This document shows, piece by piece, positions 1 through 64,000 of a stretch of 64,000 nucleotides of DNA; within the stretch, counting starts at the first letter, position 1; every line of letters begins with the position of its first letter. Location: positions 498,387 through 562,386 of the forward strand of contig NZ_JACSQJ010000001.1 of assembly GCF_014836665.1 (NCBI RefSeq). Direction: 5' to 3'. Under the pieces are notes generated by a model that saw only the letters and a program-made list of their open reading frames with translations, ran no database searches and was not told the DNA's origin. Made by a program: the position numbers and the translations under genes. This DNA is from Luteimonas colneyensis (GTDB taxonomy: Bacteria > Pseudomonadota > Gammaproteobacteria > Xanthomonadales > Xanthomonadaceae).

Positions 1-1
1 C

Positions 2-1681
2 GTGATGCCGCAGACGCGCGAGCACCTGGCGATCCTCGGTCTGCTGGGCGTGGACCAGGGCGCGGTCGCCATCACCAAGGCCGATCGCGTGGACGCGGCG
101 CGGCTGGACGCGGTGCGCGCCGACGTCACCACGCTACTGCAGGGCGGCCCGCTGGCCGGCGCGCCGATGTTCGCCACCGACGCCACCCGCGACGGCGACC
201 CGGGCGTCGACGCCCTGCGACGGCACTTGGAGGACCGCGCGCATGCGGCGGCCGCGCGCAATGCCGATGGCCTGTTCCGCCTCGCCGTGGACCGCGTCTT
301 CACCCTGCCCGGCCACGGCACGATGGTGACCGGCACGGTCTTCTCCGGGCGCACCGCGTCAGGCGACGAGCGCGCCCGGCTGGTGCTGGCGCCCGCGGGC
401 ACGCCGGTGCGCGTGCGCTCCATCCATGCCCAGAACCGGCCCAGCGACGACGCGCGCGCCGGCCAGCGCTGCGCGCTCAACCTCGCCGGCACCGGCCGTG
501 ACGCGATCGCACGCGGCGACTGGATCGCCGACGCGCGCGCCTTCCGGCCGACACGCAACCTCGACGTCGACCTCGAGCTGCTGCCCGACGCCGCGACCAC
601 GCTCGGCAACTGGGCGCCGCTGCACCTGCACCTGGGCACGGCCCGGCGCCTGGCGCATGCGGTGCCCCTGTCGGACGACGGCGTCGCCCCCGGAGCGCGC
701 AGCCGCGTGCAGCTGGTGGTCGACGAAGCACTGTGCGCCACCCCGGGAGACCGCTTCATCGTCCGCGACGCCCAGGCCAGCCGCACCATCGGCGGCGGCC
801 GCGTGCTCGACCCCGATGCACCCGCGCGGCGCCGGCGCTCGCCGCAGCGCCTGGCCTGGCTGGACGGCGTCGCCGCCATGCTCGACGGCGGCGGCCTCGA
901 GGCCCTGCTGCGCGAAGCCGCGCAAGGCATCGACGAGGCCGCGCTGGCGCGGCTGGCCGGCCGGCCTCCGGAGCAGCTGGCGCTGCCGGACGGCGCGCGC
1001 TGGCTGGCACCGCGCGGCGGCGCGCGCATCGCGATCGCCGATGCCGCCGTCCAGGCGCTGGACGCGCGCATCGAACAGGCGCTGGCCGCCTTCCACCTCG
1101 AGGCGCCGGACGAACCCGGCCCCGAAGCCACCCGCCTGCGCCGCATCGCCGTGCCCACGGTTTCGGCCGGGCTGTGGCAGGCGCTGCTCGACGGACTCGC
1201 CGACGCAGGCCGCATCCAGCGCAAGGGCCCATGGCTGCATCTACCCGGGCACACGGTGGCGATGGACGCCGACGATGCCGCGCTGTCGCAGCGCCTGCTC
1301 GCGCGGCTGGACGAAGGCGGCTTCGAGCCGCCCTGGGTGCGCGACCTCGCGCGCATCGAAGCCGAGCCCGAGGAGCGCGTGCGCCGCCTGTTGCGCATGC
1401 TCGCCCTGCAGGGCGATGCGCACCAGGTGGTCCGCGACCTGTTCTACCACCGCGAACGGATGCAGGCGCTGGCGGCGCTGGCGACCACCATCGCCGACGC
1501 CACCGGCGCCATCGCCGCCGCTGGTTTTCGCGACGCCACCGGCCTTGGGCGCAAGCGCGCGATCCAGATCCTCGAACACTTCGACCGCACTGGCCTCACC
1601 CGCCGCGTCCGCGACAGCCACGTGCTGCGCGAGGACAGCGCGTGGCTGCGCGAACTGCGCCCGGTTCCGCAAGCGCTGTGA
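2..1681 (+). CDS. selB: SelB, selenocysteine-specific elongation factor (5' end outside window)
   Basis: SelB is the GTPase that carries Sec-tRNA to UGA codons followed by a SECIS hairpin. The visible 559 codons begin inside the G domain: a TKAD motif (the NKxD base-specificity box) lies at visible residues 25-28, followed by EF-Tu-like beta-barrel domains (about 90-260) and the long C-terminal winged-helix region (about 370-559) that binds SECIS RNA. The P-loop and the first part of the G domain are missing, so the GTG/ATG codons at bases 2-7 are internal and the real start is upstream. The gene is followed directly by tRNA-Sec and selD, which confirms the role. Identification is firm. Confidence 0.95.
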   Translation: MMPQTREHLAILGLLGVDQGAVAITKADRVDAARLDAVRADVTTLLQGGPLAGAPMFATDATRDGDPGVDALRRHLEDRAHAAAARNADGLFRLAVDRVFTLPGHGTMVTGTVFSGRTASGDERARLVLAPAGTPVRVRSIHAQNRPSDDARAGQRCALNLAGTGRDAIARGDWIADARAFRPTRNLDVDLELLPDAATTLGNWAPLHLHLGTARRLAHAVPLSDDGVAPGARSRVQLVVDEALCATPGDRFIVRDAQASRTIGGGRVLDPDAPARRRRSPQRLAWLDGVAAMLDGGGLEALLREAAQGIDEAALARLAGRPPEQLALPDGARWLAPRGGARIAIADAAVQALDARIEQALAAFHLEAPDEPGPEATRLRRIAVPTVSAGLWQALLDGLADAGRIQRKGPWLHLPGHTVAMDADDAALSQRLLARLDEGGFEPPWVRDLARIEAEPEERVRRLLRMLALQGDAHQVVRDLFYHRERMQALAALATTIADATGAIAAAGFRDATGLGRKRAIQILEHFDRTGLTRRVRDSHVLREDSAWLRELRPVPQAL

Positions 1682-1692
1682 TAGCGTGCCCC

Positions 1693-1717
1693 GGCGCCGC
1701 GGGGGTTCCGCGGCGCC
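1693..1717 (+). terminator. GC-rich hairpin between selB and tRNA-Sec
   Basis: A perfect inverted repeat with 10-bp arms (GGCGCCGCGG / CCGCGGCGCC) and a 5-base loop lies 11 bases after the selB stop and 4 bases before the tRNA. It has no U-tract. It could terminate selB transcription or mark the 5' processing point of a selB-selC transcript; the sequence alone does not decide. Confidence 0.5.
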
Positions 1718-1721
1718 CGAT

Positions 1722-1817
1722 GGAAGGCAAGCGCGCCCGGTGGCGCGGCCGGGCTTCAAACCCGGTTGGGGGCGTCAGCCGCTCCCAGGCAGGTTCGACT
1801 CCTGTTGCCTTCCGCCA
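1722..1817 (+). tRNA. selC: tRNA-Sec (anticodon UCA), with encoded CCA
   Basis: This is the selenocysteine tRNA. It has the 8-bp acceptor stem typical of bacterial tRNA-Sec (GGAAGGCA pairing with TGCCTTCC), an anticodon loop CTTCAAA with UCA at 1756-1758, a long variable arm, the T-arm sequence GGTTCGACTCC and a genomically encoded GCCA end. It aligns along its length with the E. coli selC gene as I remember it. It sits between selB and selD, 4 bases after a hairpin and 19 bases before the selD start codon, so selD translation must begin immediately downstream of the processed tRNA. Confidence 0.97.
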
Positions 1818-1836
1818 TTCCGCACGTGTGCCCGAC

Positions 1837-2895
1837 ATGACCGACTCTCCCGATACCACGACGCCCCGCCTCACCTCGCTCTCCCACGGCGGCGGCTGCG
1901 GTTGCAAGATCGCGCCGGGCGTGCTGGCCGACCTGCTCAAGCGCGCCGCGCCGGCGCCGGTCTGGCCGCAGCTGATGGTCGGCAACGACACCGCCGACGA
2001 CGCCGCGGTGTACCGGCTCAACGACCAGCAGGCGCTGATCGCCACCACCGACTTTTTCATGCCGATCGTGGACGATCCCTACGACTTCGGCCGCATCGCC
2101 GCCACCAACGCGCTGTCCGACGTCTACGCCATGGGCGGCACGCCGATCATGGCGCTGGCCCTGGTCGGCATGCCGATCAACGTGCTGCCGCATGACGTCA
2201 TCGCCGAAATCCTGCGCGGCGGCGAGGACGCCTGCGCCGAAGCCGGGATCCCCGTCGCCGGCGGCCACAGCATCGATTCGGTCGAGCCGATCTACGGCCT
2301 GGCCGCGATGGGCATCGCCCACCCCGACCGCATCCGCCGCAACGCCGACGCGCGCCCCGGCGACCTGCTGGTGCTGGGCAAGCCGCTGGGCGTGGGCGTG
2401 CTGTCTGCGGCGCTCAAGCGCGGCGTGCTCGACGACGCCGGCTACCGCGCGATGATCGACGCCACCACCCGCCTCAACCGGCCCGGGCCCGCGCTGGCGG
2501 CGCTGCCCGACGTGCACGCGATGACCGACGTCACCGGCTTCGGCCTGCTCGGCCACGCGCTGGAGCTGGCGCGCGGCGCCAAGCTCACGGTACGCCTGCG
2601 CCATGACGACCTGCCCTGGCTGCCGGGCGTGCAGGCGCTGGCCGCCGAGGGCGTGGTCACCGGCGCCTCGGGGCGCAACTGGGCCGCCTACGGCGACGGC
2701 GTCGAGCTCGGCGCCGGCATCGACAAGCCTGCCCGCGACCTGCTCACCGATCCCCAGACCTCCGGCGGCCTGCTGGTGTCCTGCGCGCCGCAGGCGCTGG
2801 GCGAAGTGCTGGAAATCTTCCACGCCGGCGGCTTCGCCGAGGCGGCGGTGATCGGCGAGACCCGCGCCGGCGAGGCGCGCGTCGAAGTCGCCTGA
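1837..2895 (+). CDS. selD: SelD, selenide water dikinase (selenophosphate synthetase)
   Basis: SelD makes selenophosphate from selenide and ATP, the selenium donor for Sec-tRNA and 2-selenouridine. The 352-residue product has the N-terminal GGGCGCK loop at residues 18-24; Cys21 and Lys24 correspond to the essential Cys17 and Lys20 of the E. coli enzyme. It is therefore a Cys form, not a selenoprotein. Metal and ATP-binding Asp-rich motifs (VGNDTADDAAV, TTDFF) and the AIR-synthase-type fold follow, and the length is normal. ATG 1837 is chosen because it starts the conserved N-terminus; upstream in-frame codons run into tRNA-Sec and selB. The gene is converged upon by the minus-strand DUF2071 gene. 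Confidence 0.96.
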   Translation: MTDSPDTTTPRLTSLSHGGGCGCKIAPGVLADLLKRAAPAPVWPQLMVGNDTADDAAVYRLNDQQALIATTDFFMPIVDDPYDFGRIAATNALSDVYAMGGTPIMALALVGMPINVLPHDVIAEILRGGEDACAEAGIPVAGGHSIDSVEPIYGLAAMGIAHPDRIRRNADARPGDLLVLGKPLGVGVLSAALKRGVLDDAGYRAMIDATTRLNRPGPALAALPDVHAMTDVTGFGLLGHALELARGAKLTVRLRHDDLPWLPGVQALAAEGVVTGASGRNWAAYGDGVELGAGIDKPARDLLTDPQTSGGLLVSCAPQALGEVLEIFHAGGFAEAAVIGETRAGEARVEVA

Positions 2896-2948
2896 GCCCG
2901 GAGCGGGCCTTCCGGCCGGACCTGCACGTCCGCCGGCCGCGCCGCAGC

Positions 2949-3764
2949 TCAGGCCAGGACTTTCGGCGGCAGGTAGATGGTGAACTCGTTGACCGGCTCG
3001 ACGAGCACGCTGTGCGGATGCTGCTGCTCCTCCGGCGTCACCAGGCCCAGCCGATCGAGCAGCCCGAAGCGCGCCTGCTCCAACCGCGCCGGCGCGACCT
3101 GCAAGCGCCCGTGCCAGACGTGGTAGGTGCCCAGGCGCCCGTCGCGGCGATGGTAGAAACCGCGCAGCGGATGGGTCAGGTAGACGAGTCCGGTCTCGAC
3201 ATCCGCGAAGCCGGGCAGCCGCTCCACCGGTCCGGCCTCGCCCACCAGCGACAGCGACGCTGGCGCCCATTGCGCAACCGTATCCATGCGATAGCGCAGG
3301 TAGCGCCCGTCCGCGGCCTGTGCGCAGTCGAAGCGCACCCGTCCCCCGTACCACGGCAGGTTCCACAGCCGGTGCGGAACGATCCGGGTCCATGAGTCCA
3401 GGGTCGTGCCCAGGAACCAGACGCAGCGCTCGCCGGTTTCGTTGTCGACGATGTAGATGCGGTAGTTCGTCTGTCCCATGCGGAACTTGGGGAACGGGAA
3501 CACCGCCGAAGTGAAGTCGACATCGATGAAGGGCACGACCGAGACCAGCGCGCGCTCCTGCCCGTCGATGGACACCGTGTCCAGGCGGAAGCGTCCGGGC
3601 ATGACCCCTGCGAAGCGCGCCGGGTCAAACGCGTAGCTGACGATGGCGAAGTGCTGCAGTTTGCACAGCACGTCGACACCCGACGGAGCCGGGCGCGGAT
3701 GCAGGCAGTCCTGGAAGCGCAGGCGCAGCGTCGATGCGCCTCCCTCGGCGCCGTCCGCCATCAT
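2949..3764 (-). CDS. DUF2071 (YqjF-like) protein
   Basis: A 271-residue protein of the DUF2071 family, distantly related to the acetoacetate-decarboxylase fold; its biochemical role is unknown. Recognisable features are the central VVPFIDVDF stretch, YNYR-like MGQTNYRIY and the glycine/tryptophan-rich LPWYGG segment. The start ATG at 3764 overlaps the stop of the upstream membrane-protein gene by 4 bases (ATGA), so the two are translationally coupled; longer in-frame starts would run far into that gene. No signal peptide is present. Family call is good, function is not known. Confidence 0.75.
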   Translation of the reverse strand: MMADGAEGGASTLRLRFQDCLHPRPAPSGVDVLCKLQHFAIVSYAFDPARFAGVMPGRFRLDTVSIDGQERALVSVVPFIDVDFTSAVFPFPKFRMGQTNYRIYIVDNETGERCVWFLGTTLDSWTRIVPHRLWNLPWYGGRVRFDCAQAADGRYLRYRMDTVAQWAPASLSLVGEAGPVERLPGFADVETGLVYLTHPLRGFYHRRDGRLGTYHVWHGRLQVAPARLEQARFGLLDRLGLVTPEEQQHPHSVLVEPVNEFTIYLPPKVLA

Positions 3765-4186
3765 GCGTCCGCCCGCGACCCGCTCGCCGACAACCGCCGC
3801 CCGACAAGGATCGCCAGCCACGCCATCGGCAGGTAGGCCAGCAGCAGGTCCAGCGCGATGAACCACGCCGGCGCCGGGATCATCACCGCCGCGGCGACGC
3901 CGCCGGCCAGGAACAGTACGCCGATGGTCCAGGCGAACGCCGCCTTGCGGCTGCCGGCGACCAGGAAGGCGACGAAGGCGCCGGCCAGCGTGCCCAGCGC
4001 ATGCGCCAGGAACGGCGACAGGAAATGCTTCGGCTGGAACAGGTGGATGCCCTCGGCCGTGGTGGTGTCCACGCCCGCCGGCGGCGGCACCATCGCCGGG
4101 CCCGCGGCCACGATCGCCATGTTGACCACGCTGCCCACCACGAGCCCCGCGACCACGGCCGCGACGTTGCGCACCCAGTGCTTCAT
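3761..4186 (-). CDS. small four-helix membrane protein
   Basis: A 141-residue hydrophobic protein with about four predicted membrane helices (residues 6-28, 58-80, 84-105 and 108-128). I do not recognise a named family. It is upstream of, and overlaps by ATGA, the DUF2071 gene, so the pair probably forms one operon. The start codon ATG at 4186 is followed by a basic residue cluster (KHWVR) that suits insertion with the N-terminus inside. It is separated by 79 bp from the stop of the diiron gene upstream. Confidence 0.7.
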   Translation of the reverse strand: MKHWVRNVAAVVAGLVVGSVVNMAIVAAGPAMVPPPAGVDTTTAEGIHLFQPKHFLSPFLAHALGTLAGAFVAFLVAGSRKAAFAWTIGVLFLAGGVAAAVMIPAPAWFIALDLLLAYLPMAWLAILVGRRLSASGSRADA

Positions 4187-4265
4187 CCCGCTTCCCCGGT
4201 CGTGCCCCGTGCGGAGCGTCCGCCGGATTCTAGCGCCGCCGCGGCCACCGCAGGCGTCGGGCCGC

Positions 4266-5477
4266 CTACATGAAGTTGCGGGTATGCAGGCTCGACAGGT
4301 GGTGCGCGCGCTCCGGGTCGAAGCCCAGCCGCACCAGCTTGGCGTAGCGGCTGTCGGCCATGTCCTTCATCAGCGCCTGCACCTTGCGCGAGCCCTCCGC
4401 GATGGCCTCGGGCGTCAGCGCGCCGGCGGCCATCACCACCAGCGCGTCGAACACCTCCTCGTTGAGCCCGCCGGTGTGGCGCAGCGCCTCGTGCCGCTCC
4501 TCCACCGCGCGCGCAAGGCGGTTGCGGAAGTCGGGTTCGCGCTGCAGCCGGTACAGCAGGTGCGACATGCCCAGCGCCACGTGGCGGGCCTCGTCGACCG
4601 CCGCGTAGCGCGCGATCTGTCGGGTCAGCGGGTCCGGCGCCTCGGCCTGGATGAACTTCAGCAGCGAGACGAAGGTGCCCTCGCCCAGTACCGACAGCAG
4701 GAAGCTGGCCACCGAATAGTCGGTCTCATCGAGCAGGCTCTTCAGCGACTCCTGCCCGCCGGCGGTCGACAGCGCCGGCTCGCGGCCGTGGCGGCGGATG
4801 CGGCGGGTGAAGACGTCGATGTGGCGGGCCTCGTCCACGATCTGGATCGCCAGCGCGGCCTGCAGCTCGCGGTAATGCGGATGCAGCTGGCCGAGGAAGC
4901 GCGCGGGGATCACCAGCGCGGCGTTCTCGTTTTCGACCATGAAGGTCATCACCTGGACGACGGCGTCCTCGATCTCGTCGGGCAGCACGGGTGCGTCGTC
5001 CCAGTCGATGGCCTCCGGATCCCACTGCGCGGCGACGGCCTGCCGGTAGAGGCTGGCGGCCGATCCGTTCCAGAGCTCGTCGCGGTCGGACAGGCGGAAA
5101 TGGATCTCGGGCGCGCCCGCCTCCACCACAGCACCGCGCGCGGCCAGGCCCCAGCGCGGATGCGCACGCGACGCGATCGCGTCCTCGGCGCGCGGATCGC
5201 TGTGGCCGGTGGGCATGGCGTCGCGCCAGCGGCCGGCCTGCGCCGAGCCCCGGCGCACGCGGACGACGCCCGCACCGGCCTCCATCACGTGCCCCTGGCT
5301 GCGGCACCACGCGGACAGCTGCGCCTGCCAGCCTGGCGCGGTGCCGCGCACGGTGACCGCTTCGCCCACGCCGACCTGGTTCAGCGCGTGCTTGACCAGC
5401 AGGTGTGCGCCGGCGTCGAAGCCGAGGCCGGCCAGGTCCACCATGCCGGCCGCATCACCGGCCTTGCGGGGTTCCAT
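4266..5477 (-). CDS. degenerate TusA-like domain fused to ferritin-like diiron domain
   Basis: About 403 residues. Residues 15-75 resemble TusA/SirA sulfur-carrier proteins (VDLAGLGFDAGAHLL, then a GEAVTVRG strand and a W-C-x-x-x-GH motif), but the CPxP active-site motif is replaced by FDAG, so sulfur transfer by that cysteine is excluded. The C-terminal half is a four-helix diiron bundle: a Glu in VENENAA, then DEARHIDVF, a Glu in GEGTF, then DEARHVALG, which is the ExxH-type ligand set of ferritin-like oxidases/oxygenases. Third gene of a cassette with an ACAD-like flavoprotein and a PhnD-like protein. The start is uncertain: ATG 5477, or GTG 5498 overlapping the upstream stop. The substrate is unknown. 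Confidence 0.75.
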   Translation of the reverse strand: MEPRKAGDAAGMVDLAGLGFDAGAHLLVKHALNQVGVGEAVTVRGTAPGWQAQLSAWCRSQGHVMEAGAGVVRVRRGSAQAGRWRDAMPTGHSDPRAEDAIASRAHPRWGLAARGAVVEAGAPEIHFRLSDRDELWNGSAASLYRQAVAAQWDPEAIDWDDAPVLPDEIEDAVVQVMTFMVENENAALVIPARFLGQLHPHYRELQAALAIQIVDEARHIDVFTRRIRRHGREPALSTAGGQESLKSLLDETDYSVASFLLSVLGEGTFVSLLKFIQAEAPDPLTRQIARYAAVDEARHVALGMSHLLYRLQREPDFRNRLARAVEERHEALRHTGGLNEEVFDALVVMAAGALTPEAIAEGSRKVQALMKDMADSRYAKLVRLGFDPERAHHLSSLHTRNFM

Positions 5478-5494
5478 CGTGTCCACGTCCGGCC

Positions 5495-6613
5495 TCACTC
5501 CATCAGCGGCATGCCGCACATCATCCGCGCCAGCAGATCGTTGATGACATCCGTGGTCGGCGCCATCACCGCCGCAGCGCGCGAATCGCGGAACAGCCGC
5601 TCGATGCCCACGTCCTTGCGGAACGCGGCGCCGCCGCACACCCGCATCGCGGTATCGGTGACCAGCAGCGCGGCCTCGGCGGCCACCGCCTTGGTCTGCA
5701 GCACGCGCATGAAGGTGTCATCGCCGCCGTTGGCGATGCGGTCGAGCGCCACCGCGCGCACGCCGCGCGCGCCGTCGAGCGCGTTGCGGGCCTGCGCCAG
5801 CTGCGCGCGCAGGGTCGGCAGCTCGGCCAGCGTGCCGCCGGCGGCGAAACCGGTCTTCGTCACGTGCGCCACCGCGCGCTGCAGCGCGCCCTCCATCAGC
5901 CCGATCGACACCGAGGCGATCAGGTTGACGAAGGTCGGCAGCTCGTCGTTGAACATCACACCCTGGCCTTCGCCGTCACCGCCCAGGCGGTGCGCCAGCG
6001 GCACGCGCACGCCCTTCGCCGCCAACGGCGCGGAGGCATTGGCGCGCAGTCCGAGGCCATCGAAGGGCCTGGGCGACGACAGCCCGTCACTCCTGGCGTC
6101 CACCAGCCAGATGGTGCTGGCGCCCCCGGCGGCGAGCGGCTGCGAGGACCAGACATAGGAATCGGCCTCGCCGGCCGAGGTCACCATGCTCTTGCTGGCG
6201 TCGAGCAGCACATGATCGTCACCATCGGCGGTGGCGGTGCTGACCGGCGCCCAGAAGTGGCTGCGCGAGCCGGTCTCGGACCAGGCCAACGTGGTCAGGT
6301 GGCGCCCGGCGGCGATCTCGCGGCGGATATCCGCGGGGCCGTGCATCTCGATCAGGGTGGCGCCGGCGTAGTGCATCGTCACCACCATCGCCGTGGCCGG
6401 GCAGTCGCGGGCGATGCGCTCGACCACTTCGGTCGCCTCGGCCAGGCCCAGGCCCATGCCGCCGACGTCCTTCGCGCTGATCAGGCTGAGAAGGCCGGCC
6501 TCCCCCAGTGCGGCAATCGCCTCGCGCGGGAAGCGCGCCTCGCGGTCGAGTTCGGCGGCGCGCGGCAGGATGATCGTCTCGACGATCGGCTCAAGCTTCT
6601 CCAGTTGGCTCAT
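5495..6613 (-). CDS. acyl-CoA-dehydrogenase-like flavoprotein lacking the usual catalytic Glu
   Basis: A 372-residue member of the acyl-CoA dehydrogenase superfamily. The middle domain has the flavin-contacting WSETGSRSHF and TSAGEADSYVW segments, and the C-terminal helical domain has VCGGAAFRKDVGIERLFRDSR. In ordinary dehydrogenases the RDAR segment is followed by IYEGT, where Glu is the catalytic base; here that place reads VMAPTTDVI, so the base is missing. This argues for a different reaction such as flavin-dependent oxygenation, or for a divergent base elsewhere. It begins 10 bp after the PhnD-like gene and ends just before the diiron gene, so the three are probably one transcript. The substrate is not deducible. 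Confidence 0.8.
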   Translation of the reverse strand: MSQLEKLEPIVETIILPRAAELDREARFPREAIAALGEAGLLSLISAKDVGGMGLGLAEATEVVERIARDCPATAMVVTMHYAGATLIEMHGPADIRREIAAGRHLTTLAWSETGSRSHFWAPVSTATADGDDHVLLDASKSMVTSAGEADSYVWSSQPLAAGGASTIWLVDARSDGLSSPRPFDGLGLRANASAPLAAKGVRVPLAHRLGGDGEGQGVMFNDELPTFVNLIASVSIGLMEGALQRAVAHVTKTGFAAGGTLAELPTLRAQLAQARNALDGARGVRAVALDRIANGGDDTFMRVLQTKAVAAEAALLVTDTAMRVCGGAAFRKDVGIERLFRDSRAAAVMAPTTDVINDLLARMMCGMPLME

Positions 6614-6623
6614 CGCGGCGCCC

Positions 6624-7484
6624 TCAGTAGTCGTACTTCGATTCGGTGATCCGGCCCTGGGCGTCGTAGAACTTCTCGTCGTCCACGGCGCGTTCGAGCA
6701 GGGCGTAACCGCTGCTGCGGCCGCGATGCCAGACCTTCAGGCCTTCCAGCTCCAGCAGCGGCCGCACCTCCGGGTCGTCCCAGGACATGCCCAGCAGCAG
6801 GTCGGCGAAGCGCTGCGCCAGCGCCGGATCCAGGCCGGGCGCGGTGGTCATGTTGCAATGGTCGAATTCGCCGGTGGTGGCGACGATGCGGGTCGACCCG
6901 GCGGCCAGCGTGCCCTCCTGGGCGAAGGCCTGGTAGTTGCCGGCGATCATCCACGCGGCGTCGATGTCGCCCTTGACCATGGCCTCGGCCGCATCGCGCT
7001 CGCCGCCGATGTGGTCGCCGTGCTTGCCGCCCAGCACGTCGAACAGCCGCGCGCTGTAGTCGCGCCCCCGGACCAGGCCGTGCTGGCGCAGGTGATCGAG
7101 CGGGATCAGCGTGGCCTGCGGCGAATCGATGGCGCCGAAGCCCAGCGTCCTGCCACGCAGGTCCTCCACGCCCCGGACGTCGCTGCCGGCGGGCACCACC
7201 AGCACCGACTGCAGGTCCATGTCGGTATCGCGCATGACGATGGGCTCGACCTCCTGCCCGAGCGCACGCGCCATGCGCTGCGCGCGCACGAAGGCCAGCG
7301 GCGAGTTCCAGGCGAAATGCAGCTGGCCGGCCATCAGCGCCTCGACCAGCGCTTCGTAGTTGGAATACAGCACGTAGTCGAAGGCGAAACCGCGCGCCTT
7401 CAGCCACGGCTTGAAGCCCTCCCAGATTGTGACGACCTTCGGGGCGTAGGACACGGCCCCCATGCGGATGACGGATTCGGACAT
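6624..7484 (-). CDS. PhnD-like substrate-binding-fold protein without signal peptide
   Basis: A 286-residue protein with the fold signature of phosphate/phosphonate-type periplasmic binding proteins: NYEALVEALMAGQLHFAW near residue 50, VLVVPAGSDV, LRGRTLGFG and a C-terminal hinge with SWDDPEVRPLLE. The start ATG at 7484 is preceded by a clear AGGAG box, and the protein begins directly with the first beta strand, so there is no secretion signal. No permease or ATPase gene is nearby. It therefore looks like a cytoplasmic use of the binding-protein fold, working with the ACAD-like and diiron proteins encoded downstream. The ligand is unknown. Confidence 0.78.
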   Translation of the reverse strand: MSESVIRMGAVSYAPKVVTIWEGFKPWLKARGFAFDYVLYSNYEALVEALMAGQLHFAWNSPLAFVRAQRMARALGQEVEPIVMRDTDMDLQSVLVVPAGSDVRGVEDLRGRTLGFGAIDSPQATLIPLDHLRQHGLVRGRDYSARLFDVLGGKHGDHIGGERDAAEAMVKGDIDAAWMIAGNYQAFAQEGTLAAGSTRIVATTGEFDHCNMTTAPGLDPALAQRFADLLLGMSWDDPEVRPLLELEGLKVWHRGRSSGYALLERAVDDEKFYDAQGRITESKYDY

Positions 7485-7815
7485 GAGCTCCTGCCAATGG
7501 TGTTGATCGACGCACGCAGCCGGACACATCCGGCGGCGGACGCGGTTGAAGGAATCGGGATGGAGTCGCACCGCGCGCGGAAGGGCACGGCGGCCGGGTT
7601 TCCCGGGCCATGCGCGTGCTGGCTCGGCGGGACCGACGGCGGGATGCGGGGGCATCGCCGGCGCCGGGAAACGGACAGGACCTGTCACGTCGGCGTTCCC
7701 GGAGTCTATCGGATTCCTGCGACGGCCACGCCTCCTCGAGGACGGCATGGACGGCCACCGCGGCCTCCGCGGAACCGGCGGTTACACTGGACGCCCTATT
7801 TCCCCACGGTGATCC
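7485..7815. other. intergenic region between the cassette and a small basic protein gene
   Basis: About 330 bases without a convincing gene. It must contain the minus-strand promoter for the PhnD-like/ACAD/diiron cassette and the plus-strand promoter for the small gene at 7816. A TACACT sequence at 7783-7788 could be a -10 box for the latter. I see no other conserved structure. Confidence 0.4.
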
Positions 7816-7977
7816 ATGGCAAAGCCGAACTATTCGTTCGAGAAGCGGCAGCGCGAGCTGGCCAAGAAGAAGAAGCAGGACGAGAAGGAAGCGAAGAAGC
7901 GCGCCGAACGCGAGGCCCGGGCCGCGGCGGCCGGGCCGGCTCCCGAACCGGAGCCCGATTCCGACCAGGCGGGCTGA
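7816..7977 (+). CDS. small highly charged protein (53 aa)
   Basis: A short gene encoding 53 residues that start MAKPNYSFEKRQRELAKKK, continue with an alternating Lys/Glu/Ala helix and end in a proline/acidic tail. Proteins with this start are widespread in proteobacteria and annotated only as hypothetical, which is why I accept this short frame. It is predicted to be one long charged helix in the cytoplasm, possibly nucleic-acid- or ribosome-associated by charge alone. It stands alone between divergent and convergent neighbours. The function is unknown. Confidence 0.75.
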   Translation: MAKPNYSFEKRQRELAKKKKQDEKEAKKRAEREARAAAAGPAPEPEPDSDQAG

Positions 7978-8016
7978 AGCTCCGCCAGGGTCGCACGCCA
8001 GGGCGCGCGACGGGAC

Positions 8017-8907
8017 TCAGTCGCCCAGCAGGCGCGTCAGCGCCTCGTCCTTGTCCCGCCACATCCCGTTGAGCCACTGCTGGAAGCGCGCGCGCGCCGC
8101 GCGGTCGTCCTGGTAGCGCCCCCCCATCGCCTCGCTGTCGGGGATCGGGCGTTGGCGCACCAGCACGTGCACGTCCGGGATCCGCCCGCCCATCAGGTCC
8201 ATCATCGTCGGACGCCCGCCCGGATAGGCGATGGTGACGTCCAGCACCGCGTGCAGCGCATCGCCCATGGCGTCGACCACGAAGGCCACGCCGCCGGCCT
8301 TGGGCTTGAGCAGGTGGCGGTAGGGCGAGGCCTGGCGCGCGTGCTTCTCCGGCGTGAACCGGGTGCCTTCGACGAAGTTCATCACCGCCACCGGTATCTC
8401 GCGGAACTTCGCGCAGGCCCGGCGCGTGGCCTCGATGTCGCGCTGGCCCAGCTCCGGGTTCTTCGCGATCTCCGCGCGGCTGTAGCGGCCCATGAAGGGG
8501 AAGTCGAGCGCCCACCAGGCCAGGCCCAGCACCGGCACCCAGAACAGCTGCTGCTTGAGGAAGAAGCGAAGCAGCGGGATGCGGCGGTTGAACACCTTCT
8601 GCAGCACGACGATGTCGACCCAGCTCTGGTGGTTGGCCAGCACGAGGTAGTGGCCGTCGGCCAGCAGCCCGTCGTCGCCGGCGACGTGGAAGCGGGTCCC
8701 GGTGAGGTGGTCTACCATCCAGGTATTGGCCGCGATCCAGCTTTCGGCGATGGCCGCCAGCACGCCGCCCAGCGCACGGCGCAGGCCGGGGAACGGCAGC
8801 AGCGCCTTCACCAGCGCCAGCAGCAGCAGCGGCAGCGCGTGCACCAGCGTGTGCAGGATGATCAGGAGCAGGACCAGGGCGGCGCGCAGCGAGGACATCA
8901 GGGGCAC
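8017..8907 (-). CDS. YihG-like inner-membrane lysophospholipid acyltransferase
   Basis: A 296-residue PlsC-family acyltransferase closest in style to E. coli YihG. Two N-terminal membrane segments (residues 8-38) precede the catalytic block NHQSWVDI (HX4D motif, His93 and Asp98) and the substrate-binding FVEGTRFT (178-185). These enzymes transfer acyl chains to the sn-2 position of lysophosphatidic acid or related lysolipids at the inner membrane. Start could be ATG 8907 or the internal ATG four codons later; the difference is trivial. Single-gene unit, convergent with the small basic protein gene. Confidence 0.88.
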   Translation of the reverse strand: MPLMSSLRAALVLLLIILHTLVHALPLLLLALVKALLPFPGLRRALGGVLAAIAESWIAANTWMVDHLTGTRFHVAGDDGLLADGHYLVLANHQSWVDIVVLQKVFNRRIPLLRFFLKQQLFWVPVLGLAWWALDFPFMGRYSRAEIAKNPELGQRDIEATRRACAKFREIPVAVMNFVEGTRFTPEKHARQASPYRHLLKPKAGGVAFVVDAMGDALHAVLDVTIAYPGGRPTMMDLMGGRIPDVHVLVRQRPIPDSEAMGGRYQDDRAARARFQQWLNGMWRDKDEALTRLLGD

Positions 8908-9070
8908 GGCGGACGATCCGGTGGCGGGGGCGCGAAGCGTAGCAAACAGCGGCGGCGGACCAGTGCGCGGCCCGCGCGGTCCGCGCCGGCGTGACTAAAG
9001 GCGGGTGAAGCCCGACGCCACGGCCGCTAGAGTCGACGTTTGCAGCGCCCCGTCCCGGCGCGAAGGAACC

Positions 9071-10666
9071 ATGATGTCGAAGCGTTGCGTGATGGCGTTG
9101 CTCCTTGCCGCCAGCGGCCTGGCGATGGCCAACGAACCGGTGGACCTGGACATGGTCAGCCGGATCCGCCAGGAGGCCTTCCACAACTCCCAGGTCATGG
9201 CGACCTTCAGCCACCTCACCGAAACCATCGGCCCGCGCCTGAGCAACTCGCCGCAGATGGCCGAAGCCAACGCCTGGACGCGCGGCAAGTTCAGCGAGTG
9301 GGGCCTGTCCAACGTCCATGACGACGCCTTCGACGACTTCGGCCGCGGCTGGGAGTTCAGCGCCGCCAGCGTCGAGATGCTCGGCGGGCGCGTGCAGCCG
9401 CTGCACGCCCTGCCCAAGGCCTGGACGCCCGGCACCGACGGTCCCGTCGAGGGCGAGCTGGTGAAGGTCGACATCAAGACCCTGGCCGACATCGAGAAGT
9501 ACCGCGGCAAGCTCGGCGGCAAGGTCCTGCTGCTGGGCGATGCGCGCGAGTACAAGCGCGGCACCGAGCCGGATTCGCACCGCCACGACGCCACCTCGCT
9601 GGAAGGGCTGCAGGAATTCACCGTGCCGAAGACCGCCGCCGCCGACCGCGCGAAGCGGGTCAAGGAGTACGGCGAGCGCCAGCAGCTCAGCCGCGCCGTC
9701 AACGAATTCTTCGCCGCGGAAGGCGCGCTGGCCGCGATCAGCATCAGCAGCTGGGACAACGGCATCATCCGCGTCGCCGGCGGTGGCCCGCGCAAGGCCG
9801 GTGAGCCGGTCGGGATCCCCGAACTGGCCATGATCGCCGAGCACTTCAATCCGCTGGTGCGCGCGCTCGACGATGGCCAGACGGTGCGCCTGCGCGTCAA
9901 CGTCGCCGCGCGCTTCACCGACGAAGCCAACCAGCCCGGCCACAACACCATCGCCGAGATCCCCGGCCGCGGCGGCAAGGCCGGCGAGATCGTGATGATC
10001 GGCGCGCACCTCGACTCCTGGCACACCGGCACCGGCGCCGCCGACAACGCCGCCGGCGTGGCGGTGATGATGGAGGCCATGCGCATCCTCAAGGCCGTCG
10101 GCGCACGCCCCGAGCGCACCATCCGCGTCGCGCTGTGGAGCGGCGAGGAACAGGGCCTGGTCGGCTCGCAGGACTACGTGGCGCGCAACTTCGCCCACTA
10201 CCCCGAGCCCACCGACCCGGCGCAGAAGGCGCTGCCGGCGTCGCTGCGCGAGCCGACCGGCCCGCTGCGCAAGCTGCGCGACTACGAGCGCTTCTCGGTC
10301 TACTTCAACATGGACAACGGCTCGGGCCGCTTCCGCGGCATCTACGCCCAGGAAAACCTGGCGGCGATGCCGATCTTCGAGGCCTGGCTCAAGCCCTTCC
10401 ACGACGTCGGTGCCACCACGGTCGCCACCCGCAACACCGGCAGCACCGACCACATCGCCTTCGACCGCGTCGGCCTGCCCGGCTTCCAGTTCATCCAGGA
10501 CCGGCTGGACTACTTCACCAACGTCCACCACACCCACCTGGACACCTGGGACCACGCCGAGCCCGAGGACCTCAAGCAGGCCGCGGCCATCGTGGCCTCG
10601 TTCGCCTACCACGCGGCGATGCGCGACGAGCGGATGCCGCGCAAGCCGCTGCTCGATCCGAAGTAA
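9071..10666 (+). CDS. secreted M28 zinc metallopeptidase with PA domain
   Basis: A 531-residue exported aminopeptidase-like enzyme. It has a short signal peptide (residues 1-20, ending AMA-NE), a region corresponding to the PA insert (about 110-260) and a C-terminal M28 catalytic domain. Zinc-ligand and catalytic motifs are visible: HLDSW with His313 and Asp315, AADNAAG with Asp325, SGEEQG with Glu359/Glu360, GSTDH with Asp460, and HHTHLDTWD near the end. The family removes N-terminal residues from peptides or splits dipeptides outside the cytoplasm. An AAGGAA box precedes tandem ATGs at 9071 and 9074; the second has better spacing. Followed by a hairpin that probably ends transcription. Confidence 0.92.
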   Translation: MMSKRCVMALLLAASGLAMANEPVDLDMVSRIRQEAFHNSQVMATFSHLTETIGPRLSNSPQMAEANAWTRGKFSEWGLSNVHDDAFDDFGRGWEFSAASVEMLGGRVQPLHALPKAWTPGTDGPVEGELVKVDIKTLADIEKYRGKLGGKVLLLGDAREYKRGTEPDSHRHDATSLEGLQEFTVPKTAAADRAKRVKEYGERQQLSRAVNEFFAAEGALAAISISSWDNGIIRVAGGGPRKAGEPVGIPELAMIAEHFNPLVRALDDGQTVRLRVNVAARFTDEANQPGHNTIAEIPGRGGKAGEIVMIGAHLDSWHTGTGAADNAAGVAVMMEAMRILKAVGARPERTIRVALWSGEEQGLVGSQDYVARNFAHYPEPTDPAQKALPASLREPTGPLRKLRDYERFSVYFNMDNGSGRFRGIYAQENLAAMPIFEAWLKPFHDVGATTVATRNTGSTDHIAFDRVGLPGFQFIQDRLDYFTNVHHTHLDTWDHAEPEDLKQAAAIVASFAYHAAMRDERMPRKPLLDPK

Positions 10667-10673
10667 CGCCTGC

Positions 10674-10702
10674 GCCGCCGCGGCCCCCGGGTCCGCGGCG
10701 GC
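10674..10702. terminator. bidirectional hairpin between convergent genes
   Basis: A perfect 10-bp inverted repeat (GCCGCCGCGG / CCGCGGCGGC) with a 9-base loop lies between the stop codons of the M28 peptidase and the borosin-methyltransferase fusion. The position suits a terminator used from both sides, although there is no clear T-run. Confidence 0.5.
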
Positions 10703-10711
10703 CACCACGCC

Positions 10712-13210
10712 TCAGGCGCCGGCCTGCACCCTGCGCGGCACGCTCAGCGCCGGGATCACCAGGGTGGTGTATTCCTCGTAATGCGCCGAGGGCAGGTCCG
10801 CGAGCGCAAGGCGGTCCATCCGCGGCGCATCGATCGGCAGCTGCGCCGCCTCGTACAGCACCACCTCGTGGTCGGCGGGATACCAGCGCAGCAGCTTGTC
10901 GACCAGGGCCTGCAGACCTTCCGGTTCGGCGTGCAGCCGGGTGCACGAGAGATCTCCGGCCAGCGTCACCTGCCACAGCAGCACCAGCGCGGCGGTGTCC
11001 GGTTCGCGGTCGTGGATCATGAAGTGCGTGGCCTCGAGCGACTGCACGCCGCGCAGTCCCGGGTCCAGGCCGAGGTCGGCGTACAGGCAGGCTTCGGCGG
11101 AGATCCCGGGTTCCATGCGCGCCGGCAGGCCCAGCGCGCGCGTCCTGCGCACCACCGCATGCGGCACGTCGGCGAAGACGCCCGGGTGGCCGTAGAACAC
11201 CGCGCAGACCCGCCGACCGGCCTCGACCGCGGCCATGATCGCGGCCTCGATCTCGCGGTAGGTCTCCCGACGGTCCTTGCCCGGCGCGTAGTGGACGCCG
11301 AGGTTGACGGCGTCGGGCCGGAAGCCGTGGATCATCCCCAGCGCGAACGGATCGACCAGGCAGAACACCACCTCGGCCTCGCGGATCTCCGACAGCGTGC
11401 GCTCGCTGGCGTGGCGCCCGAACTGGATGCCGCTGCCCACCACCACCAGCGATCCGCTGGGCCCCGCCTCCGGCTGCTCCACCCCGCGCGCGCGCACCAC
11501 CCGGTCGCGCCCGCCGTGCTTGGCGCGGTACAGCGCCTGGTCGGCGTTGTGGATGAGCTGTTCGAGCGTGGGTGTGCTGCCGTCGTACTGGCTCACGCCG
11601 GCGCTGAGGTTGAAGCTGAAGGTCTGCCCGAACACGGTGATCGGCTCCATCCGCTCGCGCAGGCGCTGCAGCAGCGCTTCGGCGTCGGCGGCGGTTCCCT
11701 GCAACAGGATCGTGAACTCGTCGCCGCCGCTGCGGCCGGCGATCGCACGGGCCCCGACGATCCCGCTGATCCAGCCACCGAGCGAACGCAGCGCCTCGTC
11801 GCCCGCCGCATGGCCGTAGCGATCGTTGACCTGCTTGAAGAGGTCGATGTCGGCGATGACGGCGGTGAACGGACGGCCCTCCTGGCGCGCGCGCCGGAAG
11901 GCCTCGCCGCCGCGCTTGCGCACCTGCTGGTAGTTGAACAGGCCGGTCAGCCCGTCGCGCTCGGACTGATGGCGGTAGCGGCCGCGCTCGCGCGAACTGT
12001 GCCGCAGCAGCAGGAGCAGCAGCAGCGCGGTGACCATCAGGCCGAACATGCCCATGCCGAGCAGCCACTGCCGGCGCTGGGTGGCGGTGACCTGCAGCGC
12101 GGCCAGCTCCTTTTCGGCTTCGAGCAGCGCGATCTGGTGCTCCTTCAGCTGCGTGTCGAATTCCACCTGGAGATAGGCCAGGCGGCGCTCTCGGGATTCA
12201 CGCTCGGCGACTTCCTGGGCGTCCATCGCCCGACGCAGATGGGTCAGCGCCCCGCCTTCGTCGCCGCGCTGCTCCGCAAGCCTCGCGAGAAGGCGTTCGG
12301 TCTCGGCCACCGCGAGCTCGGTCTTCTGTCCGCGGTAGTACTCCAGCGTTTCGAGCAGCATGGACTCGGCGTGCTCGAGTTCCCGGTCCAGCGAGATGAG
12401 GTTGCCGGCCAGCTCCAGCCGCGCGCTCCAGCTGCCGGCTGCAAAGCCCGTCGCCTCGAATTCGGCCAGCGCCTGGCGCGACCAGTCCAGGGCCTCAAGG
12501 GGGCGGCCCTGGGCCGCGACCATCTTGCCGACGCCGTACTTGGCGTTGGCGACAAAGACGCGGTCGCCGGCGGCCTGGCAGGCGTCCATCTGGCGCCGCC
12601 TCCAGCCCTCGGCTTCGACGTAGTTGCCCGCATGGTCCTCGGCCATCGCGAGGTCGGCAAGCGCCAGGCAGCGCCCGCGCGCATCACCCTCCGCCTGGAC
12701 CGCATCCAGGGCCTGTCGCGCGAGGTCGCGTGCCTTGCCGATCTCACCCACCAGCGTATGCAGGTAGCTGGCGGCTCCGAGCAGGCCGGGGGCGCCTTCC
12801 GGCGCATCGGGCAGGTATTCCAGGCCCTCGCTCAGCCAGCCGAAGGCCCGCGGCCAGTCCTCGACGTTGGCGGCGATGCTGATCGCGGTGGTGTAGGCGC
12901 GCACCCGCAGCGCGGCCGGCATCTCCGCCTGCTGCAGCAGGCGGGAGAAGCCCTGCAGCGCGGCAGGCTCCTTGCCGGCCAGCCCGAGGTTGCGCAGGCG
13001 CACGAACTCGATCCGGGCGCGCTGCTCCGGCGTGAGTTCATCCAGGCGCGAAGCCAGGTCGTCGAGCCTGCGATCGGATTCACGCCAGTGCGTGGAGATC
13101 GCCAGCCGCTCGATCTCCGCGACCTCCGCTTCCAGCCCGTCGTCGGCAAGCACCGGCGCGGCTGCCAGCACCAGCACGAGGACGGCGGCAATGCGGGCCA
13201 GCCGGCACAT
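10712..13210 (-). CDS. TPR sensor - TM - GGDEF - borosin-type peptide alpha-N-methyltransferase fusion
   Basis: An 832-residue protein with an unusual domain order. Residues 1-22 are a signal peptide. Residues 25-335 are TPR-like helical repeats, expected in the periplasm, followed by a coiled coil (340-375) and one membrane helix (383-403). Residues 418-575 form a GGDEF domain with SGGDEF at 494-499; the RxxD inhibitory site is absent. Residues 586-822 form a tetrapyrrole-methylase-fold domain that matches borosin methyltransferases of the SonM/OphMA type: VVVGSGIQ, Tyr641-x6-Arg648-x2-Tyr651, FYGHPGVFA (672-680), MEPGISAEACLYADLG, EATHFM, LLWQ and HEVVLYEAAQLPI. Those enzymes methylate backbone amides of a precursor peptide with SAM. 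The precursor-like gene lies 38 bp upstream. Domain assignments are firm; coupling of c-di-GMP signalling to methylation is inferred. Confidence 0.88.
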   Translation of the reverse strand: MCRLARIAAVLVLVLAAAPVLADDGLEAEVAEIERLAISTHWRESDRRLDDLASRLDELTPEQRARIEFVRLRNLGLAGKEPAALQGFSRLLQQAEMPAALRVRAYTTAISIAANVEDWPRAFGWLSEGLEYLPDAPEGAPGLLGAASYLHTLVGEIGKARDLARQALDAVQAEGDARGRCLALADLAMAEDHAGNYVEAEGWRRRQMDACQAAGDRVFVANAKYGVGKMVAAQGRPLEALDWSRQALAEFEATGFAAGSWSARLELAGNLISLDRELEHAESMLLETLEYYRGQKTELAVAETERLLARLAEQRGDEGGALTHLRRAMDAQEVAERESRERRLAYLQVEFDTQLKEHQIALLEAEKELAALQVTATQRRQWLLGMGMFGLMVTALLLLLLLRHSSRERGRYRHQSERDGLTGLFNYQQVRKRGGEAFRRARQEGRPFTAVIADIDLFKQVNDRYGHAAGDEALRSLGGWISGIVGARAIAGRSGGDEFTILLQGTAADAEALLQRLRERMEPITVFGQTFSFNLSAGVSQYDGSTPTLEQLIHNADQALYRAKHGGRDRVVRARGVEQPEAGPSGSLVVVGSGIQFGRHASERTLSEIREAEVVFCLVDPFALGMIHGFRPDAVNLGVHYAPGKDRRETYREIEAAIMAAVEAGRRVCAVFYGHPGVFADVPHAVVRRTRALGLPARMEPGISAEACLYADLGLDPGLRGVQSLEATHFMIHDREPDTAALVLLWQVTLAGDLSCTRLHAEPEGLQALVDKLLRWYPADHEVVLYEAAQLPIDAPRMDRLALADLPSAHYEEYTTLVIPALSVPRRVQAGA

Positions 13211-13248
13211 GGGCGCGGGGCGTCGGCGGACGGCGGCGAAGACGGCGG

Positions 13249-13467
13249 TCAGTACGCCTTGACGATGTGGTTGGTCGCGAACTGGCCGTCGCTCAGCCCG
13301 GTCAGCTTCTTGATGGACGCGTAGTCCTTCGCCAGCATGGCCTTCTGCTCTTCGTCCGTGAGGCCGGCGCGGCTTACCACGGCGGCGGGGTCCTTCTCGT
13401 ACTCCGCGGCCAGCGCGGCATCACTCGCAAGCTTCCTCATCAGGTCGAGCAGCGTCAGCATCTTCAT
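13249..13467 (-). CDS. SonA-like split-borosin precursor peptide (72 aa)
   Basis: A 72-residue protein resembling precursors of split borosins such as Shewanella SonA. A helical recognition domain (roughly 1-55; motifs EYEKDPAAVV and AGLTDEEQKAML) is followed by a short C-terminal tail, GLSDGQFATNHIVKAY, in the position of the methylated core. No signal peptide is present. The SD-like GGGGA suits the second ATG (13461, 7-base spacing) better than the first (13467), so the product may be 70 residues. The methyltransferase-GGDEF fusion starts 38 bp downstream on the same strand, so the two form an operon. Alternative reading: a small LigA/Nif11-like protein without core function, but the adjacency makes a substrate role likely. 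Confidence 0.82.
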   Translation of the reverse strand: MKMLTLLDLMRKLASDAALAAEYEKDPAAVVSRAGLTDEEQKAMLAKDYASIKKLTGLSDGQFATNHIVKAY

Positions 13468-13732
13468 GTCCCCGTTGATGTGCGAACATCCATGGCCGCT
13501 CCGGGACTCCCCAGCCCCTTCCCGGCCCTCGGCATCCGCCGACATTAGCACACGAAGGCGGACTCCCGGCGGTCGCAGCGGCGAGCATCGCGACCACCAG
13601 CATCGCGGCCATCGGCAGCGCATGCGTGCGTGCGGACATGGGGGCATGCTCGCAGGCGCTCCATGCCCGGCGCGTGGGCACGCGGCGCGATGGTCACGGC
13701 ATGATCATTGCGGCGCTGCGAGCATCGGCGCC

Positions 13733-14590
13733 ATGGCTTTGCGAGACATCACCGCCGCGCGCGGCCGCTACTTCGCCGGCGACGACCTGCCGATCCCCAC
13801 CCCCGCGACACGCGAATGGAACATCGCGGTGTCCGACGGCCCCGTCGTCGCCACCGCGATCCACGATGGCCACCGCATCCGGCCCGCGCTGCGGCCCCTG
13901 CTGGCGCTGTCCGACGCGGCACGCTTCCGCGAGGAGGATCCGCTCACCGGCCTGCTCACCGCCGTTGGCGACGTACGCGTCCAGGTCCCGACCTCGCGCT
14001 TCGAGCTCGACCACAACCGGCCCCGCAAGGGCGCGGTGTACGCCGGACCGGACGACTGCTGGGGCCTGGAGGTGTGGCGACGACCACTGCCCGAGGCCGA
14101 GATCGCGCAGTCACTCGCCGGCTGGGACCGGTTCCGCTCGATGTTCGCGGAGCTCCTCGACCACCTGCTCGAACGCTGGGACGCCGTGCTGCTGGTCGAC
14201 ATCCACAGCTATAACCACCGCCGCGACGGACCCGATGCCGGCGCCGCGCCGCAGGACGACAATCCGGACATCGAACTGGGACTGACCACGGCCGATCCAG
14301 CGCGCTGGGGCGACGTGACCGCCCGCTTCGCCGACGCCTTGCGCGCCACGCCGATCGCCGGCCGCGTGCCGGACGTGCGCGCGAACGTGCGCTTCCCCAC
14401 CGGCGGCGACTTCCCGGAATGGGTATACGCGCGCTGGGGCCACCGCGTATGCACGATCTCGCCCGAATACAAGAAGATCTTCATGGACGAGCACAGCGGC
14501 CAGGCGGACATCGCCGCGCTGTACGCCATGCGCGACGGGCTGCAGGCCGCGGTCGACGCCGTCCGCGACGACTTCAGGGCCGTCGGGTGA
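13733..14590 (+). CDS. N-formylglutamate amidohydrolase family protein
   Basis: A 285-residue member of the N-formylglutamate deformylase (HutG-type) zinc amidohydrolase family. Metal-binding candidates are the AIHDGH motif (His44, His47) and VDIHSYNH further on; a conserved Arg/Glu-rich ISPEYKK segment lies near the C-terminus. There are no histidine-utilisation genes nearby, so a Hut role is unlikely. It is the first gene of a tightly overlapping trio: its TGA overlaps a GTG start of the QEGLA metallopeptidase. This trio recurs in proteobacteria, but its product is not known to me. The start at ATG 13733 is the first codon that keeps the conserved N-terminus. Confidence 0.85.
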   Translation: MALRDITAARGRYFAGDDLPIPTPATREWNIAVSDGPVVATAIHDGHRIRPALRPLLALSDAARFREEDPLTGLLTAVGDVRVQVPTSRFELDHNRPRKGAVYAGPDDCWGLEVWRRPLPEAEIAQSLAGWDRFRSMFAELLDHLLERWDAVLLVDIHSYNHRRDGPDAGAAPQDDNPDIELGLTTADPARWGDVTARFADALRATPIAGRVPDVRANVRFPTGGDFPEWVYARWGHRVCTISPEYKKIFMDEHSGQADIAALYAMRDGLQAAVDAVRDDFRAVG

Positions 14591-15810
14591 GCGCGGAGCA
14601 CGACGCTGTGAAGCCACGTCCCCTGCCGCCGGTCGCTGCCGCGGTGGACGCGGCGCTGATCGAGCTCGACGCCGGGCTGGACTGGCTGATCGCGCTCACG
14701 CCGCTGGGCACCGACGCGCTCTGGGAGGACTTCGAAGCCTCCGGCCGCCGGCGGGTGGCCCCGCTGCGCTATGCCGAGCCGCCGGCGGGCCTCGACGCGA
14801 TGCGCGAGCAACTGCTGGCGCTGCCGGTGGAGCGGATCGAGTCGCCGCTGCTGGCCGGCGTGCTCGGCGAGAAGCAGCGCGAACTCGCGCGCATGATCGA
14901 ACTTGTGCGCCTGCGCGGCACCGACGGCTTCGTCGGCGCGAGCATCGACCTGTTCGGCGGCGTCGAGGCCGGGCTGCTGGCGCTGGCCCGCGACATCCTC
15001 GCCACCGTCGCCGACAGCGAGCCGCTGGAAGCCGACACCGGCGTCGACGCGGTGGTCGCCGCGGTCGAGGACGAAGTGGACTGGTACCGCGGGCGCGCGC
15101 CCGGCTTCAGCCTCGACGTGGTGGTCGACGCCGACATCGGCTCGCTGATGATGGTGTCCCACGGCCGCCTCTACCTCGATGCCCGCCTGCGCCTGCCGCG
15201 CGCGCGGCTGCAGCCGCTGGTGCAGCACGAGGTCGGCACCCACGTGCTCACGCGCCACAACGGCCTGCAGCAGCCGCTGCGCCAGCTTTCGGTGGGGCTT
15301 GCGCGCTACGACCCGCTGCAGGAAGGGCTGGGCGTGCTGGCCGAGTACCTGTCCGGCTACCTGCCGGGCGAACGGCTGCGGGTGCTGGCCGCGCGCGTGG
15401 TGGCCGCCGACATGGCGATCCACGGCGAGGACATCCCTGCCGTCTTCGCCTGCCTGCACGATGCGCACGGATTCTCCACCGCGGATGCCTTCGACATCGC
15501 GGTGCGCGCGCTCCGCGGCGGCGGCCTCACCAAGGACGCGGTCTACCTGCGCGGCCTGCGCGACCTGCTCGGGCACCTGCGCTCAGGCGGCAGCTTCGAG
15601 CTGCTGTTCTCCGGCAAGTTCGCGCTCGATCATCTCGCGGTGCTGGAGCAGCTCGCGGCCGCCGGCTGGGTGCTGCCGCCCGCCCTGCTGCCCCGCTACG
15701 CGCTGGCCGACGGCTTCGACGACGTGCTGGCGCGTGGACGGCAGGTTGGCGTCGCCGACCTGCACCACGTCCATCCCCCTTCCCCTGCCCCCGAGGAATC
15801 CGTGCCATGA
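14587..15810 (+). CDS. DUF1704 / QEGLA-motif zinc metallopeptidase-like protein
   Basis: A 407-residue protein of the family named after its QEGLA motif (annotated elsewhere as flavohemoglobin-expression-modulating; eukaryotic relatives are tyrosine carboxypeptidases of the MATCAP type). The gluzincin-like motif HEVGTH is at 214-219 and LQEGLG at 244-249, supplying two histidines and a glutamate. No signal peptide, so it is cytoplasmic. Its GTG start at 14587 overlaps the upstream stop (GTGA); a second GTG at 14608 is possible. Its own stop overlaps the start of the ATP-grasp gene (ATGA at 15807). This tight coupling suggests that the three proteins act together on one substrate. Confidence 0.85.
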   Translation: MSAEHDAVKPRPLPPVAAAVDAALIELDAGLDWLIALTPLGTDALWEDFEASGRRRVAPLRYAEPPAGLDAMREQLLALPVERIESPLLAGVLGEKQRELARMIELVRLRGTDGFVGASIDLFGGVEAGLLALARDILATVADSEPLEADTGVDAVVAAVEDEVDWYRGRAPGFSLDVVVDADIGSLMMVSHGRLYLDARLRLPRARLQPLVQHEVGTHVLTRHNGLQQPLRQLSVGLARYDPLQEGLGVLAEYLSGYLPGERLRVLAARVVAADMAIHGEDIPAVFACLHDAHGFSTADAFDIAVRALRGGGLTKDAVYLRGLRDLLGHLRSGGSFELLFSGKFALDHLAVLEQLAAAGWVLPPALLPRYALADGFDDVLARGRQVGVADLHHVHPPSPAPEESVP

Positions 15811-16868
15811 GCGACCGCCCCCTGCGGCTTGGCTTCGTCGTCAACGACGTCGCCACCGAACAGGACAACTACACCACCATCCGCCTGGCGCGCACCGCGG
15901 CCAACCAGGGCCACCAGGTGGCGCTGATCGGCCTGGCCGACTTCATCTATGACGCCAACGGCTCCGTCTGCGCGATGGCGCATCTGCCCGCCGGTGACAG
16001 CTACGCCGACGACCAGGCGCTGCTCGACGAGATCCAGGGCGAGGAGGCCGCCACCCAGCGCATCAACGTCGAGGAGCTGGACGTGCTGATGCTGCGCAGC
16101 GACCCGGCCGAAGAACTGGTTGAGCGACCATGGGCCTCGAACAGCGCCCTGCTGTTCGCGCAGCTGGTGACGCGGCGCGGCGTGATCGTGCTCAACGATC
16201 CCTTCCACCTCACCAACGCCTCCAACAAGACCTATTTCCAGCACTTCCCCGAGGAGGTGCGCCCGGTCACCTGCATCAGCCGCGACGCCGACGAGCTGCG
16301 CGCCTTCATCGCCACCCACGGCGGCCGCGGCGTGATCAAGCCGCTGCAGGGCTCGGGCGGACACGGCGTGTTCGTGGTGAAGGATGGCGATGCCGCCAAC
16401 CTCAACCAGATGATCGAGGCGGTGATCCGCGACGGCTACGCGATCGCGCAGGAGTACCTCCCAGGCGCCGCCGAGGGCGACCTGCGGCTGCTGACCCTCA
16501 ACGGCCGGCCGTTGCGCGTCGACGGGCGCTACGCCTGCTTCCGCCGCTACAACGACAGCGGCGACGCGCGCAGCAACATCAGCGCCGGCGGCAAGATCGA
16601 GCTGGCCGAGCCCGACGCCGACGCGCTGCGGCTGGCCGAAGCGGTGGCGCCGAAGCTGATCCGCGACGGCATGTACCTGGCCGGCCTCGACATCGTCGGC
16701 GACAAGCTGATGGAGGTGAACGTGGACACGCCCGGCGGCATCAACATGGCCGAGGAGCTGACCGGCGTCGATTTCAGCAGCGCCATCATCGCGGACATGG
16801 CGCGCAAGGTGCGGCTGCGCGAGCAGTACCGTGGGATCCTGTCGAACGCCGAGCTCGCGGTGATGTAG
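15807..16868 (+). CDS. glutathione-synthetase-like ATP-grasp ligase
   Basis: A 353-residue ATP-grasp protein resembling bacterial glutathione synthetase: an N-terminal Rossmann-like domain beginning RLGFVVND, then ATP-binding strands with VIKPLQGSGGHGV, QEYLPGAAEGDLR, and the metal-binding MEVNVDTPGGI near the C-terminus. True GshB enzymes join glycine to gamma-glutamylcysteine. This paralogue sits in an operon with an amidohydrolase and a QEGLA peptidase, so an unknown amino-acid or peptide ligation is more likely. Start ATG 15807 overlaps the preceding stop by 4 bases. It ends 5 bases before the stop of the convergent D-aminoacylase-like gene. Confidence 0.87.
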   Translation: MSDRPLRLGFVVNDVATEQDNYTTIRLARTAANQGHQVALIGLADFIYDANGSVCAMAHLPAGDSYADDQALLDEIQGEEAATQRINVEELDVLMLRSDPAEELVERPWASNSALLFAQLVTRRGVIVLNDPFHLTNASNKTYFQHFPEEVRPVTCISRDADELRAFIATHGGRGVIKPLQGSGGHGVFVVKDGDAANLNQMIEAVIRDGYAIAQEYLPGAAEGDLRLLTLNGRPLRVDGRYACFRRYNDSGDARSNISAGGKIELAEPDADALRLAEAVAPKLIRDGMYLAGLDIVGDKLMEVNVDTPGGINMAEELTGVDFSSAIIADMARKVRLREQYRGILSNAELAVM

Positions 16869-16873
16869 CGGCC

Positions 16874-18463
16874 TCAGGCGCTGGCGGGCGTGGCGGCACG
16901 CCGCAGCAGGCGGCCGGCGTTCGCACCGGCGACGCCGGCCTCGAAGGCGGCCTGTCCGTTCACCAGCACCAGGTCGAAGCCTTCGGCCATCGCCGTGGGG
17001 TCCACGTAGTCGGCGCGGGCGTGCACGCGGTCCGGATCGAACAGCAGCAGGTCCGCCTTCGCGCCCTCGCGCACCAGGCCGCGGTCGCGCAGCCCGAGGA
17101 TCGACGCCGGCAGCGAAGTCACCTTGCGCACGGCCTCCTCCAGCGGCACCCGTGCCTCGGCGGTGGCGAAGGACTCGATCCACTTCGCGAAGGTCCCCGC
17201 GCCGCGCGGATGGCTGCCGCCGGGCGAGCCGTCGCTCGCGATCGCGACGAAGGGCTCCAGCAGCAGGCGGTCCTGCAGCGCACGGTCCATGACGAAGTGC
17301 GCGGCCTGGCCGCCGCCCGGACCCTGCGCCACCAGCACCTCGACGAAGGGCCGGACCTCGGCCTCCGCCACCTGCGCCAGCGTGCGGCCGGCGTACGGCC
17401 CGGTGCCGAACAGCAGCGCGCCGGGGCCGTTGCGCTGCTGCATCCGCGCGGCCAGGTGCGCGCGCAGCTCGTCGCCGCGCGCGGCCACCACCGCCGCATA
17501 GTCGTTCGGCGGCAGCGCCCACTCGGGGAACAGGATGCCGATGCCGGTGTAGCTCGCCTCGTAGGGATAGGCGTCCGCGGTCGGGCTGTTGCCGGTGCCG
17601 CGCAGCCCGCGCAGGAAGTCCAGCAGCGCCTCCGCGGCGGCTTCGCCCTGGCCGTAGACCATCTTCAGGTGCGACACGTGGGCGCGCGCCGGCCCCGCGG
17701 CCTGCATGAGTTCGCGGATCGAGGCACGCACGTCGCCGGCGTCCTCCGAACGCATGTGGCTCATCACCACGCCGTCGGCGCGCGCGACCACGGGGCCCAG
17801 CGAGGCCAGCTCGCGCATCTCCGCGTAGCGGCCGGGCACGTACTCCAGCCCGGTCGACAGGCCGAAGGCGCCGGCGCGCAGGTCGGCGTCGAGCACCGCC
17901 TGCAGCCGCGCCAGCTGCGCGTCCGAAGGCCGGCGCGTGCCGTCGTCGATGCCGGCGCGGCGGCGCAGCGCGCCGTGGCCGGACAGCGTCGCCACGTTGA
18001 CGCCGGGCGTGGCGGCCTCGACCGCGTCCATCCAGGCGGCGAGGCTGCCCGCCTCGCGCGCGGTGTCGGGCAGCGCGGGGCTGCCGCCATCCTGGCCGAG
18101 CACCACCGTGGTCACGCCCATCGCGAGGAACGGCGCGAACGCCACCTCCAGCGGATCGCCGTGCGTGTGCAGGTCGATGAAGCCGGGCGCCAGCACGCGA
18201 CCGCCGCCGTCGACCACGCGCAGTCCCCGTGCGTCGGCCGCCGGCACGCGGCCGATGCGCTCGATGCTGTTCCCGCGCACCAGCACGTCGGCGCTTCGCG
18301 CAGGCGCGCCGCTGCCGTCGATGAGCCGCACGTCGCGCAGCAGCACGCCCGCGCCGGCCACCGGCATCCCGCGCGCGCCGGCCATCCCCGGCAGCGCCAG
18401 GCAGGCGGCCGTTGCCGCCATCGACGCCAGCACCCCGCGCCTGGACCACGTCCGCTGCCACAT
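16874..18463 (-). CDS. Tat-exported N-acyl-D-amino-acid deacylase (amidohydrolase superfamily)
   Basis: A 529-residue D-aminoacylase-like hydrolase. The N-terminus carries a twin-arginine signal (SRRGVLASMAA, residues 7-17, then a hydrophobic stretch to about 30), so export is folded via Tat. The metal-binding DLHTHGD (His99, His101) follows the small beta-sandwich start, then a TIM barrel with HMRSED, HVSHLK and the late ASDGSPGG motif with the catalytic Asp. The family releases D-amino acids from N-acyl or peptide conjugates. A strong AGGAGGGG box precedes ATG 18463. It stands alone between the ATP-grasp operon and the DUF3228 gene. Confidence 0.9.
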   Translation of the reverse strand: MWQRTWSRRGVLASMAATAACLALPGMAGARGMPVAGAGVLLRDVRLIDGSGAPARSADVLVRGNSIERIGRVPAADARGLRVVDGGGRVLAPGFIDLHTHGDPLEVAFAPFLAMGVTTVVLGQDGGSPALPDTAREAGSLAAWMDAVEAATPGVNVATLSGHGALRRRAGIDDGTRRPSDAQLARLQAVLDADLRAGAFGLSTGLEYVPGRYAEMRELASLGPVVARADGVVMSHMRSEDAGDVRASIRELMQAAGPARAHVSHLKMVYGQGEAAAEALLDFLRGLRGTGNSPTADAYPYEASYTGIGILFPEWALPPNDYAAVVAARGDELRAHLAARMQQRNGPGALLFGTGPYAGRTLAQVAEAEVRPFVEVLVAQGPGGGQAAHFVMDRALQDRLLLEPFVAIASDGSPGGSHPRGAGTFAKWIESFATAEARVPLEEAVRKVTSLPASILGLRDRGLVREGAKADLLLFDPDRVHARADYVDPTAMAEGFDLVLVNGQAAFEAGVAGANAGRLLRRAATPASA

Positions 18464-18563
18464 CGTGCCGCCCCTCCTGGTGGACCGGAGCCCACCTTAG
18501 CCGAGGCGCGGCCGGGTCACATCGGGTGCCGGCCCGCTGCAGGCCCCGCCTATGGGTTGGCCG

Positions 18564-19121
18564 TCAGCCCCGCCAGTTGGCGTGCGCGTCCCAAAACGCC
18601 ACGGCGCGGCGGTAGGCCTCGCGATCGATCGGAACACCCGAACCGCCCTCCTCCACGCCCAGCGCGTTGCGCATCATCGTGATCGGCGCCATCGGGATTT
18701 CCTCGGGTTCGGCGGTGTACATGCAGCCGACCACGCCCCAGTCGGCGTCGATGGGCGTGCCCTCCTTCGCCATCTGCTCGCGGCTGTAGAGGATCACCAC
18801 CAGGTAGTCGGCCACCGGCGGCTCGAGGCCTTCGAACCAGCGCACCAGCACCGGCAGCTCGTCGCGCGTGCGGGCCTCGTAGGCCGAGCGCAGCAGGTGG
18901 CGGTTGGCATCGGTGACCGGCACGGCCAGGCAGCGGGTCGAGGTCCAGTTGCGGTGCACGTGCAGCCTGCAGAACGGCGCGTAGCCGTCGAGCACCTTCA
19001 GCGGCGCGACGTCGTTGAGATGGCGTTCGAACTGCTCCGGCGTGCAGTCCTGGATGGTGTTGCGCCGCGATTCGCGCGGGAACAGGCGGGTGCGGGCGAA
19101 GCCGGTGAGGACGATGGACAT
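18564..19121 (-). CDS. DUF3228 family protein
   Basis: A 185-residue cytoplasmic protein of the DUF3228 family, recognised by its highly conserved sequence through the whole length, for example FARTRLFPRESRRNTIQ near the start, DANRHLLRSAYEAR and ADWGVVGCMYTAEPEEIP. The function is unknown for the family. There is no operon partner in close contact; the LD-carboxypeptidase gene lies 49 bp upstream on the same strand, so weak coupling is possible. Start ATG 19121 gives the conserved N-terminus MSIVLTGFAR. Confidence 0.85.
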   Translation of the reverse strand: MSIVLTGFARTRLFPRESRRNTIQDCTPEQFERHLNDVAPLKVLDGYAPFCRLHVHRNWTSTRCLAVPVTDANRHLLRSAYEARTRDELPVLVRWFEGLEPPVADYLVVILYSREQMAKEGTPIDADWGVVGCMYTAEPEEIPMAPITMMRNALGVEEGGSGVPIDREAYRRAVAFWDAHANWRG

Positions 19122-19170
19122 GCCGTGATACTAGCCGGCCCGCGCGCCGGGCGACCGGCTGCGCGGCGGA

Positions 19171-20223
19171 TCAGTCCCGGAATACCGGCTCCAGCAGCCG
19201 GAAGCTGCCGTCGTCCGCATCCATTTCCACCCGGCCACCCACCGGCACGATGAACTGCTCGCGGATGTGGCCGATCATCGCCCCGCGATAGGCCGGGATG
19301 CCGAGCGGACGGATGTAGTCGTCGAGGATCTCGTCGATGGTCAGCGAGCCGTAGCCGTCGCCCGGGTCGCAGTCGGTGCACTCGCCGAAGATGAAGCCCG
19401 CCAGGCCATCGAGCGCGCCCATCAGCCTGAGCGTGCTGAACATGCGGTCGATGCGGTAAGGCGCTTCGGACACGTCCTCGAGGAACAGGACCTTGCCGCG
19501 GAAGTCCGGCAGGTACGGCGATCCCGCCAGCGCCGTGAGCACCGTCAGGTTGCCGCCGACCAGCTCGCCCTGCGCGCGGCCGCCGGTGATGGTGAGCGTG
19601 CGGTTGCGGCGCGGCACCAGCTCGTCGCCGGCCTCGACGCGGTTGCGGTACACCATCGCCTCGCGCTCGAGGAACAGGCGTCGGAACTGGTCGGCGTTGA
19701 AGCCGTTCCAGCTGCCGGTGCCGTTCGGGCCGTGGAAGGTCACCAGCCCGGTACGCGCGTGGATGCCGCTGTGCAGGGCGGTGATGTCGGAATAGCCCAG
19801 CAGCACCTTCGGATGGGCGCGGATGGCGTCGTAGTCGAGCAGCGGCAGCAGGCGCGCGGCGCCGGAGCCACCGCGCACCGCGACCACCGCGCGCACCCCT
19901 GGATCGGCGAACGCGGCGTTGAGGTCGGCCGCGCGCGCGGCGTCGTCGCCTGCCAGGTGGCCGCGGCGCGCGGCGTAGTGCGCACCGGTCTTCACCCGGA
20001 AGCCGAGCGCTTCCATGACCTCGCGCGCGAGCTGCAGGTTCAGGCGTTCGTCGGTTGCCGAGGAGGGGCTGACCAGGGCGACGGTGTCGCCGCGGCGCAG
20101 CGGCACGGGCAGCAGGCGCCCGGGGGACGCCGCCGGCGCGTCCGCGACACCGCCCGCGATGCCGGCAAGAGGCAGCGCAAGGCCCGCGAGCGCGACGCCA
20201 CCGAGGAAGTTCCGCCTGTCCAT
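19171..20223 (-). CDS. LD-carboxypeptidase, S66 family, exported
   Basis: A 350-residue murein LD-carboxypeptidase homologue. MDRRNFLGGVALAGLALPLA forms a Tat-type or Sec signal, which differs from the cytoplasmic E. coli LdcA, so this enzyme probably acts in the periplasm. The nucleophile is Ser145 in LLGYSDIT; the catalytic Glu/His pair of the Ser-Glu-His triad is expected in FIFGECTDCD and the later GHIREQ segment. The family removes the terminal D-Ala from tetrapeptides of recycled peptidoglycan. ATG 20223 is chosen because an AGGAG box precedes it; the longer frame adds only five residues and lacks that box. Confidence 0.9.
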   Translation of the reverse strand: MDRRNFLGGVALAGLALPLAGIAGGVADAPAASPGRLLPVPLRRGDTVALVSPSSATDERLNLQLAREVMEALGFRVKTGAHYAARRGHLAGDDAARAADLNAAFADPGVRAVVAVRGGSGAARLLPLLDYDAIRAHPKVLLGYSDITALHSGIHARTGLVTFHGPNGTGSWNGFNADQFRRLFLEREAMVYRNRVEAGDELVPRRNRTLTITGGRAQGELVGGNLTVLTALAGSPYLPDFRGKVLFLEDVSEAPYRIDRMFSTLRLMGALDGLAGFIFGECTDCDPGDGYGSLTIDEILDDYIRPLGIPAYRGAMIGHIREQFIVPVGGRVEMDADDGSFRLLEPVFRD

Positions 20224-20339
20224 GTCCCGCTCCTGCACGTGCCAGCGCCGCAGTGTAGCGGCACGCGCCGCCGCGGGACGGCGTGTTCACGGGCACCGCC
20301 CTAGCCTGTCCCTCCCGTTCGCATCGCACAGGCCCCCCA

Positions 20340-20822
20340 ATGACCTCCCACCCCGAACTCGCCACCGTCGCCAGCGTCGACATCGAGCGCTACATGGGCA
20401 CCTGGTACGAGATCGCCAGGTTGCCCATGCGCCACGAGCCCGAGGACGCGACCGACGTCACCGCCACCTACTCGCTCAAGGACGACGGCAAGGTCGAGGT
20501 CCGCAACCGCATGCGCCGGCGGGGCGAGATCGAGGAGGCCATCGGCGAGGCCACGGCGCTGGACGATTCCGCCAGCCGCCTCGAGGTCAGCTTCCTGCCT
20601 GAAGGCCTGCGCTGGATCCCCTTCACCAAGGGCGACTACTGGATCATCGGCCTCGAGCCGGACTACAGCGTCGCGCTGGTCGGCAGCCCGGACCGCAAGT
20701 ATCTGTGGCTGCTGGCGCGCACGCCGCGGATCGAGCCGACCACCCGTGCGCGCTACCTTGCGCTCGCACGCGCGCAGGGCTTCGACCTCTCGCCGCTGAT
20801 CGAGACCCCGCAGAGCGCCTGA
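20340..20822 (+). CDS. Blc-like bacterial lipocalin without signal peptide
   Basis: A 160-residue lipocalin with the diagnostic GTWYEIARLP (residues 20-29), the beta-barrel TATYSLKDDGKVEVRNR and a late LWLLARTPR. E. coli Blc is an outer-membrane lipoprotein binding lysophospholipids; this copy starts MTSHPELATV with no lipobox or signal, so it appears to be cytoplasmic. An unannotated upstream start is unlikely because the region before ATG 20340 is promoter-like and shared with the divergent LD-carboxypeptidase gene. Followed after 12 bases by a clear hairpin terminator. Confidence 0.9.
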   Translation: MTSHPELATVASVDIERYMGTWYEIARLPMRHEPEDATDVTATYSLKDDGKVEVRNRMRRRGEIEEAIGEATALDDSASRLEVSFLPEGLRWIPFTKGDYWIIGLEPDYSVALVGSPDRKYLWLLARTPRIEPTTRARYLALARAQGFDLSPLIETPQSA

Positions 20823-20834
20823 GTTCCCGCACCC

Positions 20835-20859
20835 GCGCCAGCGCGCCCGACGCTGGCGC
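20835..20859 (+). terminator. hairpin terminator after the lipocalin gene
   Basis: Perfect 9-bp arms (GCGCCAGCG / CGCTGGCGC) with a 7-base loop begin 12 bases after the lipocalin stop. No T-run follows, as is common at this GC content. Confidence 0.55.
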
Positions 20860-20919
20860 CCGGAGGCCCGCGCCGTTATCGTGACGCCCCGCCCAGACGA
20901 CGGCACCGGGAACAGACGC

Positions 20920-22095
20920 GTGAGCAAGCAGGCAGCCGATCCGGTCGCGCACGACGCGCCCACCCGCTGCGAGAACTGCGCCGCCACCCTGCATGGCGAG
21001 TTCTGCCATGCCTGCGGCCAGTCCGTGCACAACCCGATCCGGCACCTCGGCCATGCGGTCGAGGAGTTCTTCGAGGCGTTCTGGCATCTCGACGGGCGCG
21101 TCTTCCGCACCCTGCGCGACCTGTGGTCGCCGGGCAAGGTCGCGATCAACTACCTGGCGGGCCATCGCGCGCGCTACATCGCGCCGCTGCGCATGTTCGT
21201 GGTGCTCAGCGTGCTCACCTTCTTCGTCGGCGCGGTGGTCGTGCACGTGGACGACGGCGGCATCGACACCAACGCCGTCGAGGGCATCGCCTCGGCCACG
21301 ACGGTGGCGGAGGTCGAGCGCGTCCGCGACGGATTGCTGGCCGGCATCGAGCAGGCGCGCATCGAAGCCGGCAACACGCCGGGCGTCGACCCCGCGCTGG
21401 TCGTGGCCGAAGTGCGCATCCAGAGCGCCGCCGCCAACCGCATCCTCGAGCTCGAAGGCAAGCCGCCGGTGCAGGCCGGCGCCGACGCAGACGCCGGCAG
21501 CGCGCCCGCCGCACGGACGCCGCGGCGCCTGCAGCTGAACATGCTCGGCCATCGCGGCGAATGGCATCCCACGGACAATCCCTTCATCGTCGGCTGGTGG
21601 CCCGGGTTCGCCAACGACTGGCTCAACCGCAAGCTCGGCAACCTCGAAAAAAACATGCAGTCGCTTGGCGACGGCAGCGCGGACAGGTGGGTGCAGGAGA
21701 TGATGGCCGCCGCGCCGTCCGCGCTGTTCCTGCTGGTGCCGGTGTTCGCGCTCCTGCTCAGGATCGCCTACCTGTTCACTGGCCGCGTCTATCTCGAACA
21801 CCTGGTCGTGGCGCTGTACAGCCACATCTTCCTGCTGATCATGCTGACCCTGGCCTTCGTGCTCTCGGCGGCCAACAGCTGGGTCGCATCGACCGCCGGC
21901 AGCCTGGCCCTGCGCGCGTGCTCCGCCGCGGTCATGGTGTGGATGCCGCTCTACCTGCTGCTGATGCAGAAGCGCGTCTACGGCCAGGCCTGGTGGCTGA
22001 CCCTGCTCAAGTACCTGGTGATCGGCACCATCTACTTCATGATGCTGCTGGTGGCGACGATGCTGGTGTTCCTGGCCCGGTTGACCACGGCCTGA
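20920..22095 (+). CDS. DUF3667 membrane protein with N-terminal zinc ribbon
   Basis: About 391 residues. A CxxC-x8-CxxC zinc ribbon (codons for the four cysteines fall at 20968-21015) is followed by a conserved helical segment with ARYIAPLRMF, one membrane helix, a long extracytoplasmic loop (about 120 residues) and three or four further membrane helices at the C-terminus. This is the architecture of DUF3667 proteins, whose function is unknown. GTG 20920 is preferred over GTG 20881, which lies only 21 bases after the upstream terminator and would leave no room for a promoter. Ends at a terminator shared with the convergent outer-membrane protein gene. Confidence 0.8.
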   Translation: MSKQAADPVAHDAPTRCENCAATLHGEFCHACGQSVHNPIRHLGHAVEEFFEAFWHLDGRVFRTLRDLWSPGKVAINYLAGHRARYIAPLRMFVVLSVLTFFVGAVVVHVDDGGIDTNAVEGIASATTVAEVERVRDGLLAGIEQARIEAGNTPGVDPALVVAEVRIQSAAANRILELEGKPPVQAGADADAGSAPAARTPRRLQLNMLGHRGEWHPTDNPFIVGWWPGFANDWLNRKLGNLEKNMQSLGDGSADRWVQEMMAAAPSALFLLVPVFALLLRIAYLFTGRVYLEHLVVALYSHIFLLIMLTLAFVLSAANSWVASTAGSLALRACSAAVMVWMPLYLLLMQKRVYGQAWWLTLLKYLVIGTIYFMMLLVATMLVFLARLTTA

Positions 22096-22119
22096 TCGAG
22101 GCGGGCGCGGCCCCGCCGC

Positions 22120-22147
22120 GCGGCGGGCCCGTCAGCAGGCCCGCCGC
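22120..22147. terminator. bidirectional terminator hairpin
   Basis: Perfect 10-bp arms (GCGGCGGGCC / GGCCCGCCGC) with an 8-base loop sit in the 58-base gap between the convergent DUF3667 and outer-membrane-protein stop codons. Confidence 0.6.
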
Positions 22148-22153
22148 CCCCCC

Positions 22154-22915
22154 TCAGAACCGGACTTCGGCCCCGAACATCAGGGTGTCGGCACGGTTGA
22201 CCTCGTAGTACCCATCGCCCCAGTAGTAGCTGTCGAAGTACACGTAGTTCGTGTAGGTCAGGCCGAGGTTGACGTGGCGGTTGATGTCGACGCCCAGGCC
22301 GAGCCCGAAGTAGCCGCCGTCGACGTCCATGCCGTAGTCGCCCTTCTCCTCGGCGCTCCAGTATCCGGCGCGCACCAGGGCGTAGACCGGGCTGCTGCGT
22401 CCGAAGTTGAAGCGGGCGTTGACGCCGATGCTGCCGTAGTCCACCTCCGCGACCTCGAAGCCGCCCTCCGACGCCGCGCCGAGTTCACCGCGGGCGAGTT
22501 CGATCCCGACCAGGGTCACCGAACCCGCCTGCCAGCGATAGCCGGCGTTGAGTTCGCGGGCCGACTGGTCGATGTCGTCGTAGACCCAGCCGCGGCCGCC
22601 CTTGGCCCCCAGGAAGAATCCGCCGCGACCCTCTTCGTAGGCGTATCCCGCATCCTGGACAGCGGCCGGGGGCGCGTCGACGTGGACGGCGGGCGCCACC
22701 TGCGCGGCGGTGGCGGCGGCGGGCGCCGCCTGCGCAGCAGTGGCGGTGGGCGCGGTCTCGACCGGCGCCGGGATGCGCTTGGCCGGATCGGGTTCCTGCC
22801 GGGCGGGAGGCTGCCAGGCCTCCACGGGTCGGGTCTGGGCGCTCGCCGACGCGGATGCGGCCATGGCGGCCACGATAAAGGCGGCCGTCGCGGCCGCCTG
22901 TCTGCTGTACTTCAT
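22154..22915 (-). CDS. outer-membrane beta-barrel protein (hypothetical)
   Basis: A 253-residue exported protein: signal peptide residues 1-27 (MKYSRQAAA... to ASASAQ), then a 65-residue Ala/Pro-rich linker, then an 8-strand-like barrel of alternating aromatic strands (GFFLGAKGGRGWVYDD, TLVGIELARG, VNARFNFG, HVNLGLTYTNYVYF) ending in Phe (GAEVRF), the usual BamA-recognised terminal signature. No more specific family is recognised; it resembles small OmpA/OmpW-like barrels. An AAGGGGA ribosome site precedes ATG 22915. A sigma-54-type promoter lies about 70 bases upstream, so expression is likely RpoN-dependent. Confidence 0.82.
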   Translation of the reverse strand: MKYSRQAAATAAFIVAAMAASASASAQTRPVEAWQPPARQEPDPAKRIPAPVETAPTATAAQAAPAAATAAQVAPAVHVDAPPAAVQDAGYAYEEGRGGFFLGAKGGRGWVYDDIDQSARELNAGYRWQAGSVTLVGIELARGELGAASEGGFEVAEVDYGSIGVNARFNFGRSSPVYALVRAGYWSAEEKGDYGMDVDGGYFGLGLGVDINRHVNLGLTYTNYVYFDSYYWGDGYYEVNRADTLMFGAEVRF

Positions 22916-22981
22916 GTCGTCCCCTTCAATGGATGTCGTGCACGGTCGGCATGCCTGCCTTCCTGGCGTGCAGCCGCATCC

Positions 22982-22998
22982 AAGCAGGAGACGTGCCA
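22982..22998 (-). promoter_or_regulatory. sigma-54 (RpoN) promoter of the outer-membrane protein gene
   Basis: On the minus strand this reads TGGCACGTCTCCTGCTT, with GG and GC separated by exactly 10 bases, as in the -24/-12 consensus TGGCAC-N5-TTGCW (one mismatch, C for T). The predicted start of transcription is near 22972, giving a leader of about 57 bases before ATG 22915. The same sequence with one change occurs upstream of the lipoprotein gene at 32858. Confidence 0.72.
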
Positions 22999-23031
22999 GC
23001 GCCGCCGCCCTGCGCAGGGCGGCGGCGCTGG
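22996..23031. repeat. 36-bp perfect palindrome
   Basis: The two 18-base arms, beginning CCAGCGCCGCCGCCCTGC, are exact reverse complements with no spacer. It lies about 90 bases after the stop of the DUF4142 gene and touches the -24 box of the sigma-54 promoter. It is probably the terminator of the DUF4142 gene; it could also influence RpoN promoter activity. Confidence 0.7.
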
Positions 23032-23119
23032 ACCCACGATGGCAACAAGCGTCGTAGCAGGTCATGCACGCCGCGCCCTGAGCGCCGCGCCTGGCCGCCC
23101 CGGTCTTGCGCCGCCGCCG

Positions 23120-23683
23120 TCACATCACCGCGCGCGGTCCATCGTAGCCGACCGCTTCCGTCGGCTCAGCAGACGCGACGACCGCATCGGCATCGCCCCC
23201 CGCCGCCGGCGCCTGCAGCTGGCCAATGCGCTCGGCGTGGGCCCGAAGCCTAGGCAGCACTTCCTCGGCCAGTGGCCCGCCCGCGCCACCCCGTTCGACC
23301 TCGCGCTCGTACAGGCGGATGGTCCTGCGATGGCACTTCGACATGTGTTTCAGCCAGGCGCGGTCATAGGCCTCGCCCTGCAGCAGGTCGATCGCGTGCA
23401 GGTCAGCGAGCTGGCGGTCGTCCGGTTCGGCCAGGTCCAGGCCCGACGCGTCGGCGAGGTCGCGGTTATGCCCGCCCTGGTCGTGCTCCAGCTGCTGCGC
23501 GAACGCGCGCACGTCCGCCGAGGCCGCGCGCAGCTGGGCCGACTGCGCCGCGGCGACGTCGGCGATGCCCGACTGCAGCGCCTGCTGGAAGAAGGACTGC
23601 TTCGGCGGCTGTTTCGAAAGCGCCTTCCAGGCGGCGTAACCGGCACCGGCGACGACGCCGAGCTTGATGAGTCGTCCGAGCAT
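23120..23683 (-). CDS. DUF4142 family protein
   Basis: A 187-residue protein of the DUF4142 four-helix (ferritin-like) family: QSFFQQALQSGIADVAAAQ, then AFAQQLEHDQGGHNRDL, and LHAIDLLQGEAYDRAWLKH. An N-terminal hydrophobic segment (residues 5-20, LIKLGVVAGAGYAAW) probably anchors it or acts as an export signal. The function of this family is unknown. ATG 23683 is preceded by AGGAG at 6-base spacing. Its promoter region is shared with the divergent Fpg/Nei gene at 23866. Confidence 0.8.
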   Translation of the reverse strand: MLGRLIKLGVVAGAGYAAWKALSKQPPKQSFFQQALQSGIADVAAAQSAQLRAASADVRAFAQQLEHDQGGHNRDLADASGLDLAEPDDRQLADLHAIDLLQGEAYDRAWLKHMSKCHRRTIRLYEREVERGGAGGPLAEEVLPRLRAHAERIGQLQAPAAGGDADAVVASAEPTEAVGYDGPRAVM

Positions 23684-23865
23684 GGAGGTCTCCTGGGACT
23701 TGTTGCGGTGGGGACAACCAGAACACCAGCCGGTGGATTCGTGAGGCGTGAAGCCGCCGTTATCCGCGCCGCGACGACGATGAACAGTCCCCGCAAGGAC
23801 GCTCGCGCATTCTTCACACGGCTCGCGTTGACGCATGTCTCATCGGCCACGCCGATACTGCGGAC

Positions 23866-24609
23866 ATGCCCGAAGGCCCTTCCATCGTCATCCTCCGCGA
23901 GGCCGCGGCGAAGTTCGCAGGTCGCAAGGTCCTGCGGGTCTCGGGCAACAGTACGCAGGACATCGCGCGCATGCAGGGGCGCAAGGTCCTGGCCGTATGC
24001 AGCTGGGGAAAGCATTTCCTGCTGCAGTTCGACGGCTTCGGCCTGCGCATCCACTTCCTGCTGTTCGGCAGCTGGCGCATCGATGAAGAACGCGAGCGTC
24101 CGCCACGGCTGTCGCTCGGCTTCAGCAAGGGCGAGACGCTGAACTTCTATGCCTGTTCGGTGCGCTTCCTCGAGGGCGACCTCGACGCCCACTACGACTG
24201 GAGCGCCGACGTCATGGCCGACGCATGGGACGCCGGCGCCGCGCGTCGCAAGCTGCGCGCCGAGCCCGGGGTGATCGCCGCCGACGCGCTGCTCGACCAG
24301 GACGTGTTCGCCGGCGTCGGCAACATCATCAAGAACGAGGTACTGCATCGCATCCGCGTGCACCCGGAAAGCCCGGTTGGCGCGCTGCCGCCCCGCAAGC
24401 TGGGTGAGCTGGTCACCCAGGCGCGCGAATACAGCCTCGACTTCTACCGCTGGAAGAAGGCCTTCGAGCTGAAAAAGCACTACCAGGTTCATACGAAGAC
24501 GACCTGCCCGCGCGACGGCACCCGCCTGTCGTATCGCAAGCACCTCGGCCAGACCAGGCGCCGCGCGTTCTGGTGCGACACCTGCCAGAGGCTGTACGAC
24601 GGCAGCTGA
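23866..24609 (+). CDS. Fpg/Nei family DNA glycosylase
   Basis: A 247-residue base-excision-repair glycosylase/AP lyase. The mature protein starts with Pro2-Glu3 (MPEGPSIVI), the catalytic nucleophile and acid of the family. The helix-two-turn-helix region is DQDVFAGVGNIIKNEVLHRIRVHP, and a C-terminal C4 zinc finger spans TCPRDGTRL to FWCDTCQRLY. The length is slightly shorter than Fpg, and the Nei-like MPEGPSI start suggests endonuclease VIII activity on oxidised pyrimidines. ATG 23866 is fixed by the need for Pro at position 2. Divergent from DUF4142. Confidence 0.93.
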   Translation: MPEGPSIVILREAAAKFAGRKVLRVSGNSTQDIARMQGRKVLAVCSWGKHFLLQFDGFGLRIHFLLFGSWRIDEERERPPRLSLGFSKGETLNFYACSVRFLEGDLDAHYDWSADVMADAWDAGAARRKLRAEPGVIAADALLDQDVFAGVGNIIKNEVLHRIRVHPESPVGALPPRKLGELVTQAREYSLDFYRWKKAFELKKHYQVHTKTTCPRDGTRLSYRKHLGQTRRRAFWCDTCQRLYDGS

Positions 24610-24651
24610 AGTCACGCGGTTCGCGACCGCGGCGGACCATCCACCCGCCGG

Positions 24652-25275
24652 TCAGGCGCGCGCGTCGGCGCGCTCCACCCGGAAGTCGATCGGCTTGTAG
24701 CTGAAATTGTTCGACTGCCCGGCCGAACAGGCCGTCATCGCCACCACCAGCGGCATTTCGGCACGCAGGCGGATGTGGTCGCCAGGGCGGCTGAGCGGCG
24801 GAAGCACGGCAACGGCGCCGGTGGCGGGGTCCATGGTGACGTGCATGAAGATGTTGAAGGCCACCGGCACCCGGTCGCGCCCGATGCCCCACGGGGCCAG
24901 CGCTGCCGCAAGGTTGCCCTCGCAGCCCGGACGGCCTGGCTGCTCGCCGTAAAGCTTCTCGAACATCTCCTTCGAACACGGCGTCAGGGTGAAGTCGTGG
25001 CGCCCGCAGGTGTCCTCGACGATGGTGAACATCGGTCGGCTACGGTTGGAGTACAGCATGTCGCCGGTGCTCAGCCAGAGCTTCGACGCGTAGTCGATCG
25101 ACCGGCCGGAGGAGAGGTATTCCTCGAGGTCGTCGCGGGCGAAGGCGGTCAGGTCGCTGACCTGCTGGCCCATCGGGTCGATGACGACGAGCTCGTCGCC
25201 GGCCGCCAGTTCGATCGCTCGGCCCGAACAGGGCGGTATGCGCTCGACCGCCCCGGCCTGCGCCGCGCCCGTCAT
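24652..25275 (-). CDS. DUF1989 (urea-carboxylase-associated) family protein
   Basis: A 207-residue protein of the DUF1989 family, recognised by GDELVVIDPMGQQVSDL, TIVEDTCGRHDFTLTPCSKEMF, FNIFMHVTMD and the C-terminal MTACSAGQSNNFSYKPIDF. Family members occur beside urea carboxylase or, as here, beside YqcI/YcgG haem N-hydroxylases; their reaction is unclear. The ATG at 25275 overlaps the stop of the YqcI-like gene by 4 bases (ATGA), which indicates translational coupling. Conserved Cys/His positions could bind a metal. Confidence 0.85.
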   Translation of the reverse strand: MTGAAQAGAVERIPPCSGRAIELAAGDELVVIDPMGQQVSDLTAFARDDLEEYLSSGRSIDYASKLWLSTGDMLYSNRSRPMFTIVEDTCGRHDFTLTPCSKEMFEKLYGEQPGRPGCEGNLAAALAPWGIGRDRVPVAFNIFMHVTMDPATGAVAVLPPLSRPGDHIRLRAEMPLVVAMTACSAGQSNNFSYKPIDFRVERADARA

Positions 25276-25976
25276 CGCCTGGACCTCGCGCGGAACGGGC
25301 AGACCCAGCCGGAATCGACCGCGCGGCCGCTGTACTGCCGCGCTTCCGACGCACGGCCGAAGTCGGCGAGGTTGGGATTGATCGAGCCTTGCAGGGCGAT
25401 GTCGCGCCCGCGCGTGGCGGCCTGCATCTTCGCGTAGCGGCCGTCCGCGCGCAGCTGCTCGAACTGGCGATGGGAATTGAAGACCAACGCCGGGAACGGC
25501 AGGCGGCGTGCCAGGCGCGAAGCGCCTCCATGCAGGCCGATCACGAAGAACGGATGGCCCGCGAGGCTCAGGCTGAAGCGCGGGTCGCTCGGATCGGGCG
25601 TGACGTCGGGTGCCCAGCGGGTCCCGCGCGCAGCATCCAGGTCGTGCAGGCGCTGCAGCTGCGACCAGAGCAGGGCCTCGAAGCGCTGCTCCCCGGTGTC
25701 GCCCGGGCCGTCGAACAGCGCGGCGAACGACCTCACCGTGGTGGCGCCATCGCGCTCGGCGTCGAGGTGGCGACCGAAGGCCGCGAGCGCACCAAGCAGT
25801 GGAGCGTCGTTGTCGCGCTCGCCGAGGCGGTCGAGTTCCAGCGTCTCGATCGCGCCTCGCGCAAGCGCCGCTTTGGACCCCACGCAGGGAAACGCGGGAT
25901 CGGCGACATGGTCGAGGAAGGTCTGTGTCAGGTGGCCGCCGCGGTGCACGGGGCGTTGCAGGGGGAGGGTCTTCAT
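25272..25976 (-). CDS. YqcI/YcgG (GntA-like) haem-dependent N-hydroxylase
   Basis: A 234-residue member of the YqcI/YcgG family. A characterised relative, GntA of guanitoxin biosynthesis, uses haem to N-hydroxylate an arginine derivative. Typical segments are DPAFPCVGSKAAL near residue 30, FFVIGLHGGASRLARRLPFPALVFNSH and a C-terminal WVCPFRAR. The other guanitoxin genes are absent, so a different guanidine- or amine-containing substrate is likely. It overlaps the DUF1989 gene by 4 bases and the two probably act in one short pathway. The start at 25976 has an SD-like GGAGGA almost touching it, so a slightly later start is possible. Confidence 0.85.
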   Translation of the reverse strand: MKTLPLQRPVHRGGHLTQTFLDHVADPAFPCVGSKAALARGAIETLELDRLGERDNDAPLLGALAAFGRHLDAERDGATTVRSFAALFDGPGDTGEQRFEALLWSQLQRLHDLDAARGTRWAPDVTPDPSDPRFSLSLAGHPFFVIGLHGGASRLARRLPFPALVFNSHRQFEQLRADGRYAKMQAATRGRDIALQGSINPNLADFGRASEARQYSGRAVDSGWVCPFRARSRR

Positions 25977-26071
25977 TCCTCCACCCTAGCGGTGGCGGCG
26001 CGAGCGTAAGGTGAGTCCACCGGTGGCGAACCACCCACGCGCGCCCGGCAAGGAGGTGGGTCAGCCTCGAT

Positions 26072-26449
26072 TCACCGTCTGGCCGCCGGTCCCACTGGCG
26101 AAAGCCTGTGGGAGGCATCACTGCACACCACCACCCCGCCATCCGTGGATGCTTCGCCCACCACCTGCACGCGCATGCCCACGCTCAGGGCCTGCGCGTC
26201 CACGGCGGCCGCCTTGCAGAGGTTCCAGCGCGCGGGCAGCTCCACCGGCACGTGGCCACGGTCGCCGGCGTCGACCTGGATCACGGCGTTGCCGTCGTAG
26301 GTCCAGGGCTGCAGGTCGATCGACACGATCGTGCCCTCCAGCTGCGCGGCGCCGGCTGAAGGCGCCTGCCCGGTCGTGGCACAGGATGCGAGCAGCACGG
26401 TCGCGGCGAGGGCAAGGGCGGGATGGCGAGGCAGGGCAGCGAGGAGCAT
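26072..26449 (-). CDS. small lipoprotein with OB-like domain
   Basis: A 125-residue predicted lipoprotein. Residues 1-22 form a signal peptide ending in the lipobox LLASC. The remaining 100 residues contain LEGTIVSIDLQPWTYDGNAVIQVD and MRVQVVGEA, which look like strands of a small beta barrel. No named family is recognised. ATG 26449 is chosen because it places the lipobox correctly; longer frames lack any signal. It is divergent from the TetR-type regulator gene that starts 106 bases away. Confidence 0.72.
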   Translation of the reverse strand: MLLAALPRHPALALAATVLLASCATTGQAPSAGAAQLEGTIVSIDLQPWTYDGNAVIQVDAGDRGHVPVELPARWNLCKAAAVDAQALSVGMRVQVVGEASTDGGVVVCSDASHRLSPVGPAARR

Positions 26450-26555
26450 CGGAATTCCCGGGATCGACGGTGGCGCGAGCTTAGCGTCCGCGCGCGCAGG
26501 CGGCGTCAAGGCGGCAAGTGCGCGATCATGGGCGCACCTCGCCGGACGTTCTGCC

Positions 26556-27191
26556 GTGCCCGACCCTGTTTCCCCCAAGCGCCTCGGCCGCAGGCCCTCG
26601 ATCACGCGCGAAGACCTGATCGCCGCCGCGCTGGCGCTGCTCGGCCCCAACCGCAGCGTCTCGACGCTGGGACTGCGCGAGGTCACGCGCGAGGCGGGCA
26701 TCGCGCCCAACAGCTTCTATCGCCACTTCCGCGACATCGACGAACTGGCGGTCACCCTCATCGAACGCGCCGGCACCTCGCTGCGCGCGGTCATCGGCCA
26801 GGCGCGCCACCGGGCCACCAGCGGCCACGGCGTGGTCCGCGGCTCGGTCGAGGCCTTCTTCGAGCGGCTGCGCGCCGACGACCGCTTCCTGCACCTGCTG
26901 CTTCGCGAAGGGCTGGCCGGATCCGACGCCTACAAGCAGGCCGTCGACGCCCAGCTGCGCTTCTTCGAGGAGGAGCTGTGCGTGGACCTGGTCCGGCTCG
27001 CCGATGCCGCCGGCACGCCGCTGCACGCGCCCGACCTCGTGGCGCGCGCCATCACCCGCCTGGTCTTCGCCGTCGGCGCAAGCGCGATGGACCTGCCGCC
27101 CGAGCGCGACCGGGAACAGATCGACGCCCTGACCACCATGGTCCGGATGATCGTGGTGGGCGCGCGCCGGATGCACGCCGGCCACCGCTGA
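26556..27191 (+). CDS. TetR-family regulator, FabR-like
   Basis: A 211-residue TetR-type repressor. The N-terminal DNA-binding part, KRLGRRPSITREDLIAAAL with the helix-turn-helix TREAGIAPNSFYRHF, is close to FabR, which represses fabA/fabB for unsaturated fatty acid synthesis. A separate larger ligand domain follows. No fatty-acid gene lies nearby, so the target is not visible. GTG 26556 is the only start that keeps the FabR-like N-terminus; no in-frame ATG exists between the upstream region and the HTH. Confidence 0.83.
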   Translation: MPDPVSPKRLGRRPSITREDLIAAALALLGPNRSVSTLGLREVTREAGIAPNSFYRHFRDIDELAVTLIERAGTSLRAVIGQARHRATSGHGVVRGSVEAFFERLRADDRFLHLLLREGLAGSDAYKQAVDAQLRFFEEELCVDLVRLADAAGTPLHAPDLVARAITRLVFAVGASAMDLPPERDREQIDALTTMVRMIVVGARRMHAGHR

Positions 27192-27204
27192 GCGCGGTTC
27201 CGGG

Positions 27205-28119
27205 TCAGGGAGCCGCCGGCACTGCACGTCGCAGCGCGCACGTCCCCTGCAGTGCCACGAAGCTGCGTGGTGCACCGGTCAGCGGATCCTCGAAGTGCAG
27301 TGCCTGCGCCAGCAGCTGCAGCGGACGGGCGTGGTCGTCGTCGCCGCGTTCGCGCAGCGCGGGATACGTATGGTCTCCCAGGATCGGCGCACCCAGCGCC
27401 GCCATGTGCACGCGCAGCTGGTGCTTGCGCCCGGTCACCGGCTCGAGGCGGTAGCGCCAGGACGCGTCGCCACGCTCGACCACCTCGACCACGCTTTCGC
27501 TGTTGGGCTCGCCGGGCACCTCGCGCATCCGGAAGAACGGCTCACCGCGCTCCAGCCGGCTGCGGCGCACGTGCGGGAACGACAGGCCGGGCAGCGGCGG
27601 CGCCAGCGCGAGGTAGCGCTTGCGGATCCGGCGCTCGCGGAACAGTGCCTGGTAGCGTCCGCGACTTGCGGGATCGGCCGAGAACATGACCAGTCCCGCG
27701 GTCTCGCGGTCGATGCGGTGCAGCGGCACCAGCGCCGGGTTGCCGAGCCGCTGCACCAGCCGGGTCAGCAGCGTCTCCCGCACCCAGGCGCCGGTGGGCG
27801 CGACCGGCAGGAAGTGCGGCTTGTCGACGACCACCAGGTGCGCGTCGGCGTGCACGATGGTCTCGACGAAGGGGATGGCCGGTTCGTCGGCGACCTCGCG
27901 GAAGTAGTGCACCTCCGCGCCCGGCCTGCAGGCGGCCGAGGCGGGCAGCTCGCGACCTTCGGCATCCAGCACGCGGCCACGCTCGAAGCGGTCGTGCCAG
28001 GTGTGCTGCGGCACCTGCGGGAAACGCGCGCACAGCGCTTCGAACACGGTGGCCCACGGGCCCGGCGGGAGCTGCAGGCGGCTGGCGGGAATGCCGTCGC
28101 GGGTGGGGCGCGTCCTCAT
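27205..28119 (-). CDS. RluA-family pseudouridine synthase
   Basis: A 304-residue RNA pseudouridine synthase of the RluA family. The catalytic Asp is in PLHRIDRETAGLVMF; other family motifs are VVVDKPHFLPVAP, RYQALFRERRIRKRYLALA and VTGRKHQLRVHMAALGAPILGD. A short N-terminal region (about 1-75) replaces an obvious S4 domain. The target RNA cannot be told from the sequence; short RluA-type enzymes of this kind modify 23S rRNA or tRNA. Its 3' end faces that of the FabR-like gene, with 13 bases between stops. Confidence 0.9.
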   Translation of the reverse strand: MRTRPTRDGIPASRLQLPPGPWATVFEALCARFPQVPQHTWHDRFERGRVLDAEGRELPASAACRPGAEVHYFREVADEPAIPFVETIVHADAHLVVVDKPHFLPVAPTGAWVRETLLTRLVQRLGNPALVPLHRIDRETAGLVMFSADPASRGRYQALFRERRIRKRYLALAPPLPGLSFPHVRRSRLERGEPFFRMREVPGEPNSESVVEVVERGDASWRYRLEPVTGRKHQLRVHMAALGAPILGDHTYPALRERGDDDHARPLQLLAQALHFEDPLTGAPRSFVALQGTCALRRAVPAAP

Positions 28120-28141
28120 CCGCGCAGCTTAGCCGCAGCGC

Positions 28142-28834
28142 CTAGTACCCGACCGAACGCTCGACGATGATGCGCTCCGCCAGCCACTGGTCGCGGCCGA
28201 GCCGCCGCGCCTGCACGCGCACCAGGTCACCGCGCTCCAGGTCCTCCGGCCGATAGCGGCGGCCCTGGTACTCGACCGTGGTCCGGTCGTCGTAGGCCAC
28301 GTGCACGCGGCCACCGTAATCCGCACCGTCCAGCCGGATCATCCGCGCGCGCGCATCCACGTACGACACCGAGCCGCGCAGGGTGTCGCCGACGCCGTAG
28401 CCCGGGTCGTAGCCGCCGCCGTAGCCTCCGTCGCGCACGTTGCGCACCACGTCGATCGAACGCGCCCACCACTCGCGCCCCGACTCGACCACGTCGATGC
28501 TCACCACGTCGCCGCGCTCCAGCCCTTCCACCGCGCTCTCGCGGCCCTGGTAGAAGAGGCGCGTGCGCTGGTCGTATCGCACTTCGCGCTGCAGCCCGCG
28601 GCCGCTGCGCGGGTCGTCGACCATGAGCAGGATGCGGTCGCGGCCGGTGTCGATGCGGTCGACCGTGCCCTGCACGCGGCTGGCGTACGGCGACGGATAG
28701 TCCCGGTCGGGATAGCCCTGGTCGGGATAGCCATGGCCGTCCGGGGCGCCGTAGCCGCCGGTGCTGGCGCAGCCCGCCAGCAGCAGCGCGCCGGAGGCCA
28801 GCGTGATGGCGGTGCCGCGAAGGGTGCGGGTCAT
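28142..28834 (-). CDS. lipoprotein with two tandem OB-like repeats
   Basis: A 230-residue lipoprotein: signal and lipobox LLLAGC at residues 17-22 of the product, a Gly/Tyr/Pro-rich linker (DGHGYPDQGYPDRDYPSPY) and then two homologous segments. Repeat 1 runs from SRVQGTVDRIDTGRDRILL to DVVSIDVVESGREWWARSI; repeat 2 from LRGSVSYVDARARMIRL to DLVRVQARRLGRDQWLAERI. Each repeat ends in a basic/aromatic strand, as in DUF5666-type beta barrels. ATG 28834 is preferred because GGAG lies 7 bases upstream; an ATG 6 bases earlier is too close to it. The function is unknown. Confidence 0.75.
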   Translation of the reverse strand: MTRTLRGTAITLASGALLLAGCASTGGYGAPDGHGYPDQGYPDRDYPSPYASRVQGTVDRIDTGRDRILLMVDDPRSGRGLQREVRYDQRTRLFYQGRESAVEGLERGDVVSIDVVESGREWWARSIDVVRNVRDGGYGGGYDPGYGVGDTLRGSVSYVDARARMIRLDGADYGGRVHVAYDDRTTVEYQGRRYRPEDLERGDLVRVQARRLGRDQWLAERIIVERSVGY

Positions 28835-28929
28835 GGGCATGCTCCAGTCCGGTGGTCAGGCCCATATGCGTCCGCGCCCGTGAACTCCGGGTTAGCAGCC
28901 GGACCGGGCCTGCGGCGCGACGCTCCGGC

Positions 28930-29718
28930 CTAGGGCAGCAGCGCCGTCCATTCGGCCGTGCCAAAGCGCTCGCGCACCCGCAGCCCGGCGCGCTGCAGCT
29001 CGTCGTCACGCAGCTCGCCGCACACCAGCCCGCCGTGGCGGCGACGGAAGGTCCCGATCATGTGGGCGATCACCTCCGCGCGCGGCAGCCCGGTCTGGCT
29101 GCGCAGCGGATCGACGCGCTTGGCCGCGCTGGTGGTGCCCTTGTCGGACAGCTTCTCGCGGCCGATGCGCAGCACGTCGAGCATCTTCACTGCATCGATG
29201 TCGTAGGCCATGGTGACGTGGTGCAGCACCGCGCCGCGGCGCCGGGTCTGCGCGGCGCCGGCGATCTTGCCGGCCGGCGATGCGATGTCGTTGAGCGGCT
29301 GGTACCAGGCCTCGATGCCCAGCCCGGCCAGCGCCTCGATCACCCACGCGTCCATGTGTGCGTAGGCCTCTTCGAAGGACATGCCCGCCACCAGCGACTC
29401 CGGGCCCACGATCGAATAGGTGATGGTGTTGCCCGGCTCGATGAACATCGCGCCGCCGCCGCTGATCCGGCGCACGACCTCGATGCCGTGGCGCGCCGCG
29501 GCCGCGGCGTCGACCTCGTTGCGCAGCGACTGGAAGCGCCCCATCACCACCGCGGGGCCGGCCCATTCCCAGACCCGCAGCGTCGGCGGGCGCAGGCCCG
29601 CGGCCACGTCGTCGAGCATCACGTCATCCAGCGCCATGTGCAGCGCGGGCGCCTGCGGCCCGGCGTGCACCAGCTGCCAGGCGTGGTCGCGCCAGTCGCT
29701 GCGTACGGGGGCGTTCAT
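28930..29718 (-). CDS. lplA: lipoate-protein ligase A, catalytic domain protein
   Basis: A 262-residue catalytic (BPL/LplA/LipB fold) domain: RRISGGGAMFIEPGNTITYS binds the lipoyl-adenylate, and GKIAGAAQTRR contains the conserved lysine. Full-length LplA enzymes carry a C-terminal accessory domain of about 90 residues that is needed for adenylation. Here that domain is absent from the protein and is encoded by the immediately upstream gene, whose stop overlaps this ATG by 4 bases. The pair therefore forms a split ligase that attaches lipoate to E2 and H proteins. Alternative: an octanoyltransferase of the LipM type, less likely given the accessory subunit. Confidence 0.85.
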   Translation of the reverse strand: MNAPVRSDWRDHAWQLVHAGPQAPALHMALDDVMLDDVAAGLRPPTLRVWEWAGPAVVMGRFQSLRNEVDAAAAARHGIEVVRRISGGGAMFIEPGNTITYSIVGPESLVAGMSFEEAYAHMDAWVIEALAGLGIEAWYQPLNDIASPAGKIAGAAQTRRRGAVLHHVTMAYDIDAVKMLDVLRIGREKLSDKGTTSAAKRVDPLRSQTGLPRAEVIAHMIGTFRRRHGGLVCGELRDDELQRAGLRVRERFGTAEWTALLP

Positions 29719-30047
29719 GCGCTACCCCCACCGTCCGCGACGTCGCCCGGCAGCGCGAGCGCGCGGCGCACCGCGACTGCGACGCCCTCGGGCGTGATGC
29801 CGTACAGCTGCGCGTCCGGATCCAGCGCGCTGGCGCCCGCGGCCGCCAGCGCGGCCTCGCCGGCATCGACCGGCTGGCCGACGAGGGCCGCATTGATCGA
29901 ATCCAGCGCGGACGCAGGCTCGAGGAAGAAATCCCCGCTGACCTGCATGGCCGCGATCCGGCCGCCCGACACCGCCAGGTCGACCACCACCAGCTTGCCG
30001 CCGGGAATCTTGTACTCGCCGTGGGCGGCGTCGCGGGACCTGTCCAT
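29715..30047 (-). CDS. lipoate ligase accessory-domain protein (LplB-like)
   Basis: A 110-residue protein corresponding to the C-terminal accessory domain of lipoate ligase: HGEYKIPGGKLVVVDLAVSGGRIAAMQVSGDFFL is the typical opening, followed by small helices to the end. In archaeal two-subunit ligases the catalytic chain is inactive for lipoate adenylation without such a partner. It precedes and overlaps lplA by ATGA, so equal synthesis is expected. ATG 30047 gives the whole conserved domain. Confidence 0.8.
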   Translation of the reverse strand: MDRSRDAAHGEYKIPGGKLVVVDLAVSGGRIAAMQVSGDFFLEPASALDSINAALVGQPVDAGEAALAAAGASALDPDAQLYGITPEGVAVAVRRALALPGDVADGGGSA

Positions 30048-30131
30048 GCGCGCAGTCTATCCAAAGCCCGCGGGCGCATACTGCGGGCGGGGATTGCGCC
30101 GCAATCCGGCGCCAGCGCGAGGAGCACGAGC

Positions 30132-30248
30132 ATGAGCAAGGGCCTGAACCAGAAGAAGGAACAGAAGAAGAAGCCGCTGAAGACCGCCAAGGAAAAGAAG
30201 GCGGAGAAGCGCGAGAAGGCGGCGGCCAAGCCGTTCGCCCCCGCCTGA
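30132..30248 (+). CDS. lysine-rich small protein (38 aa)
   Basis: A 38-residue, strongly basic protein (MSKGLNQKKEQKKKPLKTA...) with a good GAGGAG ribosome site 7 bases before ATG 30132. Similar lysine-rich micro-proteins with the MSKGLNQKKE start are common in proteobacteria, without a known function. It may bind nucleic acid through charge. Together with the 53-residue protein at 7816 it is one of two such very basic small genes in the window. Confidence 0.75.
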   Translation: MSKGLNQKKEQKKKPLKTAKEKKAEKREKAAAKPFAPA

Positions 30249-30397
30249 GGGGCACGGCGTCACCGATGGGAACGCCCGGCCACGCCGGGCCTGTTCCGCC
30301 CTGTTCCGCCCTGGCCCGTCCATGTGCCGCCGCCGGTCGCCGGGCCGCGCGCCTGCCAGCGGGTACACTGCCTGCCCCCGTTCGACGCCACTGGCCC

Positions 30398-31120
30398 ATG
30401 TCCGATCCGGTTCGACTGGCGAAACGCCTCATTGCCCTGACCGGCTGCTCGCGGACCGAGGCGGAGCAGTACATCAAGGGGGGCTGGGTGTCGGTCGACG
30501 GCCACGTCGTCGAGAACCCGGCCATGCCGGTGGCGGGCGAAACGGTCGTGCTCGATCCCGCCGCCCGCCAGGAGGCGATCGAGCCGGCCACCATCCTGCT
30601 GCACAAGCCCGCCGGCCATGACGCGATCAGCGGGCCGCGCCCCGCGGCCGACCTGGTGGTGCGCGACAGCCGCTGGGCCGACGACCCGTCGGGCGTGCGC
30701 CTGCTGCAGCGCCACTTCCAGCGCCTGACGCCGCTGATGCCGCTCGACGCCGAGGCCAGCGGCCTGGTGGTGCTGACCCAGGACGGCCGGGTGTGGCGGC
30801 GGCTGACCGAGGACCGCGACGACATCGAACAGGAGTTCGTGGTCGAGGTCGCCGGCGAGATCGCGCCCTACGGACTGGCCCGGCTGCAGCACGGCCTCTC
30901 CTACGGCGGCCGCGCCCTGCCCCCGTGCAAGGTCAGCTGGCAGAACGAGGTGCGCCTGCGCTTCGCGATCAAGGGCGTGCAGGGCGGCCAGCTGCGCCAC
31001 ATGTGCGCGCAGGTGGGCCTGGACGTGGTCGCGATCCGGCGCATCCGCATCGGCAAGGTGGCGCTGGCGAAGATGCCGGTCGGCGAATGGCGCTACCTGC
31101 CCGTCGGCGAGCGCTTCTGA
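30398..31120 (+). CDS. RsuA-family pseudouridine synthase (RluF-like)
   Basis: A 240-residue RNA pseudouridine synthase with an N-terminal S4 RNA-binding domain (about 4-60: LAKRLIALTGCSRTEAEQYI, GGWVSVDGHVVEN) and a catalytic domain whose active-site Asp is in PLMPLDAEASGLVVLTQDG. The closing segment LRHMCAQVGLDVVAIRRIRIG is typical of RsuA/RluB/RluE/RluF. RluF modifies 23S rRNA U2604, and the RluF-like choice is tentative. The next gene, trmY, starts 8 bases after this stop, so two RNA-modification enzymes are co-transcribed. Confidence 0.88.
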   Translation: MSDPVRLAKRLIALTGCSRTEAEQYIKGGWVSVDGHVVENPAMPVAGETVVLDPAARQEAIEPATILLHKPAGHDAISGPRPAADLVVRDSRWADDPSGVRLLQRHFQRLTPLMPLDAEASGLVVLTQDGRVWRRLTEDRDDIEQEFVVEVAGEIAPYGLARLQHGLSYGGRALPPCKVSWQNEVRLRFAIKGVQGGQLRHMCAQVGLDVVAIRRIRIGKVALAKMPVGEWRYLPVGERF

Positions 31121-31128
31121 GGCCCGGA

Positions 31129-31737
31129 GTGCGCACCTTCGTCCTCCGCGCGCGCGCGGCCCCGACCGACAGCCAGGCGCTGCTGGCCTCCATCGGCGAG
31201 GCCGCGCACACCGAGATCCTCGCGCACACGCTCATGAACGCCATCTTCGTGGCGCAGTCGCACCGTGCGGACGTGGTGGTCTACCTGGTGCTGGAAAGCA
31301 CCCGCGACTTCTCGCGGACGATCCGCTTCGAGTCCAACGCGATGCGCGACATCGGCGGCTTCGACGAGCGCCGGCTGCTCGCCCGGGTCGCGCACGCGCT
31401 GGACGCCTCCCGCGGCATGGGCAAGGAGGAGACGCGCCCGGTGGAGGCCGGCGTCACGGTGCAGACCCTGAGCTTCGAGCGCCTGGTGCAGCAGTTGTCC
31501 GTGGACCACCAGCTGTTCCTGATGGACCGCAAGGGCGCACCGATCCACGCGCAGGCGTTCGACGCCAATCCCTGCTTCCTGCTGACCGACCACATCCCGA
31601 TGCCGAAGAAGGTGATCCCCGGCCTCGAGCGCCTGGGCGCGAAGAAGGTCAGCCTCGGCCCGACCATGCTGTTCGCCTCGCAGTGCGTGGTCCTGATCCA
31701 CCACGCGCTGGACCACTCGGCTCCCGCTCCCCTGTAG
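31129..31737 (+). CDS. trmY: TrmY, tRNA pseudouridine(54) N1-methyltransferase
   Basis: A 202-residue SPOUT-class methyltransferase. In archaea TrmY makes N1-methylpseudouridine at tRNA position 54. Diagnostic stretches include MRTFVLRARAAPTD at the start, LAHTLMNAIFVAQSHRADVVVYLVLE, TIRFESNAMRDIGGFDERRL and the C-terminal knot region LGPTMLFASQCVVLIHHALD. The family is mainly archaeal, with scattered gammaproteobacterial members. GTG 31129 is preceded by GAGG at 6 bases. Its stop codon TAG at 31735-31737 lies inside the GTAG head of a REP sequence. It follows a pseudouridine synthase gene, which fits a joint tRNA/rRNA-modification operon, but that enzyme is not of the Pus10/TruB class that would make Psi54. 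Confidence 0.88.
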   Translation: MRTFVLRARAAPTDSQALLASIGEAAHTEILAHTLMNAIFVAQSHRADVVVYLVLESTRDFSRTIRFESNAMRDIGGFDERRLLARVAHALDASRGMGKEETRPVEAGVTVQTLSFERLVQQLSVDHQLFLMDRKGAPIHAQAFDANPCFLLTDHIPMPKKVIPGLERLGAKKVSLGPTMLFASQCVVLIHHALDHSAPAPL

Positions 31738-31757
31738 GAGCGGCTACAGCCGCGACC
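31731..31757 (+). repeat. GTAG-type REP sequence
   Basis: CCTGTAGGAGCGGCTACAGC followed by CGCGACC. This is the Xanthomonadaceae REP form with a GTAG head and the imperfect GGCT..AGCC palindrome. Such elements are mobilised by REP-associated tyrosine transposases and often sit after stop codons. Here it supplies the last base triplet of trmY. Confidence 0.8.
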
Positions 31758-31784
31758 CACCCCGCGACATCCTCGCCGGACCCC

Positions 31785-32255
31785 TCAGCTCCCCCGCACC
31801 CTCGACGTCAGCCCCTTGAGGAAGTTGCGCAGCAGCTGGTCGCCGCAGGCCCGATAGTTCTTGTGCCCCGGCTGCCGGAACAGCGCCGACAGCTCCGGCT
31901 TCGACACCGGGAAGCCGGCGTCGGCGAACACCTGGTGCATGTCCACGTCCTTGAGTTCGAACGCCACGCGCAGCTTCTTCAGCACCACGTTGTTGCTGAT
32001 GCGCTTCTCCACCGGGCGCGGCGCCACGCTGTCGTCGCGGCCGCGCAGGTGCACGATCAGCCCGTCGAGCACGTGCGCCAGCACGGCGTCGCTGCAGGGC
32101 TGGTAGCCGGGCTCGTCCTCCTTCAGCAGGAAGGCGCGCACCTCGTCCTTGTCCAGCGCGAACGCCGGGTCGGCCAGGCGGGCGAGTTCGACCACGTGCT
32201 GGTCGCCCAGGTCGAGCATGTAGCGGATGCTGCGCAGGACGTCGTTGTTGATCAT
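31785..32255 (-). CDS. yehS: DUF1456 protein, YehS family
   Basis: A 156-residue protein of the DUF1456 family (E. coli YehS). It consists of two copies of a helical module: MINNDVLRSIRYMLDLGDQHVVELA... and ...ISNNVVLKKLRVAFELKDVDMHQVFADAG, each followed by an acidic/KPELSALFR-type segment. The function is unknown. ATG 32255 is the family start. It converges on trmY across the REP element. Confidence 0.9.
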   Translation of the reverse strand: MINNDVLRSIRYMLDLGDQHVVELARLADPAFALDKDEVRAFLLKEDEPGYQPCSDAVLAHVLDGLIVHLRGRDDSVAPRPVEKRISNNVVLKKLRVAFELKDVDMHQVFADAGFPVSKPELSALFRQPGHKNYRACGDQLLRNFLKGLTSRVRGS

Positions 32256-32317
32256 GGAACCGGCACGCGTGGAGAGGCGTGCAGTCTACCGGCGCCCGCG
32301 CGCGGCGTGGCCGCGGC

Positions 32318-32520
32318 TCAGCGTTCGAATACCGCCTCGAATCCGCCCCAGATCATCCGCCGGCCGTCGAAGGGCATGTCGAACTCCTCCATCGCGGGAT
32401 CGTTCTGCATCTTCTCCCAGGCGTCGTCGGCGGTGGCCTTGTCCGGCCAGGTCACCCAGGAGAAGACCACCTGCTCGCCCTCCTCCAGCTTGACTGCGCG
32501 CTTGGCACGGCGGCGGCGTC
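32318..32520 (-). pseudogene. DUF1428 gene remnant, 5' half missing
   Basis: Reading the minus strand, codons ending at TGA 32318-32320 encode a DUF1428 C-terminus: GEQVVFSWVTWPDKATADDAWEKM... continuing to ...MPFDGRRMIWGGFEAVFER. DUF1428 proteins are about 110-120 residues long; only about 63 recognisable residues remain, and upstream the frame changes to unrelated Arg-rich sequence with no start codon. The N-terminal half has been lost by a deletion or recombination next to the lipoprotein gene at 32544. It is very unlikely to be translated. Confidence 0.7.
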
Positions 32521-32543
32521 TGTCAGCGGCCGGCCGCGACGGG

Positions 32544-32858
32544 TCAGGAGCCCCGGACGCGACCCGGCCTGGCGGCTGCCCCGCCCTTCGCCCCCGCCGC
32601 CGCCTGGGCCCGCCGCTGCGTTGCGCGCATCGCCGCGGCCACCGCGCGCATCGGCCCGGGCCGGTACATCAGCGCCGTGCGCGCGGACGGCTCATCGGGC
32701 CGGGCGGCGTGGCGATGGGTCCGCGCGGCACGGGCCGCGTCGTCCACCACGCCGTCGGCTCCGGTCTGCCGCGACGGCGCGGGTTCGCCCCGGGCGCACG
32801 CGGCCAGGAGTCCGGCGGCCACGCCGGCCACCACCAGGTTCCACATCGACGTCGCCAT
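32544..32858 (-). CDS. small Ala/Arg-rich lipoprotein
   Basis: A 104-residue predicted lipoprotein. The signal (MATSMWNLVVAGVAAG) ends in the lipobox LLAAC, followed by a disordered Arg/Ala-rich body with no known domain. Support for a real gene is the signal sequence and a sigma-54-type promoter whose predicted start lies about 32 bases before ATG 32858. The gene ends close to the DUF1428 remnant, so its C-terminus may be recent. The function is unknown; moderate confidence only. Confidence 0.55.
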   Translation of the reverse strand: MATSMWNLVVAGVAAGLLAACARGEPAPSRQTGADGVVDDAARAARTHRHAARPDEPSARTALMYRPGPMRAVAAAMRATQRRAQAAAGAKGGAAARPGRVRGS

Positions 32859-32899
32859 CCCTTGCCCTGCGTCCCGCTCCATTCCTTCATCGGAGCTCC

Positions 32900-32916
32900 A
32901 AGCAGGAGATGTGCCA
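32900..32916 (-). promoter_or_regulatory. sigma-54 (RpoN) promoter of the lipoprotein gene
   Basis: The minus strand reads TGGCACATCTCCTGCTT, identical to the promoter at 22982-22998 except for one base, with GG and GC 10 bases apart. The identity extends to 24 bases overall (23 of 24). The predicted start of transcription is about 32890. Confidence 0.68.
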
Positions 32917-32967
32917 GCGCGGCGCCCGTCCACGCGCCCGCGCGCGCGACCGGATCACGCCGCGGGA

Positions 32968-33573
32968 TCACCCGCGCGGCGGAAACTGACGTCCTGCGTC
33001 GCCGGCGCGGCGGAACAGCAGCGCAGAGCCCGCCCAGGGCAACGCGAACGCAGCCACGAGCAGCACTTCGCGCACCAGCGACGGCGCGTCCGGCGCGCGG
33101 CCCGCCGACGCCAGCCCCACGCCCAGGCCGACCAGCGCCGCCAGCAGCTGCGCGGCCGCTGTCGCCGCCATCGCCCGCGCCATTCCCCGTGCGCGCAGCC
33201 GCGCCCGCAGCGCCCCCACCACGGCCACCAGGAGCACCCCGCCAAACGCCAGGTTCAAGCGATCGTCCTCGCGGCCGAACATGCCCACCGCCAGGTTGGT
33301 CCAGACGGTCAGGAACGCCGTCGCCACCGCCAGCGCGAATCCGGCGCGATACGCCGTGCTCGCGCTGCGCCGCGTGGCCAGTTCGTACAGTCCGCAGGCC
33401 GTCGCGAGCATCAGCCCCATCACCGCGAAGTCGCTGCCGGTCCAGTGCAGGCCGGGGGCGCCCATGTGCATCGCCACCGCCGGCAGGAGCAGGAGCCCGG
33501 CGGCGCCGCCCCAGACCAGGGCGCGCAGGCGTTGGCCGCGTCGGCGGGGCGAGGGCTTCAGGACGGTGGACAT
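32968..33573 (-). CDS. six-helix membrane protein (hypothetical)
   Basis: A 201-residue integral membrane protein with about six hydrophobic helices (residues 18-36, 48-66, 76-96, 106-122, 132-154 and 166-185) connected by short Arg-rich loops. No family is recognised. ATG 33573 starts MSTVLKPSPRRRGQR, so the N-terminus is basic and probably cytoplasmic. It stands alone, 50 bases upstream of the sigma-54 promoter on the same strand. Confidence 0.65.
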   Translation of the reverse strand: MSTVLKPSPRRRGQRLRALVWGGAAGLLLLPAVAMHMGAPGLHWTGSDFAVMGLMLATACGLYELATRRSASTAYRAGFALAVATAFLTVWTNLAVGMFGREDDRLNLAFGGVLLVAVVGALRARLRARGMARAMAATAAAQLLAALVGLGVGLASAGRAPDAPSLVREVLLVAAFALPWAGSALLFRRAGDAGRQFPPRG

Positions 33574-33694
33574 GGCGGCCTCCTCAGCCTGGATGGGGGC
33601 CCAGCGTGCGCGCCCCCGATGAAGGCATGAGGGAGGCCAGGTGAAGCGGGGACGAAGCCGGACGCTCCGCGGCCATCCGCACCGCTCGCCCGGG

Positions 33695-34135
33695 TCATGC
33701 CGGCCCGAACACCGCCGGCCCGGCCTCGCGCATGAAGATGGCGAGCGTCACCGGCCCGACGCCCCGGAACTCGAGCAGGCGGCGTTCGAACTCCTCGCGG
33801 CTGCCGGCGACCTCGGCGATGCCGAGGATGCGCCCGTCATAGTGATCCAGCAGGGTACGGCACAGCCGCTGCAGGCGGGTTGCGGTGGACTCGTCGTAGC
33901 GCCGGTAGCCTCCCTCCCCCAGGATGCGCACCAGCTCCGCGTGCGAGCACTCGCAGAGCCTGGCCGGCGTGTCGCGCCCGTGCTCCACGACGATGAGGCG
34001 CCAGGTGTCGGCCGCGACCGCCTGCGAGATCCGGTTGCCGAAAAGGAAGCTGGCGAGGAACCACTTGAACAGCGTCGGTTCGTCCCGGGGCAGGACATCG
34101 AAACCGAGGTCTCGGGGAAGCAGCTGGCGGCGCAT
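33695..34135 (-). CDS. HhH-GPD-like protein lacking glycosylase catalytic residues
   Basis: A 146-residue protein from the endonuclease III / HhH-GPD superfamily: ISQAVAADTWRLIV, ILGEGGYRRYDESTA and the hairpin LLEFRGVGPVTLAIFM. In EndoIII the hairpin reads GVGxKTA with the catalytic Lys, followed by the catalytic Asp and an iron-sulphur cluster; here Lys is replaced, and the Asp region and cluster cysteines are absent because the protein stops soon after. It is probably a non-catalytic DNA-binding relative. ATG 34135 has AGGAG at 9 bases. Confidence 0.7.
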   Translation of the reverse strand: MRRQLLPRDLGFDVLPRDEPTLFKWFLASFLFGNRISQAVAADTWRLIVVEHGRDTPARLCECSHAELVRILGEGGYRRYDESTATRLQRLCRTLLDHYDGRILGIAEVAGSREEFERRLLEFRGVGPVTLAIFMREAGPAVFGPA

Positions 34136-34242
34136 GCACGGTCTCCTGGGGCGGACGGCATCCAAGCACGCCCGCGGTGCACTCCAGGTGTTGGCGGCGG
34201 CACGTCTTGCGGCCCACGCGGCCGGCGCGTGTCACGCCCGCT

Positions 34243-34611
34243 TCATGAGCCGCGCTTGAGCAGTGCGCCCAGGCCCGCGAACGGGGTCGACGTCGCCGCG
34301 GCCGGCGCGTCCTCGGCATCGAGGGCGGCGACGCCGGTATGGTCGAGCTGGCGCGAGTGCTCGTTGTCGTGGCAGTACAGGCACAGCAACTCCCAGTTGC
34401 TGCCGTCGGCCGGGTTGTCGTCGTGGTGGTGGTTGCGGTGGTGCACGGTCAGTTCGTGCAGGTTGGCACGGGTGAACTCGCGCGCGCAGCGGCCGCAGAT
34501 CCACGGATACATCTTCAGCGCCCGCTCGCGATAGCCGTGGCCGCGCCGTTCGGCGGCGCGCCGGGCGTCGGCGACGATGCGGTCCAGGCGGGCGCTGTCG
34601 GGCGTGGGCAT
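34243..34611 (-). CDS. yajD: YajD family HNH nuclease
   Basis: A 122-residue protein matching E. coli YajD. It holds a CxxC knuckle (ICGRC) and an HNH core, LHELTVHHRNHHHDDNPADGSNWELLCLYCHDNEH, with the second CxxC supplying zinc ligands. The C-terminal 35 residues are Ala/Pro-rich and divergent. The protein is cytoplasmic and its target is unknown; family members are stand-alone housekeeping-type HNH proteins rather than homing endonucleases. ATG 34611 follows an AAGGAGG-rich region on the other strand of no relevance. Confidence 0.85.
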   Translation of the reverse strand: MPTPDSARLDRIVADARRAAERRGHGYRERALKMYPWICGRCAREFTRANLHELTVHHRNHHHDDNPADGSNWELLCLYCHDNEHSRQLDHTGVAALDAEDAPAAATSTPFAGLGALLKRGS

Positions 34612-34630
34612 GGAAGGAGGCCGCAACGGC

Positions 34631-34990
34631 CTATTCGCGGAACAGCGGCTGCAGGCTTGCCGATGACAGCGGCACGAACACGTGGCTGCGCGTGCCGTAG
34701 CGCAGGGTGACTTCGTACTGCGAAGGATCCTGCCAGAGCGCATCGTCGATCGCGGCCTTGGCGCCGGTGTCGCGGCGATGCACCGATACCTGCAGCGCCG
34801 GCGCGCCAGCCTCCTCGTTGCGGCGCAGGAAGGCCGCCACCGCGTCGCCCTGCTCTTGTGCATCCGTCGCGCCGCGCACGCGCTCCCATGCACCGTCGAA
34901 CTCACTGTCCGTGGCCATGCCACCTCCGATCACCTGGCTGCCGCAGGCTACCAGCAGCGCCAGGGCGCAGACCACTGCGATGGGCTTCAT
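34631..34990 (-). CDS. small lipoprotein adjacent to a metzincin-like gene
   Basis: A 119-residue lipoprotein: MKPIAVVCALALLVACG carries lipobox LLVAC (Cys16). The rest has an N-terminal helical part (FDGAWERVRGATDAQEQGDAVAAFLRR) and a beta C-terminus (YEVTLRYGTRSHVFVPLSS). No family is recognised. It starts 21 bases after the stop of the metzincin-like gene, so they are co-transcribed, and it is followed 19 bases later by yajD. A periplasmic partner or immunity role for the metallopeptidase is a guess based on position. Confidence 0.7.
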   Translation of the reverse strand: MKPIAVVCALALLVACGSQVIGGGMATDSEFDGAWERVRGATDAQEQGDAVAAFLRRNEEAGAPALQVSVHRRDTGAKAAIDDALWQDPSQYEVTLRYGTRSHVFVPLSSASLQPLFRE

Positions 34991-35011
34991 GCGATGCGTC
35001 CAGGGCGGGGA

Positions 35012-35842
35012 TCAGCTGTTGTTCTCCACCCAATCCTCCACCAGGTCAAGGTGGCGCTCTCGCACCTCCATGCCGGAATTCATGATGCTGTCGGTGTCGG
35101 ACTCGTGGGCGTGGCCGGGATGGTATTCGTCCGGCAGGCCGATCATGTGGCCGAACTCGTGGGCCGTGCCCACCTGGTCCATGCTGGCGCCCTTGGGCAC
35201 GGCGCGGTTGTCTTCGCTGTCCAGGTGGGAGACGTTGCCCGGACCCACCGAGCTGCGGTGGAAGTCGCCCTCCGGGATCCGCAGCACGTTGATGTTGTAG
35301 TTCTCGCTCGGATCCATGAAGTCGCGGATGCGCCCCATGAAGCCGCTTTCCTGCTCGCTGACCTCGAGCTGGATGTCCAGCGTGACCTCGCGGCCGTCGT
35401 CGGTGGTGAACGAGTGGCCGTCCCACGCGCTCTCGACCTCGCGCACGTAGTCCTCCATGAACGCCTGCTTCTCCTCCGGCGTCCAGTCCAGGCCGTTGGC
35501 GCCGTCCTCGAAGTTGAACTCGATCTTCATGTGCAGCTCGAGCGTGTAGGTGCCGTCCGCCTCGCGGTAGAGCCGCAGTTCGTACGCGTCGCGATGGCCG
35601 CCGACGTCCACGCTGTCCTCGGTGGCCACCAGCTCGCGCCCGCCGGCCTTGTCGGGCTTGGCGGCCGCGTCCACTGCCTTGCCGCCCGCAGCGTCGCCGC
35701 GCTGGATCGCGTCGAACATGCGCCCGACGCCGTCGGCAACCGGGGCACGCTGCAGCGACGTCGACGCCACGTCGTCGCGCCAGCTGGCGGCCGCATCAAG
35801 CGCGGCGTTGGACATGCGTGCAGCGGTGTCGATGAAGGTCAT
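35012..35842 (-). CDS. metzincin-like zinc metallopeptidase without signal peptide
   Basis: A 276-residue protein. The C-terminal half contains the zinc site HEFGHMIGLPDE (His228, Glu229, His232, with Asp238 replacing the third His) and a Met-turn SIMNSGM (Met254), the signature of metzincin-type peptidases. The N-terminal 80 residues are Ala/Asp-rich and disordered-looking, followed by a beta-rich pro-like region (90-200). There is no Sec or Tat signal, unlike most bacterial metzincins, so it may be cytoplasmic or leave by a contractile or type VI-like route. A lipoprotein gene follows at 21 bases. Confidence 0.75.
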   Translation of the reverse strand: MTFIDTAARMSNAALDAAASWRDDVASTSLQRAPVADGVGRMFDAIQRGDAAGGKAVDAAAKPDKAGGRELVATEDSVDVGGHRDAYELRLYREADGTYTLELHMKIEFNFEDGANGLDWTPEEKQAFMEDYVREVESAWDGHSFTTDDGREVTLDIQLEVSEQESGFMGRIRDFMDPSENYNINVLRIPEGDFHRSSVGPGNVSHLDSEDNRAVPKGASMDQVGTAHEFGHMIGLPDEYHPGHAHESDTDSIMNSGMEVRERHLDLVEDWVENNS

Positions 35843-35983
35843 GATGGCCGTCCGCGTCGGGGGAATGATCCGACGCTAGGCGGCGCGTCCCGCCCGATCA
35901 ATCCGGGGATGACCCGAGGGGCGCCCATTCAGGAGACGGCGCGCGCCGGGGCGGGTCGCTCCCTCCATCACGCCGACGGTTCC

Positions 35984-36937
35984 TCAGAACACCGACAGCC
36001 CCGTCATCCGCGTGAAGCGGTGCAGCGCGTAGCGGCCGAGCAGCGAATTGCCCTTATCGTCCAGTCCGGGCGACCAGACGCACAGGCCCATCACCCGCGG
36101 CACCACCGCGACGATGCCGCCGCCCACGCCGCTCTTCGCGGGCAGGCCGACGTAGTAGGCGAAGTCGCCGGCGGCGTCGTAGGTGCCGGCGGTCATCATC
36201 ACCGAGTTGATGCGGGTGGCGCCCTCCGCGGTCGTCACCGCCTCGCCCGAGGCCCCGCAGCGGCCTCCGTCGGCCAGGTACTGCACGCTGCGCGCCAGGT
36301 CCACGCAGTCCATGCACAGCGAGCACTGCAGGTAGTAGAAGTCCAGCACGTCCTGCACGTCGTTGCGCAGGTTGTCGTAGCTGCGGATGAAGTTCGCCAT
36401 CGCCACGTTGCGGTGGCCGCTCTCGCGCTCGGACTTCGCGACCACCTCGTCGGTACCAACCTCCGGGTTGCCCGACCGCGCCCGCATGAAGCCCAGCAGC
36501 GTACGTTCGGCATCGTCGAAGTTCGACAGCACCACGTCCGCTGTCACCAGCGCCCCGGCGTTCATGAACGGATTGCGCGGGATGCCCTTCTCCAGCTCGA
36601 GCTGGATCAGCGAGTTGTAGGGGTCGCCCGAAGGCTCGCGGTCCACGCGCGTCCACAGGGCGTCGCCGACCGCCTCCAGCGCCAGGGTCAGCGTGTACAC
36701 CTTGGAGATGCTCTGGATCGAGAAGCGCTCGCGCGCATCGCCGACCTCGTGCACCGTGCCGTCGAGCATCGCCAGGGCCATGCCGAAGCGATCCTTCGGC
36801 ACTTCGGCCAGCTTCGGGATGTAGTCGGCGACCTCGCCTTCGCCGAAGCGCCGCCGCACCTCCTCGTTGATGGTGCCGAGGATGTCGACGAGGTCGAGGC
36901 GGCCGAGGTCTTTGGGATTGGGTGCAAGCTTGCGCAT
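35984..36937 (-). CDS. glsA: glutaminase
   Basis: A 317-residue serine-dependent beta-lactamase-fold glutaminase that hydrolyses Gln to Glu and ammonia. The catalytic SxxK is in FSIQSISKVYTL, with substrate-binding NPFMNAGALVT, AKSERESGHRN, the Tyr in FYYLQCSL, and the late AKSGVGGGIVAV. The length and full motif set match GlsA/GlsB of E. coli; I cannot say which paralogue. ATG 36937 is preceded by AGGA. The protein is cytoplasmic. Not in an operon. Confidence 0.95.
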   Translation of the reverse strand: MRKLAPNPKDLGRLDLVDILGTINEEVRRRFGEGEVADYIPKLAEVPKDRFGMALAMLDGTVHEVGDARERFSIQSISKVYTLTLALEAVGDALWTRVDREPSGDPYNSLIQLELEKGIPRNPFMNAGALVTADVVLSNFDDAERTLLGFMRARSGNPEVGTDEVVAKSERESGHRNVAMANFIRSYDNLRNDVQDVLDFYYLQCSLCMDCVDLARSVQYLADGGRCGASGEAVTTAEGATRINSVMMTAGTYDAAGDFAYYVGLPAKSGVGGGIVAVVPRVMGLCVWSPGLDDKGNSLLGRYALHRFTRMTGLSVF

Positions 36938-37075
36938 GGCGTCCTGGTGTCCGTGGCGGAATCCGGCGTGGCGCCGGACTGCCCGCATGGCGGGTGATTG
37001 TGCAGCACCCGCGCCGCTGCGCCGCGCGCGCGGCGTGCACGCGGCGCACACGCACGCACCACCGGGCGTCCGGAG

Positions 37076-37771
37076 TCAGGAGCCTCGATCGGCGTTGACG
37101 GCCGGCTGCAGCAGCAGCGCGTGCCGCCCGCGATGGCCCGCTTCCAGCCCCGGGAACACGATGGTGCTTCCCGCCACGTCCCATTCGAACGCTGCATCGT
37201 CATGCGGCTGGCGCAGCGGCGCGGCGCGCACGGCGGCGGCCACGTCGCCACGCGGCACGCCTTCCTCGCGCAGCGTGGCGGCCAGCAGCGCGGCGCGGCG
37301 GACACCCTCGAGATCCGCGGCACGCGCGATGTAGCGCCCGTAGGCTGCGGCGGACCCGACCTGGTCGGAGAGATGGCCCACGGTGTTGTACACCCGCAGG
37401 CGGGGCGTCGGGTCCCGCGGCCTGGTCATGGCCTCGAGTGCGTGGCCGAGTTCCGCATCCGGAAGCTCCGAGACCTCGCCCACATGCACCATTCGCGCGG
37501 CGGACAGGCCGGTCGGGGTGCGGCATGCCGGATCGTGCTCGAAGCGCAGGTCGGCCTCGTCCAGTTCGCGGAACACGCGCAGCACGGTCTCCAGCGCGAC
37601 CGGCGGCGACAGGCCACCGTCGGCGAGCCGCAGCCGCGCAGCGGGCACGCCGTGCCAGCGCGTGCCCCGGCGGACCGTGGTGTTGCGCCCGGCAAGGAAG
37701 GTGGCACGGGCGAACTCGAGGATCGGCATGCCGGCGTCGCCGCCCTGGCGCGGATGGTCGTCGGAGGACAT
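37076..37771 (-). CDS. N-terminally short paralogue of the 62.0-63.3 kb protein
   Basis: About 231 residues of unknown function. The C-terminal 100 residues (ARAADLEGVRRAALLAATL, PHDDAAFEWDVAGSTIVFPGLE) align closely with the C-terminus of the 421-residue protein encoded at 62031-63296, and weaker similarity continues through VLRVFRELDEADLRF and VGEVSELPDAELGHALEAM. The first half of the longer relative, including its membrane anchor, is absent. It may be a reduced domain protein or a decaying gene. The start is uncertain: ATG 37771 or ATG 37729; neither has a strong ribosome site. Confidence 0.55.
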   Translation of the reverse strand: MSSDDHPRQGGDAGMPILEFARATFLAGRNTTVRRGTRWHGVPAARLRLADGGLSPPVALETVLRVFRELDEADLRFEHDPACRTPTGLSAARMVHVGEVSELPDAELGHALEAMTRPRDPTPRLRVYNTVGHLSDQVGSAAAYGRYIARAADLEGVRRAALLAATLREEGVPRGDVAAAVRAAPLRQPHDDAAFEWDVAGSTIVFPGLEAGHRGRHALLLQPAVNADRGS

Positions 37772-37887
37772 GGCCGCGAGTCCAGCGTGCGCCGGCGGAA
37801 CGCCCCCCGCCGGGCGCGCGAACGGCATGACCGGCGGCGCCGCCACGGCACGTTGCTCCTGCCAGACCGGCCAGTCCAGGCGCTCCC

Positions 37888-39987
37888 ATGCCGACCCCCT
37901 CCAGACCTGCCCCGTCCCGCCACGCCCTCCGCCGCATCGCCGGCGCGCTGGCGCTGGTCGTCCTGATCCTGCTCGGCATCGCGCGCTCGCATCTGGGCAC
38001 GCGGCTGGATTCGTTCACCGTCGACGAGCCTTGGCATATCGTCGCCGGCACCTCCTACGTCCGCACCGGCGACTTCCGCCTCAATCCCGAGCACCCGCCG
38101 CTGGCGAAACTGTGGGTGGGCACGTCCATGCCGGGTGACTTCCGGCTGCGCCCGGTGCCGGCGCTGCAGGAGAAGCTGCAGGAGCGCGACCTGGTCGAGG
38201 AGACCATGTTCTTCGACAACGACCCGGCGCGCGCCCAGCGCATCGCGCGCGCCGCCATGTGGACCCTGCACGGGCTGCTCCTGCTCGCTCTCGGCCTGCT
38301 GCTGTGGCACGCGTTCGGCCTGCCGTGGGCGCTCGGCAGCCTGGCGTTCCTGACGATCGAGCCGACGGTCGCCGCGCACATGCCGGTGGTGATGACCGAC
38401 CTGCCGCTGGGCCTGGCGCTGCTGGTCGCCGCGGTCTGCGGCGGGCTGCTGGCGGCGCACTGGCGGTGGCGCTGGGTCGTTGCCACCGGTCTCGCGCTGG
38501 GCCTGGCGCTGGGGGCCAAGCACTCGGCGCTGGCCGGCATCGCCGGCATCGTCGCCGTGCTCGCGGTGGCCGCTGTGTGGCCGGCCCTGCACGGGCGTCC
38601 GCGCGACGCCCTCGCGCGCGCGGGCAGGCTGCTGCTCGCGGGGCTGCTGGGCCTGGCGGTGCTGTGGGCGCAGTACGGCTTCCATTTCCACGCCGGACCC
38701 GACGGCAGCGATGGCTTCAACCGCGACCTCGCCGACAAGATCGCCGAGGTCGGCAGCCCGGCCTGGCGCGAAGGCATCGCGCTGGCCGATCGCCTGCACG
38801 TGCTGCCGCGCAGCTACCTGTGGGGACTGGCCGACACCGTGCGCACCGGCATCGAGGGCCGCGGCATCAGCCAGCACCTGATCTGGGGGAGGCTGTACGA
38901 CGGCGAGGCGCCATGGTTCTCCTGGCCGGCGATCATCCTGTCCAAGGTGCCGCTGGCGCTGATGCTGCTCGCGCTGCTGGGCACCGCCATGATCGTGCTG
39001 CGGCGCGCCGGGCTGCCGCGGCGCGCACAGTGGGTGCTGTGGAGCGTGCTCGGCGGCAATGCCGCCTACCTTGCCGCACTGCTCGGATCGGAAGGCAGCT
39101 GGGGCGGGATCCGCCACGCCATGCCACTGGTGGTCGCGCTGTCGATCCCGGCCGGCGGCGCGGTCGCGCTGGCCTGGACCCGGCGCGCGCCGCCTCCGTT
39201 CGCGCGCGCGCGCCTGGCCACGGTGGCGCTGCTGTTGGGCGCGACGCTGGCGATGACGCTGGGCGAGAAGCGCGCCTGGGAATACCACAACGAACTGGTG
39301 GGTGGCACCGATGGCGCTTGGGACTACTTCGCCAACGAAGGCCGCGACCTCGGCCAGCGCTTCGGCGAGCTGCGCGCCTTCCACGACCGCGTGATCCGGC
39401 CCTCCGGGCTGCCGATGTACACCAACTACTGGGTGGGCGAGGAACAGATGCGCGCGGCCGGCTTCAACTACCGGCGGCGCGTCGAAAGCCTGGACGACGC
39501 CAACGTCGACGGCGTCTACGACGGCTGGTTCGTCTACACGCGGGCCGACCATCGCCCCTGGCCGTCGTGGGACTGGAATCCGGACGAGGTCTTCCACGGC
39601 CTCGAGCGCGTGGCGCAGTTCGGCTTCGCGGAAGTCTGGCGCGGTCGCCAGGTGCTGCCGCGCACGCGCGCGGGCAGCCTGGCAGGCCAGGTGTTCGAAT
39701 ACATCCACAAGCACAAGGGCGACGACTGGGCGCTGGTTGCCCGTCGGCTGGAGGAAGTCGCCGGCTACTACCCGCAGTCGGCCAGCCTCGGCATCGAGCT
39801 GGCCAACGCACACATCCGCCTGGGCGACGGCGCGGCCGCCATCCGCGCGCTGCGGCGGCCGCTGGCGCAGACCAAGATGCCGCTGGATGCCGACCTCCGC
39901 GCCCTGATGGAGGCGCGGATCGCGGAGATCGAATCCGGGGCCGACCTGTCGACGCTGGCGCCGATGCGCAACCCGGAAATGGAGTGA
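37888..39987 (+). CDS. GT39/PMT-like glycosyltransferase membrane protein
   Basis: A 699-residue polytopic protein resembling protein-mannosyltransferase/ArnT-type GT-C glycosyltransferases: an N-terminal membrane helix, then a first periplasmic loop with FTVDEPWHIVAGTSYV and NPEHPPLAKLW (the Asp-Glu pair is the usual catalytic/metal site), about ten further membrane helices (120-460) and a soluble C-terminal domain with a TPR-like pair (DWALVARRLEEVAGYYPQ...). Such enzymes use polyprenyl-phosphate sugars outside the inner membrane; the acceptor is unknown. Divergent from the short paralogue gene. ATG 37888 gives a basic N-terminus before the first helix. Confidence 0.8.
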   Translation: MPTPSRPAPSRHALRRIAGALALVVLILLGIARSHLGTRLDSFTVDEPWHIVAGTSYVRTGDFRLNPEHPPLAKLWVGTSMPGDFRLRPVPALQEKLQERDLVEETMFFDNDPARAQRIARAAMWTLHGLLLLALGLLLWHAFGLPWALGSLAFLTIEPTVAAHMPVVMTDLPLGLALLVAAVCGGLLAAHWRWRWVVATGLALGLALGAKHSALAGIAGIVAVLAVAAVWPALHGRPRDALARAGRLLLAGLLGLAVLWAQYGFHFHAGPDGSDGFNRDLADKIAEVGSPAWREGIALADRLHVLPRSYLWGLADTVRTGIEGRGISQHLIWGRLYDGEAPWFSWPAIILSKVPLALMLLALLGTAMIVLRRAGLPRRAQWVLWSVLGGNAAYLAALLGSEGSWGGIRHAMPLVVALSIPAGGAVALAWTRRAPPPFARARLATVALLLGATLAMTLGEKRAWEYHNELVGGTDGAWDYFANEGRDLGQRFGELRAFHDRVIRPSGLPMYTNYWVGEEQMRAAGFNYRRRVESLDDANVDGVYDGWFVYTRADHRPWPSWDWNPDEVFHGLERVAQFGFAEVWRGRQVLPRTRAGSLAGQVFEYIHKHKGDDWALVARRLEEVAGYYPQSASLGIELANAHIRLGDGAAAIRALRRPLAQTKMPLDADLRALMEARIAEIESGADLSTLAPMRNPEME

Positions 39988-40086
39988 CGCGCCGGGCGGA
40001 TGAGGATCAGCTGCAGCGGATCTTCCGCATCGCACGTCACCTGGTCGGCACGGCCCTCCGTCCGCGTGCAGCGGAGCGCGGCCGCT

Positions 40087-40923
40087 TCACGGCGGCGCGC
40101 CGGGGCCCTCGGGTGGCTCCGCCAGGAACCGCAGCACGGTCTCGACGAAGTGCGCCCGGTGCGGGCCATAGATCGGCACGTGGTCGCCGCCCGGCACGAT
40201 CCACAGCTGCGCACCGGGGATCGCGCCGTACATCGCGACCGGGATGTCCACCGGGAAGAACACGTCGCGGTCGCCGTGCACGACCAGCGTGCGCGCCGCG
40301 ATCGTGCCCAGCTCCGCCGGCAGGAGTTCGATGTCCTCGTGGTTGTCCTTGAGCTCATGGAAGCGCTGCAGCAGGCCGGCGGCCTGCGCCGGGCCGCGGC
40401 TGGCGCATTCGTCGAAGGACGCGCGCACGTCCGGCGGGACGTTGCCCGGGACGCCGCGCATCACCTCGCGCGCCTGCTCGGGGAAGTAGTGCGCCGCGCC
40501 GATGACGGCCATCGCCTCGATCCGCCCGGGCTCGCGCACGGCCGCGTGCAGCAGGGTCATGCCGCCCGCGCTGATGCCCAGCGCACGCACGCGCTCCAGG
40601 CCGAGGTGGTCGAGCAGCGCCAGCAGGTCGCCCGCGGACGCTTCGAACAGGAACGGCCCGTCGAACCCACCCGACGCCCCGTGCCCCCGCAGCTCCATCG
40701 AGATCACGCGGTAGTGCTTCGCGAACTCCGCGGTGAACGGCTCCCAGGCCGCGGCACAGTCGCCGAAGCCGTGGATGAGCACCAGGGGCGCGCCGCTGCC
40801 GGTTTCGTCGTAGGCGATCTCGACGCCATTGGCGCGGACCGTCTGCGACGTGGCGGCGTCGACCGAAGGCAACCACAGGCAGAGCGCGGCGAGCAGCAGG
40901 CGGCACGGGGCGATGGACGGCAT
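40087..40923 (-). CDS. exported alpha/beta hydrolase
   Basis: A 278-residue alpha/beta hydrolase. Residues 1-23 form a signal peptide (LLLAALCLWLPSVDA). The oxyanion segment LVLIHGFGDCAAAWEPF is followed by MELRGHGAS, the nucleophile elbow GISAGG, the Asp in LVVHGDRDVFFP and the final His in PGGDHVPIYG. The substrate is unknown; esterase, lactonase or dehalogenase-like activity are all possible. ATG 40923 starts the signal peptide; no other gene is close enough to be co-transcribed. Confidence 0.88.
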   Translation of the reverse strand: MPSIAPCRLLLAALCLWLPSVDAATSQTVRANGVEIAYDETGSGAPLVLIHGFGDCAAAWEPFTAEFAKHYRVISMELRGHGASGGFDGPFLFEASAGDLLALLDHLGLERVRALGISAGGMTLLHAAVREPGRIEAMAVIGAAHYFPEQAREVMRGVPGNVPPDVRASFDECASRGPAQAAGLLQRFHELKDNHEDIELLPAELGTIAARTLVVHGDRDVFFPVDIPVAMYGAIPGAQLWIVPGGDHVPIYGPHRAHFVETVLRFLAEPPEGPGAPP

Positions 40924-40990
40924 GGCGCGAAGCCTCCTTCTGGCGGACTGAGGTTCCAACGCGACCGGGCGGTGGCGGCGGCCTCTGCCG

Positions 40991-42157
40991 CTAGGCCGGG
41001 CCGGCCATGCGCGCCTGGTCCCTGCCCTCGCGCTTGGCGCTGTACAGGGCGGCATCGGCGTTGGCCACGGCCTGCGCGAGGTCGACCCCGGCCGGCCATG
41101 CCGATACGCCGATGCTGGTGGTGACCTTCAGGCGGGACTCGCCGGACGCGAACGGCCGCTCCGCCACCGCTGCGCGCATGCGTTCGGCCGCCGCGGCGGC
41201 CTGGTCGAGGCTGGCCACGTCCATCAGCACGAGGAATTCCTCCCCGCCCCAGCGCGCCAGCGGCGTGCCGGCCCGCAGCGTGCCCGCCAGCCGGTCGGAC
41301 ACCGCGCGCAGCACCTCGTCGCCGCGCTCGTGGCCGTGGGTGTCGTTGATCGGCTTGAAGTGGTCGACGTCCAGCAGCAGCACCACCGGCTGGCGTCCGC
41401 GCTCCAGCACGTCGTCCTGCCAGGGCCCGGCCTGTTCCAGCAGCGCCCGCCGCGTCATCAGGCCCGTCAGGTCGTCGGTATTGGCGTGCCGGCGCAGGCG
41501 GTGGTGCAGCCGCGCATTGGCCAGGTTGAACACCAGCACCCCCACCAGCAGCGGCAGCAGTGCGTAGAGCACGGCATAGCCGGCCAGGAACGGCGGCTCG
41601 ACATAGAGCAGGTGCCGGTGTTCCGGACCGTCGTGGCGCAGCATCGCGTACAGCGCGTACACCCACGTGCCGGCATACAGCAGCAGGATCACCGCCACCG
41701 CGGCCTCGGCGGTATTGCGTGGTGCCACCAGCGCCCGGCGCACGGTCCAGGCGATGCCCAGCGACACCGCCAGGCACAGCACGTGGAAGGTCAGCGCGAA
41801 GCTGCGTGGACCGGCGGTCCAGGCCGGCAGTAGGGCCAGGCACGGCAGGGCGACCTCCAGGGCCAGCCGGGGCATGCGGGTCGGCCGTGCGCCCACGAGC
41901 TGGCGCAGCGCGCGATAGATCACCGCCGTGCCCACGACCGCCGCGAGCGCCAGGGTGAGGATGGGCCAGCGCGCCGCGGGATCCGACCAACCGTTGGCCA
42001 CCAGGCCCGCCCCGAGCAGGGCGAACCCCAGCGCGCAGCGCGACAATGCGCCCCGGTGCAGGTATTCGCTCTGCACCGCGGCCAGCATCATCAGCGCCGC
42101 GGCCCAGGGGCCGAAGCCGCCGATCACGTAGCTGAATGGCATATCGACGGCGTGCAT
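40991..42157 (-). CDS. membrane diguanylate cyclase (GGDEF)
   Basis: A 388-residue protein with seven or so membrane helices (about 5-220) and a C-terminal GGDEF domain (about 230-385): NTDDLTGLMTRRAL, LLLDVDHFKPINDTHGH and the active-site ARWGGEEFLVLM. The RxxD inhibitory site, which would lie just before the GGEEF, reads RAGT, so feedback inhibition by c-di-GMP is unlikely. It should synthesise c-di-GMP from GTP in response to a membrane cue. ATG 42157 is preferred; the longer frame upstream is Arg-rich and lacks hydrophobic character. Confidence 0.88.
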   Translation of the reverse strand: MHAVDMPFSYVIGGFGPWAAALMMLAAVQSEYLHRGALSRCALGFALLGAGLVANGWSDPAARWPILTLALAAVVGTAVIYRALRQLVGARPTRMPRLALEVALPCLALLPAWTAGPRSFALTFHVLCLAVSLGIAWTVRRALVAPRNTAEAAVAVILLLYAGTWVYALYAMLRHDGPEHRHLLYVEPPFLAGYAVLYALLPLLVGVLVFNLANARLHHRLRRHANTDDLTGLMTRRALLEQAGPWQDDVLERGRQPVVLLLDVDHFKPINDTHGHERGDEVLRAVSDRLAGTLRAGTPLARWGGEEFLVLMDVASLDQAAAAAERMRAAVAERPFASGESRLKVTTSIGVSAWPAGVDLAQAVANADAALYSAKREGRDQARMAGPA

Positions 42158-42357
42158 GACACAGGACCGATGGCGACGGATGCCGCCCGAGAGGCCCTCC
42201 GTGGAGGACGCGCAGTCCCACGCAACAAGCGAGCGTGCCAGCAGTGCGTGGCGCACGGGCCGTGCGCCGGCCCCGAAGCGCCCCGCGCGCCGGTACCTCA
42301 CGCCGGCGGACGTGGCTAGACTCGGCATCTTCGCCGTCGCCACCAGGACCGCCCACC

Positions 42358-42795
42358 ATGAACCCCTACCTCAATTTCCCCAGCGGCGACTGCAGGGCCG
42401 CCTTCGACTTCTACCAGCGCGCGCTCGGCGCCGAATGCCTGTTCTCGCACACCTGGGCGGAATCGCCGATGGCCGACCAGGCGCCGGGCGGGGACGGCGG
42501 CAGGATCATGCACGCGACGCTGCGCTTCCCCGACGGCTCCCTGCTGATGGGCGCCGACTGCCCGCCGGAGTACGCCACGCCGTTCGGCGGCTTCTCGCTG
42601 TCGATCAACGCGAAGGACGTGGCGGAGGCAGAGCGCCTGTTCTCCGGCATCTCCGAAGGCGGAAAGGTGACCATGCCGCTCGAGAAGACGTTCTGGGCCG
42701 AACGCTTCGGAATGTGCATCGACCGCTTCGGCGTGGCGTGGATGGTGAACTGCGGGATGCGCGCCGAGGGTGGTCAGGCGCCGGCTGCCGGCTGA
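42358..42795 (+). CDS. PhnB-like VOC family protein
   Basis: A 145-residue glyoxalase-fold (VOC) protein of the PhnB/YjdN type: NPYLNFPSGDCRAAFDFYQRALGA at the N-terminus, HATLRFPDGSLLMGADCP in the middle and the closing ERFGMCIDRFGVAWMVNC. Members are often annotated as demethylubiquinone-methyltransferase-like but most lack a known activity. ATG 42358 is the family start. It is followed 19 bases later by the NAD-binding protein gene, so the two may be co-transcribed. Confidence 0.87.
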   Translation: MNPYLNFPSGDCRAAFDFYQRALGAECLFSHTWAESPMADQAPGGDGGRIMHATLRFPDGSLLMGADCPPEYATPFGGFSLSINAKDVAEAERLFSGISEGGKVTMPLEKTFWAERFGMCIDRFGVAWMVNCGMRAEGGQAPAAG

Positions 42796-42814
42796 AGGCG
42801 CCGGCCTGACGACC

Positions 42815-43507
42815 ATGCGCATCCTCATGACAGGCGGTACGGGACTCGTGGGCCAGGGCGTGCTGGTGGAGACCCTGGCCGACGCCCGCGTGTCCCGGGT
42901 GGGCGTGCTGGGCCGCCGGGCGCTGGAGCACGCCGATGCGCGCGTGGACGACATCGTCGTGGCCGGTTTCGACCACCTCGCGTCCGTGGCCGACCGGCTC
43001 GCGCCCTGGGATGCCTGCTTCTACTGCGCCGGCGCGCCGCCCCTGGGCACGCCGGAGCCGCACTACCGGCACGTCACGCTGGACCTCACGCTGCAGGTGG
43101 CGCGCGCGTATGCGGCGCGTAATCCGAGGGGGCGCTTCCTCTACGTTTCCGGTGCGAAGGCGGACCCCGACAGCCGCATCATGCCGCTGCGGATCAAGGG
43201 CGAGACCGAAGCCGCCCTGCAGGCGCTGCCCATCACCACCGTGATGCTGCGCCCCGGCGGCATCCAGCCCGCGCACGGCGAGCGCAGCCCCCACGCGTGG
43301 ATGCGCCCGTTCTACGCCCTGGCCGCCCCGGCCATGGGCCTGGGGGTGCGCGCGATGCCGTCGCTGATGACCAGTACCGCCCACGTCGGCCGCGCGATGC
43401 TGGCGCTGGCGGCGATGGCGCAGCCGCCGGCGGTGGTGGAGAACGCCGCGATCAACCGTCTGGGGGGTGGCGGCCTCCGGGCTGGCGCCGACACCCGTCC
43501 ACGATGA
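42815..43507 (+). CDS. NAD(P)-binding epimerase-like protein
   Basis: A 230-residue short Rossmann protein. The nucleotide loop MRILMTGGTGLVGQGV is followed by FYCAGAPPLG, LYVSGAKADP and IKGETEAALQALP, typical of the atypical SDR/NmrA-type proteins that test or alter oxidoreduction or act as NAD(P) sensors. There is no full YxxxK motif, so dehydrogenase activity is doubtful. Its stop overlaps the DUF2236 gene start by ATGA, so both are translated together. Confidence 0.8.
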   Translation: MRILMTGGTGLVGQGVLVETLADARVSRVGVLGRRALEHADARVDDIVVAGFDHLASVADRLAPWDACFYCAGAPPLGTPEPHYRHVTLDLTLQVARAYAARNPRGRFLYVSGAKADPDSRIMPLRIKGETEAALQALPITTVMLRPGGIQPAHGERSPHAWMRPFYALAAPAMGLGVRAMPSLMTSTAHVGRAMLALAAMAQPPAVVENAAINRLGGGGLRAGADTRPR

Positions 43508-44289
43508 CCGCACGCGCGTCGCCGCGGCGCGACCCCGCTCCCCCCACCCTCGCGAGCATCAATCGCGAGGCCTACATCTACTTCGGTGCCGGCGCCACGG
43601 TCGCCTGGCAGATGGCGCGACCCGGCGTCGGCCGCGGCGTGGCCAGGCACAGCGCCACCCTGGAGCGGCCGCTCGAACGCCTGCGTGCCACCATGGCCTA
43701 CGTCTACGCCGTCACCCTGGGCAGCGACGCCCAGCGCGCGGCGATCGCGCGCCACGTCAATCGCGCGCACGTGCCGGTCAAGGGCCCGGGCTACAGCGCG
43801 TTCGACCCCGACCTGCAGCTCTGGGTGGCGGCCACGCTCTACCGCGGCGCGCTGGACGTCTACCGCCTCTTCGAGGGGTCCGTGCCCGAGGAACGACGCG
43901 ACGCCCTGTACCGCGAGGCCTGGGCCTTCGGCCGCACCCTCCAGGTCGACGACGGCCGCTGGCCGCCCGATGCGGCCGCGTTCGACCGCTGGTGGGACGC
44001 GCAGGTGGCGCAGCTGTCGGTCGACGACGAAGTCCGCCGCTACATGCACGCCGTGCTCGACGGCGGCCACGCGCCCTGGTACCTGCGTCCGGCCATGCCG
44101 CTGCAGCGCTTCGTGACCCGCGGCCTGCTGCCACCCGGGCTGCGCGCGATGTTCGGCCTGCCGTGGAGCGCACGCGACGAGCGGCGCTGGCAGCGGTTCA
44201 CGCGATGGGCGCCGAGGCTCTACTGGATGACGCCACGGGTGCTGCGGCACTGGCCGGCGAAGCATTACCTGGCGCAGGTCGAGCAGTAG
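43504..44289 (+). CDS. DUF2236 (MpaB-like) oxygenase family protein
   Basis: A 261-residue DUF2236 protein, the family of fungal MpaB and rubber oxygenase Lcp (haem b oxygenases). Recognisable are INREAYIYFGAGATVAWQMA, ARHVNRAHVPVKG and FDPDLQLWVAATLY in the N-terminal half and LPWSARDERRWQRF near the end. The conserved His in NRAHVPV is a haem-ligand candidate. ATG 43504 overlaps the stop of the preceding NAD-binding gene, suggesting a joint oxidation/reduction step on an unknown substrate. Confidence 0.82.
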   Translation: MTARASPRRDPAPPTLASINREAYIYFGAGATVAWQMARPGVGRGVARHSATLERPLERLRATMAYVYAVTLGSDAQRAAIARHVNRAHVPVKGPGYSAFDPDLQLWVAATLYRGALDVYRLFEGSVPEERRDALYREAWAFGRTLQVDDGRWPPDAAAFDRWWDAQVAQLSVDDEVRRYMHAVLDGGHAPWYLRPAMPLQRFVTRGLLPPGLRAMFGLPWSARDERRWQRFTRWAPRLYWMTPRVLRHWPAKHYLAQVEQ

Positions 44290-44322
44290 ACCCCACCCGT
44301 CCGGCTCGACCGCACAGGTGGC

Positions 44323-44382
44323 GATGGCGGCACGCATCACGCTTGCGATGCAACGGGATCGGCCGCGCACCGCGGGTATGAT
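44323..44382 (+). promoter_or_regulatory. shared upstream element (copy 1) and -10 box
   Basis: Bases 44323-44359 match 48609-48645 at 31 of 37 positions. The conserved core is an inverted repeat TTGCGATGCAA (TTGC-N3-GCAA) at 44343-44353. A TATGAT sequence at 44377-44382 is a good -10 box, placing the transcript start about 36 bases before ATG 44425. The element probably binds a regulator common to both large secreted-protein genes. Confidence 0.6.
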
Positions 44383-44424
44383 GGCCTTCGGCGCCGGGGC
44401 GCCATCATGTCCAGGGGGGACTCC

Positions 44425-46467
44425 ATGGCGAGAGCGATCGTTTGGCTGGGATTGGCCGGTGTCATCCTGGTGGGTGCAGCAGTGGGACGCATGGAGGCCC
44501 GGGCGCCGGCTCCGCTGACCGCTCCGGCGAAGGTCGAGGCCCAGGTCCGGAGGCGCCCGGCGGCGACACCGGTCATCCAGGTCCAGGGCGACGTGGTCGG
44601 CGTGGCACCTGGCGCCAGCGGAATGCTGAGGGTGCATGTCGACGGACAGCTCGTGCAGCAGGTTGCGGCGACCGCGGACGGCTTCGCCATCGATGTGCCG
44701 GCCTCCACCTCCGGCATGATCACGCTGGAGTACGTGCAGCCCGGCATCCACTTCGTGTCGCCGCTGGGCTCGTATGCCAGCCTGGCGCGCATGGCCGGTG
44801 CCGATGGCCGGCTGACCCGCGATGACTGCGAGTGCACGCGCATCTCGGCGTTCAGCACCGCCCTGCAGCATGCCACCGAGACCATGCTGGGGCGCCCGGC
44901 GCGCAACGACGGCGAATTCCGCAACGCGGTGCGCCAGGCCGGAGGCAATCTCGGCAGCTCGGCGACGGTCCTCGTCCGCCTGGCCGCCGATCCGACCCTG
45001 CTGCCGCCAAGCCACGACACCGGCCTGGCCCTGTTGCGCGATCGTCCTGCGTTCGTGGAGTACCTGTCCTCGACGTACTACACGCTGCTCAACGACGAGT
45101 CGGCCGCGCTCGACCTGATTCCGGCGGCGGAGATGGACGCTGCCGGCCTGCCCGAGCGCTTCGCACTGGTCGGCCCGCTGCTGGACGTGGGCAGGCCCAC
45201 ACCGACCACCGCCCTCGTGGTCGAGCACGAAGGCGACGCGCTGAGGATGCACGCCCCTTCGGGCAGCCTCGGCGTCTCGTACCTGGGTCACGCGGACGGC
45301 GATGCCCTGGTGATGGTGCCCGACGGGGAGATCGCCCTGGTCAACCCGCATCACCGCTGCCCGGGCCCAGGCCAGCTCTGGACCGAGCGGCACTGGAAGG
45401 CCACCGGCACCGTGCTGCAGCGCCAGTGGGCCAGCGACGGCATGGAGATCTGGCGCGTGACCAGCGAGAGCGAAGTCAGCTTCCCCGACTGCCCCTACCT
45501 TGAGGGCTACGTCGAGCGCTGGACCCAGTTCATGCCGGCCTTCGACCTGGCCCGCACCGGCCTGCTGACCGATGCGCGCCGCTTCCACGGCGAGCGGGCG
45601 CTGCCCATCTTCTGCAGCACCGCGGGCCAGCACAACGGCGTCCCCATGGGCGACTGTGGCTACGCCGTGCACCGCTTCGCGCGCAATGGCAGCGGCGAGA
45701 TCCTCGAGCTCGGCCACAAGGTCGACGACGACTTCCAGCCGATCCAGGCCCACGGACGCCTGCCGTTCGCATGGACGATGGGGACCGATGGCGCCATGCA
45801 CGTGCAGGCCGGCGAGGAACGCACGCGCTACTGGGTGCTCGACGGCGGTGACCGTACGGCCCTGGGTGTCGTCCATGTCAGCGATGCCGAGCGCGAAACC
45901 GGATATGCCAGCCTGGCCGGGTACAGCCCGATGATCCGCGTCGGCGTCACCGACACCTATGGCGCCCGCACCGTCCCCGGTGCCTGGGGGTACGCTACCT
46001 TCGATGCCATCACCACGCCGACCATCGACAGCGGGGCGAGCGAGGTCCGCATCCTGCGCGACACATCGGGCCGCTCCGTCACGTGGGAGGCCGGCTATAC
46101 CGGCATTGTGGAGCGCTGGACCACGGCGTGGGGCCGTCTGTACTCCACGCGTTATTCCCGTCCGACCTGCCTGGCGCCGTCCTCCGAATGCCGGCCCGAG
46201 GTGGTGCGCTACTTCCGCCCGCTCGCGCGCGTCGGCGACCGCATCCACGGCATCGAGGAGATGTACTCCCCCGGCGGCACCGACATCGACGGCAACGTCC
46301 TCCCGCCCGCCGTCTACTCGCGACCGCAGTTCCACGAGCGCCGGGAGATGCCGGAAGGCGTGGAGGCCGACGGCGCGACAAGGCCGTACACAGGACATCG
46401 CACGCTTCCACCTGCCGGCTCGAAGCGCGGCGGGGAGCAGAGCGCTGGCCTGCTGCGGGCGGACTAG
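44425..46467 (+). CDS. large secreted protein of unknown function
   Basis: A 680-residue exported protein. The N-terminus (MARAIVWLGLAGVILVGAAVG) is a signal or anchor. Residues about 45-115 look like a small beta-sandwich (VIQVQGDVVGVAPGASG to MITLEYVQPG), followed by a helical block and a beta-rich body with paired cysteines (CPGPGQLW, FPDCPYLEGY, FCSTAG, GDCGYAV, CLAPSSEC), which suggests disulphide bonds outside the cytoplasm. No family is recognised. ATG 44425 is chosen for its AGGGGGGA ribosome site; an ATG 18 bases earlier lacks one. Its stop TAG shares bases with the stop of the convergent PH-domain gene. Confidence 0.72.
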   Translation: MARAIVWLGLAGVILVGAAVGRMEARAPAPLTAPAKVEAQVRRRPAATPVIQVQGDVVGVAPGASGMLRVHVDGQLVQQVAATADGFAIDVPASTSGMITLEYVQPGIHFVSPLGSYASLARMAGADGRLTRDDCECTRISAFSTALQHATETMLGRPARNDGEFRNAVRQAGGNLGSSATVLVRLAADPTLLPPSHDTGLALLRDRPAFVEYLSSTYYTLLNDESAALDLIPAAEMDAAGLPERFALVGPLLDVGRPTPTTALVVEHEGDALRMHAPSGSLGVSYLGHADGDALVMVPDGEIALVNPHHRCPGPGQLWTERHWKATGTVLQRQWASDGMEIWRVTSESEVSFPDCPYLEGYVERWTQFMPAFDLARTGLLTDARRFHGERALPIFCSTAGQHNGVPMGDCGYAVHRFARNGSGEILELGHKVDDDFQPIQAHGRLPFAWTMGTDGAMHVQAGEERTRYWVLDGGDRTALGVVHVSDAERETGYASLAGYSPMIRVGVTDTYGARTVPGAWGYATFDAITTPTIDSGASEVRILRDTSGRSVTWEAGYTGIVERWTTAWGRLYSTRYSRPTCLAPSSECRPEVVRYFRPLARVGDRIHGIEEMYSPGGTDIDGNVLPPAVYSRPQFHERREMPEGVEADGATRPYTGHRTLPPAGSKRGGEQSAGLLRAD

Positions 46468-46841
46468 CGCAGGACGTAGGACGCCAGCACCGCCTGGACC
46501 TCGTAGATGCTCAGCTGCTTGTTGAACTGCTTCTGCACCGGCGCGGGCATGCCCGAGATCCAGATCCTCAGTTCAGCGTCGAGGTCGAAGGATCCGGCGG
46601 TTTCCACGCTGAAGTGGGTGATGCTCCGGTAGGGAATCGAGTGGTACTCGACCTTGCTGCCCGTCAGTCCCTGCTTGTCCACGATCACGAAGCGCTTGTC
46701 GGTGAAGACGAAGTAATCACGGATCAGTTTGTAGGCGTGCTCGACCCGCTCGCCGGGCACGAGCACCTTGGCGAACTCCTGCTGGATCTGTGCAGGATCG
46801 ATTTTCGAAGCGTTTCCGAGCAGACCGTCAAGAAGTCCCAT
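46464..46841 (-). CDS. bacterial PH-domain protein
   Basis: A 125-residue protein with a bacterial pleckstrin-homology (bPH) domain: GERVEHAYKLIRDYFVFTDKRF, VIVDKQGLTGSKVEYHSIPYRSITHFSVETAG and FDLDAELRIWISG. These small domains form oligomers in the cytoplasm or at the membrane; the role is unknown. ATG 46841 is preceded by GAGGGAGA. The stop TAG (46466-46464) and that of the convergent secreted-protein gene (46465-46467) share the palindrome CTAG, so the genes overlap by 4 bases tail to tail. Confidence 0.85.
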   Translation of the reverse strand: MGLLDGLLGNASKIDPAQIQQEFAKVLVPGERVEHAYKLIRDYFVFTDKRFVIVDKQGLTGSKVEYHSIPYRSITHFSVETAGSFDLDAELRIWISGMPAPVQKQFNKQLSIYEVQAVLASYVLR

Positions 46842-46940
46842 TGCCCATCTCCCTCTAGTCAACAATCAATCAGCCGGCAGCCTGGCGCGTCTTCTCGTGG
46901 CCGATCCGGACTGCCGAGGCCAGGCCCTGCCTCGCGCAAT

Positions 46941-48542
46941 TCAAGACCTGGGGTCAGCCTCCAACGCGGCCCTGAAGTTGTCGATCATCGCCTTCTGCAC
47001 GGGATCCGCGGCGTCGGCGATCAGCAGCCACTCTTCCAGGCGCGACCTGTCGACCTGGCCATAGAGATGCGAATCACGCATCAGCGCGAACAGCTGCGCA
47101 CGCGCATGCCCGGGATGGCGTCGCAGCAGTTCGTCCAGGTGTGGCCCGGCCCTGCGCACCGCGTCGTCCGGCGCCAGTCCCGCGTGCAGCATCCACATGC
47201 CCACCAGCTCCACCAGCGCCGGGCCGGCGCGATCCGGATCCCTGGCGGCCAGCAGGTAGTGCTTCTCGGCCTCTTCGAAACGCCGGCTGTTGTAGTTGGC
47301 GCCGCCGAGGTGGTAGTGGCCCCAGGCGGAATCCGGTTCCAGCGCGAGCGCGGCAGCCAGCACGCGAAGCGCCCACTCCGGCTCCCGCTGGACCAGGTAT
47401 TGCCCCAGCCGCCGGCCCTGGAAGGCCGTCAGCGGCTTGAAGCGCTGCGCCTGCAACAGCAGGGCCGCCGCCTTGTCGTCCTCCACGTCGGTGCCATCGG
47501 AGCGGCGGAAGTTCGCGGTCGCCGCCAGACCGAGCATCGCCTCGTTCGAGGACATCGCGAGGATCCCGTCGATCGACTGCGCGGCCTCGGCGGTGAACTC
47601 GTCCCTGCGATGCATCGCGTCGATCGCTACCACAAAGGGTGCCGACAGCTGGTTGGCGATCAGCGGCGACGCGGTCACCTCGGGCTCGAGCACCTTGGCG
47701 TAGGCCAGCATCGCCTCGTAAGACCCGCCCCACTTCGGCTCCAGCGCCTCCATGAACTCAAGCGCCACCTCTGCGCAGCCCGGCGCCACGCGCCTGGCGT
47801 CGTCCACCAGCCGCGCCTCGCTGCCACCGACGGTGCTCGTGGAGATCGACACCAGGCCGATGTGCGCATCGGTCAGTCCGGGCTCGATCTCGAGGGCGCG
47901 CCGGTACAGCGGAACCGCCTCGCCGAACAGCTGGCGCATGCCGTCGAACTGCGCCGGCGTGGTGTCCTTCGCCCAGGCCGAGCCCCGGGCTTCCCAGCCC
48001 CGCGACTTCAGCATCGTCGCGCGCGCCACCAGCGCGAAGGCACTGTCGGGCGCCAGTTCGAGCCAGCGCCGGGTGATGCGATCGGCTTCGCGTCCCTTCA
48101 GGGTGTCGCCGCTCCAGGTGAAGGCGTGGAAGAACCGGTGCACGGATTCGTCGGGATGGTGCGCCCGCCCGTGGCCCTCGAACCTCGCGGCCAGCTGCGC
48201 CTCCAGGTCCGCGACCCGGCCCGCGGCAAGCAGCGCATCCACGTCGGCGGGAGACGGTACGGGCGTGAAGTGGTAGCGACAATGCGCCTCGATGTGACCC
48301 GCGGGCCACTGGTTGCCCGGCAGGTCCGGCCAGGCGAGGCAGCGTTCAAGCGGATCCTCGATGTCCTGCACGGCACGGACGGCCATCAGGTGCTCGCGCC
48401 AGGGCGTCGGTGCGGATCCGAACTGTGCGGCCTCAGGCCGGTCCGGTATCGGCGGCAGCGGCCCGGATGGTTCGGCGGCGTGTCCGGCCAGGCAGGCCGC
48501 GAGCGCGACGCAGGCAAGCGCTGCGCGGATTCGTGCGTCCAT
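46941..48542 (-). CDS. DUF4034-like secreted TPR protein
   Basis: A 533-residue exported protein. Signal peptide residues 1-22 (ALACVALAACLAGHA-AE). The middle has the DUF4034-type LLAAGRVADLEAQLAARFEGHGRA, HRFFHAF and ITRRWLELAPDSAFALVARATM, and the C-terminal half has TPR-like units (EPDSAWGHYHLGGANYNSRRFEEAEKHYLLA). DUF4034 proteins are common in Lysobacter-like genomes, with unknown function. ATG 48542 is the only start that gives a signal peptide; the open frame on this strand continues far beyond but without coding character. Divergent from the LAS-peptidase gene. Confidence 0.78.
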   Translation of the reverse strand: MDARIRAALACVALAACLAGHAAEPSGPLPPIPDRPEAAQFGSAPTPWREHLMAVRAVQDIEDPLERCLAWPDLPGNQWPAGHIEAHCRYHFTPVPSPADVDALLAAGRVADLEAQLAARFEGHGRAHHPDESVHRFFHAFTWSGDTLKGREADRITRRWLELAPDSAFALVARATMLKSRGWEARGSAWAKDTTPAQFDGMRQLFGEAVPLYRRALEIEPGLTDAHIGLVSISTSTVGGSEARLVDDARRVAPGCAEVALEFMEALEPKWGGSYEAMLAYAKVLEPEVTASPLIANQLSAPFVVAIDAMHRRDEFTAEAAQSIDGILAMSSNEAMLGLAATANFRRSDGTDVEDDKAAALLLQAQRFKPLTAFQGRRLGQYLVQREPEWALRVLAAALALEPDSAWGHYHLGGANYNSRRFEEAEKHYLLAARDPDRAGPALVELVGMWMLHAGLAPDDAVRRAGPHLDELLRRHPGHARAQLFALMRDSHLYGQVDRSRLEEWLLIADAADPVQKAMIDNFRAALEADPRS

Positions 48543-48608
48543 GCGGTGTTCCCCGTTCTTTCCCCGGGGAAATGATAGTCGAGCGGGTCCGTCGTCGGCG
48601 AACGCGGT

Positions 48609-48675
48609 GATGGCGACGCGCGTCACTCTTGCGACGCAACGGCATTGCGGAGTGAACCTGAACGGGCCATATACT
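48609..48675 (+). promoter_or_regulatory. shared upstream element (copy 2) and -10 box
   Basis: Bases 48609-48645 match the copy at 44323-44359 (31 of 37). The inverted repeat TTGCGACGCAA is at 48629-48639, keeping both TTGC and GCAA half-sites. TATACT at 48670-48675 is a good -10 box, with TTGCGG at 48645-48650 as a possible -35. The predicted leader before TTG 48828 is about 145 bases. Confidence 0.6.
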
Positions 48676-48827
48676 CGGCGCGGGGACGCAGGACGCGTCG
48701 GCGGCGGGGGGCCGCCCGGCCATCTCGACGCGCACCTTTCCGGGCATGCCCCGGAGGGGGCGCGACGGTGCACATGGCATACGCGGGTCCAGCCCCCGTC
48801 ACCCCGAACCATGCCAAGGAGAGAGGC

Positions 48828-51644
48828 TTGAACCCCTTCAGGAACACCCCGTTCGTCCATTGTGTCTGGGCGCTGTTCGCCTGCCTGCTGCTGATGCCGA
48901 TCGCATCCGCCAGCGTGCGCGACGGTGACCCGGACCACCGCTGCCATGCGCAGTACACCGAAGCCCAGGGCACCATCCTGGGCGAGATCCTCGAACCCCA
49001 CGCATCGAAGGTGCGGACCCACGTCTCCCAGGCCTGGGGCATGTTCTGGCAGGGCAGCCCGCTGGAGGACGTCAACCGTCGCATCGACAGCGCACTGCTG
49101 ATCCTGTCGCACCCGGGCACGCTGGGCGCCACGCCCGAAAGCAAGGCGATCACTGCCGAGGCGATCCAGGACTTCAGGGCCTGCGTCAACAGCGAGGCCC
49201 CCGCCAACACGGCGCTGCTCGAGGTGAGCACCTACCTGCTCGACGAGACCGCACCGGACCAGCGTGGCCCGCCCGCCGGCGACGGCGTACGGCTCTATGT
49301 CGACGACCTGCCGGTGGCCGTGACCGATGCCCAGGGGCGCGCGTCGTTCGAAGTGCCCGCGGGCCGCTTCGAGCTGATGGCGGTCATTCCCTCGACGGCG
49401 CTCGCGACCGGGACCGTGGAGGTCGCCGCCGGTGAAACCCTGGACATCGCCCTGGTCCTGGACGACTCGAAGGAAGTGGTGTTCCCGGCCACCGCCGTGG
49501 TCGACGCCATGCAGGACGGCCTGCTGCCTCACGACTTCACGACGTTCGGCATCCAGCTCTTCAACGGCGGAGCCCACCGCCCGCTGGAGTACGTCAGCGA
49601 AGTCGCGATCGAGGACGACATCGGCAACACCCTGCTGCCGCTGACCGACGCGTTCACGGTCGACACCCAAGGCAACCTGCAGCCGACCAACGTCGCCGCG
49701 CTCGGTGTCGCGCTGGCCGGGTACCGCGGCCGCGAGCTCGTGCTCAAGGCCGAGGGCGAGGATGCACTCGGCTTCACCCTGTCCGCGCGCACCACGTTCT
49801 TCATCACCAGCCACGGGCTGGAGGTGCAGCTGGTCGCACCGCCGTCCAATCCCGCGCTGGCGCTTGGCCAGGTGCAGATCGACTACGCGCTGATGGGCAC
49901 CTCCCTGCGCCTGGCGCGCAGCAGCGATGCCACCGGCCTGGCCGGCTTCGGGCAGGTGCCGTTCGGCAACACCGCGCTGACCGCGCACGTGAGCCAGGGC
50001 GGTCGCAAGTACTACGGCGAAGCGGTCTATTTCGCCGGGCAGGCCGCGCGCGTGGTGATGGTGATGCGCCACGCGGAGGACGTTGAGGCCGGCGTGCCGC
50101 CCTACCAGCTCGCGCCCTTCACCGGCCCGCAGGCGGCGCAGGACGCGATCACCCTGCCGGTTCCGGAACGGACCAGCGCGGCCACGGGTGAGGCGGGCCT
50201 GCCCGCGGCCTTCGTGCCCCAGAACGCATCCACCCGGACCCTGCGCGTATCGGCCGGACAGGCCAACGCCAACGTCAACGGCTCGGTCACGCTCACCGCG
50301 CCCCAGGGCGCCGCCCGCGTGTACCTGCGCTACCGCGTGGCGTCGGCCGAATACCCCGTCTACGTGCAGCAGCAGAGCGTGTACAACGACACGTGGTCGC
50401 TGTCCGTGCTGGCGCGCCAGTCCGGGCAGCAGTTCCACGCCATCAGCCGCAACGTCAACTCGCAGCTGGCCAATGCGCCGGTCTGGCGCGCCGACGGCAC
50501 CACCGGTGACATCGAACACAGCTTCGACGTGTCCGCCCTCACCGCGGCCGGGCCGGCCGACATCGTGCTTGCGGCCACCGCCATGAACGTGGGCGACAAC
50601 CGCCTGCCGACGGTCGTCGACGCCGAGGTCAGCGTGGACGCGGACCGGCTGGTGGTGTCGGGCGTGCGCGCCGAGCAGCTCGCCGACGCGCGCAACCACG
50701 AAACCTTCAGCCAGCCGCTGCAGGGCGAGACCAACACCCTGCACCGCTGGTTCCTGATGGATGTCGACGTGCCCGATGGCGCCACGATCACCCGCGTGCG
50801 CGCCGAGCTCCTGGGCAGCACCGACACCGTGCTCGCCACGCTGTACGACGAGGCCCCGGGCACCAACGTGCAGCGCCCGTCCGCCGGCATGCTGCGCGCC
50901 CGCGTGACCCGCGCCCTGCCTTCCGACCGGGGCACCGTGCCGCCGCCGGCCCACAACATCACCTACCGCTTCACCGTGTATGCGGAGAACGCCGAGGGCG
51001 AGGAGATCTCCGGCGAAGGCTCGAGCCGGATCATGCGGGCGCTGTGGCGCATGCAGGAGGCCTGGCGGCAGCCGGCCCGGCGCTACGGCCGGCGCGACAA
51101 CGGCCACGACGACTGGCTGTCGGCCCGGACGTGGGAGTACATCGGCCAGCACGGTGCGCTGCTGACCCGCATCGACGACATCTCCGGCGAGCATGGCCGC
51201 GATATCGGCCACCAGACCCACGATGCCGGCACCGACATCGACCTGTTCCACACCTTCACGTTCCCGGGCGCGTACAGCGGCGGGAACAACTACGAGCTGC
51301 TGCGCAACGCCGTGGCCCGGGCGCTGGCCGCGCCCGCCGACCAGGCGGTGCAGGACCGCGCCAACATCGCCGCCTGGGTGTCCAGCACCCGGCAGACGCT
51401 GGCGGCCGTGCTGACCGACACCGACGCGCAGCACGTCTACTACATGATCGGCAACGCCCACGCCGCGCAGGGCATCCAGCTGCCGCGTGGCTGGGCGCGC
51501 ACCCTGCTGGTCCACGGCACGCTGGCCGCATCGGGCGCCACGCTCGACAGCGGGCTGGGTGCCTGGGGCTTCGACCAGGCCCGGCTGACGTACAACGCCG
51601 TGCACAACAGCCACTGGCACATCAAACGGCCGCGCGACAGGTAG
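48828..51644 (+). CDS. large secreted protein with C-terminal murein-endopeptidase-like LAS domain
   Basis: A 938-residue exported protein starting at TTG 48828, which is preceded by a strong AAGGAGAG site and gives a proper signal peptide (FVHCVWALFACLLLMPIASAS). Residues about 120-700 contain several Ig/carboxypeptidase-regulatory-like beta-sandwiches (for example GVRLYVDDLPVAVTDAQGRA). The C-terminus (about 750-938) has the zinc-site pattern of LAS peptidases: GHQTHDAGTDID (His795, His798, Asp805) and HNSHWHI (His929, His931), as in MepA-type penicillin-insensitive endopeptidases. It is likely to act on peptidoglycan outside the inner membrane. It shares an upstream element with the 44.4 kb secreted-protein gene and ends at a strong hairpin. 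Confidence 0.75.
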   Translation: MNPFRNTPFVHCVWALFACLLLMPIASASVRDGDPDHRCHAQYTEAQGTILGEILEPHASKVRTHVSQAWGMFWQGSPLEDVNRRIDSALLILSHPGTLGATPESKAITAEAIQDFRACVNSEAPANTALLEVSTYLLDETAPDQRGPPAGDGVRLYVDDLPVAVTDAQGRASFEVPAGRFELMAVIPSTALATGTVEVAAGETLDIALVLDDSKEVVFPATAVVDAMQDGLLPHDFTTFGIQLFNGGAHRPLEYVSEVAIEDDIGNTLLPLTDAFTVDTQGNLQPTNVAALGVALAGYRGRELVLKAEGEDALGFTLSARTTFFITSHGLEVQLVAPPSNPALALGQVQIDYALMGTSLRLARSSDATGLAGFGQVPFGNTALTAHVSQGGRKYYGEAVYFAGQAARVVMVMRHAEDVEAGVPPYQLAPFTGPQAAQDAITLPVPERTSAATGEAGLPAAFVPQNASTRTLRVSAGQANANVNGSVTLTAPQGAARVYLRYRVASAEYPVYVQQQSVYNDTWSLSVLARQSGQQFHAISRNVNSQLANAPVWRADGTTGDIEHSFDVSALTAAGPADIVLAATAMNVGDNRLPTVVDAEVSVDADRLVVSGVRAEQLADARNHETFSQPLQGETNTLHRWFLMDVDVPDGATITRVRAELLGSTDTVLATLYDEAPGTNVQRPSAGMLRARVTRALPSDRGTVPPPAHNITYRFTVYAENAEGEEISGEGSSRIMRALWRMQEAWRQPARRYGRRDNGHDDWLSARTWEYIGQHGALLTRIDDISGEHGRDIGHQTHDAGTDIDLFHTFTFPGAYSGGNNYELLRNAVARALAAPADQAVQDRANIAAWVSSTRQTLAAVLTDTDAQHVYYMIGNAHAAQGIQLPRGWARTLLVHGTLAASGATLDSGLGAWGFDQARLTYNAVHNSHWHIKRPRDR

Positions 51645-51653
51645 GCATCGGCC

Positions 51654-51686
51654 GCGCCGCCTCCCGGGAGCTCCGGGGGGCGGCGC
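51654..51686 (+). terminator. strong hairpin after the LAS-domain gene
   Basis: Arms of 14 bases (GCGCCGCCTCCCGG / CCGGGGGGCGGCGC) pair with a single T/G wobble and a 5-base loop, starting 10 bases after the stop. It isolates this gene from the riboswitch downstream. Confidence 0.65.
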
Positions 51687-51754
51687 CTCCGCTCGCACCG
51701 GCATCGCGCCCGCAAGGTTGACCGACACAAGCGGCCACCGCACACTTGCCGCCG

Positions 51755-51868
51755 AAGGGGAGTAGCTCCCAGCGTGCAGGCCGTCAGTTCGAGCAGCGAT
51801 GCTCCGGTCCCACGGCAGCCCACCGGCTGTGAGCAAGACCTTCGCCGCGACGGCGAAGGTGCGTCCCC
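51755..51868 (+). ncRNA. yybP-ykoY manganese riboswitch
   Basis: The leader of the TerC gene carries the hallmark parts of the yybP-ykoY aptamer: AAGGGGAGTAGC at 51755-51766, a middle helix, then GAGCAAGACCTTCGCC leading into a 9-bp hairpin (51838-51860) and GTCCCC at 51863-51868, which closes the P1 stem with GGGGA. This aptamer binds Mn2+ and in the family switches on exporters or TerC/Alx-type proteins. About 68 bases separate the aptamer from ATG 51937, enough for an expression platform. Confidence 0.9.
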
Positions 51869-51936
51869 GGATCTCCGAGCAAGGGTTCCGAGCCGCCTGC
51901 GTCCGCGGCCGCCCCCTCCCCTTGCATGGAATCCCG

Positions 51937-52905
51937 ATGGAAACGATAGGCAACGTCTGGTTGTGGGCCGGCTTCTCCGGCCTGGTGTTGATCGCGCTGA
52001 TGGTGGACCTGGTGCTGATGCGCCACGGCGGCGCGCACAAGGTCACGTTCAAGGAAGCCGCGTGGTGGAGCCTGGGCTGGGTGGGCCTGGCGCTCGCCTT
52101 CAATGCCGCGCTGTGGTGGTACCTCGGCGAGACCGCCGGTCCGGACGAAGCCCGGCGCGTGGGCCTGGAGTTCCTCACCGGCTACCTGGTCGAGAAGGCG
52201 CTGGCGGTCGACAACATCTTCGTATTCCTGATGCTGATGACCTACTTCGCGGTGCCCGAGGTGCAGCGCCAGCGCGTGCTGGTGATCGGCATCCTGCTGG
52301 CCATCGTGCTGCGTGCGATCCTGATCTTCGCCGGCGCCGCGCTGCTGGCGCACTTCCACTGGATGCTCTACGTGTTCGGTGCGTTCCTGCTGCTGACCGG
52401 CGTGAAGATGTGGTTCGCCGCCGGCAAGGAGCCCGACCTCGAGAAGAACCCGGTGCTGCGCTGGCTCACCGCGCACGTGCCGTTCGTGCGCCGCTACCAC
52501 GGCAGCGCGCTGTGGCTGGGCAGCGGCAGCCGCCGCAAGTTCACCCCCTTGTTCATCGTGCTGGTGATGATCGGGATCACCGACGTGATCTTCGCGGTGG
52601 ACTCCATTCCCGCGATCTTCGCCATCACCACCGACCCGTTCATCGTGCTGACCTCGAACGTGTTCGCGGTGCTGGGCCTGCGCGCGATGTTCTTCCTGCT
52701 GGCCGGCCTGGCCGATCGCTTCCACCTGCTGCCCTACGGACTGGCGGTGGTGCTGGTGTTCATCGGCGCGAAGATGCTGCTGGTCGACGTGTACAAGATC
52801 CCGGTGCTGTGGTCGCTGGCGGCGGTCGCGGTGATCCTGGCCAGCACCGTCGCGCTCAGCCTGGCGCGCCCGCTGAAGCCGCATCCGGCCGGCCCGGGGC
52901 GCTAG
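51937..52905 (+). CDS. alx: TerC/Alx-family membrane protein, Mn-responsive
   Basis: A 322-residue TerC-family protein with nine or so membrane helices. Family motifs with membrane acidic residues are visible: ALMVDLVLM, YLVEKALAVDNIFVFLMLM, MIGITDVIFAVDSIPAIFAI and GLRAMFFLLAGL. E. coli Alx controls manganese export/loading of exoenzymes. A yybP-ykoY riboswitch immediately upstream supports a manganese role. ATG 51937 gives METIGNVWLWAGF, the normal N-terminus. Convergent with the DUF4344 gene, with 16 bases between the stops. Confidence 0.92.
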   Translation: METIGNVWLWAGFSGLVLIALMVDLVLMRHGGAHKVTFKEAAWWSLGWVGLALAFNAALWWYLGETAGPDEARRVGLEFLTGYLVEKALAVDNIFVFLMLMTYFAVPEVQRQRVLVIGILLAIVLRAILIFAGAALLAHFHWMLYVFGAFLLLTGVKMWFAAGKEPDLEKNPVLRWLTAHVPFVRRYHGSALWLGSGSRRKFTPLFIVLVMIGITDVIFAVDSIPAIFAITTDPFIVLTSNVFAVLGLRAMFFLLAGLADRFHLLPYGLAVVLVFIGAKMLLVDVYKIPVLWSLAAVAVILASTVALSLARPLKPHPAGPGR

Positions 52906-52921
52906 CAGGCTCCGGGGGATC

Positions 52922-53899
52922 TCATCCCCTCTGCTCGAGGTAGCGCGCCGCTTCCTGCTCGTAGGGTTCCAGGCCCGGTGCCAGATGTGGCAGCAGCAGT
53001 CGCAGCCACGCCCTGGTCGCCATCCGCGTCTCGCGCGCGCAGCCGCGGGCACGCGACGGCGTCAGGTCGCCGGCGTCCACCATGCTGGCGAACGCCGCCG
53101 GGTCGGTGCCGTAGATCAGGCACTGCAGGTTGAAGTAGCGCTGCTCGCCCAGCGCATGCTCGTCGGCGTAGGCGTCGAGGTTGTAGGCGCCGGTGCTGCG
53201 CGACAGCAGCCAGTCCGCCGCCATGCGCAGGTTATCGATCACCTGGCCGGAAGTTTCGTCCAGGCCGGCGAAGCGCAGCATCAGGATCGCCGCCAGCTGG
53301 TCGACGGCGTCCTCCTGGCGGCCGGTCACCGGCAGGTCGAGCAGGTGCACCAGCGCGTGGCCGGTTTCGTGCAGCACGATGAAGCGGATGTTGGCGCGGA
53401 CGTAAGCGAATGCGTATGCGTCATCCAGGCCGCCCTGCTGCTGTTGCGCCCGACCGCGCTCGTACAGCGTGCGCAGGGTTTCGTAGCACAGCACCACCTC
53501 GGCCTCGGCCGGGCGGTAGAAGGAGCCGAACTCGCCGCACTCGGCGGTGACGTAGCGCAGGCGTCGCGGCAACACGAACATCCCGTCCAGGGCCTGCAGT
53601 TCCGGCAGGCGACGCAGCAGGTCGGCGTCGCGCACGCGGTCGTGGATCGGCTGCAGGGCGGGCGAAGCCGGCGGCGCGTAGGCGTAGTCGAACGTCGGGA
53701 CCGCGGGTTCCGGCGCGGCGCCGGGCGGGCTTTGCTTCGCACGGACCACCGTCCGCGGCCAGGCCACACCGGGCCGAAGCGTCGCGGGCCGGTGCTGCAC
53801 CGCCGCGCGCGAGGCCGGGTCGTCGGCCGACGCGCCAGGCACGCCCACGCAGCCGGCGGCGGCCACCGACACCGCCGCCAGCAAGGCGATCATTCCCAT
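52922..53899 (-). CDS. DUF4344 putative metallopeptidase lipoprotein
   Basis: A 325-residue protein of the DUF4344 family. The zinc-site HETGHALVHLLDLPVTGRQEDAVDQLA (HExxH plus the downstream Glu/Asp) is in the second half; the first part has GMFVLPRRLRYVTAECGEFGSFY and EVVLCYETL, also typical. MGMIALLAAVSVAAAGC is a signal with lipobox, so the product is a lipoprotein. ATG 53899 or ATG 53893 are both possible; no strong ribosome site decides. Family members in Lysobacterales are uncharacterised. Confidence 0.82.
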   Translation of the reverse strand: MGMIALLAAVSVAAAGCVGVPGASADDPASRAAVQHRPATLRPGVAWPRTVVRAKQSPPGAAPEPAVPTFDYAYAPPASPALQPIHDRVRDADLLRRLPELQALDGMFVLPRRLRYVTAECGEFGSFYRPAEAEVVLCYETLRTLYERGRAQQQQGGLDDAYAFAYVRANIRFIVLHETGHALVHLLDLPVTGRQEDAVDQLAAILMLRFAGLDETSGQVIDNLRMAADWLLSRSTGAYNLDAYADEHALGEQRYFNLQCLIYGTDPAAFASMVDAGDLTPSRARGCARETRMATRAWLRLLLPHLAPGLEPYEQEAARYLEQRG

Positions 53900-54194
53900 C
53901 CGTCCGACCAGGGCAACCCCTCCGCGATCCACGATCAGTATGCCGGACCAGCGCCATGCGCAATGGCCGGGGCCCTGTTCGTGGAGCAACGGCGCCATCG
54001 CCTGTAACACGCCATCGTGGACGCTCGCGCTGGCCTACGACGTGTGCTCGGCGGCAAGCCGACTGCCGTCACGACGGCCTTGACGTCCCTGACCGCGACC
54101 TGCATGCGGATCGGGATCAGTCCGTGCGTCCGCCGTGCATTCACCCGGCGTCCGACAGGATGGGGTCCCGATCCCGATCGATGAGGTCGCCGCC
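53900..54194. other. divergent intergenic region
   Basis: Nearly 300 bases between the DUF4344 and RcnB-like genes. No convincing reading frame or structured element is seen beyond short direct repeats of CGATCC-like sequence before the RcnB-like start; promoters for both genes must lie here. Confidence 0.35.
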
Positions 54195-54605
54195 ATGAAA
54201 CGCCTCCTGCTCGCCGCCGCGCTCGCCACCGTCGCCGTCTCCGCCACCGGCATGGCCGAAGCGCGGGACAACCATCGCCATGGCCACCACGCCAGCAAGG
54301 CCGAACGCGACTACTGGAAGCATCGCGAGAAGGCCGAACGCCGTGCCCGGAAGGACTACGAAAAGGCCGAGCGCGACTACAGGAAGGCCGTCCGCGAGGA
54401 AGAAAAGGCGTACCGCCGATGGGCCCGCGGCCAGTACATCCCGGTCGAGTACCGCCAGCCGCGCTACTACGTGCAGGACTACCGGAGCTATGGCCTGGCC
54501 GCGCCGCCCGCCGGCTACACCTATGTGCGCCCCTATCCGCAGGACGACACCTATTACATGATCGAACTCGCCTCCGGCCTGGTGGCCCGCATCCTGGGGG
54601 AGTGA
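54195..54605 (+). CDS. RcnB-family periplasmic protein
   Basis: A 136-residue exported protein: signal residues 1-23 (LLLAAALATVAVSATGMAEA), then a His-rich stretch (DNHRHGHHASK), a charged helical segment with repeated (K/R)xxEKAERDYRK units (45-75) and the RcnB-like C-terminus GQYIPVEYRQPRYYVQDYRSYGL to YMIELASGLVARIL. RcnB of E. coli fine-tunes nickel/cobalt efflux through RcnA; no rcnA is nearby, so the metal role is only suggested by the family and the His cluster. Confidence 0.83.
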   Translation: MKRLLLAAALATVAVSATGMAEARDNHRHGHHASKAERDYWKHREKAERRARKDYEKAERDYRKAVREEEKAYRRWARGQYIPVEYRQPRYYVQDYRSYGLAAPPAGYTYVRPYPQDDTYYMIELASGLVARILGE

Positions 54606-54675
54606 GGCGCCGGGGCAGCCCCCGGCCGATCCCGGTGTCTGGCACACTTCGGCTTCCATGACAGGGGGGATTGGA

Positions 54676-55098
54676 ATGAACCAGGTATACGGAGCCATGG
54701 TCGGCGCGGCCACGCTGTTTCTTGCCGCCTGCGCCAGCACGGGCAACAAGGGGGGCGAAGACTCGGCCCGCGGCGTGGAAACACTTTCGATGGATGGAAG
54801 TTTCACCGGTGAAGTCATCGGCCAGGCGGCGCCGGACAGCGGATTCGCCCGACTGCGCATCGGCATGACGCCGAGCGAAGTACAGGATGTCATGGACCGC
54901 GCGCCCGATCGCCAGCACAGCTACGAATCCGGCAAGCGCTGGATTCCGTTCTACTACGGCAATGACGCGCGTCGCATGCAGGTGCTGTACCGCGGCGAAG
55001 GCTGCCTGATCTTCACCGATGGCAACATCTGGGGCGGCGCTGGCGGCGACCTGGTGCAGATCGAGGTGGATCCCGGCGGAGCGTGCTACCAGCCCTGA
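54676..55098 (+). CDS. SmpA/OmlA-like small lipoprotein
   Basis: A 140-residue lipoprotein. The signal ends in the lipobox FLAAC, and the domain begins FARLRIGMTPSEVQDVMDRAPD, the opening of BamE/SmpA/OmlA-type modules, followed by RWIPFYYGNDARRMQVLYRGEGCLIF. It is not BamE itself, which would be near the fur gene; it probably has another outer-membrane function. ATG 54676 has GGGGGGA about 8 bases upstream and positions the signal correctly. Confidence 0.78.
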   Translation: MNQVYGAMVGAATLFLAACASTGNKGGEDSARGVETLSMDGSFTGEVIGQAAPDSGFARLRIGMTPSEVQDVMDRAPDRQHSYESGKRWIPFYYGNDARRMQVLYRGEGCLIFTDGNIWGGAGGDLVQIEVDPGGACYQP

Positions 55099-55185
55099 GT
55101 GGAAAGGACGCTTGCCGTGCACGCGCCCGCTTGCACGGAATACATTGGAAAGTGCGCGCATTCGCTCGCGCAACAGGGGAACACC

Positions 55186-56709
55186 ATGCTCGATACAGCG
55201 CGTATCCTCGCGGCAGGCTTCATGCTGGCCGCGCCCACGGTCCATGCCGCCTACGGTCTCGCACCGTCTGAAGTCCACCCGATCGGGAGCTGGCCCGACG
55301 CTGCGGCGGTCGGTGACGTCAACGGCGACGGCCGCGACGACGTGGTGGTGTCCACCACGTATTACTTCGACGAAGGGAACGACTACCAGGTGCTGGTCTA
55401 CCTGCAGCAGGCCGATGGCTCGCTCGCCCCGCCACTGCGGTTCCCGTACGGATTCGCCAACCAGACCAGCCTGGTCGTCGGCAACCTGGATCGCGATGCG
55501 GCACAGGAAATCGTCCTCGGCCACGGTGGCGGCATCATGATCATCGACTGGGACCAGGAACGCCTGTGGCCGGTGGTCCGCACGACGATGCACACCCACG
55601 AAATCGGCTGGAGGGCGACCAATGTCGCGCTGCTGGACGCCGACCGCGACGGCGCACCCGACGTGGTGGCGCACGGCTGGAGCGAAGGTGCGGTCATCTA
55701 CATGGGTGACGGTCGCGGCGGGGTACGGGAATCCGTGCACCTGCCGACACCCGCCGACGGCTACAACGACCTGGACAGCGGAGATTTCAATGGCGACGGC
55801 TACCAGGACTTCGTGGTGCAGTCCGGACAGGGCGAGACCAACGCCTATGTCTATCTCAATGACGGCACGCCCTCATTCAAGGGCCCGACCACTATCGACC
55901 CGACGGATGGTGTCTGGGGCGGCGATGCCGTCGGCGTGGGCGACTTCAACAATGACGGACGCGACGACCTTGCGCTCGTTGGCGACCACACGGAAGTGAA
56001 GATCTATCTGCAGGACGACGCCGGCACCCTGGTCTACGACCGCAGCATCACGACCGAGTATTACCCCAACGCGATGCTGGGACGCGACCTCGACCTCGAC
56101 GGCCGCGACGACCTGCTGATCCTGCACGGCGGCGGTGGGATCAGCTTCTTCCTGCAGGACGCCAAGGGCCTGGGTCAGGGCACGTGGATCGATGGCCTGT
56201 ACGCCACCCACCTGAATCCGCACGGGATGGGCGTCGGCGACCTCGACGGCGATGGCTGCCCCGACGTGGCCGTGGCGAACTACAACGCCGGCCTGGTCAT
56301 CCACAAGGGACAAGGCTGCAATGCCGTGGCGGACCTGGCCCTCGACGCCCGGCTGGACGACGGACAGCTGTCCCTGCACCTCGCGAATGTGGGCGGACGG
56401 AATGCCGAGGCGGTGGAGACCCGGGTCACGATCAAGGTGTCGCAGGGCGCACTCGTCGACGCCCAGGCCCCCTGCCCGGTTGAACATCGCGACGCCGGTT
56501 CGATCCGCTTCACGTGCTCGCGGGACGCTCTGGCCGCCAACGACAGCGAGTGGATCCACGTGCCGCTGGCGATGACCACGCGGGATCGCCGCGCCGTGGT
56601 CACGGTCTCCGCCACGACAACCACGCTCACGCATGAAATCGAGCTGGCCAACAACACCGGCACCGCGTCGCGTCGCGTCATGACCGGGCTGCCGGAGCGC
56701 GTGAAATGA
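55186..56709 (+). CDS. secreted FG-GAP/VCBS repeat protein
   Basis: A 507-residue exported protein. After a signal peptide (ILAAGFMLAAPTVHAA) come at least six FG-GAP-like units with calcium-binding DxNGDGxDD loops, for example GDVNGDGRDDVVV, GDFNGDGYQDFVV, GDFNNDGRDDLAL, RDLDLDGRDDLLI and GDLDGDGCPDVAV, forming a beta-propeller. The last 120 residues form a beta-sandwich with conserved-looking VDAQAPCPVEH and FTCSRDAL cysteines. These proteins are usually surface or secreted adhesion/scaffold proteins. ATG 55186 has CAGGGGA upstream. Confidence 0.87.
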   Translation: MLDTARILAAGFMLAAPTVHAAYGLAPSEVHPIGSWPDAAAVGDVNGDGRDDVVVSTTYYFDEGNDYQVLVYLQQADGSLAPPLRFPYGFANQTSLVVGNLDRDAAQEIVLGHGGGIMIIDWDQERLWPVVRTTMHTHEIGWRATNVALLDADRDGAPDVVAHGWSEGAVIYMGDGRGGVRESVHLPTPADGYNDLDSGDFNGDGYQDFVVQSGQGETNAYVYLNDGTPSFKGPTTIDPTDGVWGGDAVGVGDFNNDGRDDLALVGDHTEVKIYLQDDAGTLVYDRSITTEYYPNAMLGRDLDLDGRDDLLILHGGGGISFFLQDAKGLGQGTWIDGLYATHLNPHGMGVGDLDGDGCPDVAVANYNAGLVIHKGQGCNAVADLALDARLDDGQLSLHLANVGGRNAEAVETRVTIKVSQGALVDAQAPCPVEHRDAGSIRFTCSRDALAANDSEWIHVPLAMTTRDRRAVVTVSATTTTLTHEIELANNTGTASRRVMTGLPERVK

Positions 56710-56849
56710 GTCCCACTGGCGGCCGGCTGTTTGGGATTCCGGGGCAGCCGACCAGCTAGTCCAGCACAGGCCACCCGCGGATCCCCTGGAAACTCCTGCG
56801 TGGATGCAAGCAGGATCTCCGCCGCAACATCACGTGCAACACTTCGGGC

Positions 56850-58706
56850 ATGCCCCTCCCGGCCCCGCCCGCTGCCCCCGCACCCGACGCCGATGACCGC
56901 GCGCTTTTGCGCGGCATCCTGGTGCACGACATCCGGCGCGACCTGCGCCGCCACCTGCGCCCGATGCTGGCCTGGTACCTGCTGTTCACCGCGTTCGCGA
57001 CGGTGGCGGCGGCACCGCTGACCACCTGGTCGCTGGCGGCGCTGCTGCACTGGATCGAACGCCCCTTCGCCGGCGATCTCGATGGCGTGCTCGACAACCT
57101 GCTGGCGCTCGCCTGGCTGGTGCTGGCCGGCGCCCTGTCCTGGTACGTGGTCATGCTGCAGCAGGCCGGCATGCTGCTGGTCTCCGCCAGCCACGGCTGC
57201 CGCTACCGCACGGCCGCGGCGGCCCTGCTGGGCATGCTGCGCCGGGCCGTTCCGCTGGCGGCGCTGGCCGCGCTGCAGGTCACCGCGCACGCCGTGCTGG
57301 CGATGCCGTGGCTCGCGATCGGCGCCGCGCTCTACTGGCTGTTGCTGCGCGGCTACGACCCCTACTTCGTGCTGGTGGCCCGGCCCGCGGCACTCTGGTG
57401 GTTCCTGGGCGGCTTCCTGCCGGTGCTCGCGATCGGTCTCTTGCTGCACGCCACGCTGTACTTCCGCTGGCTGCTCGCCACGCCGGCGCTGGTGCTGGAG
57501 GGGCACTCGCCGCTGGGCGCACTGCGCCGCAGCCGCACGCTGACCCGCGGCCGGCACCTGCGCATCTCCACGCTGGTGGCCGGCGTCGCGCTCACCGTCG
57601 CGGCCCTGCCGCTGGCCGTGACCTGGCTGTACCAGCAGGCCGCGACGCCGCTGCTGGACTGGCTTCCCCAACACCGTCTGCTGCTGAGCCTCGGGATGGT
57701 GGCCTACCTCACGCTCAACGCAGCGACGCTGCTGGGCGCGCTGCTGCTCGGCACCACCGCGAACACGCTGCTGGTGCGCGCCCTGTTCCACCGCCTGGGC
57801 GGCGCACGGGGGTCCCGCGCCCTGGACGCCACGCCGCACCATCCGGGCCGCTTCGTCTGGGGTGCGGAGGCCGCGTTCCTCGCGGTCGCGCTGGTGCAGG
57901 CCAGCATCGCGGTCGGCAGCATGAACCTGCGCCGCGAGGTGACGGTGACCGCGCACCGCGGCGCCGCGTTGATGGCACCGGAGAACACCCTCGCGGCGTT
58001 CCAGGCGGCGATCGACGCCGGTGCGGATGCGATCGAATTCGACGTCCGGCTGAGCGCCGACGGGGCCGTCGTCGTGTTCCACGACAGCGATTTCCGGCGG
58101 GTCGCCAACGACCCGCGCCCGGTGGCGGAGACGGCGCTGTCCGACATGCGCGATATCGACATCGGCAGCTGGTTCGATCCGCGCTTTTCCGGCGAGCGCA
58201 TCCAGACGCTGGACGAAGCCCTCGCCTTCATCGACCGACGCGCGCTTGCGCTGGTCGAGCTCAAGCCCGACGCCGACAACGCCGACGCCCTCCTCGCGGC
58301 CACCCTGCGCGAGATCCGGCGCAGCGGCTACCAGGACGCCGTCGTGCTGGCCTCGCTGTCCCCCGAACTCGTTCGCGCCGCGCGCTTCGCTGCCCCCGGG
58401 GCACGACTGGCCCTGTTCGCGAACGCCGCCCTGCCCGGCACCGCACGTCGCACCGACTTCGACATGCTGGGCCTCAACCATCTGCAGGTGGATGCCGGTG
58501 CCGTCGCGGATGCGCGCCGCCGCGGCTACAGGCTGCAGGCCTGGACGGTCAACGATCCGGTGCGCATGGCGCGCTACATGGACCTGGGCGTGGACGACAT
58601 CAGCACCGACGTGCCGGAACTCGCGGTGCGGCTGCGGGACGAACGGGCGGCATTGACCGAGGTCGAGCTGCTGCTGGTGCGCCTGCACAGCTGGTTCCGG
58701 CACTGA
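56850..58706 (+). CDS. membrane-anchored glycerophosphodiester phosphodiesterase
   Basis: A 618-residue protein. Residues 1-330 form a membrane domain with about eight helices, as in the large GDPD-type proteins of bacteria. Residues 350-615 form a GDPD catalytic TIM barrel: VTAHRGAALMAPENTLAAF (catalytic His and binding Glu), IEFDVRLSADGAVVVFHD (Glu, Asp and second catalytic His) and ALVELKPD, ending RGYRLQAWTVNDPVRM. It hydrolyses glycerophosphodiesters to glycerol-3-phosphate at the membrane, perhaps in phospholipid or glycerol-phosphate polymer turnover. No partner gene lies nearby. Confidence 0.9.
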   Translation: MPLPAPPAAPAPDADDRALLRGILVHDIRRDLRRHLRPMLAWYLLFTAFATVAAAPLTTWSLAALLHWIERPFAGDLDGVLDNLLALAWLVLAGALSWYVVMLQQAGMLLVSASHGCRYRTAAAALLGMLRRAVPLAALAALQVTAHAVLAMPWLAIGAALYWLLLRGYDPYFVLVARPAALWWFLGGFLPVLAIGLLLHATLYFRWLLATPALVLEGHSPLGALRRSRTLTRGRHLRISTLVAGVALTVAALPLAVTWLYQQAATPLLDWLPQHRLLLSLGMVAYLTLNAATLLGALLLGTTANTLLVRALFHRLGGARGSRALDATPHHPGRFVWGAEAAFLAVALVQASIAVGSMNLRREVTVTAHRGAALMAPENTLAAFQAAIDAGADAIEFDVRLSADGAVVVFHDSDFRRVANDPRPVAETALSDMRDIDIGSWFDPRFSGERIQTLDEALAFIDRRALALVELKPDADNADALLAATLREIRRSGYQDAVVLASLSPELVRAARFAAPGARLALFANAALPGTARRTDFDMLGLNHLQVDAGAVADARRRGYRLQAWTVNDPVRMARYMDLGVDDISTDVPELAVRLRDERAALTEVELLLVRLHSWFRH

Positions 58707-58827
58707 CGACATCCCGCGGAGGCGAACCAGCGCAAGCGTCGCCAGCTCGGCGCGTCGACGCGCCCCGACCCGAGGCGCGCAGCCCCCGCCGCGCAGTGCG
58801 CCCACGCCAGCGCCGGAATTGCACGGC

Positions 58828-59376
58828 TCAGTGGCGCCCCTCGGCGAACTCTTCCACCAGCTTGCGGCAGAAGGCCGGCAGGTCCTCGGGCTTGCGGCTG
58901 GAGACCAGGCCCTGGTCCACCACCACTTCCTCGTCCACCACGTCCGCGCCGGCGTTGCGCAGGTCGGTTCGCACGCTTGGCCACGACGTCATGCGACGGC
59001 CGCGGACCACGTCGGCTTCGATCATCACCCACGGACCGTGGCAGATCACGCCGACCGGCTTGCCGCTTTCCACGAAGTCGCGCACGAAGCCGACCGCCTT
59101 CTCGTCCATGCGCAGGGTGTCGGGGTTCTGCACGCCGCCGGGCAGGATCAGCCCGTCGTAGTCATCCACGCGCGCGTCCGCCACGACGCCGTCCACGGGC
59201 AGCCTGTCGCCCTTCCTGTCGTGGTGCATGCCCTGGATCTCGCCGGGTTTCAGCGACAGCAGGCGCACGGTGGCACCCGCGGCCTCGACCGCCTTGCGCG
59301 GCTCGGTCAGTTCCACCTGCTCGACGCCGTCGGTGGCGAGGATGGCGACGGTCTTGCCTTCGAGGGACTTGCCCAT
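58828..59376 (-). CDS. DJ-1/PfpI family protein (YhbO-like)
   Basis: A 182-residue PfpI-type protein: VAILATDGVEQVELTEPRKAV at the start, YDGLILPGGVQNPD with the conserved acidic residue region and the nucleophile Cys in VGVICHGPWVMIEADV. E. coli YhbO is a stress-response protein reported to act on glyoxal-modified molecules. ATG 59376 gives the family N-terminus; upstream in-frame sequence is not conserved. Convergent with the GDPD gene and divergent from the SIMPL gene. Confidence 0.9.
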   Translation of the reverse strand: MGKSLEGKTVAILATDGVEQVELTEPRKAVEAAGATVRLLSLKPGEIQGMHHDRKGDRLPVDGVVADARVDDYDGLILPGGVQNPDTLRMDEKAVGFVRDFVESGKPVGVICHGPWVMIEADVVRGRRMTSWPSVRTDLRNAGADVVDEEVVVDQGLVSSRKPEDLPAFCRKLVEEFAEGRH

Positions 59377-59570
59377 GGAGTGCTCCCGGTTTGACGTTGT
59401 GGGCGCATCAGGATGGGCCCGGGGCCATTGGCGCAGCGTGATCGGCGGCAGGACATGGTCGGTCGCATGCGCAGAGGGTTCCCGGCGGCCGACCGCCGGC
59501 CCGTGTCCAGCACAGTCCGGCTGAGCGCGGGTAGGCTGCACACTCCTTCCGCCAAGAACGAGCCCACGCC

Positions 59571-60281
59571 ATGCGCACATGGATGATCGCCGCAGCCCTC
59601 GCCCTGTCCCCTGCCGCAGTCGTCGCAGGCACCCCGCTGCCCGACGCCCCGCACGTGGTCGTGCAGGGCGAAGGCCTGGTCAGCGTTGCACCCGACTCGG
59701 CGACCGTGTCCATGGTCGCGCGGCACCGCTCCGCGGATGCCGGCGAGGCCAAACGCGTCGTCGACCGCGCGGTCGCCGCGTTGCTGAAGGTGGCGCCCGA
59801 CTTCGACGTGGACCCGGACGACATCACCGCCTCCGACCTCGCCCTGCGGGAAGAGCAGGAGTACGACGACAACGACCGTCGGCTGCCCTCGGCCCACGTC
59901 GCCAGCCGCGAAGTGAAGGTGCGCCTGGACGACCTGGAACGGCTGGGCGCGTGGATGGACGCCGCGCTGGCGGCGGGCTTCACCGACGTGTCCGACGTCA
60001 GCTTCAAGTCCAGCCAGGAGGCTCGCCTGCGCGAGGACGCGCGGGCGCGTGCCGTGGCCGATGCGCGGGAGAAGGCAGGCGGGCTTGCCGTGGCGTTTGG
60101 CGGCCGGCTCGGGCCCGTGTACAGCATCAACAGCCTCAACTCGATGCAGGCGCACGGGTATGGGAACACCACGCTGGATCGCATCCAGGTCACCGGATCG
60201 CGCATCGACAGCGGCCGCTACCTGCAGCCGAAAATCGACTTCACCGAGCGGGTGTCGGCGGTGTTCGAGATTGCGCGGTGA
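59571..60281 (+). CDS. SIMPL (DUF541) periplasmic protein
   Basis: A 236-residue exported protein with a signal peptide (WMIAAALALSPAAVVAG) and the DUF541/SIMPL fold: VVVQGEGLVSVAPDSATVSMV near the start and DARARAVADAREKAGGLAVAFGGRLGPVYSIN in the second half. E. coli YggE is a relative that lowers oxidative stress; the mechanism is unknown. ATG 59571 starts the signal. It precedes yaiI by 56 bases, so co-transcription is possible. Confidence 0.87.
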   Translation: MRTWMIAAALALSPAAVVAGTPLPDAPHVVVQGEGLVSVAPDSATVSMVARHRSADAGEAKRVVDRAVAALLKVAPDFDVDPDDITASDLALREEQEYDDNDRRLPSAHVASREVKVRLDDLERLGAWMDAALAAGFTDVSDVSFKSSQEARLREDARARAVADAREKAGGLAVAFGGRLGPVYSINSLNSMQAHGYGNTTLDRIQVTGSRIDSGRYLQPKIDFTERVSAVFEIAR

Positions 60282-60337
60282 TCAGGCAGGTGCGGGATGA
60301 GCCCGGCCTCGGCCCGGCCAGCGGCTAACATCCCCGC

Positions 60338-60823
60338 ATGACCGATACCGACACCTCGCCCCGGCCTCCCCGGATCTGGGTCGACGCCGACGCCTGCCCC
60401 GGCCCCGTCAAGGAGATCCTCTTTCGCGCCGCCGAGCGCACGCAGATGCAGGTGACCCTGGTCGCCAACCAGTGGCTGCGCACGCCCGGCTCGCGCTTCG
60501 TGCGCGCGATCCAGGTGCAGGGTGGCTTCGATGCCGCCGACGACGCCATCGCCGAGCGCGCCGGCCCGGGCGACCTGGTCGTCACCCAGGACATCCCGCT
60601 GGCCTCGCGCGTGCTGGCCAAGGGCGCCGATGCGGTCAATCCGCGCGGCGAGCGCTTCACCCCGGACAACATCGCCGAGCGCCTGTCGGTGCGCGATTTC
60701 ATGGAAGAACTGCGCGGCGCCGGCGTACAGACCGGCGGTCCCGCCGCCTTCGGCGCCCGCGACCGCCAGGCCTTCGCGAACCAGCTGGACGGCTGGGTAG
60801 CGCGGCGGAAGCAGGCGCCCTGA
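60338..60823 (+). CDS. yaiI: YaiI/YqxD family (DUF188) protein
   Basis: A 161-residue protein of the YaiI/YqxD family, a PIN-like nuclease fold of unknown target. Conserved acidic motifs are [16 protein letters not shown] near the start, [28 protein letters not shown] in the middle and the [12 protein letters not shown] segment. It is cytoplasmic. Its TGA shares one base with the ATG of the downstream PLP lyase (TGATG), so translation is coupled although the next product is exported. Confidence 0.93.
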
Positions 60824-61977
60824 TGGATCGCCGCCGCTTCCTGGGCGTCGGCGGCCTTGCCGCCGCGTCGCCGCTGCTGCCCGCCACCGCCGCGCCCGTG
60901 GCGACCCGTGCCGGCCGCCCCGCCCCCACGACCGTGGACTTCGCATCAGACGGCCTCGGACTCGGCCCGCCGGAATACGCAGCGATACTGGCCGAGGTCG
61001 CGGCGGAGGATGGGTTCGCGGCCGACAACTACTCGCGCGGCGGCGTCATCCGCGAGCTGGAACTCAGGTTCGCCCGGCTGCTCGGCAAGCAGGACGCCAT
61101 CTACCTCCCCACCGGAACGCTGGCCAACCACCTCGCGGTGCGCAAGCTCGCCGGCCACGACCGCCGCGTGCTCGTGCAGGCGGAAAGCCACCTCTACAAC
61201 GACAGCGGCGACTGCGCCCAGACCCTGAGCGGGCTGAACCTGGTGCCGCTGGCGGAGGGCAGCAGCACGCTGACCTTCGACGAGGTCGAGCGCTGGCTGG
61301 CGCGCTCCGGCAGCGGCCGGGTCGAAACCCGCGTCGGCGTGATCGCCATCGAGTCGCCGGTGCGGCGGCGCCACCACGAGATGGTCGACTTCGACCAGCT
61401 CGCGCGCGTCTGCGGCCTGGCCCGCGAGCGCGGCATCCGCCTGCACCTGGACGGCGCGCGCATGTTCAACCTGCCGTTCCATTCCGGCAGGTCCCTGCAC
61501 GAGTACGGCGCGCTGTTCGACACCGTGTACGTCTCGCTGTGGAAGCACTTCAACGCCGCCTCCGGCGCGATCCTCGCCGGAGACGCCGGCTTCATCGAAG
61601 GCCTGTACCACCAGCGGCGCATGTTCGGCGGCGCCCTGCCCAATGCCTGGCCCGCGGCCGCCGTGGCGCTGCGCTTCGTCGACGGCTACCTGGACGACTA
61701 TGCGAACGCGTGGCAGGTGGCCGACCGGCTGATCGCGCTGTTGCGGGACGACCGCAGGTTCGCGTTCGAGAAGCTTCCCAACGGCACCAGCCGCTTCTTC
61801 ATGACCGCGACCGGCGTGGCCCCGGAGCTGCTGCACGAACGGCTTGCCGGGCGCGGCGTGGTGCTGTCGCATGGGCATCCGGAGACGGGCAGGTTCGCGA
61901 TGCAGGTGAACCCGACGCTCCTGCGGACGCCGGCCGAGGTACTGGCGATGAAGTTCAGCGAATCCGTCGGAGGCTGA
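60823..61977 (+). CDS. Tat-exported threonine-aldolase-like PLP lyase
   Basis: A 384-residue PLP-dependent beta-eliminating lyase related to threonine aldolase. It starts with a twin-arginine signal ([20 protein letters not shown]), unusual for this normally cytoplasmic family. The enzyme body has ADNYSRGGVIRELELRFARLLG, LPTGTLANHLAVRKLAG, HLDGARMFNLPF (Asp of the PLP pocket) and VSLWKHFNAASGA with the Schiff-base lysine. Likely activity is retro-aldol or beta-elimination on an amino acid in the periplasm. A piece similar to its C-terminus (EKLPNGTSRFFMT) recurs in the decayed gene at 63.7 kb. Confidence 0.87.
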   Translation: MDRRRFLGVGGLAAASPLLPATAAPVATRAGRPAPTTVDFASDGLGLGPPEYAAILAEVAAEDGFAADNYSRGGVIRELELRFARLLGKQDAIYLPTGTLANHLAVRKLAGHDRRVLVQAESHLYNDSGDCAQTLSGLNLVPLAEGSSTLTFDEVERWLARSGSGRVETRVGVIAIESPVRRRHHEMVDFDQLARVCGLARERGIRLHLDGARMFNLPFHSGRSLHEYGALFDTVYVSLWKHFNAASGAILAGDAGFIEGLYHQRRMFGGALPNAWPAAAVALRFVDGYLDDYANAWQVADRLIALLRDDRRFAFEKLPNGTSRFFMTATGVAPELLHERLAGRGVVLSHGHPETGRFAMQVNPTLLRTPAEVLAMKFSESVGG

Positions 61978-62030
61978 GCGGATCGCTTCAAGGTCACTGG
62001 CCACGAGCCGCTGTCCGGCAGCCGCCGCCC

Positions 62031-63296
62031 TCAAGGCTCCGGATACAGCGCGATGGCATACCGCCCCTTCTCTCCCGACCGCAGGCCCTGGAACACCAGG
62101 CGGCCCCCGGCCTCATCCCAGCCGAAGGCTGCATCGTCGTACGGGCTGCGCAAGGGCGTCTCCGCCAGCGCCTGTGCGACGCCCGCAGGTGGCGTGCCGG
62201 TCGCGTGCAGGGTCGCGGCCAGCAGCGTGACGCGACGCCGGCCCTCGAGGTCCGCCGCGCGCGCGACGTAGTCCACATAGGCCGGCGGCGGGATGGCGGC
62301 AAGCACGGCACCCACGGGGTTGTACGGGCGCAGCCAGGACTTCATCCCTCCCCGCTCCGCCGTCGCCACCGCGTCGAGCGCATCGCGCAGCTCGGGATAC
62401 GGGCGCTCCGACACCCGCCCCATCTCCGCCAGGTTCGCCGCGAACAGGTTGCGCGTGGCCTGCTCCTGGAAGAACACGCGCTGCAGGGGGCTCGACAGGA
62501 CTCCCGCGTCCTCGCCCTCTCCAGGGGCCACCAGTGCGGAGCGGATCGTCGACGCCATGAAATTCCATTCCCCGCCCAGCACCCGCGTCAGCGAACGCTC
62601 GGACAGCGTGATCGGCTCAAGCCACGAGGGCGGCACGGCGCCGTCCACGGCATCGGCGGGGAGCGAACGCAGCGCCATGGCGCCCCATTCGAAGTTCCGC
62701 TCCACCGCATCCGTGGCCACCATCTTCGAGATCAGCAGGTCCGACGACGCCACCACCCGTCGCCAGAACCGGAGGTCGCGATCGAGCATGTCGCGCACCG
62801 CTCCGGCATCGCCTGCCCGCGCGCGCGCCCAGGCGTCCAGCAGATGAAGCTTCTGCGCGTCCCTCGCGGGCCCGAAGGCGGGGAACGTCGCGTCCAGATC
62901 GGCAGGAACGGGTTCCCGCCAGCCCTGACTGGCGTGCAGCATCCCGCGATAGCGGTCCAGCAGCCACTGCTCCGAAGACAGCCAGCCGGACAGCACGTCG
63001 GGATGTTTCTCCAGCGCGTCCGCGCACGCCGTGACCTGCTGGCACGCCGCGGAAAGCGCGTCGACGTCCGCGCTTCGCGCATCCCTGTATGCCGGGTCAC
63101 CCGGACCCGCCAGCTGCATGAGATGGACATACGCGTTCTCCGCATCGGCCAGCGCAGGGCGATCACGCAGCATGGCGTCGAACCGCTCCGCGTCGGCCGA
63201 AGGCAGCTGGTCACGCCAGTTGATGGCGACCAGGAGCAGCAGCCCGATGGCCGGCAGCGCGACCAGCGCGGCCAAGACCTTTGCGATCACGCGCAT
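62031..63296 (-). CDS. membrane-anchored protein of unknown function (long paralogue)
   Basis: A 421-residue protein with an N-terminal membrane helix (VIAKVLAALVALPAIGLLLLVAIN) and a large soluble, mainly helical part outside the membrane. Its C-terminal third matches the short protein encoded at 37076-37771 (VDYVARAADLEGRRRVTLLAATL and RSPYDDAAFGWDEAGGRLVFQGL). No named domain is recognised. ATG 63296 is preferred: GGAGA lies 5 bases upstream, while the slightly longer frame would need a TTG start without a site. It converges on the PLP-lyase gene. Confidence 0.75.
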   Translation of the reverse strand: MRVIAKVLAALVALPAIGLLLLVAINWRDQLPSADAERFDAMLRDRPALADAENAYVHLMQLAGPGDPAYRDARSADVDALSAACQQVTACADALEKHPDVLSGWLSSEQWLLDRYRGMLHASQGWREPVPADLDATFPAFGPARDAQKLHLLDAWARARAGDAGAVRDMLDRDLRFWRRVVASSDLLISKMVATDAVERNFEWGAMALRSLPADAVDGAVPPSWLEPITLSERSLTRVLGGEWNFMASTIRSALVAPGEGEDAGVLSSPLQRVFFQEQATRNLFAANLAEMGRVSERPYPELRDALDAVATAERGGMKSWLRPYNPVGAVLAAIPPPAYVDYVARAADLEGRRRVTLLAATLHATGTPPAGVAQALAETPLRSPYDDAAFGWDEAGGRLVFQGLRSGEKGRYAIALYPEP

Positions 63297-63501
63297 CACG
63301 TTCTCCAATCCATTGCGTCGCTCCCTGAAGACACCTTACCGGCCCGCCAGCCCGGGCGTGCCAGGCACAGGACGCAGGCGAAGCACTACTCGTGACCGGT
63401 GAACAGGTATTTGACGCGTTTCCAACACCGTCCGGCGCAGTCTCGCAGCCCCGCGGCCGGCGCCCGTCGCGTCCCGCACCGAAGCGACAGCGGAGGCGTC
63501 C

Positions 63502-63899
63502 ATGCTGAAGGACAGGAATTCGAGCGCCATCGTCGCGGTCAGCGACCACGAGCGCGCGCGGGAGTTCTACACCGGCACCCTCGGCCTCGAGCCCAGCGAC
63601 CAGGCCATGGACGACGTATTGGACTACCGCACCGGCGACACCAGGCTGGTGGTCTACCGGTCCAGGAACCGAAGAACGGGTTCGACATGACCCTGCATAA
63701 CGAAGATGCGGCCGAGGCGCGGGGCTGGTTCGACGCGCTATCCGAGGGCAGCCGCGAGGTGATGGGCCGGTTCTCGTTCGAGAAGCTCCCGCAGGGCACC
63801 AGCCGTTCCTTCATGACGGTGACCGGGGTGAACACTGGCCTGCTCCGCGAAGGTCTCGCAGGGGAGTTCATCAGTGCGGCTGGTGGTCGAGCAGATTGA
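63502..63899 (+). pseudogene. decayed mosaic gene: VOC start, frameshift, PhnB-like and PLP-lyase-like pieces
   Basis: From ATG 63502 about 53 codons encode a good VOC N-terminus (IVAVSDHERAREFYTGTLGL, VLDYRTGDTRLVVYRS). The frame then shifts near 63665 and continues in another frame with MTLHNEDAAEARGWFDALSEG (like the PhnB-type ending of the 42.4 kb protein) and then RFSFEKLPQGTSRSFMTVTGV, which matches the C-terminal region of the PLP lyase at 61.8 kb (RFAFEKLPNGTSRFFMTATGV) in both protein and DNA. No intact product is possible. It looks like a remnant assembled by illegitimate recombination. Confidence 0.7.
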
Positions 63900-64000
63900 T
63901 CCGGTCGAGTACCGTCACCGCCTCAGCGCCAAACCGGGATCGCCCAAAAGGTCAAGGCCTGGGCGGGCGGGTGGCCGCGATCCAGCGCCGGCGCAGGACC
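63900..64000. other. right edge, no gene assigned
   Basis: About 100 bases remain after the decayed gene. A minus-strand frame is open to the window edge and ends at a TGA near 63928, but it is too short to identify. Confidence 0.3.

What the first reader, a model, noticed from the sequence alone, without database searches (positions are those of the whole stretch)
10712..13467. Borosin-type peptide N-methyltransferase fused to a TPR-TM-GGDEF signalling protein, with an adjacent precursor
The C-terminal domain (residues 586-822) of a membrane GGDEF protein carries the full motif set of split-borosin methyltransferases (YGHPGVFA, MEPGISAEACL, HEVVLYEAAQLPI and the Tyr/Arg/Tyr cluster at 641/648/651). 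The gene for a SonA-like precursor is 38 bp upstream in the same operon. Known borosin enzymes are free-standing or fused to their own precursor. Here the enzyme is joined to a periplasmic TPR sensor, a membrane helix and a cyclase domain. This suggests that backbone N-methylation of a small protein may be a regulated signal output (for example gated by an extracellular cue, GTP or c-di-GMP) rather than ordinary natural-product synthesis. The domains are seen in the sequence; the coupling is inference.
Basis: partly seen in the sequence, partly recalled or inferred. Interest (0 to 1): 0.95.

Follow-up and report, generated by a model that had tools for sequence, protein, structure and literature searches.

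The report
Receptor cyclase fused to peptide methyltransferase
A bacterial membrane sensor that appears built to make the messenger c-di-GMP is joined in one protein to an enzyme of the kind that methylates the backbone of a small neighbouring peptide, and relatives suggest that peptide, enzyme and sensor form one conserved peptide-signalling module whose purpose can now be tested.

Summary
The 832-aa protein is signal peptide, TPR domain, membrane helix, GGDEF and SonM-type borosin methyltransferase; a SonA-type precursor lies 38 bp upstream. The fusion is not unknown: a published chart of borosin types lists a GGDEF domain.

The survey shows more. Of 196 distinct methyltransferase domains, 48 are fused to TPR-GGDEF (one clade) and 140 have a TPR protein within 3.5 kb, usually with the precursor, including a close orthologue of the characterised SonM-SonA pair. 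In twelve loci the nearest TPR protein ends in a histidine kinase. Precursor-receptor pairs also occur away from a methyltransferase (24 of 34 stretches). Precursors were found in 0 of 19 genomes examined without the enzyme and in 13 of 13 with enzyme and receptor. Precursor divergence tracks the TPR domain more than methyltransferase or GGDEF. The modelled TPR resembles Rap/NprR peptide receptors, though other TPR proteins match as well.

Best reading: the N-methylated peptide is the ligand of its neighbouring periplasmic receptor, and the window holds receptor and modifying enzyme as one protein. Methylation, export and binding are untested; no export gene recurs widely.

The parts
13249..13467 (-). 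BBD-type borosin precursor, 72 aa (P0002), start ATG 13467 or the ATG at residue 3; borosin-binding domain at about residues 3-58
   Evidence: phmmer to SonA chains about 1e-06; LigA-type Pfam hit 2.3e-05, just under the cut-off; only such match in the genome
13252..13287 (-). putative core peptide GQFATNHIVKAY at the precursor's C terminus
   Evidence: FATNHxIxAY-like end in most of 45 precursors of the fused clade; methylation sites not known
10712..13210 (-). 832-aa fusion: signal peptide - TPR - membrane helix - GGDEF - borosin methyltransferase (P0001)
   Evidence: full-length AlphaFold model mean pLDDT 79.5, pTM 0.46, with low confidence in parts of the MT
13145..13210 (-). signal peptide, residues 1-22 (VLVLAAAPVLA/DD; cleavage site by eye)
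   Evidence: sequence; hydrophobic N-terminal segment in 163 of 184 GGDEF receptors with a full TPR match
12071..13141 (-). periplasmic TPR sensor, about residues 24-380, with conserved Cys181 and Cys211
   Evidence: AlphaFold on alignment A2: mean pLDDT 96.2; Cys in 113 of 113; Foldseek and VIA-align matches include Rap/NprR receptors
12005..12070 (-). transmembrane helix, about residues 381-402, followed by a basic stretch
   Evidence: hydropathy; helix 318-417 in the model
11495..11974 (-). GGDEF domain, residues 413-572, motif GRSGGDEF intact, no RxxD I-site
   Evidence: Pfam and NCBIfam; motif survey; I-site pattern recalled from PleD
10739..11455 (-). borosin alpha-N-methyltransferase domain, residues 586-824; catalytic Tyr641/Arg647/Tyr651
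   Evidence: PDB search, alignments

Best explanation
The window carries a one-protein form of a conserved peptide-signalling module of gammaproteobacteria. The precursor is made in the cytoplasm, its C-terminal core is backbone N-methylated by the borosin domain on the inner face of the membrane, and the mature core reaches the periplasm or outside. There it is bound by the periplasmic TPR domain of the neighbouring receptor, which passes the signal through the membrane helix to its output, here a diguanylate cyclase and elsewhere a histidine kinase. Fusing receptor and methyltransferase holds the signal-modifying enzyme at the receptor and may couple them through dimerisation (SonM forms dimers of heterodimers, passage; that diguanylate cyclases act as dimers is recalled). 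Shown: the domains, intact active-site residues, the conserved triad, the change of output, precursor-receptor pairs away from the enzyme, precursors found only in genomes with the enzyme among those examined, and one clade of fused forms. Inferred: methylation of this precursor, leader removal, export, ligand binding, activation of the cyclase, any coupling gained by fusion.
Confidence: 0.56

Rival explanations
1. Methylation as regulated output: the TPR domain senses another envelope cue, and c-di-GMP, GTP or a conformational change gates the attached methyltransferase, so the methylated small protein is the response.
For: The fusion puts enzyme and cyclase in one chain; active-site residues of both are intact; receptors also exist in genomes without enzyme or precursor, so the TPR domain can sense something else.
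Against: In 140 of 196 distinct domains the enzyme is a separate protein beside the receptor; the output can be a histidine kinase; precursor-receptor pairs occur without the enzyme nearby; the precursor co-diverges with TPR more than with MT or GGDEF.
Confidence: 0.2
2. Ordinary natural-product cluster with a co-regulated cyclase: the peptide is an exported effector (antimicrobial, metal-related and so on) and the receptor only tunes lifestyle genes.
For: SonM-type enzymes are studied as RiPP biosynthesis enzymes (PMC8429565 passages); a GNAT acetyltransferase, possibly a second tailoring enzyme, lies by the MT in 27 of 188 loci.
Against: No transporter or protease recurs widely; the core is conserved rather than diversified within the fused clade; receptor and precursor occur together away from the enzyme.
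Confidence: 0.14
3. The fusion itself is a neutral stop-codon loss between two adjacent genes; the module signals but fusion adds nothing. This does not exclude the best explanation.
For: In the 18 sister-clade loci with separate genes (15 GGDEF, 3 kinase) the receptor frame ends within 57 bases of the MT domain in 18 of 18; the fused set is one clade (support 98).
Against: The fusion is kept in 48 distinct domains across Luteimonas, Pseudoxanthomonas, Thermomonas, Dokdonella, Rubrivivax and MAGs, with no re-split between GGDEF and MT seen in this sample.
Confidence: 0.35
4. The C-terminal domain is a tetrapyrrole or diphthine-type methylase unrelated to peptides.
For: It scores with the superfamily model TP_methylase.
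Against: SonM 235.7 bits against 24.2 for the best precorrin methylase; borosin catalytic residues conserved; a BBD precursor near 166 of 187 domains with a receptor.
Confidence: 0.01

Closest known systems
Type IV split borosin SonM/SonA (Shewanella oneidensis)
   Same: Same enzyme family and catalytic residues, same BBD precursor type; the close orthologue L186 has a TPR/TM/GGDEF gene directly after SonA.
   Different: There the enzyme is free-standing; here it is the C-terminal domain of the receptor. The words cyclase and tetratricopeptide occur 0 times in the main text of PMC8429565.
GGDEF-bearing borosin architecture in the published type chart (PMC11395268, Fig. 1 legend; types V-X credited there to its references 16 and 17, Imani 2022 and Cho 2022)
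   Same: A GGDEF domain listed among borosin architectures; probably this fusion or the neighbouring gene.
   Different: Only the legend could be read, not the figure; the cited papers are not held. Whether TPR sensor, kinase change or receptor role were noted is unknown to me.
RRNPP peptide-pheromone receptors (Rap, NprR)
   Same: TPR superhelix; peptide gene beside the receptor gene (recalled for Rap-Phr); structural similarity of the model.
   Different: RRNPP receptors are cytoplasmic with phosphatase-type or DNA-binding outputs (recalled); here the TPR is predicted periplasmic, membrane-anchored, with GGDEF or kinase outputs, and the peptide is associated with an N-methyltransferase.
TPR diguanylate cyclases of Vibrio (RcbB; the two periplasmic-TPR cyclases of V. 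parahaemolyticus cited in PMC12282931)
   Same: TPR plus GGDEF; in RcbB the TPR domain represses the cyclase (abstract and passages).
   Different: RcbB is predicted cytoplasmic and partnered with RcbA, not with a borosin enzyme; 'methyltransferase' and 'borosin' occur 0 times in that main text.

Membership tests
Split borosin (type IV) alpha-N-methyltransferase system | enzyme homologous to SonM/OphMA over the whole MT domain | tested here: met
   SonM 235.7 bits, fungal enzymes 118-129 bits
Split borosin (type IV) alpha-N-methyltransferase system | catalytic Tyr/Arg/Tyr cluster | tested here: met
   Tyr641/Arg647/Tyr651; 195, 195 and 194 of 196
Split borosin (type IV) alpha-N-methyltransferase system | separately encoded precursor with borosin-binding domain | tested here: met
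   13249-13467 -, SonA hit about 1e-06
Split borosin (type IV) alpha-N-methyltransferase system | discrete, free-standing methyltransferase | tested here: not met
   MT is the C-terminal domain of an 832-aa membrane protein; enzyme and precursor are still separate proteins
Split borosin (type IV) alpha-N-methyltransferase system | backbone N-methylation of the precursor | not testable with these tools
   needs co-expression and mass spectrometry
Diguanylate cyclase | GGDEF domain with intact RxGG(D/E)EF motif | tested here: met
   118.5 bits; GRSGGDEF; 184 of 186 receptor GGDEF domains fit the motif pattern
Diguanylate cyclase | c-di-GMP synthesis | not testable with these tools
   needs a cyclase assay
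RRNPP peptide receptors (Rap/NprR) | TPR superhelix resembling Rap/NprR | tested here: inconclusive
RRNPP peptide receptors (Rap/NprR) | cytoplasmic receptor with DNA-binding or phosphatase-type N-terminal part (definition recalled) | tested here: not met
   predicted signal peptide and membrane helix, GGDEF output
RRNPP peptide receptors (Rap/NprR) | peptide gene adjacent to the receptor gene | tested here: met
   a BBD gene upstream of 166 of 186 nearest receptors and in 24 of 34 MT-free receptor stretches
Tetrapyrrole (precorrin) methylases | closer to precorrin methylases than to borosin enzymes | tested here: not met
   24.2 against 235.7 bits

The most novel reading that the evidence does not exclude
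SonM-type bacterial borosins are not mainly secondary metabolites but alpha-N-methylated peptide signals: a Gram-negative counterpart of Rap-Phr in which peptides made by one shared methyltransferase are read by cognate periplasmic TPR receptors with interchangeable outputs (c-di-GMP or phosphorelay), and in Luteimonas and relatives the receptor and the signal-modifying enzyme are one protein.
Probability: 0.45. Interest if true: 0.95.

Novelty: new variant of a known kind. Interest (0 to 1): 0.85.

Why it matters
[quoted passage not shown] I recall, without having seen it here, a later report of a Shewanella product. A conserved receptor next to enzyme and precursor gives a concrete and cheap test of function, already in a Shewanella-type orthologue of the best-studied pair. 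If true, backbone N-methylation, known from drugs for stability and permeability, would be a way for bacteria to build peptide signals, and c-di-GMP networks would gain a family of dedicated peptide receptors.

Tried and rejected
Precorrin/diphthine methylase: rejected. Fusion as an assembly or gene-calling artefact: rejected, 48 distinct fused domains in one clade. Loss of the c-di-GMP feedback site as a consequence of fusion: 0 of 46 fused and 96 of 140 separate GGDEF domains have the RxxD pattern, but of the 15 separate-gene receptors listed from the sister clade 1 shows it, 13 lack it and in 1 the motif stretch could not be extracted, so the loss is probably older than the fusion. A fourth conserved gene: my first reading (none) was wrong in part. 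After removing frames that overlap the three genes a GNAT acetyltransferase stands out, in 27 of 188 loci on the MT's strand (21 upstream, 6 downstream), all with separate GGDEF genes. For this I lowered the best explanation from 0.58 to 0.56 and raised the natural-product rival from 0.12 to 0.14. Of 475 clusters only the 14 largest were listed, and several still look like shadow frames. Precursor-receptor pairing in every tandem: only 10 of 26 extra receptors have their own detected precursor (L017 counts twice and L032 is a split TPR frame). Whole-family claim: six distant class-level MT domains (L085-L090) have no receptor and no BBD within 3.5 kb, so the module is confined to the SonM-like part of the family. 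The VIA-align list does not single out Rap/NprR; that is told as inconclusive. PDB hits of the SonA-like query to TAL repeat proteins were taken as repeat artefacts and not followed.

Literature limits: Imani 2022 (PMC9019853), Cho 2022 and Lee 2024 (PMC11221551) are not held. Searches: borosin+GGDEF (1 paper), borosin+split+N-methyltransferase (8, 7 listed), borosin (32, 30 listed), 'backbone N-methylation'+'diguanylate cyclase' (0), GGDEF+peptide+'backbone N-methyltransferase' (0), RiPP+diguanylate cyclase+tetratricopeptide+precursor peptide (0), SO1480 (0), at least four of RRNPP/GGDEF/tetratricopeptide/periplasmic/pheromone/diguanylate cyclase (42, 12 listed), SonM+SonA+Shewanella+N-methyl (2), ScrJ+ScrL+GGDEF (11, 5 listed). 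I therefore cannot say that the receptor association is unpublished. Papers seen: PMC11395268, PMC8429565, PMC11285071 (passages only), PMC12282931 (abstract, outline, passages); all others only in search listings.
Full report
THE OBSERVATION. The frame at 10712-13210 (-) encodes 832 aa: a signal peptide (residues 1-22), a TPR domain, a membrane helix at about 381-402, a GGDEF domain at 413-572 and a methyltransferase at 586-824. The last domain matches SonM at 235.7 bits, fungal OphMA-type enzymes at 118-129 bits and precorrin methylases at no more than 24.2 bits. The small gene 38 bp upstream matches SonA at about 1e-06. The genome (3.02 Mb, 13 contigs) gave one MT, one such precursor and one receptor of this TPR family among 18 GGDEF matches. 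The nearest named relatives are Luteimonas (97% identity of the MT to L. padinae).

WHAT RELATIVES SHOW. These gave 210 MT domains, 196 distinct. By nearest receptor: 48 fused to TPR-GGDEF, 122 with a separate TPR-GGDEF gene, 14 with a separate TPR-kinase gene, 4 odd (L065 cut by the contig end, L070 another architecture, L183 with TPR and GGDEF in separate frames, L190 with two TPR frames and no output), 7 none, 1 cut off. Three gene orders occur: precursor - GGDEF::MT (fused), precursor - receptor - MT, and MT - precursor - receptor. On the MT tree (quick method) the fused set is one clade of 49 rows (48 fused plus the truncated L043; SH-aLRT 98) inside a 67-row clade with 15 separate-GGDEF and 3 separate-kinase rows (100). 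One origin is thus the simplest account: receptor and enzyme of the order precursor - receptor - MT were joined. Rubrivivax, a betaproteobacterium, holds the fused form inside that clade, which suggests transfer.

THE MODEL SYSTEM'S ORTHOLOGUE HAS THE SAME PARTNER. L186 carries a precursor matching SonA over all 71 residues (2.4e-38) and an enzyme matching SonM at 557.6 bits. Directly after the precursor comes a 596-aa TPR/TM/GGDEF frame. The S. oneidensis locus itself was not examined.

THE SENSOR STAYS, THE OUTPUT CHANGES. In 12 loci (L055, L067, L082, L083, L084, L174, L178, L181, L194, L195, L196, L198) the nearest TPR membrane protein ends in HisKA and HATPase, in 8 of them also with receiver domains. 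L083 also has a TPR-GGDEF gene on the other side of the MT. For L055, L082 and L083 the TPR region is directly similar to the window's (3e-23 to 2e-29).

PRECURSOR AND RECEPTOR PAIR WITHOUT THE ENZYME. I fetched 40 stretches around further receptors. Six contained an MT; of the other 34, 24 have a BBD precursor directly upstream of a receptor and 10 do not. In these 359 kb all 31 BBD hits lay within 700 bases of a receptor or MT. The four such stretches from MT-less genomes all lack a precursor, against 24 of 30 from MT-bearing genomes with one (Fisher 0.0045). Whole-genome searches of 40 chosen genomes agree: a precursor in 13 of 13 with MT and receptor (G000 and G045 contributed rows to the model), 0 of 9 with receptor only, 0 of 10 with neither, and 3 of 8 first scored as MT only. 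Three of those eight (G008, G104, G119) do have a TPR match beside the MT at weaker E-values; the other five do not. Over 298 genomes the first scoring gave MT 159, TPR 160, both 151, MT only 8, TPR only 9, neither 130.

CO-DIVERGENCE. In 113 loci with one precursor and one GGDEF receptor, precursor distances correlate with TPR distances after removing GGDEF and MT (partial r 0.43; 0 of 200 label permutations as high). The same figure is -0.04 for GGDEF and 0.17 for MT. Among the 71 separate-gene loci it is 0.49, 0.13 and -0.01; in the 42 fused loci 0.19 (1 of 200 permutations as high), 0.15 and -0.01. GGDEF sits in the same protein as TPR, so shared ancestry alone does not explain the contrast, but differences in rate may contribute.

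THE PEPTIDE. In the fused clade the precursor's end reads roughly FATNHxIxAY(D/E), about as conserved as its leader (45 precursors); L028 and L032-L038 depart from it in part. Other branches have different tails, often a short hydrophobic stretch followed by acidic residues. Which residues are methylated, and whether the leader is removed, is unknown.

NEIGHBOURS. Over 188 loci, after removing frames that overlap the three genes, the most frequent neighbour is a GNAT acetyltransferase (Pfam PF13302, 8.3e-21 for one member) in 27 loci, on the MT's strand, 21 upstream and 6 downstream, none in a fused locus. It may be a second modifying enzyme in part of the family. ABC-ATPase-like frames occur in 8 loci and peptidase-like frames in 9 (labels by eye).

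MECHANISM. The simplest account that covers adjacency, change of output, pairs away from the enzyme, enzyme dependence and co-divergence is a peptide signal read by its neighbouring receptor, the methyltransferase being a shared modifying enzyme. The unsolved step is how a cytoplasmic precursor without an evident signal peptide meets a periplasmic receptor.

NOVELTY. The fusion with GGDEF appears to be drawn already in a published chart (PMC11395268, legend only), so the finding's main novelty claim weakens. The TPR receptor partnership, the kinase forms and the enzyme-free precursor-receptor pairs were not found in the searches listed, but the three papers most likely to mention them could not be read. 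I file it as a new variant of a known kind, with a strong and testable functional reading.

Noticed in passing
L171:5352-5912 and 26 other loci: A GNAT acetyltransferase lies beside the borosin MT on the same strand in 27 of 188 loci, all with separate GGDEF receptors; possibly a second peptide-modifying enzyme.
   Followed up: partly
L070:1374-6768: In an alphaproteobacterial MAG an amine oxidase frame runs without a stop into a BBD precursor; next come a class III cyclase/AAA/TPR protein and an MT, a different signalling-type neighbour.
   Followed up: partly
G078:C52:3877-5442 and G128:C345:2797-4362: Two borosin MT domains lie in one 545-aa frame; separate tandem MT genes occur in L178, L180 and L194.
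   Followed up: no
L020, L021, L022, L058: Rubrivivax (Betaproteobacteria) carries the fused receptor-methyltransferase, on two contigs in strain IM 151 (L021, L058), nested in the gammaproteobacterial clade: likely horizontal transfer.
   Followed up: partly
L017:679-6762: Two complete precursor plus fusion units in tandem in a Dokdonella MAG, with different core endings.
   Followed up: no
L190:7200-9377: Two adjacent TPR frames without any output domain follow an MT and a precursor.
   Followed up: no
G043, G085, G100, G115, G120, G140 (f9) and G037, G089, G214: Nine genomes keep TPR receptors of this family but gave neither MT nor BBD precursor, so some receptors may have other ligands.
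   Followed up: partly
window 9005-10666 +: A secreted peptidase-like gene (looks like M28; label by eye, not searched) converges on the fusion; related frames occur on the opposite strand in 9 loci.
   Followed up: no
L055:1916-2467: A frame joining a BBD-like stretch to a receiver domain (domain call by eye) lies upstream of the TPR hybrid kinase in a Natronospira MAG.
   Followed up: no
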